Of a stretch of DNA of 33,275 bases, positions 1 to 33,275 are shown in pieces. Numbering within the stretch: the first letter of the stretch is position 1; each line of letters starts with the position of its first letter. The stretch covers positions 1 to 33,275 of the forward strand of contig JAHDRK010000062.1 of the NCBI GenBank assembly GCA_018433345.1, read 5' to 3'. Below the pieces are notes generated by a model. That model did no database searches. It was not told where the DNA came from and saw only the letters and a list, made by a program, of their open reading frames with translations. The translations under genes were made by a program, and so were the position numbers. This DNA comes from Syntrophobacterales bacterium (GTDB taxonomy: Bacteria; Desulfobacterota; Syntrophia; Syntrophales; UBA2210).

Positions 1-60
1 AGAAAAGCCATCGACACACGGATCAGAAAAGTCTTTGCCGTCAACACCATACGTCGGTAA
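1..60 (+). CDS. C-terminal tail of an unidentified gene (5' end outside window)
   Basis: Frame 1 is open from the first base to a TAA at 58-60. It encodes 19 residues, ending ...VFAVNTIRR, with basic and hydrophobic residues typical of a protein end. The reading is too short to name a family. It stops just where a GGTAAC...GTTACC repeat begins, which fits a gene end followed by a 3' structure. It could also be chance, since 60 bases is little evidence. Confidence 0.3.
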   Translation, partial: RKAIDTRIRKVFAVNTIRR

Positions 61-134
61 CATCTTTTATGAAGCACCGTTACCTCTTCCATGTTCTCTC
101 TCGGTAACATTTATTTATGAAGCAATAGGTTACT
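54..134. repeat. Two tandem imperfect copies of a GGTAAC...GTTAC inverted repeat
   Basis: Copy 1 has GGTAAC at 56-61 and GTTACC at 79-84. Copy 2 has GGTAAC at 103-108 and GTTAC at 129-133. Between the arms both copies share a TTTATGAAGCA core, so the two ~31-base units are direct repeats that each contain an inverted repeat. The arms are about 17-20 bases apart and no T-run follows, so these are not classic intrinsic terminators. They could be 3' UTR hairpins of the upstream gene or binding sites. Confidence 0.5.
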
Positions 135-222
135 CCCCGGACACCTATGAATGTCGAAGGTTTGAAGACGGTGGACGAAAGAACGCCAGAAAATTCCGCA
201 AAGCGGGTTCGCGAAGGGTCAA

Positions 223-251
223 TTGACGAAATTCGTCATATTCCCTATAAT
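223..251 (+). promoter_or_regulatory. Sigma-70-type promoter with overlapping palindrome
   Basis: TTGACG at 223-228 and TATAAT at 246-251 are separated by exactly 17 bases, which is close to the housekeeping sigma factor consensus. The -35 box lies inside a perfect 15-base palindrome, TGACGAA-A-TTCGTCA, at 224-238. A repressor bound there would block the -35 element. The promoter points at the 97-aa gene starting at 315, leaving a leader of roughly 55 bases. Confidence 0.6.
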
Positions 252-314
252 AAACATAAAGTTCAATAGGTCGCCGACCCTGCCTAGGGCGGATGACCGA
301 AAAGGAGGGAAGGT

Positions 315-608
315 ATGAAAGCTGCAATCATTTTTAGCGGTACCGGCCCGATCCTCATTCTCACTTCCTACGATTCTCTAACAAATCCAGATCTCGTTGA
401 AAAGCTCGCGGCAAAGGGTATAAAAAAATACATCGCAACGGAGCTTCCTTTGGAATCGGTAAAACTCAGGTACGGGGCTCATTTCGACATCGTCATGGAA
501 GACCTGAAGCAGACCGACGACCTCCGGGTCCTCGATTACAACGGGCACAACATCCTGGCCACTTTTTCATTCCAGGAGATGGGAAGACCCGTGTACTACG
601 AGCCCTGA
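315..608 (+). CDS. Conserved small cytosolic protein of unknown function (97 aa)
   Basis: The gene has a strong ribosome binding site (AAGGAGGGAAGGT) directly before its ATG and a near-consensus promoter about 65 bases upstream. The 97-aa product has no signal peptide, membrane segment or cysteine. The N-terminus (MKAAIIFSGTGPILILTSYD) looks like a beta strand followed by a glycine turn. A central segment describes a target residue set (LVEKLAAKGIKKYIATELP), and the C-terminus ends GRPVYYEP. I recall similar short 'cytosolic proteins' in Desulfobacterota, but no function is known to me. It is monocistronic: a hairpin follows within 3 bases of the stop and the next gene is convergent. Confidence 0.8.
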   Translation: MKAAIIFSGTGPILILTSYDSLTNPDLVEKLAAKGIKKYIATELPLESVKLRYGAHFDIVMEDLKQTDDLRVLDYNGHNILATFSFQEMGRPVYYEP

Positions 609-610
609 GA

Positions 611-626
611 GTGGGACGGCTCCCAC
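611..626 (+). terminator. GC-rich hairpin just after the stop codon
   Basis: GTGGGA at 611-616 and TCCCAC at 621-626 form a perfect 6-bp stem with a CGGC tetraloop, two bases after the TGA of the 97-aa gene. There is no U-run, so it may work as a weak terminator or an mRNA-stabilising hairpin between two convergent genes. Confidence 0.35.
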
Positions 627-715
627 AATGCCGGATGCCTGCCGCCTGTATCGCAGCGGGATGATTTCGTGCGCATGCCTGAACAGCATGTCGGGCGGCA
701 GGTGTATCCTTGTGG

Positions 716-1522
716 TCACTCACCCTTGAACCGGGGCGCACGTTTCTCGGCAAAGGCGTTCATGGCTTCTTTGCAGTCTTCCGTGGTGAGCAGCAGCATG
801 TTTTTGTGGACGGCGAGGTTAATGCCTTCCCGGATCGAGACGAACCTGCTGTAGTTAAGCACTTCCTTCGTGTTTTGCACCGCCAAGGGAGCCGACTCCT
901 TGATCTCTTCCGCAAGCTTGTACGCCCCGTCCATCATGGCCGTTTCGTCTGGATAGACGGCAATCGTGAGTCCCATGCGATCCACTTCGGCGGCGGAAAA
1001 AAAACGCCCCGTGTAGGCCATCTGCCGGGTGAATGCCTGACCGATGATAAAGGGAAGTCGCTGAAGAACACCCATATCGGCGACTATGCCGATGCGAGCC
1101 TCCCGTAGAGAGAAGGTGGCATCCTGGGTGCATACTCTCAGGTCACAGGCGGAAATGATATCCAGCCCGGCCCCCACACACATACCGTGCACCGCGGCGA
1201 TGACGGGCTTCTTGCATTCTTCTATGGCATGACAACATTCAAAAATGTTTACGTCATGGATGGGTATATCGAGCATGTTCTTGGGACCACCGATGAGCCC
1301 TCTCGACATGGCGTCTTTCAGGTCCAGGCCCGCCGAAAATATCCTTGCGTTGCTCCTGAGGACAACGACCCACACGTCGTCTTCCGATCCCAGTTCGCGG
1401 AAGACCTCGGTGATCTCCGTCGCAAAATCATAGCTGAGGGCGTTCAGCCGATCCGTCCTGTTGAGCGCCACCGTCGCCACGTGATCCTCAGTTACCACAT
1501 CGATCCACTTGTACTGTTTCAT
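716..1522 (-). CDS. Crotonase-family delta3,5-delta2,4-dienoyl-CoA isomerase-like protein
   Basis: This crotonase-fold acyl-CoA enzyme has 268 aa from the ATG at 1522, which has GGAGGT seven bases upstream; an in-frame TTG at 1537 lacks such a site. The oxyanion-hole segment FSAGLDLKDA and the second loop HGMCVGAGLDIISACD are present. The acidic residues match dienoyl-CoA isomerase (ECH1) rather than hydratase: Asp121 in GAGLD, Glu141 in LREARIG and Asp149 in IVADMG, with the family's 20- and 8-residue spacing. The TGRFFSAAEVDRMGL and APLAVQNTKEVLNYS segments also follow ECH1. The likely role is moving double bonds of unsaturated acyl-CoA during beta-oxidation or aromatic/alicyclic acid degradation. 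The gene stands alone. Confidence 0.85.
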   Translation of the reverse strand: MKQYKWIDVVTEDHVATVALNRTDRLNALSYDFATEITEVFRELGSEDDVWVVVLRSNARIFSAGLDLKDAMSRGLIGGPKNMLDIPIHDVNIFECCHAIEECKKPVIAAVHGMCVGAGLDIISACDLRVCTQDATFSLREARIGIVADMGVLQRLPFIIGQAFTRQMAYTGRFFSAAEVDRMGLTIAVYPDETAMMDGAYKLAEEIKESAPLAVQNTKEVLNYSRFVSIREGINLAVHKNMLLLTTEDCKEAMNAFAEKRAPRFKGE

Positions 1523-1559
1523 ATGCACAACCTCCAAGAATTACAAGATATTCCTTCAT

Positions 1560-1576
1560 CCGCCCCATAAGGGCGG
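1560..1576. other. Hairpin CCGCCC-CATAA-GGGCGG in the crotonase 5' region
   Basis: A perfect 6-bp GC stem with a 5-base loop lies 38 bases upstream of the crotonase start, in its probable 5' UTR. TTT follows on the plus strand, but no plus-strand gene ends here, so a terminator role is doubtful. Confidence 0.3.
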
Positions 1577-1808
1577 TTTCCGTCAGCGTTCGTTACGGCT
1601 GCAGGCTTGCACGTATCACCAACGAAGAAAAAATACAAACAAAGAGAAAGGATCGGGAATCCGTTAACAGGTGGCTATAGTACGCCACAGATTGATCAAG
1701 ACCTGCCTTCGCCGTTTGCGAGCCGATTTTTTTCATATAGCCGCCATCTATGTGGCGTCAACCGGGGTTCTGTGCTACCCTGCACACACCAATTCAGGGA
1801 GGGCGGCG

Positions 1809-2603
1809 ATGAATCCGGCAAATTCGAGGGATTACTCTGCACTGGACAGACCGGAGATACTCTCATCACTCTTTTTTCCCCGTAAGGAAACCGTCTCGTC
1901 GTCGGAACGATCAGGAAGAAACATGGATATCCCGCTTGAAGACGGGACGGTTCTGGGCGCAAGATTTCACCATGCCGGCAAGGAAGCGCCCACTATCATG
2001 TTTTTTCATGGGAACGGTGAAATAGCCGCCGATTACGATGATATAGGTCCCCTCTTCGGTACCATGGGCGTCAATTTCATGGTCATCGATTATCGAGGTT
2101 ACGGCCGCTCGAGCGGACAACCAACGGTAAGGGCCCTCATGACCGACTGTCATGAAATTCTGTCTTTCAGCAAGAATCGGCTGTCGGAAAACGGATACAA
2201 CGGGCCGCTTGTCGTCATGGGGCGGTCACTGGGAAGCGCCCCCGCCCTGGAATCCGCCTTCTCCCATCAAGAGAGCTTCAAGGGGTTGATCATCGAAAGT
2301 GGTTTTGCCTATATGATGCCCTTGCTGAGACGGCTGGGAATCGAGCCGGAACGGCTGGGCCTCTCCGAGGAAGACGGCTGTCGAAACATGGAAAAGATCC
2401 GAAATGTGACGATTCCCACGTTGGTGATTCACGCTGAACACGACCATATTATTCCCTTCAGCGATGGGAAGGCCCTCTATGAAGCCTCGGCGTCAAGAAA
2501 AAAGAAGCTCATAATGATCCCCGGCGCCGACCACAACACCATCTTCGTCAAAGGTTTCGGCATCTACATGAAAGCCATCCGGGACTTCATGGAAGCTGTT
2601 TGA
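1809..2603 (+). CDS. Alpha/beta hydrolase (serine hydrolase, BEM46/ABHD-like)
   Basis: The 264-aa product starts at the ATG at 1809, which is preceded by AGGGAGGGCGGCG. An open frame reaches back to 1671, but that extension has no ribosome site. The alpha/beta-hydrolase marks are clear: HGNGE oxyanion segment after the second strand, nucleophile elbow G-R-S140-L-G-S, acid Asp212 in HAEHDHIIPF, and His242 in GADHNTIF. There is no cleavable signal peptide in the chosen protein. Substrate cannot be told; relatives are esterases or lipases of unknown physiological role. An inverted repeat follows the stop, and the next gene converges. Confidence 0.85.
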   Translation: MNPANSRDYSALDRPEILSSLFFPRKETVSSSERSGRNMDIPLEDGTVLGARFHHAGKEAPTIMFFHGNGEIAADYDDIGPLFGTMGVNFMVIDYRGYGRSSGQPTVRALMTDCHEILSFSKNRLSENGYNGPLVVMGRSLGSAPALESAFSHQESFKGLIIESGFAYMMPLLRRLGIEPERLGLSEEDGCRNMEKIRNVTIPTLVIHAEHDHIIPFSDGKALYEASASRKKKLIMIPGADHNTIFVKGFGIYMKAIRDFMEAV

Positions 2604-2610
2604 ACACAAA

Positions 2611-2640
2611 GAGCCTCGCCCGCTCATGGGAGAGAGGCTC
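2611..2640. terminator. Stem-loop between convergent genes
   Basis: GAGCCTC at 2611-2617 pairs with GAGGCTC at 2634-2640. An inner CCC/GGG pairing can extend the stem. It starts eight bases after the hydrolase stop. No U-run is present on either strand, so a bidirectional attenuating hairpin is the most that can be claimed. Confidence 0.4.
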
Positions 2641-2690
2641 GAGGGGTCCGAGTGAAATGAAGCAATTTCCGCGCCGGGTAATGTCCGCCG

Positions 2691-5588
2691 TCAGAGTACT
2701 TTCATCAGCTCCAGCCCCAGCGCTTCACGGGCCTCGTTCAATGCCCTCTCTGAACCCATTACAACGACCCGCCCGGAACGGGCGACCTCCTGGAGTACTT
2801 CCGCGAAGGCCCGGAAATCCTCGGCTTGAGTGGCGAGCACCTCGTCCCGGATCCTTTGCCGTTGCTCCTCGGTGATGCCTGCGAGGTACCTTACCATGGA
2901 GGTGTAACCCTTGGCATCGGGAAACTGGTAGGTGTCCATGTCGCCGATTGTGCCTATGATCGCCTTCTTGACCTCTTCACGGCTGAGTTTTTGTTTCCTC
3001 AGAAAGAGGGCGGCCTCGTCAAAGGCCTTGATGGTCCGCAACACATGGGGGTCGCGATAGGAGAGGAAAGACAAAACACCCGACAATCGGTCGAAGGTGC
3101 AAAAGGCCCCGTAGGCGCCCCCCTGAACCCGAACGCGATCCCAAAGCCAGGAATTCCGTAGGTAACGGGTAATGACGCCTGCCGATCCCCGGTAACGATA
3201 ACCAAGGCGATATACGTCGGCACCTTTGCCCACGTAGTTAACCTGCGATGGAACAGCGAGGCCCTCGTTGCCCGCGGGTCTCCGATATCTCCAGATCTTC
3301 CTCGACGCGTCTCCTTTGGGAAAACGGTCTATGAAACCATGAATCTCCGGTTCGATTTGCCGCCGGCCGACCTCGTCAACGGTGACGTTGACGATCATGC
3401 CGCGGCGCTGTACAACCAGCCGCGCCATGTCTTCAAGCACCGCCAACACGGAAGGCCAGTTTTTTTCCACCTTCCGAATCAATCTTCTCAGGAAAAAAAG
3501 GTATGAAACGCCTCCGATCTCCTCGCCCGTCCGGTCGCTTTCATTAAAACTGCTACGGATCCTGAGATCCACGACCCGGTGGCCGGCCGGCACCAACTGC
3601 TGTTCCTGGCGGGCCTTTTCTTCGAGAACCATCTGGCGGAACCGCTCCCGATTGTCCATGAGAGCCGAGTTAAAGGCGTCGTCCATGATCTCCAGGAGAT
3701 CCCCCACCTGGGAGACCATCGCCTTGCCCCGAAGAAACAGTTTAGTTACAGGTTTTCTACGACCCAAGGCCGAAGACAGCAAAAACGAGGTGCTTATGCC
3801 TCCCGTTTTTCGACCTATTCTACGAAACAGGCTGACATAATCTTCCTTGTCCGTTCCCATCTCCAGAAGGGCCCTGCCGAAGAGCGGTATGAAGGAAACA
3901 TAGTTTCGGGGAAGGACGTGAAGGTCAAATCCCACGTCCACGTATGCAATGCCGCCGGTAAACAGATCGTGACATAGAATGGGAACCTCGTTGTATTCCA
4001 TAACGGAAAGCGGGATGATCTTGTTCTTCCTTTCTATGTCTTCCAGCTCGAGCGATGGAATGGAGGCCAGGGCTTCCGGGGGGTCGGGTTTTTCCTGGAG
4101 TTCCCTGAGCATCTTTGTGGTGCGCACGATTTCCTCCAGTTCCTCCTCGGGCATGGCCCGCTTTTTTGCCTCGAGCATCTCTCTCTCTCGCCGTTCCTTT
4201 TCCACAGCCAGGGTGGGGTCGGGCTTCAATATCACCGTGGTGCGGTGACTGTTACAAAGGAATCGTGACTCGATGAGATCTTCGAAAAAACGAGGCCTTT
4301 TGGCGCGCTTCTTTAATTTTGCAAGGGGCTTTTCCCATGCGAGGGGAATTAGGGGATCGCTCCCGTAAAGCCAGAAAGGTATGATCCGCAGCATGAGCAC
4401 CAATCCCCGGGGATAATTGCCCGTGTTGTTCTCCCGAAGGGCGAACTCCAAGGTGTTTATGGCGGCCTCTATTGCTTCGGCGTCAATGCCGTCCCTGTTC
4501 AGATCCGCCAGCGTGTCCAGGACGAGTTTTTCCACCGCGTCCATGTGGGTTTCGTAAACACCCTTCATTCCGACGGAAAAAAACATCTGCCTAAGCTGAT
4601 CTTCAAGACCTTCGCCCACCACATCCTCGCCTAGGCCGGATTCGATAAGGACCTTTCTCAGGGGTGCACCGGGCATCCCGAGCAGCGTGGAGGACAGTAC
4701 ATTCAGGGCAAGGTTCATGTCTATATGGGTGGTTTCGTCCATCAACCAGTTCACGCAGATCATGCCCTTCCCTCCATCGTCGCGTGACGGGAAATACTTG
4801 GTGATCCGCCGAGGTTCGGAGAAGGCGGGCTGTAGAGGAACATCGGAGTCCCTTTCCCGGGGCTCGAAATCCTTCAAGTACTCATTTACCAATCGGAGAC
4901 GTTCGTCGGGATCATCGTCACCCGAGAAAAATATACAGGCGTTTGAAGGATGATAATAACGGCGGTGAAAGTCTCTGAACTGTTCGTAAGTGAGATTGGG
5001 TACTTCCTCCGGGTCACCCCCGGAATCGTACCCGTATGTGGTGTCGGGAAACAGCGAGTGCTGGATCGTTTCCTCCAGGATCGACTCCGGCGACGAATAG
5101 GCGCCCTTCATTTCATTATAGACCACTCCTTGGTAAGAGATGGGATCCGCCGGATCGGTGAGGGCATAGTGCCAGCCCTCCTGTTGGAATACGGCTGGGT
5201 CTATACGAGGATAGAACACGGCGTCCAGGTAAACGTCGATGAGATTGTAAAAATCCTTCACGTTCTGGCTGGCCACGGGATAACAGGTCCTGTCGGGATA
5301 GGTAAAGGCGTTCAGGAAGGTCTGCAGCGACCCTTTCAGTATCTCCACGAAGGGTTCCTTTACGGGATATTTCCTGGATCCACAGAGCACGGAATGTTCA
5401 AGGATGTGCGCCACACCGGTGGAATCCCGAGGCGGCGTGCGGAAGGTGATTCCGAATACCTTGTTCTCGTCGTCGTTTATCAGCGACAGAAGTTCGGCGC
5501 CGGTCTTCTCGTGACGATAGCGACGGGCGAGCGTGTTCAATTCCTTTATGCGCCGTTCGGTAACCAGCTCAAAACCATGTGTTTTCAT
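2691..5588 (-). CDS. M16C (PreP/Cym1-like) zinc metallopeptidase
   Basis: The gene encodes a ~965-aa insulinase-superfamily peptidase, the full length expected for the PreP subfamily with all four M16 domains on one chain. The start is the ATG at 5588 with AAGGAGAAGATC in front. Upstream ATG 5618 and TTG 5642 are less well placed. The inverted zinc motif H61-I-L-E64-H65 lies in GVAHILEHSVLCGSRKYP, and the distal zinc ligand Glu159 is in VVYNEMKGAYSS. The C-terminal substrate-clamp motif appears as VQGGAYGAFCTFD. No signal peptide is seen, so a cytoplasmic peptide-degrading role is likely. The gene is divergent from the HD gene at 5767. Confidence 0.92.
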   Translation of the reverse strand: MKTHGFELVTERRIKELNTLARRYRHEKTGAELLSLINDDENKVFGITFRTPPRDSTGVAHILEHSVLCGSRKYPVKEPFVEILKGSLQTFLNAFTYPDRTCYPVASQNVKDFYNLIDVYLDAVFYPRIDPAVFQQEGWHYALTDPADPISYQGVVYNEMKGAYSSPESILEETIQHSLFPDTTYGYDSGGDPEEVPNLTYEQFRDFHRRYYHPSNACIFFSGDDDPDERLRLVNEYLKDFEPRERDSDVPLQPAFSEPRRITKYFPSRDDGGKGMICVNWLMDETTHIDMNLALNVLSSTLLGMPGAPLRKVLIESGLGEDVVGEGLEDQLRQMFFSVGMKGVYETHMDAVEKLVLDTLADLNRDGIDAEAIEAAINTLEFALRENNTGNYPRGLVLMLRIIPFWLYGSDPLIPLAWEKPLAKLKKRAKRPRFFEDLIESRFLCNSHRTTVILKPDPTLAVEKERREREMLEAKKRAMPEEELEEIVRTTKMLRELQEKPDPPEALASIPSLELEDIERKNKIIPLSVMEYNEVPILCHDLFTGGIAYVDVGFDLHVLPRNYVSFIPLFGRALLEMGTDKEDYVSLFRRIGRKTGGISTSFLLSSALGRRKPVTKLFLRGKAMVSQVGDLLEIMDDAFNSALMDNRERFRQMVLEEKARQEQQLVPAGHRVVDLRIRSSFNESDRTGEEIGGVSYLFFLRRLIRKVEKNWPSVLAVLEDMARLVVQRRGMIVNVTVDEVGRRQIEPEIHGFIDRFPKGDASRKIWRYRRPAGNEGLAVPSQVNYVGKGADVYRLGYRYRGSAGVITRYLRNSWLWDRVRVQGGAYGAFCTFDRLSGVLSFLSYRDPHVLRTIKAFDEAALFLRKQKLSREEVKKAIIGTIGDMDTYQFPDAKGYTSMVRYLAGITEEQRQRIRDEVLATQAEDFRAFAEVLQEVARSGRVVVMGSERALNEAREALGLELMKVL

Positions 5589-5712
5589 GATCTTCTCCTT
5601 TTCAAATTCCTCATTCATACTTGATTTGGGAGTCTCTTTCAATCACCATTCCCGGAAAACCTTTACTTCCGTCGCGCAAGTATCGGCGCCTCGATAGGCG
5701 GGGGCTTGCTCC

Positions 5713-5742
5713 TTGACTCAAGTAAGGTGAAAGGACTATATT
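5713..5742 (+). promoter_or_regulatory. Sigma-70-type promoter for the HD/CBS pair
   Basis: TTGACT at 5713-5718 and TATATT at 5737-5742 are 18 bases apart. The HD gene's ATG lies 25 bases after the -10 box, with GAGGAGGGAAG in between. Confidence 0.5.
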
Positions 5743-5766
5743 TTTTAAACTTCGAGGAGGGAAGCC

Positions 5767-6558
5767 ATGACATCCGACGACTACCTTCAGGCAAGGGAAA
5801 CGGCGCGCCGAATCGCGTCACGCCGCGAGGAACCCCTGTTCTATAGGGAACAGGCGGAAGCGCGGACGTACTCGCGGCATTGTTTTACTGAAAGTGAGGT
5901 TGTCGATGCCTGTTTATCCCTGCTGCGAGCGGAGTCCCCTTCTTACGGGCACGGAATGTCCCACGCGGAAAAAGTGGCCGTCGACGCCGGGGCGATAGTA
6001 TTTGTGGAACTTTCCGGAAAATATTCGGAGAAGGAATTGAAGCGGTTGATCACCCTCGCCCAGCTGGCAGGTCTTCTTCACGATATCGAACGTTCCCTTC
6101 CCGATCACGCCCAAAGAGGAGCGAAAAGGGCGACGGTTATACTAAAAAGACTTAACCTGCCCAAAAAAGACATCTGCATCGTGGCCAAGGCGATCAGCAA
6201 TCACGAGGCCTTTAAGCCCAGCGAGCCGCTCGACGACAGCGAGGCCCGGCTGGTCTCCGACGCACTGTACGACGCGGACAAGTTTCGCTGGGGGCCGGAT
6301 AATTTCACGGAGATGCTCTGGGACATGCTTTCGCTGAGACCCATTCCCATGCCCCTCCTATTGGAACGTTTTTTGCCGGGTCTGAAAGCAATGCAAAAGA
6401 TTAGAGATACCTTCCGATCGGAAACGGGCAAGACCTACGGTCCTGATTTTATCGACCGCGGCATAGATATCGGCCGGGAACTGTACGAGGAACTGGCCGC
6501 CTCGGAAAGCAAAGGGGCGAAGGGGCTCGGAAACCAGGCTAAACAGAACAATGGATAG
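5767..6558 (+). CDS. HD-domain phosphohydrolase
   Basis: The 263-aa protein has a ribosome site (GAGGAGGGAAGCC) before its ATG. The metal-binding HD pattern is His66 in GHGMSHAEKV, His105-Asp106 in AGLLHDIERS, His146 in ISNHEAF, and Asp171 in YDADKFRWGPDNF. This suggests a metal-dependent phosphohydrolase or nucleotidase; the HD family covers many substrates and nothing here narrows it. No membrane segment is visible. The CBS-domain gene begins 56 bases downstream on the same strand, so the two may share the promoter at 5713. Confidence 0.85.
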   Translation: MTSDDYLQARETARRIASRREEPLFYREQAEARTYSRHCFTESEVVDACLSLLRAESPSYGHGMSHAEKVAVDAGAIVFVELSGKYSEKELKRLITLAQLAGLLHDIERSLPDHAQRGAKRATVILKRLNLPKKDICIVAKAISNHEAFKPSEPLDDSEARLVSDALYDADKFRWGPDNFTEMLWDMLSLRPIPMPLLLERFLPGLKAMQKIRDTFRSETGKTYGPDFIDRGIDIGRELYEELAASESKGAKGLGNQAKQNNG

Positions 6559-6614
6559 ATCTAAACATACCATAGAAAGAAGCGCCGCGGGCGTGAACGA
6601 AAGGAGACAAGACC

Positions 6615-7067
6615 GTGAAGAAAGCCAAGGACATAATGACCAGTAATGTCGTAACCGTAAAGCCGGAAACGGAAATCCTGGAGGCGGCCAGGCTGATGCT
6701 GGAAAATCATTTCAACGGCCTTCCAGTGGTGGACGATGACCGACGCGTGGTGGGAATAATCTGCCAGGACGACCTAGTCGCCCAGCAAAAGGAACTTCCG
6801 ATTCCCTCCTTTTTCATGCTGCTCGACGGCCTGATACCCTTGAGCTCACACAAGAGCATAGAAAGGGAAATTGAAAAGATCACGGCCACCACTGTTGAAA
6901 AGGCAATGACAAGGGATATAACGGCCGTACACCCCGACACCGAAGTCGACGAAATTGCCACGATCATGGCAAATGAAAAGCTTCACACGATCCCCGTCGT
7001 TGAAAACGGCAAACTCGTGGGTGTCATCGGCAAGGAGGACGTGATCCGTTTGCTCATATCGGAGTAA
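6615..7067 (+). CDS. CBS-domain pair protein (150 aa)
   Basis: This is a stand-alone Bateman module. CBS motif 1 covers about residues 5-60 (KDIMTSNVVTVKPETEILEA then GLPVVDDDRRVVGIICQDDL). CBS motif 2 covers about 93-150 (AMTRDITAVHPDTEVDEIA then TIPVVENGKLVGVIGKEDVI). The start is a GTG with AAGGAGACAAGACC upstream. Such proteins bind adenine nucleotides such as AMP, ATP or SAM and regulate a partner. Here the nearest partner is the HD phosphohydrolase upstream, which suggests but does not prove nucleotide sensing. Confidence 0.9.
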   Translation: MKKAKDIMTSNVVTVKPETEILEAARLMLENHFNGLPVVDDDRRVVGIICQDDLVAQQKELPIPSFFMLLDGLIPLSSHKSIEREIEKITATTVEKAMTRDITAVHPDTEVDEIATIMANEKLHTIPVVENGKLVGVIGKEDVIRLLISE

Positions 7068-7115
7068 ATACGCACGTCGGCTTCGGTGGGCATCGTTTTG
7101 TCAGGCAAACACGCT

Positions 7116-8000
7116 TCAGGATTTTCTCGCCGCCACCTGGCTCACCGACAGCCTCCCTTCTTGAAAATTGCGCAACTGGTTGTAAATCATGGCTTCGAAA
7201 TCAAGACCCAGCAATACGTGAGTCCCCAGCGGAGGGAGCCCCCTTTCCCTGGTTCTGCTTTCCAGTTTTTTAAACACCCGAAGGGCGTCGCCTGTGACAT
7301 CCTTCAAGCCGATATCTATGAAGCCCGCCTCTCGAAGAAGTTCTCGCAACTCTTCTTTCGAAACCAGGAAGTTCGTCGCGGCAGTGCGGGCCCATGGAAC
7401 AGGCAGGTGGATGGGTCCGGGCGGACCGTCCGGTTTTAAAAGAACTTCGTAAAGCGCCAACGTCCCTCCCGATTTCAAAACCCTGTTCATCTCGCCGTAG
7501 AGTTCTCTCTTTTCCTCGATGTTCATGGAGACGTGCTGAGACCAGACCACGTCATAAATGGCATCGAGAAAGGGGAGTGCCGTGGCGTCGGCGCAGCAGA
7601 AACTTGCCAGATGATCGAGGCCCGTCATGAGTGTCAATTCCATCGCCGCTTCGCAATACTCGAAGAAGAGATCGACCCCGGTTACGCGGCATCCGAACTC
7701 GGCGGCCAGGCAGCGGGCCGGGCCTCCCACACCGCACCCCACGTCCAGCACTTTCGATTGGACGGTTATGCCCGCCATCCGGGCCAGTTCGAGCGTCGCC
7801 ACGCGCCCCAACGTATGAAATTCATCTACGGGTGCCATATCCTCCGGTCTGAGTGTACCGGAGTCCTTCCCGACCTCCCGAAGAGCCGCGAGAATACGCT
7901 CGAACAGGGCGCCCGGGACACCGGCGGTATAGTGGTCACGCAACTCGGAATGATGACGCTCTGTTTCTGCCAAGCGACTTTCCCCCTCCGAAAGAGACAT
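7116..8000 (-). CDS. Class I SAM-dependent methyltransferase (small-molecule type)
   Basis: The 294-aa enzyme has SAM motif I VLDVGCGVGG at residues 84-93, preceded by FHTLGRVATLELA, a segment typical of UbiE-like and sarcosine/dimethylglycine methyltransferases. Motif II/III follow as DAIYDVVWSQHVSMNI and MNRVLKSGGTLALYEV. The ATG at 8000 has only a weak ribosome site. A TTG at 7973, nine codons in, has GGAGGGGG well placed in front, so the true protein may be 285 aa. The C-terminal 60 residues are amphipathic and may form a lid over the acceptor. The substrate is unknown. Confidence 0.85.
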   Translation of the reverse strand: MSLSEGESRLAETERHHSELRDHYTAGVPGALFERILAALREVGKDSGTLRPEDMAPVDEFHTLGRVATLELARMAGITVQSKVLDVGCGVGGPARCLAAEFGCRVTGVDLFFEYCEAAMELTLMTGLDHLASFCCADATALPFLDAIYDVVWSQHVSMNIEEKRELYGEMNRVLKSGGTLALYEVLLKPDGPPGPIHLPVPWARTAATNFLVSKEELRELLREAGFIDIGLKDVTGDALRVFKKLESRTRERGLPPLGTHVLLGLDFEAMIYNQLRNFQEGRLSVSQVAARKS

Positions 8001-8102
8001 CGCGATTTCGTAAAGACCCCCTTACCCCCTCTTCTTTCAAGAAAGAAAATGGGTTTGTTGGATTGTGAGGCAAAGTGGCTCGAGGGTTCTTTCTTTTTCT
8101 CC

Positions 8103-8855
8103 CTATTTTCTAAACCGGGCGATCCGATCCTCCGTGTCGGGGATGACAAATTCCGTCCCGAATTCAAGGGCGAGACTTTCATCGAGCGACAGGGATTCGT
8201 TTCGGTTATAGAGTTCCTTGTAGGCGGCTATGGAATCGGGACTGTTGGCCATGATCTTTTCCGCCGTCTTCTGGAGCGTTTCTTCCAGTTTATCGGGAGC
8301 CGCCGCCACGTTCACCAGGCCGATCCGTTCCGCCTCGCGGCCGTCTATGGCCTCCGCCGTGTATGAAAGTTCCCGCGCCTTTAGGTATCCCACGCGCCGG
8401 GGAAGCCTGGCGCTCATTCCCCAGGTGGGGCGGAGGGACCACTTGGCGTGAGTATCTCCGATCTTCGCCTTCTCAGAAGCAATCGCCATGTCGCAGGCCA
8501 GCATGATTTCGAGGGCGCCGGTAAAGCAGAATCCGTTGACCAGGGCGATCACCGGCTTCGGAACCGCCCTTATCTTATCGATAAGGGCCCTCGCGGGTAT
8601 ATCGAGGATGTCTCCCACCTTGCCGTTTTCAATCTTCCTTTCACCCAGGGCCTTTAGATCGACCCCGGCACAGAAAGCCCTTCCCGCGCCCGTGATAACG
8701 ATCACCCTTACATTCTCGTCTTTACCGGCCAGCCTGACCGCTTCCCCGGATTCTTCCAACATCTTCGGGGTTATGGCGTTCATCACGTCTGGACGATTCA
8801 ACGTGATCCGTCCGACGCCCTTTTCCATCGCATAAATTATGGTTTCATAAGACAT
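8103..8855 (-). CDS. Enoyl-CoA hydratase/isomerase (crotonase) family protein
   Basis: The 250-aa crotonase starts at the ATG at 8855 with AAAGGAGC upstream. It shows the CoA/oxyanion-hole segments AGRAFCAGVDLKAL and VNGFCFTGALEIMLACD. The first catalytic acid of hydratases is kept as Glu116. The position of the second, 20 residues on, is His136 in GDTHAKWSLRPTWG. It may therefore be an isomerase, hydrolase or decarboxylase-like member rather than a true hydratase. It is only distantly similar to the crotonase at 716 (e.g. FTGALEIMLACD against VGAGLDIISACD), so they are not recent duplicates. Its neighbours give no pathway. Confidence 0.85.
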   Translation of the reverse strand: MSYETIIYAMEKGVGRITLNRPDVMNAITPKMLEESGEAVRLAGKDENVRVIVITGAGRAFCAGVDLKALGERKIENGKVGDILDIPARALIDKIRAVPKPVIALVNGFCFTGALEIMLACDMAIASEKAKIGDTHAKWSLRPTWGMSARLPRRVGYLKARELSYTAEAIDGREAERIGLVNVAAAPDKLEETLQKTAEKIMANSPDSIAAYKELYNRNESLSLDESLALEFGTEFVIPDTEDRIARFRK

Positions 8856-8966
8856 GGGTTCAAAGCTCCTTTTTGAAAATATAAAGACACGTTGAATTCA
8901 TATTAAATTATTCGTTTGTCGTCTTTCCGTTCGTGATACTTCATGTCGAGGGACGAGCAACCGCCC

Positions 8967-9536
8967 TTATTCCAAACCTATACTGCCGGCCACCTTCCGC
9001 ATTCCTTCTATGGTCTCGGAAATCAGCTCGTCACGGTCGATGTTTAAAAGGCGGGCGCCTTTTTCGATGATTTCGCGATCCACACCGGCGGCAAACCTCT
9101 TGTCTTTCCATTTCTTTTTCACCGACGACAGGGTAAGGTCCATGACGCTACGGGACGGCCTTACCAGTGCGGCGGCGGCAACCAGACCGGTCAATTCATC
9201 CACGGCGTAGAGTGCCTTTTCCAAGTCCGATTTCGGCTCCACGTCAGTGAAGATCCCCCACCCATGACTCATGACGGCGCGCACGCACGACTCGGGCCAC
9301 CCTTCTTCCTCCAGTATCTCTCGACTCTTATGGCAGTGTTGATCGGGATATTGTTCGTAGTCCAAATCGTGAACCAGTCCCACGATGCCCCATTCGTCGG
9401 GGTCACCGCCGTACCTGGACGCGAGGTGCCTCATGACTCCTTCCACCGCAAGGGCATGGGTAATGAGTGCCTCGCTTTTGTTGTAACGCTTCAATAAATC
9501 CAGGGCCTCTTCCCGCGTAGGAATCTTGGTTTCCAT
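8967..9536 (-). CDS. HD-domain protein (HDIG-type predicted hydrolase)
   Basis: The 189-aa protein starts at the ATG at 9536, with GGAGG seven bases upstream; an upstream in-frame start at 9572 is weaker. HD motif residues are His28 (ALITHALAVE), His56-Asp57 (GLVHDLDYEQYPDQH) and Asp113 (LYAVDELTGLV). This is the compact HD form in which a conserved DYEQYP segment follows the HD pair. It is probably a cytoplasmic metal-dependent phosphohydrolase with unknown substrate. It is unrelated in detail to the HD gene at 5767. Confidence 0.85.
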   Translation of the reverse strand: METKIPTREEALDLLKRYNKSEALITHALAVEGVMRHLASRYGGDPDEWGIVGLVHDLDYEQYPDQHCHKSREILEEEGWPESCVRAVMSHGWGIFTDVEPKSDLEKALYAVDELTGLVAAAALVRPSRSVMDLTLSSVKKKWKDKRFAAGVDREIIEKGARLLNIDRDELISETIEGMRKVAGSIGLE

Positions 9537-9610
9537 GACAAAACCTCCTGCTATCGAATTGCCGCCTCTCACTCGGCCTTATGATAATAGATTTACCGCG
9601 AATTTTCTCA

Positions 9611-10147
9611 CTATCTCCTCAATTCCCATACTCCGAGCCAGCGATCCAGTTTTCCCGAGTCGATCCATGTCCGCAGTTCTTCCAAGACCGACCTGTCCGT
9701 AGGAAAGGCGAGATTATGGGGGAAATCGTATATGGAAAAGAAGGCGGCTTCGTCCGCGTCAGACCCGGCTCTGAGACCGCCGCCCTCGACGACGCCCCAG
9801 AACCATATACCCACTGTCTGTTTCTCTCTGTCGTGAAAATTCGAGTGGACGGCAAAGACCGGTCCTGTTCTCACGACCAGTCCCGTTTCTTCGAGCATTT
9901 CCCGCTCCGCCGCCTCCCGGACCTCTTCATCCCATTCCAGGTGGCCGCAGGGAATACACCACATCCCCTCGTATGACCCTATACGGCGGACCAAGAGTAT
10001 CTCGTCGTTTCGCATGACAATGACGGCCACGCCAACAGTAGGGTTACGGTAATGAACCAGGTCGCACCTGGGACAGTAGCAGCGGCTTATCCGCCCTACC
10101 ACATCCTCCAGAGGTCCTCCGCAGTGAGGGCAAAACCGAAAGCGCAT
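9611..10147 (-). CDS. Nudix hydrolase with N-terminal zinc ribbon
   Basis: The protein has 178 aa from the ATG at 10147, chosen because the zinc ribbon begins right after it ([11 protein letters not shown]). Cys6, Cys9, Cys25 and Cys28 make a CxxC...CxxC ribbon as in NADH-pyrophosphatase-like Nudix proteins. The Nudix box is complete at residues 68-90: G68, five residues, E74, seven residues, then REMLEETGL. This predicts Mg-dependent hydrolysis of a nucleoside diphosphate-linked compound. The upstream in-frame extension to 10249 lacks a ribosome site. About 255 bases without a gene separate it from the operon to its right. Confidence 0.9.
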
Positions 10148-10402
10148 GCTCCACTCACCTTTCCGGCGTATCTCCCGCAAAAACACCGTTCTCGTAACAG
10201 CCTTAGCATATTTTTTTCTCAGAATCACGTCATCGCACTTGGACGACAAGCACTAAAGTCGGGAGAACTTGTATGGCAGCATAGTCTAAAACAAGAAGGA
10301 ACGGATCAAGGCCTTCGCCGGAATGATCAAAAAGGAAGATGCCCGTCACGGACTACGAGTCCGCGAAAATCGGATGAACTTTTTGACCGCCTCGGCGGTT
10401 GT

Positions 10403-10600
10403 CTATGGTCTTTTTCGTTTCTTCCTCTCGAAAAAGGCACACTCCATTCCCGAGCTTTCTTCCACCTCCAAGCAGGGGAGGCGCTTTGACATGAACCCCA
10501 TGGCCCGGCACCCGTAAGGGAAATGGGCATCGTAGGTGATATAAAAACGCCGGCAGAAAAAGCAGTGAATAAACTGGTCGACATGCATCTCCAGGGTCAT
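10403..10600 (-). CDS. Small four-cysteine protein (family often mislabelled uracil-DNA glycosylase)
   Basis: The 65-aa protein starts at the ATG at 10600 (GAGGGATCC in front). An alternative ATG at 10627 overlaps the stop of the upstream gene as ATGA and would add nine residues. The core HCFFCRRFYITYDAHFPYGC continues to RAMGFMSKRLP and SSGMECAFF. It carries Cys of a CxxC pair plus two further Cys, likely one zinc site. I recognise this pattern as a small conserved proteobacterial family that databases sometimes call uracil-DNA glycosylase; it is far too short to be one. Its place at the end of a helicase-exonuclease-RuvC-like operon suggests a nucleic-acid role. Confidence 0.75.
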   Translation of the reverse strand: MTLEMHVDQFIHCFFCRRFYITYDAHFPYGCRAMGFMSKRLPCLEVEESSGMECAFFERKKRKRP

Positions 10601-10623
10601 GGATCCCTCTATCCCCAATCTTT

Positions 10624-11235
10624 TCATCCGCGCCCGCGCCCGGTGCGGGAGTTTCCCTGCGTACTCCCGGCAACCTGAGCGGTCCGCCCCGGATCTTTCG
10701 CAGGCGGGTCCCATTTCCCCCGATCACCCGCCCTTGTCCCGGGTCCGACACCTATCCCCGGCGGCGGCCTGTTCAGCATTCCTGTTTCCAAGGCGCCCCA
10801 AAGACCGATCATAACGGCCTCGGCTGCGTCGTGACGAAGCGATGTCGGGCGCCGCGCCTGAGACCATTCTATAACTCTCCGGGCCGCTGCGAGGGCATTC
10901 CGTTTCGCGTCGGCGCCGCTCCGCCTGTCGCGAGGCAGGATCAGCTTTTCGCGCCAGACTTCGGCGGTTATCTGAATTATCCCGATCCGCCGTTTCTCCG
11001 CCTCGCCGATCCACAGTCGGGCCAGATCACCCCCACCCTCGACAACCAACCACTCCAAGTCCGGTTCGCTCTCCAGTATTGACTGTATACCGCGGCGCAG
11101 GCGGTTTCTATTTCCGAAATTTCGGGATCCGTACCAGCGGAGGCGCCCGTCGGTACCATACAGGGCCAGTCCCGTTTTAACGCCCAAGTCCACCGCCAGT
11201 AACGATCGTTCCTCTTCTTCCCCGCCGGAGGTCAT
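10624..11235 (-). CDS. RuvC-like / RNase H-fold putative nuclease
   Basis: The 203-aa protein starts at the ATG at 11235. It has the RuvC-type acidic residues in order: Asp16 in LLAVDLGVKTGLALYG, Glu66 in EWLVVEGGGD, and Asp136 with Glu139 in RHDAAEAVMIGLW. The 66/136 spacing resembles RuvC, but overall similarity is low, so it may be a nuclease or ATP-binding RNase H-fold protein rather than the Holliday-junction resolvase. The last ~50 residues are Gly/Pro/Arg-rich and look disordered. It lies between the exonuclease gene (69 bases upstream) and the four-cysteine gene, so it is probably co-transcribed with both. Confidence 0.75.
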   Translation of the reverse strand: MTSGGEEEERSLLAVDLGVKTGLALYGTDGRLRWYGSRNFGNRNRLRRGIQSILESEPDLEWLVVEGGGDLARLWIGEAEKRRIGIIQITAEVWREKLILPRDRRSGADAKRNALAAARRVIEWSQARRPTSLRHDAAEAVMIGLWGALETGMLNRPPPGIGVGPGTRAGDRGKWDPPAKDPGRTAQVAGSTQGNSRTGRGRG

Positions 11236-11303
11236 AACAATTCACCTGCAGAAAACCCGGGCGGTTCGTGAACCGCCCCTGCAAACATCGGGCATCCATC
11301 AGT

Positions 11304-12623
11304 TCATTCTGCATCGCGCCCGCACCGCCGTAGGAGCCTCGACCGCCGGTAAAGCAGGTCATCCCGCTCGTCCGGCGTCGCCCCGCCGCGCTCCAAGGCC
11401 AGGTCCACCACTTCCAGCGCCCCCTTGAAATCACGAGCCCGATGTTCGCACCACTTGGCCAATTCCACCGTTGCGAAAAAATCTCCCAGCCGGTGTTCGA
11501 GCATCCATTCCCAGAGCCTTCGTGCCTTGTCCCACTCCCCCCGCCGCTTGTGGATCAATGACAGTTCCCGTGCCGCTTCATGAACGACCAGCCCCATCGT
11601 TTCCCACTGACCTTCTTGCAGAAGAAACTCGAGCATCCGCCTTGCGCCCCCTTCGTCGCCGCGGTTAAGCCTGAGGCGTGCAGCCGCGAGCAGATCCTCC
11701 TCCATTTCACGCCGGTTTCTTGGATCAGCGTCCACCAGTCCGGCCAGGTGCGTGGACAGGGCCGCCATGGACACCAGATCAAACCGGTTGTGTTCGAAGA
11801 CATCGCGCATAAGCTCCCCGTCCCGACACCGAAGCCACTCGAAATAGCGCGCCGGTATCTCGTGACCCGGGACATCGTCGCGGCGCCGGAAGAAAAGCAC
11901 TTGTTCCTCAAGCGTACCCAGCCGACAATTTTCGAGTCGATGCCCCAGGAGCCGCCGCGATGGGAAGAGGAGGTCCAGGTGGGGCAGATCGCCGAAGGGA
12001 TCGGCCAAGCGGTTCATGACGAACCGCGCGGACAAAAGCCCCACATCAAAGGCCTTGCCGTTGAAGGTGACAAGAAACCCCTTCTCTTTCACGATCTCCC
12101 GAAGCAGCCGGAGCCCAGCCGCCTCGTCGGCAAAATCCCTGAGAAATATCTGGCGGATCACCAGGGACGATCCCTCGAACCATCCCAGACCGATAAGAAA
12201 GGCCGTCGTTCCCGTGCCGCCGGAAAGCCCCGTGGTTTCAGTGTCCAGGAAGAGTGCGTCACGGGGGTTCAAATCAGTCAGGCGGCCATCCCGGGCAAGG
12301 AGCGCAAGGTGCTCCATGGCGAAGCGCTTCATTTCCGCCACGGTCATTTTACCGTACCGTTCGGCCCCCTGGAGAACTTCGTCTCTTACCAAACAGGCGC
12401 CCCTGTCGTTTTCCAATATCGAACCGCCGACAACCTCCAAAATATCTTTTGCCCCGTCCTCTCGAAACACCCGTTCCTGGAGGGGGGCGATCCTTTGGGT
12501 CCGCCGCTCCATGACGGCGTCGATACGCCGCCGAAGGTCGCTCACGATTTCGCTGCGCCCTCCCTTGCCGGCTACTTTCTCTTCCTCCCCCGTAAGACGC
12601 TTGAGCCTGTCCATTACAGTCAT
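11304..12623 (-). CDS. mrfB: MrfB/YprB-like DEDDh 3'-5' exonuclease with TPR-like C-terminus
   Basis: The 439-aa protein has a 110-residue N-terminal leader and then an RNase H-like exonuclease domain at about 120-300. Catalytic candidates are Asp127 and Glu129 (LFLDTETTGLSGG), Asp193 (NGKAFDVGLL), and the pair His278/Asp282 (EHNRFDLVSM), a DEDDh arrangement. The C-terminal ~130 residues are helical with a repeated ARRLWEWMLEHRLGD pattern, like TPRs. The start ATG at 12623 shares its A with the TAA of the helicase gene (TAATG), so translation is coupled. In Bacillus subtilis, MrfA helicase and MrfB exonuclease form a mitomycin C repair pathway; the same gene pair is seen here. Confidence 0.85.
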   Translation of the reverse strand: MTVMDRLKRLTGEEEKVAGKGGRSEIVSDLRRRIDAVMERRTQRIAPLQERVFREDGAKDILEVVGGSILENDRGACLVRDEVLQGAERYGKMTVAEMKRFAMEHLALLARDGRLTDLNPRDALFLDTETTGLSGGTGTTAFLIGLGWFEGSSLVIRQIFLRDFADEAAGLRLLREIVKEKGFLVTFNGKAFDVGLLSARFVMNRLADPFGDLPHLDLLFPSRRLLGHRLENCRLGTLEEQVLFFRRRDDVPGHEIPARYFEWLRCRDGELMRDVFEHNRFDLVSMAALSTHLAGLVDADPRNRREMEEDLLAAARLRLNRGDEGGARRMLEFLLQEGQWETMGLVVHEAARELSLIHKRRGEWDKARRLWEWMLEHRLGDFFATVELAKWCEHRARDFKGALEVVDLALERGGATPDERDDLLYRRSRLLRRCGRDAE

Positions 12624-14980
12624 TACCGGTTCACCATTAAGTCAACAATTGCATGGGCGACCGTTTTGGCCTTGGGCCCCACTTCAAGGGTGGGTCCCAC
12701 GCAGCTCGGGCATCCATGTGCACAGGGGCAGCTCTCAATGAGACTGCGAGCCGATTCGATAAGCTCGTCGTGGCGTTCGAAAAGCAGTTCCGAAAAGCCG
12801 ATTCCCCCCGGATAGACTTCGAAAATAAATATTGTGGGATCGAAATCGTCATCTCCGGGCGGCACCCGGCCCGGGATGTCCGCCATTGACCGGCCCGCCG
12901 CCCCTTTCTGCATGAACCACCGTCCGCTCTTGTCACCGATGCAGCGGTCCATGTCCCGGATATCAGCCATGAGAAGCATGGCCGATAAGTGATGAAGGCA
13001 ATAGGCAAGTCCGTTCATGCCGTCGATGATCTCGGCCCTGGTGAAAGGAAGCCCGCCCAGTGTCTCCCTGGGGATGGTAAACCAATAACTGGTGGTATGC
13101 AGGTCGTTTTCGGGGAGATTAACGTCGCCGTAGCCGACGTTTTCCGAGGTGTAGAATTTGATTTTCTTGTAACCCACCACCTTGCGCACCACCTGCACCT
13201 CGCCCTGTTCAACCACCACAGGGGGCCGGTACGATCGGTCGAATTCGTCTATGACCCTCACATTGGTGTAGGTCATGGCATCTGTGTAATAATCCACATC
13301 CACCCTGTGGACATAGGCCTTTTTCCGTTCAAGGTCCAAGGAGTCCACGTGATATTGCTGGGATTCCACCATATAGACAGCCTCGTCGTGCACCGTGGTA
13401 AAGGCGCTGTCCCAGTCCACCTCGGCGATGATGCGGTGATCGCCCCTGTCGGTGGTATCCACCACGACCACGTTTTCCGGGTTGATGCTCCGCAGGCTGA
13501 CCTCGTCGGCGGGATAGCTTTCCGCGGACCAGTGCCACCTGTCGTCCACCCGGTGGAGCACGCCCTTTTCCTCGAGATAGCCGAGCAGCTCCTCGATATT
13601 TTCCGCCCCGAACCGTTCGTCCCGCCGAAAAGGCAGTTCAAAGGCGGCGCTCTTCAGGTGGTGGAGCAGGATAAGAAGGTTGTCGGGATTGATCCGGCAG
13701 TGTTCCGGCGATCGGGAAAAGAAGTAATCGGGGTTCTCGGCGATGTATTGGTCCATGGGGTTGCTTCGGGCCACGAGAACTGCTAGGCTGCGGCCGCGGC
13801 GGCGCCCCGCGCGCCCCGCCTGCTGCCAGGTGGCTGCGATGGAGCCGGGATATCCCACCATTATGCAGGCCTCCAGGTCGCCGATATCGATGCCCAGTTC
13901 CAGTGCGTTGGTGCTTACCACCCCCATGACCTTCCGGTCCCGCAGACCCGCTTCGATGCGTCTTCGCAGGTTGGGAAGATAGCCGCCCCGGTACCCGGTC
14001 ACCCGGTCATCGTCCACCGGTTTGCCCTTGCAGAAACGGTCCTTCAAGTACTTGGTGAGCACCTCCACGTTGAGGCGACTAGTGGTGAAGATGATGGTCT
14101 GGATATCGTTTTCGATCAGCTCCGTGGCCATGTTCCGGGCAGGCATCATGGCCGACTGCCGGATACCAAGTTCACGGTTGACGATAGGCGGATTGTAGAA
14201 AATGAAGGTACGTCCCGCCCGGGGAGCACCGCTTTGGTCGATCAGTTCCACGGGGCGTTCCAGGAGCCGCTCGGCGTGTTCCTTCGGGTTTGCCACCGTG
14301 GCGGAACAGCAGATGAATACCGGGTCGGCCCCGTAAAACCGACATATCCTGGAAAGGCGGCGGATCACGTTGGCGAAATGGCTGCCGAAGACGCCCCGGT
14401 AGACGTGCAATTCGTCGATCACCACGTACCGAAGGTTCATGAACAGCTTCTGCCACTTCGTGTGGTGGGGCAGAATACCCGCGTGAAGCATGTCGGGATT
14501 GGTGACCACCACGTGGCCCCGCCGGCGGATCGCCTCTCGGGCGTCGCCGGGGGTGTCGCCGTCGTAGGTGTAGGTGCCGATGTTCGCCGCCGTTTCGTTG
14601 ATCAGGCCGTGCACCTCGTGCATCTGGTCCTGGGCGAGGGCCTTGGTGGGAAAGAGATAGAGCGCCCGCGTATCTGGTTCTTCCAGGATGCCCTGAAGCA
14701 CAGGGATGTTGTAACAGAGGGTCTTGCCGCTCGCCGTGGGAGTGACAAGCACCACGTTCCGGCCCTGGCGGACCAGCTCCACGGCACGGGCCTGGTGACT
14801 GTAAAGACGAGCGATTCCGTCCTTTCCCAGGGCGGTCCGGAGACGGGGATCCAGCCAATCGGGAAAAGGCTCGAAACATCCCTCCGAGGGAGGAATCCGT
14901 TTCAACGCTCGAATATTTTCCGTAAAGCGCCTGTCCGATTCCTTCCGGGCAAGCCACTCGTCCAGGGTCAGTTTCGCCAT
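12623..14980 (-). CDS. mrfA: MrfA/YprA-like superfamily 2 helicase with C-terminal zinc-binding domain
   Basis: The 785-aa DEAD/DEAH-type helicase is full length for the YprA/Hrq1 group. Q-like motif LYSHQARAVELV and Walker A TPTASGKT lie at residues 58-87. Walker B is VVIDELHVYRG at about 186-196. RecA2 motifs include FTTSRLNVEVL, TNALELGIDIGDLEAC and QQAGRAGRR. The C-terminal MrfA/DUF1998 domain ends with the cysteine cluster SCPCAHGCPSCVGP. It acts as an ATP-driven DNA translocase, probably loading the adjacent exonuclease on damaged DNA. It is the first gene of the operon, and its ATG at 14980 has only a weak GGCGGGG site. Confidence 0.92.
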   Translation of the reverse strand: MAKLTLDEWLARKESDRRFTENIRALKRIPPSEGCFEPFPDWLDPRLRTALGKDGIARLYSHQARAVELVRQGRNVVLVTPTASGKTLCYNIPVLQGILEEPDTRALYLFPTKALAQDQMHEVHGLINETAANIGTYTYDGDTPGDAREAIRRRGHVVVTNPDMLHAGILPHHTKWQKLFMNLRYVVIDELHVYRGVFGSHFANVIRRLSRICRFYGADPVFICCSATVANPKEHAERLLERPVELIDQSGAPRAGRTFIFYNPPIVNRELGIRQSAMMPARNMATELIENDIQTIIFTTSRLNVEVLTKYLKDRFCKGKPVDDDRVTGYRGGYLPNLRRRIEAGLRDRKVMGVVSTNALELGIDIGDLEACIMVGYPGSIAATWQQAGRAGRRRGRSLAVLVARSNPMDQYIAENPDYFFSRSPEHCRINPDNLLILLHHLKSAAFELPFRRDERFGAENIEELLGYLEEKGVLHRVDDRWHWSAESYPADEVSLRSINPENVVVVDTTDRGDHRIIAEVDWDSAFTTVHDEAVYMVESQQYHVDSLDLERKKAYVHRVDVDYYTDAMTYTNVRVIDEFDRSYRPPVVVEQGEVQVVRKVVGYKKIKFYTSENVGYGDVNLPENDLHTTSYWFTIPRETLGGLPFTRAEIIDGMNGLAYCLHHLSAMLLMADIRDMDRCIGDKSGRWFMQKGAAGRSMADIPGRVPPGDDDFDPTIFIFEVYPGGIGFSELLFERHDELIESARSLIESCPCAHGCPSCVGPTLEVGPKAKTVAHAIVDLMVNR

Positions 14981-15145
14981 TCCCCGCCGCCGACTTTCAG
15001 GAATTTTCCATTTGAATCCCGAAAAGTATAAGAGGGCGGACAGAAGCCTGTCAAGAAGGAATAAGGGACGGGGAAACGCGGTTAACTAATCAACTTGACG
15101 TAGACCATTTCCCTGCTAATATTCTTTAATTATATCCTATGCCGC

Positions 15146-15217
15146 GACAGGAAAAAGGGGACAGGCTGCTTTTTGCAGTTAGACAGGAAAAAGGGGACAG
15201 GCTGCTTTTTGCAGTTA
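15146..15217. repeat. Two tandem 36-bp repeats (RAYT/REP-type left end)
   Basis: Units at 15146-15181 and 15182-15217 are identical over 36 bases. Each contains AAAAAGGGGACAGGCTGC. The same word recurs inverted at 15507-15532. This GGGGACAGG-type terminal sequence is familiar from REP-associated tyrosine transposase elements. Confidence 0.8.
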
Positions 15218-15231
15218 TAAAGGGGTGACTG

Positions 15232-15535
15232 ATGCCGAGGGTCGCCGGAGGGTTGGCGGGTAATCATGTTTATCGTGTCCTCAACCATGGCGAGGGGGGC
15301 GGGAAGTTTTTCATAAAAACGGTGATCATGAGGCCTTTATCGACCTCATGAAAAAGGCGAAGGAGATGGAACCACCGCGGGAGTGGGGGAGTGGCAAACG
15401 CCAATCATCTTACGGCCCGGCCGATCGGCGGATCATCGTGAGCCAAGAATTGAGGCTGGAATCGAGACTCAGCCCGAAGGGGAGGCAGAAAAAGGACGTC
15501 GTCGATGCAAAAAAGCAGCCTGTCCCCTTTTTGTG
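15232..15535 (+). pseudogene. Decayed REP-associated tyrosine transposase (Y1/IS200-like, RAYT)
   Basis: The ATG at 15232 opens with MPRVAGGLAGNHVYRVLNHG, a typical RAYT N-terminus. A one-base loss near 15309 in a T-run shifts the frame. Reading then continues as HKNGDHEAFIDLMKKAKEM, as expected for RAYTs. It jumps straight to C-terminal-like sequence (RLESRLSPKGRQKK) and ends KKQPVPFL at 15533-15535. The HUH/tyrosine catalytic centre, about 100 residues, is missing. The final codons lie within the inverted terminal repeat, a usual feature of these elements. It cannot encode an active transposase. Confidence 0.75.
15507..15532. repeat. Inverted terminal copy of the RAYT repeat
   Basis: The segment is the reverse complement of the GGGGACAGGCTGC word in the tandem repeats at 15146-15217, with one extra T/A in the homopolymer. 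Together they bracket the transposase remnant, so the element spans about 15146-15535. Confidence 0.75.
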
Positions 15536-15554
15536 AAGGAAGGAGGTTGAATTT

Positions 15555-15845
15555 ATGAAAATGTTTTTTTTTATTTATCCTGATTACTTCGACAAACGCG
15601 TTACAAATGAGTTGAAACAAGCCGGTTTTAGGAAGTATACGAAAGTGCATGGTACAACCGGTGAGGGCGAAGAAACGGATGCGAAATTAGGCACCCATTA
15701 CGCGCCCGGCAAGAACAACTCGCTCTTTATGGCTGTATCAGATGAGGATGTTTCTTCCCTTCTCGAAATTGTGCAGAAACTGAGGCAACAATATCCTACA
15801 GGCGGATTCAGGGCATTTACTTTTCCTCTGGAAGAATGCATTTAA
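15555..15845 (+). CDS. PII-like (PG0541-type) signalling protein
   Basis: The 96-aa protein has a strong GGAGG site nine bases before its ATG. It follows the ferredoxin-like PII fold: strand MKMFFFIYP, helix DKRVTNELKQAG, then KYTKVHGTTGEGEE, a loop GTHYAPGKNNSLFMAV, helix EDVSSLLEIVQKLRQQYP, and a final strand FRAFTFPLEE. I recall the pattern 'GxGE...LGTH.wPGKN' from the PG0541 transporter-associated PII-like family. Relatives often sit beside RND efflux genes; none is present here, so it looks orphaned. It has no uridylylation T-loop tyrosine motif of GlnB. The RAYT remnant lies just upstream. Confidence 0.8.
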   Translation: MKMFFFIYPDYFDKRVTNELKQAGFRKYTKVHGTTGEGEETDAKLGTHYAPGKNNSLFMAVSDEDVSSLLEIVQKLRQQYPTGGFRAFTFPLEECI

Positions 15846-15945
15846 GGGCATATCGGACACGCACTTAAAAATATCTATTCATCCTTGTTCAATCCGGCAT
15901 GAATGTTCCTCTGCGACAGCATAGCTACGGCAGCTTGCGTTCGTC

Positions 15946-16041
15946 TCAGAGGTCATCGGGGAAATCCGGATCGTAAACGGTGTTGCACCCGGCCCCATTG
16001 CCCGGGCACCGGATGACGAACCGGTGGGAACGGTGATTCAC
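15946..16041 (-). CDS. Possible 31-aa ORF or gene remnant
   Basis: A GTG at 16041 opens 31 codons with high G/C at third positions, reading RFVIRCPGNGAGCNTVYDP and ending in an acidic DDL. The CxxxxxxC arrangement and codon use look protein-like. There is no convincing ribosome site, and a 13-base palindrome (CGGTGATTCACCG, 16031-16043) covers the start. It may be the tail of a lost gene, a zinc-ribbon mini-protein, or chance. The frame is also open further upstream into the S-component gene. Confidence 0.25.
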   Translation of the reverse strand: MNHRSHRFVIRCPGNGAGCNTVYDPDFPDDL

Positions 16042-16063
16042 CGCCGATGGGGACAGCGGATTT

Positions 16064-16609
16064 TCAGGATACGAGTCCGCCGGCCTTGAGGCGTCGAACG
16101 ACGGGCGGCACCATGAGAGAACCCAAAGCCCCGAAGGCGACGTTCATAAAGGACGCCAGCACGGCGTGCTGTATGACCAGCACTGTGTCCATTCCGACGA
16201 TGATTTCCACCACCACCAGGACCACCACCCGGATTCCCGCCGCCAGTCCCCCCACAAGGACGCACAAGAGATAGCTTTCGGCGATCCTGGGGTGAAGCGT
16301 AAAGGCCAGGTCTATGACCAACCCCGAAATCATGTAGCGTACGATGACCAGCGGCCCGCCCCGTCCCATGCCGAGCATCAGGCTCAAAACGCCCGCCACG
16401 AGGCCGATGAAGGCGGCGGCGCCGTTTCTCTTCACCACCGCCCGTCCCAGAAGCATGAAGAACATGGTGAAGAACTGTGAATGGCCGGGAATGCTGAGCT
16501 TGAAGCGCAGGGCCGCCCTGGCTATGACGATGAATGTGGCGCAGAATCCCAACCAAAGCCCATCGCGCAGCGTAAACCGGTCGCCCAGTCCTTTTTTGGT
16601 CTTTTCCAT
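16064..16609 (-). CDS. ECF transporter S-component-like membrane protein
   Basis: The 181-aa protein is almost entirely hydrophobic after a short basic N-terminus, with about six membrane segments (near 17-34, 43-58, 62-82, 84-104, 112-135, 142-165). Size and topology match substrate-binding S components of energy-coupling factor importers. The glycine-rich LSLMLGMGRGGPLVIVRYMI loop is a strong feature. The T component and fused ATPase lie immediately upstream on the same strand. The substrate is unknown; homology to named vitamin S components (ThiT, BioY, RibU) was not recognised. The ATG overlaps a TGA (TGATG) of an out-of-frame ORF. Confidence 0.7.
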   Translation of the reverse strand: MEKTKKGLGDRFTLRDGLWLGFCATFIVIARAALRFKLSIPGHSQFFTMFFMLLGRAVVKRNGAAAFIGLVAGVLSLMLGMGRGGPLVIVRYMISGLVIDLAFTLHPRIAESYLLCVLVGGLAAGIRVVVLVVVEIIVGMDTVLVIQHAVLASFMNVAFGALGSLMVPPVVRRLKAGGLVS

Positions 16610-16768
16610 CAGAGTGCCTTTTTATTTTTTTCTTTTCGTAAATCGTCCGCCGGTGGCTGTTGACGGGTATCGGTTCCGGCACCGCCGGATTGCTCTTCAG
16701 GCGGGGGCGGATCCGGTCCTGCGAGTCGATCAGTGTGTCCGGCGGAAGATCCGGGCCGCCCAGGTCCG

Positions 16769-16930
16769 TTATCCGGCTCGTGGGAGATGGACAAACAACC
16801 GGTCCCCGGTGAGGCGGATGTCTTTTAGAAGACCGACGCGAACCAGTTCGTCGGCGAGCATCCGGGACAGGCGCCCCGTTCCTATGCTGGTTTTATTGCC
16901 CCTATCATCGATGGCGATGAACAGAGTCAT
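16769..16930 (-). CDS. Small ORF resembling the N-terminus of a TiaS-like protein, probably truncated
   Basis: The ATG at 16930 has GAGG about nine bases upstream and overlaps the T-component gene by 26 bases. The 53 codons begin MTLFIAIDDRGNKTSIGTGR, recalling the IDDTDN..GTGRLAR start of TiaS-like proteins (tRNA-Ile2 agmatinylcytidine synthetase family); this similarity is from memory and short. The reading ends at TAA near 16770. In another frame the next ~150 bases stay open with high third-position G/C (TDLGGPDLPPDTLIDSQD), and in the third frame an ORF ends TGATG on the S-component start. A frameshift and loss of the C-terminal part are likely. Confidence 0.4.
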   Translation of the reverse strand: MTLFIAIDDRGNKTSIGTGRLSRMLADELVRVGLLKDIRLTGDRLFVHLPRAG

Positions 16931-17612
16931 GTGAGTAGTCCTCTTGTGAATCTTTATGGTTGTTGTGGATCCCTTCAAAGCTTCGGGCCTGTGCCGAAAG
17001 CGCCGCCTCTTCGGCAGCAACGAATGCCCGGACAACAACCGGCACAAGCAGGCAGTGAAACAGATCGGGCCATGACCGCGGATCCACCAAGTCGCGGGGG
17101 CCGACGCGGGCGCCGCGCAACCGCTGGGCTTTTGCTATATCACTGAATTCGCGAATAAAATAGGGTATAAAACGAAAGCTGGTGAAAATAAAAAAGGCCG
17201 TTCGTCGGGACATGATTTTTTGAAGGCTGCCCATGATGTCCGTCGTGGGGGTCGTTCTCAGGAAAACCGCCGTGGGCATGAAGAAGAGGAGAATCTTGAC
17301 GCCTATGAACAATCCCGGAGCGGCGCCGTCGGCAAAACCGTAGCGGATCGAGTAGAGCGCGACGATAATGGCCATCTGGACAAGGAAGAGTCGAATGTCG
17401 CGCCACAGGTCCATGAGCTGAAGACGGGCCATGAAATAGTAGGCCAGGTTTAACGCCGCCAGGGGAATGAGCATCAACGGGTCTCCCACGGCCAGGACTG
17501 TGGTTGCGAGAACGGCGATGAGAAGGATTTTCCAGCCCGCCGACAGGCGGTGCACGGGCGAGTTCACAGCCTTATACTGGAAGGCCCTCCCTCGTTTAGA
17601 CCGTGCCTTCAT
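16905..17612 (-). CDS. ECF transporter T component (CbiQ/EcfT family)
   Basis: The 236-aa membrane protein starts at the ATG at 17612 with GGAGGG six bases upstream, overlapping the end of the ATPase gene by 17 bases. Hydrophobic segments lie near 26-65 and 70-125. The two cytoplasmic coupling motifs that contact the ATPases appear as IAKAQRLRGARVG and ALSAQARSFEG, matching the family's A-x-x-x-R-G pattern. EcfT transmits ATP hydrolysis to the S component. The C-terminal tail is hydrophilic and His-rich (NNHKDSQEDYSHDSVHRHR). Confidence 0.85.
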   Translation of the reverse strand: MKARSKRGRAFQYKAVNSPVHRLSAGWKILLIAVLATTVLAVGDPLMLIPLAALNLAYYFMARLQLMDLWRDIRLFLVQMAIIVALYSIRYGFADGAAPGLFIGVKILLFFMPTAVFLRTTPTTDIMGSLQKIMSRRTAFFIFTSFRFIPYFIREFSDIAKAQRLRGARVGPRDLVDPRSWPDLFHCLLVPVVVRAFVAAEEAALSAQARSFEGIHNNHKDSQEDYSHDSVHRHR

Positions 17613-18990
17613 GGAGCCGCCCTCCTTCCAGGATGTAAGTTCGGTCCGGCCAGGAGGGGTCCGGCAGGCTTCCGTGGGACGCGATGAGAACGGCCATTCC
17701 ATGGTCGTCCCGTAGGGCCGACAGGGCGTCGATTATCTTGAAGCGATGGGGAAAATCAAGCCCCGAGAAGGGCTCGTCTAGGAGAAGAACCGCCGGTCTC
17801 GTAGCAATTAAGGACGCCAGGGCAACCCGATGCTGTTCCCCGAAACTGATCGTCATCGGTGAACGCCCGGCAAGGTGATCGATGCCCAGGAGGGCAAGGC
17901 TGAACATGACGCGATCCTCGATTTCGTCTGCCTCGAGGCCCATGCGTTTCAGGGAAAAGGCCACCTCCTTGAACACGGTGATTTCAAAAAGCTGGCGAAG
18001 GGGATTCTGCGAGAGCAGGGCCGCCTTCCCGAGGAGCTTCGAAGGGTCGGGCGGCGACATTCCGGCGATGGCTACGGTCCCGCAGTTCGGTTTCAGGAGG
18101 CCCACGGCGCAGGCAAGAAGGGTGGATTTCCCCGCGCCGTTCAACCCGTAGAGAAAGACTGATTCTCCCGGATAGAGGGAAAAGGAAAGGTTATCGAACA
18201 GGGTACTGCTGCCGTGTCCCGCCATGTGAATGTTGTCAAGAGAAAGGACCGCTTCGGATTTTTCAGTCCTCCCGGAGCGGGACGGCGCCGGATTCCGCTG
18301 AAACGCGGTGCTCCAGGATTCGAAGTCGCTTTCCTCTAGGCGTCCCGATGTCATGACCAGGTACCGGTCCGCCAGGTCGCGGTAGGGGTGGAGGTCGTGA
18401 TCGGCGATAATCACGGTGTGTCCATTTTCTTTGATGCGGGCAAGGAGCGATCTCATCCGTTCCTTGCCCGCATCATCGAGCTGCGCCGACGGCTCGTCGA
18501 AGAGCAGCAACCCCGGCTTCATGGAAAGAACGGAGGCGATGGTGAGACGATGCTTTTCGCCTGCCGACAGCGCCTCCACGTTTCGCGATTCGAATCCGGT
18601 AAGCCCCGTCGCCTCCAGGACTTCGGCGACGATAGCGTTTCGATCTTCGGGAGGGATGCCCCTGTTGTCCGGTCCGAACAGGACCTCGTCGGTCACGGTG
18701 GTGCAAAGGATCTGGGTATCGGCGTTCTGGAACACCATGGCCGTATCCAGCTCAACCTCCAGTGTTCCCGTCGATCCGCCTTCTGAGGGATCGGCGGGTT
18801 CGGGAAGAAGTCCCTGGATTGCCCGGAGAAGCGTCGATTTGCCGCTTCCCGACGGACCGGTTACGCAGAGACACTGGCCCCTAAAAAGGGCCAGTGATAC
18901 GGAGTCGAGAGCGGCTGCCTTCGCACCGGGATAGCGGTAGAAAAAAGACTCCATTGTAAGAATCGGTTCCTGTGTTTCTTTGTCAGCCAC
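17596..18990 (-). CDS. Fused ECF ATPase (two ABC domains, EcfA-A' type)
   Basis: A GTG at 18990 preceded by AGGCGG gives 465 aa; an ATG at 18954 is possible. Domain 1 has Walker A GPSGSGKST, signature LSAGEKHRLTIA and Walker B GLLLFDEPSAQLD. Domain 2 has GLNGAGKST, signature ISFGEQHRVALASL and VLLLDEPFSGLD. Both halves look catalytically complete; the second signature is ISFGE rather than LSGGQ. A fused pair replaces the separate EcfA1/A2 subunits. The start lies 14 bases beyond the end of the TonB-receptor gene, and the ribosome site falls at that boundary, so the receptor and ATPase belong to one transcript. Confidence 0.92.
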   Translation of the reverse strand: MADKETQEPILTMESFFYRYPGAKAAALDSVSLALFRGQCLCVTGPSGSGKSTLLRAIQGLLPEPADPSEGGSTGTLEVELDTAMVFQNADTQILCTTVTDEVLFGPDNRGIPPEDRNAIVAEVLEATGLTGFESRNVEALSAGEKHRLTIASVLSMKPGLLLFDEPSAQLDDAGKERMRSLLARIKENGHTVIIADHDLHPYRDLADRYLVMTSGRLEESDFESWSTAFQRNPAPSRSGRTEKSEAVLSLDNIHMAGHGSSTLFDNLSFSLYPGESVFLYGLNGAGKSTLLACAVGLLKPNCGTVAIAGMSPPDPSKLLGKAALLSQNPLRQLFEITVFKEVAFSLKRMGLEADEIEDRVMFSLALLGIDHLAGRSPMTISFGEQHRVALASLIATRPAVLLLDEPFSGLDFPHRFKIIDALSALRDDHGMAVLIASHGSLPDPSWPDRTYILEGGRLHEGTV

Positions 18991-19462
18991 AAATACACGC
19001 CGCCTAAAATCTAAGTTCAAAGCCCCCGTACAGGTAGCGTCCCGGTCGGGGGAAAGCATAGCTCTCCTCGTAATCCTCGTCGAAAAGATTGTCCACTCCG
19101 ATATACAGGTCGAATCGATCCTTCAGCACCGACTGGTTCAGCTTTATGCCCACAGGGGTGTAATCGTTGAAGGACACTTTTTGGAGCGGCTCGTTCCGGG
19201 AATAATTATGCTGTCCCGCCACGTGAAGAAGATTCGCGTGGGCCGTCAATCCAAAATCGAAGTAATAGGTGGCTTCCAGGGTCAGTTTGCGTTTCGGTCG
19301 ATACTGGAGATCGTCTCTCTCCGAACCGGTGGACTTATCCTTCGTGTCCATGAGGGTGAATCCCGCCCGCAGTACCAGGTTTTCCAGGGCGCGGTTTTCG
19401 GCGACTACTTCGATGCCACTGAAGCGATATTGTTCATGGTTGAGGTTCAGTCGCTCGACTGT

Positions 19463-19507
19463 GCCGCCGCCGCCACCACCGCCACCACCGCCACCACCGC
19501 CACCACC
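19463..19507. repeat. Poly-glycine microsatellite within the receptor gene
   Basis: Read on the minus strand, the tract is four copies of the 9-mer GGTGGTGGC followed by three GGC codons, giving 15 consecutive glycines between VDLPT and TVERL. It lies in the barrel half, probably an extracellular loop. Changes in unit number keep the frame, so loop length rather than on/off expression would vary. Confidence 0.9.
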
Positions 19508-20239
19508 GGTGGGCAGGTCAACCCGTTCGATGTAATCTTTTACATCCATGTAGAATCCCGTGACCTCTACGGTGGTTTTGTAGGGAAGGGACTGAATCAC
19601 CCCGATCTCGTAATTGTCCGATCTTTCCGTGTTCAATTCCGGATTGCCGCTGTCCGTTTCGTACAGCTGGCTAATGGAGGGGAAGCGGATTTTTCGGGCA
19701 TAGGAACCGCGGAGACGGGTCGTTTCCGTCAAATCGTAGTAGGCGCCGACGAGCCAGCTTCCCTCGTCATCGGAACTTCCCCGCTCCTTGTCGAGCCAGT
19801 TATGGCTGTATCCCAGCACCAGGCCGAGCCTGTCAAGGGGTTCCATGGTATACTCTATGGCTGCCATATATACATCGTTGGTGTACTTGAAGAAGTCGTC
19901 CCGGCGCAAGTTCGGGTGATCGCGACGGTCGATGTAATGCTGATCCCAGGTGTCCTGGCGGACATTGAAGGCCAGAGACAGGGCTCCCGCACGCTCCATG
20001 TCGTAGGTTGCCTGGAAATTGAGACCCTTTACCATGCTTTTAGTGTTGTCGCTGTAACCTTTGGTTATGAGATTGTATTGATCATCATCGTAGCGGTTGT
20101 TTTCTTCTTTGAGCTCGTTGTAATAGGCCCATGTACGGAATTCGAAAGCCCGCGAGGGGTTGTACTGCAACGATACCTGTCCCGTGTATCCTTCCAGGTC
20201 TTCTGTTCGGTCATAATGAAGGCGCTGTGCAAAATCATC

Positions 20240-20242
20240 TCA
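20240..20242 (-). other. Premature in-frame TGA in the receptor gene
   Basis: The codon reads TGA after GAT (Asp) and before GAT GAT TTT. Single-base changes would restore CGA (Arg), GGA (Gly) or TGG (Trp). No SECIS-like hairpin was recognised just downstream. Confidence 0.8.
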
Positions 20243-21164
20243 ATCGATGGTGCTGGGAGGAGCTCCGAACTTGCCCTGCACGGTATGAAAAACGAACCCA
20301 ACCATCAGATCGTCCCGTGGAGTAAGCCCGAGGTTCGCGAAAAGGGTGTGGTTCTCCCGATCCGAGTTGACGCGCAATCCCTTTCCCTGTAGGGGAGTCG
20401 GGTCGAAATCGTCGGAAAGGCCGAAGCCGTCGCTGTCATAGGTCCTTCCGCTGACGAAGAAATCGACCTTGTCCTGCGCGCCCGACACACTGAACGTGCC
20501 CTGGTAGGTGTTCCGTTCTCCGATTTCGCCTCCTATCATGCCCCGAAGGCCTTCTTCGCCTTTCTTGGTGACGACATTAATAACCCCGCCAATGCCGCCC
20601 TCGCCGTAGAGAACGGAGTGGTTGCCGTAGGAAACCTTGATCTTGGCGATGTTCTCCACGCCGATCATGGAGGGATCAAACTGGCCGTCCTGGGTGGAAT
20701 TAAAGGGAACGCCGTCGAGCAGCAGGACCACGTGACGGGTCCGCATACCTCTCAAATCCACGCGGGGAGTGCCCCGGGCGGCGGTTCGCAGGTGCAGCCC
20801 CGGCATCAATTGCAGCGCCTCGGCAAGTGTCCGCGCGCCCCTGTTTCTGATTTCCTCCGCCGTTATTTCCCGTACGGCACCGATCGACTCAACGCCGTCC
20901 CGCTTGCCGGTGACGACCACTTCCCCCATTCTGAAGACGCCCTGCTGATCGTCGGGCGCCTGGGAAAAACCAACCCCGGGCAAGACAGTCCATGCAAGCA
21001 GCAGCGCGAGACATGAGATGGCTGGTTTGCTTTTCATTGTGCGTCGGCTCCTTTCTCTGTAGTGGTCATTGAATTTGGAGATATTGCCAAATGTCGCGGA
21101 TCGATCTTCGTACCCTCCGGTTATTGCCGGCACTGCTTCCTGTAGTTCTACGTCGATTAACACT

Positions 21165-21248
21165 CTATTCCCTAATGCGGGGGTTATCATGTCGTAGTAC
21201 CCATTCTTTTGCCGGGCTTTTCTCTTCTGTCACGCTTGACTTCTTCAT
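21165..21248 (-). CDS. Candidate 27-aa leader peptide ahead of the receptor gene
   Basis: The ATG at 21248 has a strong GGAGGG site seven bases upstream, as good as any in the window. It encodes 27 hydrophilic residues, beginning MKKSSVTEEKSPAKEW and ending in TAG at 21165. It lies 127 bases before the receptor ATG. It may be a regulatory leader peptide, a small protein, or the truncated start of a lost gene. No signal peptide, membrane segment or cysteine is present. Confidence 0.4.
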   Translation of the reverse strand: MKKSSVTEEKSPAKEWVLRHDNPRIRE

Positions 21249-21336
21249 AAGCGTTCCCTCCATCCGGTTGTTTCTGTTGCTTGTCACAACATACCGAAGG
21301 TACGCTTTTTTATTCATCCATAAATTTACAACGTTT

Positions 21337-21365
21337 ATTATACTTCGAAAGATTTTGTTCAAATC
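21337..21365 (-). promoter_or_regulatory. Weak candidate promoter upstream of the leader ORF and receptor
   Basis: On the minus strand a perfect TATAAT (complement of 21337-21342) lies about 90 bases before the leader ORF. The matching -35 region is poor (GATTTG at 17-base spacing). It would give a leader of about 300 bases before the receptor. That leader contains a small GTACC-TTC-GGTAT-type hairpin but no riboswitch class I could name. Confidence 0.3.
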
Positions 21366-21399
21366 AGAAACTACATAGGATGTCCCCGTCCATTTTCAT

Positions 21400-21957
21400 T
21401 CAGAAAGAGATCGTTCCCATCAGGTAGAGGGAATCCATACCGGCGTTTTCGGAATATATGCCGGCGTTCGATATATGTCTGTAGCGGAGGGACAGGGCAC
21501 AGTCCCTTCCCTTTCTCGAAAAGACATAACCGGCGCCGCCGGATGGACTGAATATGAATGATCCTCCCAGGTCCCGGGAACCGATACTCTGGCGGCTGAT
21601 GTAATTGGCTCCTGCGCCGCCTTCGATGAAAAATCCACTTTCACTGCCGGGGGCAAGAAACAGCCGAACCATAGGCGCCACGCCCACCACGACGGTCAGG
21701 GTTCCATCATGGTTGATAATCTCCAGGGGTCCTTCCAGGCGAAGCTTCAGTGAGGGTATCCGGTCAATACTCCATTGCGCGGCCGGAATCAGCAGGACCT
21801 GCTCGGTCGAACAGCCTGAATTGAGATTTCTCCCTACGCCGATAGTAAAATCGTAGGACTCGGGGCCTCCGGCATGGACGATGCCGGGAACCCAAAAACA
21901 CAGGACCGGAACAAGTAGTAGAGCGCTAATCGCCGAACGGGACAGAGATGCTTTCAC
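21400..21957 (-). CDS. PagL-like lipid A 3-O-deacylase (acyloxyacyl hydrolase family)
   Basis: The 185-aa exported protein starts at the GTG at 21957 (AAAGGGAGG eight bases before); a TTG at 21984 is weaker. The signal peptide (KASLSRSAISALLLVPVLCF) ends near IVHAGG. The mature part is a small beta-barrel. The C-terminal active-site block RYRHISNAGIYSENAGMDSL contains the PagL His and Ser (H-x-S-N-A-G). The position 14 residues after His, Glu in Pseudomonas PagL, is Asp here. It ends with Phe (LYLMGTISF). It likely removes the 3-position acyl chain from lipid A, altering LPS. Confidence 0.8.
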   Translation of the reverse strand: MKASLSRSAISALLLVPVLCFWVPGIVHAGGPESYDFTIGVGRNLNSGCSTEQVLLIPAAQWSIDRIPSLKLRLEGPLEIINHDGTLTVVVGVAPMVRLFLAPGSESGFFIEGGAGANYISRQSIGSRDLGGSFIFSPSGGAGYVFSRKGRDCALSLRYRHISNAGIYSENAGMDSLYLMGTISF

Positions 21958-22325
21958 CGAACATACCTCCCTTTCAAAAAACAATTTGAGTCAATTCAGC
22001 AATAGTGCCGTATATAACGAAAGGAGTGGAAATACTCAAGAACGGATTCGATCTTCGCAGATTTTTCTTCAGCCCCGAACAACGGCGGCAACAGCTCGCG
22101 GCCGCTCATGGCAATAGCTTGAAACCGTACCGCAGAAGGCATGGCCTAGTTGAAATCTCGCGTGACCGGAAAATCAAAAATTCTACTTCAGCGCGTATTC
22201 CCAAAAGACCCGTAAAACCGAGAACAACGGAGGGAGACCGTCCGAAGCCGGGTGTATCGAAACAACAAAAACAGGGGGCGCGAAAGGGAAGGGTCTGAAA
22301 AAATTAATTTTATTCAAGGTGACGC
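21958..22325. other. Intergenic region without a supported gene
   Basis: About 370 bases separate the divergent PagL-like and symporter genes. One 97-codon frame at 22005-22298 is open, but the predicted protein is very Arg/Lys/Gln-rich with no recognisable fold and no good ribosome site, so I do not call it. The minus strand has TTGAGT-N16-TTATAT near 22010-22040, a possible PagL promoter. Confidence 0.5.
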
Positions 22326-22354
22326 TTGACAGCTTTTTCTTTTTTCATTATTCA
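22326..22354 (+). promoter_or_regulatory. Sigma-70-type promoter for the symporter gene
   Basis: A perfect TTGACA at 22326-22331 is followed after 17 bases by TATTCA at 22349-22354. The spacer is T-rich. The leader to the ATG at 22432 would be about 70 bases. Confidence 0.55.
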
Positions 22355-22431
22355 CGAAGTCAAAAAATGGTCCGCAGTGGGACATCTGAATGGGTGATTT
22401 CCACGCCCACGCTGTATTCGAGGAGATGGCT

Positions 22432-23793
22432 ATGAACACCGGCACAAATGGTCGTGAACACTGGGCGACTCGTACCGGATTTATTTTGGCCGCGTCGGGA
22501 TCAGCCATCGGATTGGGAAACATCTGGAGATTCCCCTACATGACCGGCGAACACGGCGGAGCCGCCTTTATAGTCATATATCTTATCGCCGTTTGCCTTA
22601 TCGGCTATCCCCTGCTTGTCAACGAAACAATCATCGGACGGGTGTCCCAACGAAATCCCGTGGGTGCCTTCAAGACCCTCGCGCCCGGCAGTCCATGGTG
22701 GCTGGTCGGCGCCCTCGGGGTCTTCACCGGCTTTGTCATACTTTCCTATTATGCGGTCGTCGCCGGGTGGTCGCTCGCTTATATTTTCAAGGTCATTACG
22801 GTCAGCCAGGGCGCCGGCATCGACAATGCCGAGGTATTCTCCCGCCACATCAGCAACATCTGGCAGCCGATCGGATGGCAGGCGCTCTTCATGATACTTA
22901 CCATAGCTGTCATCTCCGCGGGCGTGGTGAAGGGAATCCAGCGGTGCGTCACCATATTGATGCCCATTTTTTTTGTTCTGCTTGTTCTCCTGATTTTACG
23001 AGCCGTTACCCTGCCGGGCGCCGGCGAGGGAATCGCCTATTACCTAAAACCCGATTTCAGCGAGGTGACGGGGCGGACCCTCCTGGGCGCCGTTTCTCAA
23101 GCATTTTTCTCTCTCAGCCTCGGTATGGGTGTTTTCATCACCTATGGAAGCTATCTTCATGAAAAAGATGAAATCCCCAAAAGCAGCGGCGCAATAGTGG
23201 GACTGGACACGGTGGTCGCCCTGCTGGCGGGTTTTGCCATATTCCCAGCAGTCTTCGCCCTGGGTTTCGAACCCGGAGCCGGGCCGGGGTTGGTTTTCAT
23301 CACCCTTCCCGCGGTCTTTGCCCAGATGCCCTTCGGGACTTTCTTTGGACTTCTTTTCTTCTTCCTGCTCAGCATCGCGGCTCTCACGTCCGCCCTCTCC
23401 CTCCTCGAGGTAGTGACGGCATGGCTCATCGATGAACGGGGATGGCATCGAAAAAAGGCCTCCGTCGTCATGGGCGTGACAATCTTTTTAGTGGGCCTGC
23501 CCGCATCACTGGGATACAGCGTGTTCAACTGTTTTTCACTACCTTTCTTTGAAATCGACCTCCTTGACACATACGATTTGTTGGCTAACAGCATCCTCCT
23601 CCCCCTCGGCGGTCTGCTTACGGCCATATTCGTGGGTTATGTCTGGGGAACGGAAAAAGCGATCAAGGAAGCCAGCAAGGGCAGCACGGGGTTCACTATC
23701 GGAAAATGGTGGGCCGTTCTCATTCGCTACGTGGTTCCCATCATCATCGCCGCCATTATGGTCACGGGGATCCTGGATTCCCTCGGCCGATGA
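22432..23793 (+). CDS. Neurotransmitter:sodium symporter (NSS) family transporter
   Basis: The 453-aa membrane protein starts at the ATG at 22432, with GGAGATGGCT just before it. The NSS signature ASGSAIGLGNIWRFPYMTGE lies in TM1, the sodium- and substrate-binding helix. About 11 hydrophobic segments follow, the usual number for bacterial NSS proteins such as MhsT. TM6 carries AFFSLSLGMGVFITYGSYL and TM8 the SIAALTSALSLLE sodium-site segment. It should import an amino acid or related compound with Na+. It is monocistronic, with its own promoter. Confidence 0.92.
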   Translation: MNTGTNGREHWATRTGFILAASGSAIGLGNIWRFPYMTGEHGGAAFIVIYLIAVCLIGYPLLVNETIIGRVSQRNPVGAFKTLAPGSPWWLVGALGVFTGFVILSYYAVVAGWSLAYIFKVITVSQGAGIDNAEVFSRHISNIWQPIGWQALFMILTIAVISAGVVKGIQRCVTILMPIFFVLLVLLILRAVTLPGAGEGIAYYLKPDFSEVTGRTLLGAVSQAFFSLSLGMGVFITYGSYLHEKDEIPKSSGAIVGLDTVVALLAGFAIFPAVFALGFEPGAGPGLVFITLPAVFAQMPFGTFFGLLFFFLLSIAALTSALSLLEVVTAWLIDERGWHRKKASVVMGVTIFLVGLPASLGYSVFNCFSLPFFEIDLLDTYDLLANSILLPLGGLLTAIFVGYVWGTEKAIKEASKGSTGFTIGKWWAVLIRYVVPIIIAAIMVTGILDSLGR

Positions 23794-24235
23794 CATCATT
23801 CTCATAAGCCGGGAACACACAAGCTCTACAAGTCTATCAATAATGACGTGTCTGGGTTTTGTTTTTTATTTTCTCGCAAAGGCGATGTCGCAGAAGCGAT
23901 CAATGGAACCACGAAAGTTATCCTCCAGGTAATCACGGCCGGTATCACAGAATTCACCGGAGGCCCGTTTTTCCAAGGCGAATTTCATTATCGCCGCTTT
24001 TGAAGAAAAGAGGACCCTTTCGCTTGCCGCCATTGCCGCCCCTGCTCAATACAATGAAAACGTCTTGTTGCTCCACACCTCGACAAGGATGTTGCATTAC
24101 GTTACACGGCACGGCGAAAAGTGGCAAGTCAACCTTTCCAAATGGACTCTTAAGAGGTATTGCAAAAGCAATTCGAATCTGGTTACTTTCTATTTAATGG
24201 CAGTGTAAGACCTTCCGTCCGGCAGGAGACACAAA
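23794..24235. other. Intergenic region with a possible gene remnant
   Basis: No intact gene is supported. On the plus strand one frame is open from about 23934 to a TAA at 24207 and reads protein-like sequence (NFIIAAFEEKRTLSLAAIAA; later RHGEKWQVNLSKWTL) without a credible start. An adjacent frame before it reads GDVAEAINGTTKVILQVITA and ends at a TGA at about 24002. Together they could be a frameshifted, decayed gene. The region marks the change from GC-rich to AT-rich DNA. Confidence 0.3.
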
Positions 24236-24943
24236 ATGGCACACCCTCAACAACTTCAGTTCATAAAATCCTTCAGCGAAAGCTTGTCCGAAGACTTCTC
24301 GGAAAGAAAAATATTGGAGATAGGATCTTTCGACGTCAATGGTTCAATTCAACAATTCTTCGATAAAAGTACTTACGTAGGTGTCGATCTTACTGAAGGA
24401 CCGGGGGTTGATATTGTCTGCGAAGGCCACAAAATCGCAGACCCTGACGAAAGTTACGACATTACGGTTTCCTGCGAGTGTTTTGAACACAATCCTCATT
24501 GGGCTGAAACATTTTTAAACATGTGGCGAATGACAAAGGGTGGAGGGATCGTGCTCTTTACTTGTGCCACAACTGGAAGACCGGAGCATGGTACAACTCG
24601 AAGTTTACCGAAACATTCTCCGGGAACGCAAAGTTTAAACTGGGATTACTATCAGAATCTCACAGAAGAAGATTTTCATCAAAAGTTTAAACTGGATGAT
24701 CTTTTCGACTCCTATTTTTTCATCAAAAACACAAGATCCTGCGCTGATCTGTATTTCGCAGGCATACGCAAATCAGAATCACACCGCAAATTGTTCAGTA
24801 TAGATTTACCAGATGTAAAACGCCGATGTGAAGCTGATCAGAACGAACTCCTCAAAAGAAAAAAAGGGAGAAATTCATTCCAAAACCATTGCGTCCTTAT
24901 TTCCGAAAAATATTTGAAGCTAAATCGAAAAACTCCAATTTAA
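24236..24943 (+). CDS. Class I SAM-dependent methyltransferase (Methyltransf_11-like)
   Basis: The 235-aa protein has AGGAGA ten bases before its ATG. SAM motif I is KILEIGSFDVNGSI (about 25-38), motif post-I VGVDLTEGPGVDIV, and a motif II-like YDITVSCECFEHNPHW. The region around MTKGGGIVLFTC is motif III. It belongs to the group found in surface-polysaccharide loci. It is AT-rich compared with genes before 24 kb and stands at the left edge of the glycan genes, so a sugar or glycan methylation is the inferred role. Confidence 0.75.
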   Translation: MAHPQQLQFIKSFSESLSEDFSERKILEIGSFDVNGSIQQFFDKSTYVGVDLTEGPGVDIVCEGHKIADPDESYDITVSCECFEHNPHWAETFLNMWRMTKGGGIVLFTCATTGRPEHGTTRSLPKHSPGTQSLNWDYYQNLTEEDFHQKFKLDDLFDSYFFIKNTRSCADLYFAGIRKSESHRKLFSIDLPDVKRRCEADQNELLKRKKGRNSFQNHCVLISEKYLKLNRKTPI

Positions 24944-25024
24944 TTGGTTAACCGTAAAGAAGTTTTTTCTGAAGCCGGATAATTTACCAACGCCACGGGC
25001 GCAAACCAGTTAATCATTGGATGC

Positions 25025-25849
25025 TCATAACCAGCGGAACTGCCCATTATTTCTGACCCCATACACAGACATGCGGTAATTCTCAAGCTCCATACGGCGC
25101 CATTTTTTTTGTTGTCTTTTTTGGCGCCACTTCCTGAGCTTTCGTTCCTTCCAACTTATATTCAACAACCTGTAATTGTATGGATTGCCCAGGCCTTCCT
25201 TTTGAGAAAACCCCCGTTCCTCTTTCATGGCCGCCTGGGTCACGGACCCGAAATGATGCAGCCAGGATGCCCCGGTTATCGCACGAGGAATTCCCGCCTT
25301 CTGTAATTCATGAAAAAAGAGCGTGTCTTCGTATCCAAAGAGCTTTGGTTCCGCTCTAAAGTATCCCACTTCCATCCAGACGGAATGATGAACGGCGAGG
25401 CAAACCGCGTGAACATCTCCTTTGCGAAACACGTTTCGCATTTTATCGGAGGCATAAACGGCGAAAGAATCAAAATCGTAATCAAGGTCACCTTCTATCA
25501 TCGCCGGGGAAATAACTTTGAGCCCCTCGGTCTCGGCCGCGGCTACAAGATTGTCAGCCCAGCCCGCCGAAACCAGGATATCGTTATTCATGATAATAGT
25601 CCATTCAGCTTGTAACGCCAATGAACCCTGGTTCCATGCAACTCCGCAGCCCATATTTTCCCTGTTGAATATGCATCCACCCAGCGGCAGTGCTTGGAGA
25701 TATTCTCGGGTACCGTCCGTGGAGCCGTTATCCACAACAACCAGCTTCCGTAAATCAAATCCGTGCTTCAGCATGCTATCGACACACATCCGTGTATATT
25801 TCAATTGGTTATAACAGGCAAAAGTTACGGCGTAATCACTATTGCTCAC
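25025..25849 (-). CDS. Family 2 glycosyltransferase
   Basis: The 274-aa GT-A protein starts at a GTG at 25849 that overlaps the upstream stop (GTGA), with AGAGGAT in front. It shows N-terminal VTFACYNQLKYTRMCVDSML, nucleotide-binding VVVDNGSTDGTREYL, and the metal-binding IIMNNDILVS in place of DxD. The acceptor-side motif is FGYEDTLFFHELQKAG, corresponding to the ED of the family. The C-terminus is highly basic (KRQQKKWRRMELE), suiting membrane association. It adds a sugar during synthesis of surface glycan made by the coupled membrane protein gene. Confidence 0.85.
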   Translation of the reverse strand: MSNSDYAVTFACYNQLKYTRMCVDSMLKHGFDLRKLVVVDNGSTDGTREYLQALPLGGCIFNRENMGCGVAWNQGSLALQAEWTIIMNNDILVSAGWADNLVAAAETEGLKVISPAMIEGDLDYDFDSFAVYASDKMRNVFRKGDVHAVCLAVHHSVWMEVGYFRAEPKLFGYEDTLFFHELQKAGIPRAITGASWLHHFGSVTQAAMKEERGFSQKEGLGNPYNYRLLNISWKERKLRKWRQKRQQKKWRRMELENYRMSVYGVRNNGQFRWL

Positions 25850-27147
25850 GAAGGTATCCTCTTTTTATCAAAATAAGCGCTTACCAGCATCGAGCCGCAA
25901 AGGCATGAAATCATCATCGCGTGGAATGCGGTGGTGTATTTAAGGTTAAATACGTCCATCGTCATACCACTTACCAATGTACATATCATGTATGCCAATG
26001 CCGGCAACGCCATCTTCCGAGTGATTGTGTACGGCATGAGAAAATGACGAATAAAAAAAACCAAGGGAACCAAGAAAATTGCAGTGGTTGACAAAAAACC
26101 CCATATTCCCGATCTCACGACATTTGCTATAAATTCATTGTGAAAACCGGTATTTACCACAAATTCGCGGGTGAACGGCGACGCGTATCTTGAAATCTCG
26201 GGGGAATCTATCAGCGTTTTGTAGCTTTCATCACCCCATCCACCCAATGGATTCTGCAGAAAAAAGAAGACCCCCATCCTCCAAAAGGATATACGCATGG
26301 AGAGAGAATTGTCGTCGTTTACTTCATTCCATTTGTATTGAAGTAATGAATTGAACGACACGTCGACCTTGTCACGAACAGGGGGGGCGAAGTGGTACAT
26401 AAGGATAGGAAGGAGCAACACCACGGATATTCCAGCCGCAATAAAGGTCTTCTTTCTTTCGCGCATCCGTACAAAGAGCCAAATCAGCAGTACGATCGGC
26501 AATGATAGCCAGCCAGTTCCGCTGCCTGAAATAACGGAAAAACAGACGCCCGTAGCAAATCCTGCCGCCTTGTATAATTTCAGCCAAAGGGCGTCGCTCT
26601 GAAACATGTTTATCGATAAAAGGCTGATCATGGCAAAGGTCAACATCACACTGCCGAACGTCAACGGATCAGCGAAATATGTTGTAACACGATCCGCACC
26701 CCATATGGTGCCGGGATTGAAATAGGCGCTGACCGCAGCGATATATACCGACGCCGGAATCGAATATTCCAGGAGTTTAAATATGTTGATTCGTTTATGT
26801 ACGATAACCAACACAATTAAAATAGAAAACAAAAAGCGGACAGGGGCGTCGTAATAAGGCCAGGCAAAGCTGCGCCTGAAAAGCTGACCCAATAATATCG
26901 CTATGGGAGCCGAAGCCAGCGCCGCCATGACCAGGTACATCCATCGGCGGTCCACATGGTCCGGTATTAGGGAAACGCCCTTAATCTTTTCCTTTACAAT
27001 AATGTACAGTGCCACCCCACATGTGAGGAAAAATATCCGGCTCATCCAGCCTTCGAGTGTCAAGAAGAATATGGGAAACACCGCCAGGCAAGCAAGGAAA
27101 ATATAATCGGCGGCCAAATACCTTCCGATAAATTTGTCCCCTATCAT
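25846..27147 (-). CDS. O-antigen ligase/polymerase-like membrane protein (Wzy/WaaL, Wzy_C)
   Basis: The 433-aa protein has about 11-12 hydrophobic segments. The Wzy_C-type signature region appears as SVISGSGTGWLSLPIVLLIW, then a long periplasmic loop with FFLQNPLGGWGDESYKTL and a conserved FVVNTGFHNEFIANVV (H-N-E). These match O-antigen ligases and polymerases; sequence alone does not separate the two. The ATG at 27147 has AAGGG about six bases upstream. Its stop overlaps the glycosyltransferase start (GTGA), so the two genes are translationally coupled. Confidence 0.85.
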   Translation of the reverse strand: MIGDKFIGRYLAADYIFLACLAVFPIFFLTLEGWMSRIFFLTCGVALYIIVKEKIKGVSLIPDHVDRRWMYLVMAALASAPIAILLGQLFRRSFAWPYYDAPVRFLFSILIVLVIVHKRINIFKLLEYSIPASVYIAAVSAYFNPGTIWGADRVTTYFADPLTFGSVMLTFAMISLLSINMFQSDALWLKLYKAAGFATGVCFSVISGSGTGWLSLPIVLLIWLFVRMRERKKTFIAAGISVVLLLPILMYHFAPPVRDKVDVSFNSLLQYKWNEVNDDNSLSMRISFWRMGVFFFLQNPLGGWGDESYKTLIDSPEISRYASPFTREFVVNTGFHNEFIANVVRSGIWGFLSTTAIFLVPLVFFIRHFLMPYTITRKMALPALAYMICTLVSGMTMDVFNLKYTTAFHAMMISCLCGSMLVSAYFDKKRIPS

Positions 27148-27612
27148 TTATTTACCCTTGGAGAAGTATCGTTCATTTTTTATACTTCCTCCCGCCATTG
27201 CGGCAACTTCCCTATCCAGCAACGAATCTTCACCTGTCCGGACCATCCTGTACAAAACGTCTAAGTGAGGGTACTTACACCACTTCATTCGTAAATTCAA
27301 ATCTCTTTACGTCGTGGTACAACAATACGGCCATTCCCACGGCATTTCATAACTTGCAAGGAGCGAAATCCGACTTTCATTTTTCATCCAAAAGGTGTAG
27401 AAATGCGGAAAGCTGCAATATTTTTCGAATACGGACGGCGACCGGTGGAATGAAAATAAATATTTCTAGCCCGGATACACAGACCCAGCAGCATAAAATA
27501 GCGGACCCCGCGACTCCAACCACATGAATCGAAGCGGATGTAACACAATCAGCCAAGATCTTCGGTACCGCCCGGTCTTTTTAATGACAACAAATAACTC
27601 GCCTGACTAAAA
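27148..27612. other. AT-rich divergent intergenic region
   Basis: The 465 bases separate the divergent ligase/polymerase and MBOAT genes. A 109-codon plus-strand frame (27198-27527) has Ser/Thr/Asn-rich, patternless translation and no ribosome site, so it is not called. The only regulatory signal I can support is the minus-strand promoter at 27179-27206. Confidence 0.5.
27179..27206 (-). promoter_or_regulatory. Candidate promoter for the O-antigen ligase/glycosyltransferase pair
   Basis: On the minus strand TTGCCG (27206-27201) and TATAAA (27184-27179) are 16 bases apart, ending 31 bases before the ligase ATG. Confidence 0.35.
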
Positions 27613-29046
27613 ATGATTTTCAACTCGATTGATTATTTTATTTTTCTGCCTACTGTTTTTTTGCTGTATTGGTTTGCATTTCAGAAAAACGTTACTTTAC
27701 AGAACCTGTTTATTCTTACCGTCAGCTATTTTTTTTATTGCTGGTGGGACTGTAGATTTTTGCTTCTGGTTGTCTTATGCTCGGCAATGAATTATGCGGC
27801 CGGCATATTATTGGGCGCCGTCGAAAATCAAAAAATAAGAAAAATCGTACTTGTTTTTTCCTGTTTCTTGAGCCTGGGATTGCTTTGTATTTTTAAATAT
27901 TTCAATTTCTTCGTCGAGAGTTTCATAAATGCGTTTGCATTAGTCGGTGTCCATTTACAAGAACGAACACTGAACATTATTCTGCCGGTTGGAATCAGTT
28001 TCTATACCTTCAAGGCACTTGGCTATACAATTGATGTTTACAAAAGGAAGATGGAACCGACGAAAGACATTATCGCATTTTTTTGCTTCGTCGGTTTTTT
28101 CCCCCAACTACTGGCCGGCCCTATAGACAGGGCGACAAACCTACTCCCTCAGTTCTATTCAAAACGGACCTTCTCATACGACAAGGCTGCCGACGGCATG
28201 CGCCAGATACTTTGGGGAATGTTCAAAAAAATCGTCATCGCGGACAATTGTGCCGTTCAGGTTAATTATATTTTTTCAAACCACGATGTTTTGCCGGCCA
28301 GTGCATTGTTTTTCGGTGCGGTGTTTTTTTCATTCCAGATATATGGCGATTTCTCTGGATATTCCGACATTTCCATCGGAACCGCCCGTTTACTTGGATT
28401 TAACACAATGCGAAATTTCAGAGTGCCGTATTTTTCAAGAGACATCGCTGAATTTTGGAGAAGATGGCACATATCCCTCACCAGCTGGTTCAGGGATTAT
28501 TTGTATATACCCCTTGGTGGAAACAGGGGAGGCCTATTTAAAGTAGTGAGAAACACATTCATTGTTTTTCTCGTATGTGGTTTATGGCACGGAGCAAATT
28601 GGACCTTCATTTTCTGGGGGTTGATAAATGCCATTTATTTTCTGCCTTTGCTCATCCTCGGAAAAAACAGGAACCATCTAAATACGGTCGCGCAGGGCAA
28701 GACCTTACCAAACATCAAAGAGCTGTCGCAAATGGTAACAACTTTCACAATCTCAACCCTGGCATGGATTTTCTTTCGAGCCGACAGCATCTCTCAAGCG
28801 TTTTCATACATCGGAAATATCTTCTCAAAAACCATTACGGCAACACCCCATGCAAATGAGGCCGAAATCTTACCGTTCATATCAATTATGGTGGCGGTTG
28901 AATGGCTGCAGAGGGACAAAGAGCATGCCCTGGAAAAGCTTGAGATGAATCCCGTTATAAGATGGGTGATTTATTACGCCCTTATCTTGATAATAATATT
29001 CTTTGGCGAATTTGGAGAGAGAAATTTCATATATTTCCAGTTCTAA
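27613..29046 (+). CDS. MBOAT-family O-acyltransferase (AlgI-like)
   Basis: The 477-aa polytopic membrane protein is typical in length for AlgI/DltB-like MBOATs. The family signature DIAEFWRRWHISLTSWFRDY contains the conserved His286, and the catalytic His326 lies in CGLWHGANWTFIFWG. Other matches are LPVGISFYTFKALGYTIDVY and FSGYSDISIGTARLLGF. AlgI-type proteins carry acetyl groups across the inner membrane for polysaccharide O-acetylation. The ATG at 27613 lacks a clear ribosome site. The AlgJ-like partner starts 10 bases after its stop, so an operon is likely. Confidence 0.92.
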   Translation: MIFNSIDYFIFLPTVFLLYWFAFQKNVTLQNLFILTVSYFFYCWWDCRFLLLVVLCSAMNYAAGILLGAVENQKIRKIVLVFSCFLSLGLLCIFKYFNFFVESFINAFALVGVHLQERTLNIILPVGISFYTFKALGYTIDVYKRKMEPTKDIIAFFCFVGFFPQLLAGPIDRATNLLPQFYSKRTFSYDKAADGMRQILWGMFKKIVIADNCAVQVNYIFSNHDVLPASALFFGAVFFSFQIYGDFSGYSDISIGTARLLGFNTMRNFRVPYFSRDIAEFWRRWHISLTSWFRDYLYIPLGGNRGGLFKVVRNTFIVFLVCGLWHGANWTFIFWGLINAIYFLPLLILGKNRNHLNTVAQGKTLPNIKELSQMVTTFTISTLAWIFFRADSISQAFSYIGNIFSKTITATPHANEAEILPFISIMVAVEWLQRDKEHALEKLEMNPVIRWVIYYALILIIIFFGEFGERNFIYFQF

Positions 29047-29056
29047 CGGTGTCTGT

Positions 29057-30145
29057 ATGAAAAAATTTCTGTGTAAATCACTGCTTGTCATAATACCTTT
29101 ACTTCTTTTATCCATTAACTATGCGTTTTATGAACCATCCGGCGGTGACCTGGCGGCTATAGGTAAAATATCAATAGGAAAAGACTATCGGACTATTTTT
29201 TCAGATGATTTTCAAAAAGAAATCAAATACCTGGACCTGAAAAATATAGATTTGAGCGAAGAGTTCTCGGCGCATATACTTAATATCGGCGATTCCTTCT
29301 CGGTTCAGGGTGGTTTCGGTTACCAGAATTTCTTGTGCTATTACGGGTTAACCGTTGTAAATCTTTCGATTGGGACGATAAACGCTGACAGCCCCGTGCA
29401 ACTACTATTCTCAATTGTAAACGGTGATATTCTGGACAAGCTTAAAGTAGACTATGTCATCCTGGAGACGGTTGAAAGGTCATTTGCCCGCAGCGCCCAA
29501 AGGGCGGACATTGACAAGAAACTCTTCGTCTATGATATCAACGTCAATTCTTTAAAAAAGGAAAACCCTGACAGAACGCGCGATGCAGCCATCAAATTAG
29601 GAATATTCAGAGATATGGCCGTCTATTCCTTGTGGAATTTTCTTTATAGATTTGACGAAAGGGCGTTTACTTCGAAAGTGTACAAAGTCAATCTAACGAA
29701 AAAATTATTTTCAACCGATAAAAATCAGCTACTTTTTTATTACGACGATGTTGATGACATACCGCACAGCAACCGGGAATCCGTGATGGAACTGAATAAT
29801 AAGTTGAACCTATTGTCAAAAAGGTTAAAGGAAAGAGAAATCAGGCTGATAGTTCTGCCTGCCCCCGACAAATATGATTTATATTCAGATTTTATAGAAA
29901 ATAATCCCTTCCCCAAAAATAAATTTTTCGATTACCTCAGACAACTGGAAAAAGAATATATATTCATTGATTCCAAAGCCTTGCTCCTCGAACATATAAA
30001 TACCGGCATGCAAGATGTTTATTTTGCGGATGACACCCACTGGTCACCCATAGCATCAAAAATAATCGCAAAAAAAATATATGAAGAATTGCATTATGAA
30101 GGACAGGTGAAGGAACGGCCTTCCCGGCAATCCGCACTGCCGTAA
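29057..30145 (+). CDS. AlgJ/AlgX-like SGNH-type acetyltransferase
   Basis: The 362-aa protein begins with an N-terminal membrane anchor or signal (KKFLCKSLLVIIPLLLLSIN). The SGNH-like nucleophile block is LNIGDSFSVQGGFG (Asp79-Ser80), and the paired catalytic Asp326-Thr-His328-Trp lies in YFADDTHWSPIASKIIA. This is the arrangement of AlgJ/AlgX and PatB-like periplasmic acetylases. The protein would take acetyl groups exported by the AlgI-like protein and place them on surface polysaccharide. The chosen ATG at 29057 starts the hydrophobic segment; an upstream start at 29003 would lie inside the preceding gene. Confidence 0.85.
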   Translation: MKKFLCKSLLVIIPLLLLSINYAFYEPSGGDLAAIGKISIGKDYRTIFSDDFQKEIKYLDLKNIDLSEEFSAHILNIGDSFSVQGGFGYQNFLCYYGLTVVNLSIGTINADSPVQLLFSIVNGDILDKLKVDYVILETVERSFARSAQRADIDKKLFVYDINVNSLKKENPDRTRDAAIKLGIFRDMAVYSLWNFLYRFDERAFTSKVYKVNLTKKLFSTDKNQLLFYYDDVDDIPHSNRESVMELNNKLNLLSKRLKEREIRLIVLPAPDKYDLYSDFIENNPFPKNKFFDYLRQLEKEYIFIDSKALLLEHINTGMQDVYFADDTHWSPIASKIIAKKIYEELHYEGQVKERPSRQSALP

Positions 30146-30210
30146 TTCCCACTCCCGCATTGCACGATTCCGAGACACGCGGGGTTGCCGCAACGGCCGC
30201 ATCCATCGAT

Positions 30211-30945
30211 TTACGCGTGCCCTTTCCTGAAGACAAAATTATTACAATAGTCCTTTGCATCCCAGAAACGATGCCCTTCCTGTCTCTGGTGAATGGAGGG
30301 ATCGAACTCGGACAGGGGACGGAGTTTTTTACCGTAGACGAATTCTCCGACGTACCCGAGATCTTCCAAGATCCGGAACACGTCGAAGACATCCCCGGTG
30401 TCCAGGTGTCTCTGTTCGCACTCGAAGACCAGGAGGGGCGATCGGTCTTTAAGGATGCGACGCGCGCCTTCGAAAACCCCCCGCTCCGCGCCTTCCACGT
30501 CCAGCTTCAGGACGCTCACGGGGCAATCGGCATCGAAGTAATCATCCAGGGTCGTTACAGGAACGGATAGGGCACGGCACATCTCCCGCTGGGACACACG
30601 AACGTTCAAGGACGCACCCGGCGAAGTCCCCGTTTCTCCCGGGATGTAAAAGGTGTCTGTCCCGGTCACCGCGCCCGCGGCCTTTGCTTCCACGGTCACG
30701 TTGCTGAGTTTCAGGATGTGGCAAACCTTTCGAAGGTATTCAGCCAATTCTTCCTGCGGCTCGAAAGCTATGACCCGACCACCCGGACCGACCCAACGAG
30801 ACATCCACCAGAGAAAACTCCCTTTATTGGCTCCAATATCGCAAACCGTGTCGCCGGGACGAATAAACTCCCTTATGACGGAAAGCTCCGCCGTTTCATC
30901 CCGGTATCGCGCCTTGAAGGCGCGCCATAAGAACCGCGCTTTCAT
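30211..30945 (-). CDS. FkbM-family SAM-dependent methyltransferase
   Basis: The ATG at 30945 gives 244 aa; a GTG at 30969 is an alternative, and neither has an ideal ribosome site. SAM motif I is DTVCDIGANKGSFLWWMSRW, followed by GGRVIAFEPQEELAEYL. The FkbM family marks VPVTTLDDYFD and VSVLKLDVEGAERGVFEGA are clear, as is LLVFECEQRH. FkbM enzymes often O-methylate sugars or polyketides in surface-glycan loci. This gene returns to GC-rich codon use, unlike the island to its left. Confidence 0.85.
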   Translation of the reverse strand: MKARFLWRAFKARYRDETAELSVIREFIRPGDTVCDIGANKGSFLWWMSRWVGPGGRVIAFEPQEELAEYLRKVCHILKLSNVTVEAKAAGAVTGTDTFYIPGETGTSPGASLNVRVSQREMCRALSVPVTTLDDYFDADCPVSVLKLDVEGAERGVFEGARRILKDRSPLLVFECEQRHLDTGDVFDVFRILEDLGYVGEFVYGKKLRPLSEFDPSIHQRQEGHRFWDAKDYCNNFVFRKGHA

Positions 30946-31063
30946 CACCTTCCCACATTCATCTCCCACTCGTCTGATGTCTACATCTAGCCATAAAGCA
31001 CGGGCGAAGGTCGACTGAAGCAGCGGCCGGAAAAACTCAACCGGCCCAAGACCTTGTCTTTTC

Positions 31064-31648
31064 TCATTTCAGGCCGATTCGCGCCCACTTGCTCCCTTTG
31101 GCTATCTCTTTTTCCAGATCCATCCTGAAAGCTGGACCGAATACTTCCTCGATTATCCCTCCAATGGAAGTACATAGCGCCGATCTATCCCCCCGCAGGC
31201 GGTGGGTGCAACTGAATTTCCACGCCTCCTCGTCGACGGTGAGTATGGTTCTTCTTCCCTCGAAAAGGGCCAACGGCCACAGGATACAGGTCACCGGCTT
31301 GATCCTTCGAAGAGGCACTCCCTCTTCCAGCGCCACGGTATGCAGGGAACAGAGCATTTTCCCATCTTTATGGTAGGCAAAAAGACAGGTCCCATCTTCG
31401 TCTGTATCTATGGCATGAAGTCCCTCGGAAATTTCGTCGAAAACATTATTGAAGGAGTCGTTCGATACTAGATGCGGACACAGTTGGGCGGCCTGCGGCA
31501 TGTACTTTATAATGCGATCAATCTCTTCGTCGGAAAGAGTCACTTCGAAGCTCGAGCAACACCGCCCTTCGGATCCCTCGCAGCCCGTGCAGACGTGAGT
31601 TATGGAACAGAGCCCCGGAATATCGACTTCAATGTATTCTCCTTTCAT
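31064..31648 (-). CDS. Cysteine-cluster protein (DUF3109/YkgJ-like)
   Basis: The 194-aa protein begins at the ATG at 31648, one base after the stop of the DUF1566 gene (TGA-A-ATG). It has Cys14, Cys20, Cys23, Cys30 and Cys31 (LCSITHVCTGCEGS, EGRCCSSFEV), then GTCLFAYHKDGKMLCSLH and KPVTCILWPL. These match the metal/Fe-S-binding YkgJ-type pattern; DUF3109 is the closest I recall. The cluster's function is unknown. Close spacing suggests translational coupling with the exported protein upstream. The protein has no signal peptide, so it would act in the cytoplasm. Confidence 0.7.
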   Translation of the reverse strand: MKGEYIEVDIPGLCSITHVCTGCEGSEGRCCSSFEVTLSDEEIDRIIKYMPQAAQLCPHLVSNDSFNNVFDEISEGLHAIDTDEDGTCLFAYHKDGKMLCSLHTVALEEGVPLRRIKPVTCILWPLALFEGRRTILTVDEEAWKFSCTHRLRGDRSALCTSIGGIIEEVFGPAFRMDLEKEIAKGSKWARIGLK

Positions 31649-31649
31649 T

Positions 31650-33029
31650 TCAGTGCTTCTTCCGCGGGAAATCTCGACCGGCGGTTCCGATAAAGCAGCT
31701 CGCCTCAACGTTTATTCCGTAACTGTAAATCGTGAACAACCCCGAAGAAGCCCGGCCAAGGTTCGTAGTTATCTTCAGCATACAGTTGACAGAATCGGGG
31801 CCGGTAACTGTCCAACTGTAGCTTCCCTCGTCAGGGATCGACGACGCTATCGTACCGTAGGTACTCCCTCCGTCCCTTGAAATTTCTATGCGTACCGTTC
31901 CCCCGCTGTCATAGGGCCGCCAGGTAATATTCATTATGTCCCCCACCTCCCAACTGGATCCCGGCGAAGGTGTCTCTACGACCAGGCTCTCCGAAGATGC
32001 CATCATATCGGCGGCGGCGATACTCTTAAGGTGGGAGGACCGTCCTCCGCGGACGGCCCGGATGTAGAGTTTCTCGTCCTTACCCGCGGTTTGAATTGAT
32101 CCTGTCCCAAAATCGGCGTTCCAGGCATCGCCCGGCTTGCCGCTATCGGTGGTGGACGACCAGTAACCCGAAGCCGCCGTGTCGGGAAAAACGTACAGGA
32201 AAGTCGCGGGGTTCGATGTCTCGTAGTCAATTATTGATTGAATCTCCTTGATCGTGGGGAGGCGCCAGTCGTCGAACCCTGCCAGGTACAGTTCTTCGGA
32301 GATTGACAGGGCGTTCATCCAATCGGCGGGTTCCATTGACGTCTGCTGCCACATGAGGCCGCCGGCGGCATCCGTCACGGTTCCGTCGCCGTTGTCCACA
32401 AGGTCATAAAAAGGCACCAATGAATCCGACCGGACGGCGATCGTACGACAGACTTCCCACTCGTCGGCGGGTTTCAACTCTCCCCTTTCAAAACAGAGGC
32501 TCCACGCCGGGGAGACCCCGGCGGCAACGGTCGTTGACGTCCAATAACAGAAAGGCTGAATGTGCATGAAATATTCTTCGAATAGGGCCGGATGGGAAAT
32601 ACCGTAATTAACGATCGAGTGCAACTCTCCCGCCGTGGGCAGCCGCCAGTCGCCATACCCGCCCAGGGTCAACCCGTCAACGTAATCCCAGGCGTCACGC
32701 CATGACAGTGGGTCATCACCGACCGTCGCCGTCTTCACCTCCCACAGCAGCCCCGTTACGTTGTCCCGTATCATCGCCCAGGAAGAAGCCTCCTCCGGAA
32801 GGTCATGGCCTTGCTCGTCGAGTTTCGCAAAGGAGGGAGGGTTGAGAAGGTACGAACCGTCCTGACCGTAGAATTCACCCCCCGGCGGAGGGCAAGGGAT
32901 TTCACCCGAGGTGTTGTAGCACTTCGTCTGACCGGTGTCCGGAACCGGCCAGGCAAAGGTATGTCCTGCAATGAGGTGTACAACGAGAACTACAGAGAAA
33001 ATAAGAACCGCCCGCCCACCTTCGCGCAT
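31650..33029 (-). CDS. Exported DUF1566 (Lcl_C) two-repeat protein with Ig-like C-terminus
   Basis: The 459-aa protein starts at the ATG at 33029, just after GGGGGGAAAC. The signal peptide covers about 1-27 (VLIFSVVLVVHLIAGHTFAW). An N-terminal DTGQTKCYN segment is typical of this family. Two C-type-lectin-like Lcl_C repeats follow at about 85-200 and 215-330, each with the GDWRLPT / DDWRLPT and YWTSTT / YWSSTT marks. Residues 350-436 look like an Ig-like (Kre9/KNH-like) domain. The end, SCFIGTAGRDFPRKKH, resembles a shortened CFIATAAYG-type C-terminal element. It is probably cell-surface bound and binds an unknown ligand. Confidence 0.85.
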   Translation of the reverse strand: MREGGRAVLIFSVVLVVHLIAGHTFAWPVPDTGQTKCYNTSGEIPCPPPGGEFYGQDGSYLLNPPSFAKLDEQGHDLPEEASSWAMIRDNVTGLLWEVKTATVGDDPLSWRDAWDYVDGLTLGGYGDWRLPTAGELHSIVNYGISHPALFEEYFMHIQPFCYWTSTTVAAGVSPAWSLCFERGELKPADEWEVCRTIAVRSDSLVPFYDLVDNGDGTVTDAAGGLMWQQTSMEPADWMNALSISEELYLAGFDDWRLPTIKEIQSIIDYETSNPATFLYVFPDTAASGYWSSTTDSGKPGDAWNADFGTGSIQTAGKDEKLYIRAVRGGRSSHLKSIAAADMMASSESLVVETPSPGSSWEVGDIMNITWRPYDSGGTVRIEISRDGGSTYGTIASSIPDEGSYSWTVTGPDSVNCMLKITTNLGRASSGLFTIYSYGINVEASCFIGTAGRDFPRKKH

Positions 33030-33079
33030 GTTTCCCCCCGAAATGACGTTTCAACATCACCACCGATTCAAGGGATGTT

Positions 33080-33108
33080 ATATTTCCTTATTGTTACTGT
33101 CTTTTCAA
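33080..33108 (-). promoter_or_regulatory. Candidate promoter for the DUF1566 gene
   Basis: On the minus strand TTGAAA (33108-33103) is followed after 17 bases by AAATAT (33085-33080), overlapping a TATAAC. It lies about 50 bases before the ATG at 33029. Confidence 0.4.
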
Positions 33109-33188
33109 GCATTAATCGCATTTCTTTTCTCCTAGGCCGGGAGACCAAAAAATGGGGGGCGAACCTCGTCTAAATATTCGGGAGGTCA

Positions 33189-33275
33189 TCAGGGATTTAT
33201 TCCCGCAGCGCGCCCCGCCAGCGGCAAGGTGACGAACAGCTCCACAAAAGCCGCAACCAGGAGAAGCGCCGCCAC
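33189..33275 (-). CDS. C-terminal end of a hydrophobic (membrane) protein, cut by the window
   Basis: A minus-strand frame is open from the window edge to TGA at 33191-33189. It reads a 28-residue hydrophobic segment (ALLLVAAFVELFVTLPLAG) ending in GINP, with high third-position G/C. This looks like a last membrane helix. The family cannot be told from so short a piece. Confidence 0.4.
   Translation of the reverse strand: MAALLLVAAFVELFVTLPLAGRAAGINP

Follow-up and report, generated by a model that had tools for sequence, protein, structure and literature searches.

The minus strand of a 33,275-nucleotide contig from a Syntrophobacterales bacterium (GCA_018433345.1, JAHDRK010000062.1; this whole stretch is hereinafter the window) carries an operon of a TonB receptor, a fused ECF ATPase, a T component and an S component. 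The genes probably encode a two-membrane importer for tungsten, which would be taken up either as tungstate or in chelated form; molybdate is a less likely substrate. The parts of the machine, the conservation of the operon, the ECF-S fold of the S protein, the homology of a fifth protein to TiaS and the metal-gene and riboswitch context were all established by computation.

Table 1. Features of the operon, in positions of the window
Feature	Positions	Strand	Evidence
TonB-dependent receptor gene, one in-frame stop	19004..21037	-	Plug 1.4e-22, beta-barrel 8.4e-31
In-frame TGA in receptor	20240..20242	-	Sequence and alignment
Polyglycine tract, 15 residues, receptor loop	19463..19507	-	Sequence, alignment
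Fused two-domain ECF ATPase (A-A'), GTG start	17596..18990	-	Two ABC_tran domains; cbiO subfamily
ECF T component, CbiQ family	16905..17612	-	Pfam CbiQ 8.5e-15; 57% identity to L014
TiaS-like gene, 5' remnant (IDDRGN for IDDTDN)	16769..16930	-	Sequence comparison
TiaS-like gene, 3' remnant, different frame	16620..16775	-	Matches C102 copy
S component, 181 aa, six transmembrane helices, ECF-S fold	16064..16609	-	Structure model, Foldseek, profile family

The group I ECF set, namely an ATPase pair, a CbiQ-type T component and an S component, is complete in one operon and is kept in relatives. The two ABC_tran stretches of the ATPase are recognised by Pfam at 1.7e-47, and its assignment to the cbiO subfamily has an E-value of 5.5e-84. 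The reading frames of ATPase, T and S are intact. ECF T components carry two conserved Arg-Gly motifs; in the window T component the first, LRG, is present, while the second, near the C end, reads ARS versus ARG in the orthologous locus L014 and other copies. An earlier note, made from the letters alone, called the genes correctly but omitted the receptor TGA and the TiaS-like remnants in the gap between T and S. The Pfam domains and the conserved operon bear out its description of a TonB receptor joined to a full ECF importer. It placed the ATPase 14 bases behind the receptor; the adjacency stands, but the receptor TAG (19004-19006) and the ATPase GTG (18990) are separated by 13 bases.

The structure of the S component was modelled with AlphaFold from 32 sequences, giving six membrane helices with a mean pLDDT of 89 and a pTM of 0.85. 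The 11 best Foldseek matches in the PDB are all ECF S proteins, headed by 5edl (TM 0.66, E 2.2e-3), the structure of YkoE, a vitamin-type (thiamin) S protein. Upon iteration of the profile, two apparent groups of neighbourhood S proteins merge into one family of ~40 ORFs, with R35, G42, P86, D100, A123, G160 and G163 near-invariant. The window protein matches PF09819 (ABC_cobalt) weakly (1.5e-6, 28.9 bits against a cut-off of 25.2); its orthologue in L012 falls under the cut-off, and those in L014, L039 and L028 give no match. No NCBIfam family was found for the S protein, and its profile (32 rows) matches no PDB sequence. Given these results, reading the ligand from the S sequence alone was set aside. 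The protein has an ECF-S fold and joins no named substrate family, in agreement with the note's statement that it matches no vitamin family. The importer is without a known substrate as far as sequence families go, whereas genomic neighbourhoods point strongly to tungsten/molybdenum.

The gap between T and S (16610-16904) is not empty. Specifically, it holds the start and the end of a TiaS-like gene from which the middle, ~140 codons, is deleted and in which DTD is changed to DRG. In relatives this is a fifth gene, encoding a TiaS-like 'IDDTDN' protein, found with T and S. When the S protein was used as query against the host genome, a second, partial match appeared on contig C102. A segment there, at ~18032-19270 (L015:9033-10270), contains a complete TiaS-like frame between T and S fragments that show 74-75% DNA identity with the window operon. 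The host has two damaged, complementary copies, with ATPase, T and S intact in one and the TiaS-like gene in the other. The TiaS-like protein (~240 aa) keeps the DDTD motif of the TiaS ATP site and matches TiaS and methanogenesis marker protein 11 over its first ~153-157 residues. It is not a full-length TiaS with tRNA-binding domains (49.8 bits versus a cut-off of 600, with residues 1-153 alone matching), and its model, with a pLDDT of 92, superposes on TiaS across ~160 residues.

TonB-dependent receptors consist of a Plug and a 22-strand barrel in one open frame. Both domains are found in the window receptor, with the frame broken by the TGA and running on unchanged on both sides of it. The TGA sits in a variable loop, where the window reads ID*DDF and L014 reads ISSKKDDY in the alignment. 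PF00593 matches ~90 receptors across 59 class genomes; the window receptor is the sole entry listed with an internal stop, and its orthologues in L012, L013 and L014 have open frames. A recoded genome was considered as the cause and set aside, the other frames of the window operon being open under table 11.

Complete sets are found in relatives G008, G031 and G084, which have receptor, ATPase and T together with S and the TiaS-like gene in either order, all frames open; the receptor therefore belongs to the orthologous locus. Many named genomes also have orthologous operons with intact receptor, ECF and TiaS-like genes. Absence of the receptor from orthologous loci had been named as one finding that would speak against the note's proposal; the receptor adjoins the ECF genes at most of them. 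The S gene is sporadic, with four true matches in 155 genomes of the class including the host. L008, a weak match of the first S profile, was rejected as an ABC-2 type permease, and the weak matches L009 and L010 were set aside as presumably of the same kind.

The window copy is probably impaired by the receptor stop and the TiaS-like deletion. In view of these two lesions and of ARS for ARG in the T component, it may not work, and the earlier description of a self-contained uptake system does not fit a locus with an interrupted receptor and a deleted TiaS-like partner. The chance that the operon in this genome is a decaying relic without function, a reading compatible with tungsten import by the family, is a little short of even. 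It would explain the in-frame stop, the deletion with its change of DTD to DRG, and the altered T motif, and it fits the distribution of the S gene, which was found in only 3 of 60 relatives and not elsewhere in the host's own genus. Three points speak against it: the ATPase, T and S frames are open, C102 retains an intact TiaS-like gene, and the lone stop may have arisen very recently or through an error of assembly. In a dN/dS comparison with G008, synonymous sites are saturated in most genes and recent selection is not readable.

Using the conserved motifs of the TiaS-like protein, named genomes were scanned and 80 loci were obtained, from deltaproteobacteria, Geobacter, Syntrophomonas, Desulfotomaculum relatives, Bacillus, Bacteroidales, Poribacteria, Myxococcales and others. 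An unsupervised clustering of all surrounding ORFs followed. The recurring families are FecCD/BtuF-type ABC importers, ECF ATPases, T components, TonB receptors, a helix-turn-helix/PBP regulator and a series of metal proteins: TupA, TupB, a molybdenum-storage (MoSto) homologue, MoaA, MoeA and a protein with a ModE DNA-binding domain. Profile matches confirm TupA (8.9e-75 in L039, 2e-75 in L038), the ModE repressor domain (7.3e-26 in L020), MobB (1.1e-23 in L084), MoaA (1.5e-69 in L022), molybdenum storage protein (8.6e-55 in L031) and AOR (in L038). No vitamin, cobalt or nickel pathway recurs among the neighbours of the 80 loci. The TiaS-like partner thereby becomes a pointer to the ligand, through the tungsten/molybdenum genes that recur around it.

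At least one metal marker or riboswitch lies within ~10 kb in 21 of 37 non-redundant loci bearing the S gene. For comparison, TupA is matched once in the 2.13 Mb of the host genome, so that tupA would fall in a random 20 kb about 1% of the time. The recurrent binding protein of the neighbourhoods is TupA, not ModA. In L048 the gene for a TupA-like binding protein is situated between receptor and ATPase and overlaps the receptor frame. The S protein therefore does not always replace a periplasmic binding protein, as had been proposed. The host itself carries tupABC and two AOR-family genes, which indicates that tungsten has a use there and that the ECF set would add a further way of entry.

Several other arrangements were seen around the TiaS-like loci. 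In L024, L029, L035, L036, L040 and others, the TiaS-like gene ends riboswitch-headed FecCD/BtuF-type operons that begin with a Big_5-domain protein; these operons probably encode another tungsten/molybdenum importer. In L025-L028, L032, L056-L058, L063 and L066, mostly Bacteroidetes/Bacteroidales MAGs, the TiaS-like gene and S occur with no ATPase or T nearby, often flanked upstream by a ModE-domain gene and downstream by genes for a lipoprotein-like protein and a TonB receptor. Two small proteins of ~65-90 aa with no Pfam match also recur, c10, which has four cysteines, with the TiaS-like gene and c14 with the molybdenum-storage homologue (e.g. L094:8808-9059, L021:4351-4608). In L060, L073 and L094, a membrane iron-sulfur oxidoreductase (HdrD/DsrK-like) directly follows the riboswitch and precedes c10 and the TiaS-like gene.

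An Rfam scan at gathering thresholds of 32 of the TiaS-like loci repeatedly returned RF01055, the molybdenum/tungsten cofactor riboswitch. The other RNAs in these loci are just c-di-GMP riboswitches and 6S RNA; TPP, cobalamin and other vitamin riboswitches are absent from the 32 loci, as are thiamin genes, so that S has no thiamin context there. RF01055 is found at S loci L038, L039 and L094 and at ECF loci L021, L051 and L084, and is absent at the window, where no riboswitch was found at the receptor. In L038 (Geobacter MAG), one strand carries in order riboswitch, TiaS-like gene, c10, receptor, ATPase, T, S, riboswitch, TupA, TupB, ATPase and MoeA, and an AOR gene with its own riboswitch adjoins the operon upstream. 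In L039 (Poribacteria), two tandem riboswitches are followed by TupA, receptor, ATPase, T, TiaS-like gene and S, with 454 bases between TupA and receptor. In L094 (Pelotomaculum), the run led by a riboswitch includes the TiaS-like gene, S, two ATPases and T; no receptor was found there, as expected of a monoderm, which has no outer membrane. In L021, L051 and L084, two ATPase genes and T stand directly behind a tungsten-type riboswitch, with no recognisable S gene. A search of relatives for riboswitches or biosynthesis genes beside the operon had been proposed in the note, and it has turned up RF01055 and Moco/Tuco genes; the context of relatives thus points to tungsten/molybdenum, contrary to the note's view that context does not identify the ligand.

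According to Regulski et al. (PMC2408646), members of RF01055 without stem P3 go with tungsten-cofactor organisms. Stem P3 is missing in all 19 RF01055 alignments examined, which favours tungsten over molybdenum. That the same machine imports molybdate, or both metals without discrimination, is unlikely but has points in its favour: ModE-type regulators stand beside S in Bacteroidales and in L019 and L020, molybdenum-storage homologues lie near the loci, and the MoaA, MoeA and MobB neighbours serve both metals. The ModE-like neighbours in Bacteroidales fit molybdenum equally well and so count against tungsten specifically. On the other side are the P3-lacking, tungsten-associated riboswitches, the recurrence of TupA rather than ModA, and the AOR gene adjoining the Geobacter operon.

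A second alternative is that an organic compound of tungsten/molybdenum metabolism is imported, either a cofactor or a precursor, for example a pterin; this would account for the TonB receptor as well as for a kinase-like partner. Most ECF S proteins with a known function carry vitamins, the TiaS ATP-site motif is retained in the TiaS-like protein, and the riboswitch context is cofactor-sensing. We nevertheless regard this alternative as improbable, because the TiaS-like gene also stands beside tupABC and FecCD-type ABC importers, so that the shared theme is metal, and because a TupA-like binding protein is encoded inside one receptor-ECF operon (L048). A vitamin (thiamin-type, YkoE-like) or cobalt/nickel importer is highly improbable: the narrow passing of the PF09819 cut-off by the window S, the best fold match 5edl and the CbiQ family of T are set against close S orthologues that miss PF09819, an S profile with no match among PDB sequences, loci rich in RF01055 and devoid of vitamin riboswitches, and neighbourhoods in which no vitamin, cobalt or nickel gene recurs.

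Returning to tungsten, some observations count against it. No riboswitch or metal marker lies near the window copy, L012-L014 or L018. Among 154 genomes of the host class, 45 have the TiaS-like gene and 41 have RF01055, and the overlap of 13 genomes shows no excess over the ~12 expected by chance. The ABC_cobalt match of the window S, although weak, and the vitamin-type best fold point elsewhere. Free tungstate is small and should need no TonB receptor, and we know of no ECF transporter of an oxyanion. The presence of the receptor suggests that the tungsten ligand is bound or very scarce.

We infer the ligand and the direction of transport from the neighbours, and the role of each protein would be as follows. 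The TonB receptor would carry the scarce metal over the outer membrane at the expense of TonB, the S protein would bind it at the inner membrane, and the T protein and fused ATPase would drive it into the cytoplasm. Imported tungsten would feed tungsten-cofactor enzymes, e.g. aldehyde:ferredoxin oxidoreductases. The system also includes the TiaS-like protein with its ATP site, whose target after import is probably the metal or its cofactor.

The receptors have an unusual feature. Glycine runs of 6-24 residues occur in 8 of 16 receptors from loci having S and T (window, L012, L013, L019, L020, L031, L039 and L092), versus none with more than four consecutive glycines in 30 control receptors of the class (Fisher p ~5e-5, relatedness uncorrected). 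One receptor loop hosts seven of the runs, and the window's 15-residue run is in another loop; it is the sole nine-GGN run in the host genome. In L079, which has no T, a receptor with 35 glycines stands beside a TupA-like gene. Our guess is that backbone NH groups of the polyglycine bind the oxyanion. A more elaborate scheme, in which an ECF family dedicated to tungstate is joined by TonB receptors with polyglycine loops, whose backbone NH groups would bind tungstate or polyoxotungstate, and by an undescribed tungsten-specific step of the TiaS-like protein, is tentative and on balance doubtful.

Tungsten is limiting for anaerobic enzymes of syntrophs and Geobacter, among them AOR and class II benzoyl-CoA reductase. 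The present analysis gives an orphan ECF S family from several phyla a testable substrate and places the unexplained TiaS-like family in tungsten/molybdenum biology. If the assignment is true, an oxyanion metal joins vitamins and Co/Ni among the substrates of ECF importers, and tungsten becomes a cargo of TonB-driven uptake. A literature search, covering mostly papers outside subscription, found no report linking tungstate, TonB and ECF; a study on Geotalea treats only CbiMNQO (PMC13119186). ECF importers and TonB receptors are known kinds; as far as the literature searched shows, neither the substrate class nor the S family nor the combination had been described before.

The group I ECF importers CbiMNQO, NikMNQO and YkoEDC resemble the window set in having an ATPase, a CbiQ-type T component and a six-helix S protein in one operon. 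The window-type set differs in its links with a TonB receptor, with tungsten genes and with a TiaS-like protein, and the window S lies outside the named families apart from its weak PF09819 match. The importers TupABC, WtpABC and ModABC share the genomic and riboswitch context of tungsten/molybdenum uptake; they are type I importers, whereas the window set has ECF architecture, a membrane S protein and its own TonB receptor. MolABC-like (FecCD/BtuF-type) importers have the TiaS-like partner and the RF01055 riboswitch class in common with the present family, but belong to another transporter superfamily and are absent from the window. The TonB receptors of metal complexes, BtuB, Cir and CntO, share Plug and barrel with the window receptor; its PDB matches are distant, with no close solved relative, and polyglycine tracts mark half of the receptors of its kind. 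Finally, TiaS (tRNA-Ile2 agmatidine synthetase) and methanogenesis marker 11 have in common with the TiaS-like protein the N-terminal ATP-site domain and DDTD, whereas the TiaS-like protein lacks the remainder of TiaS and is found in the context of transporters and metal genes.
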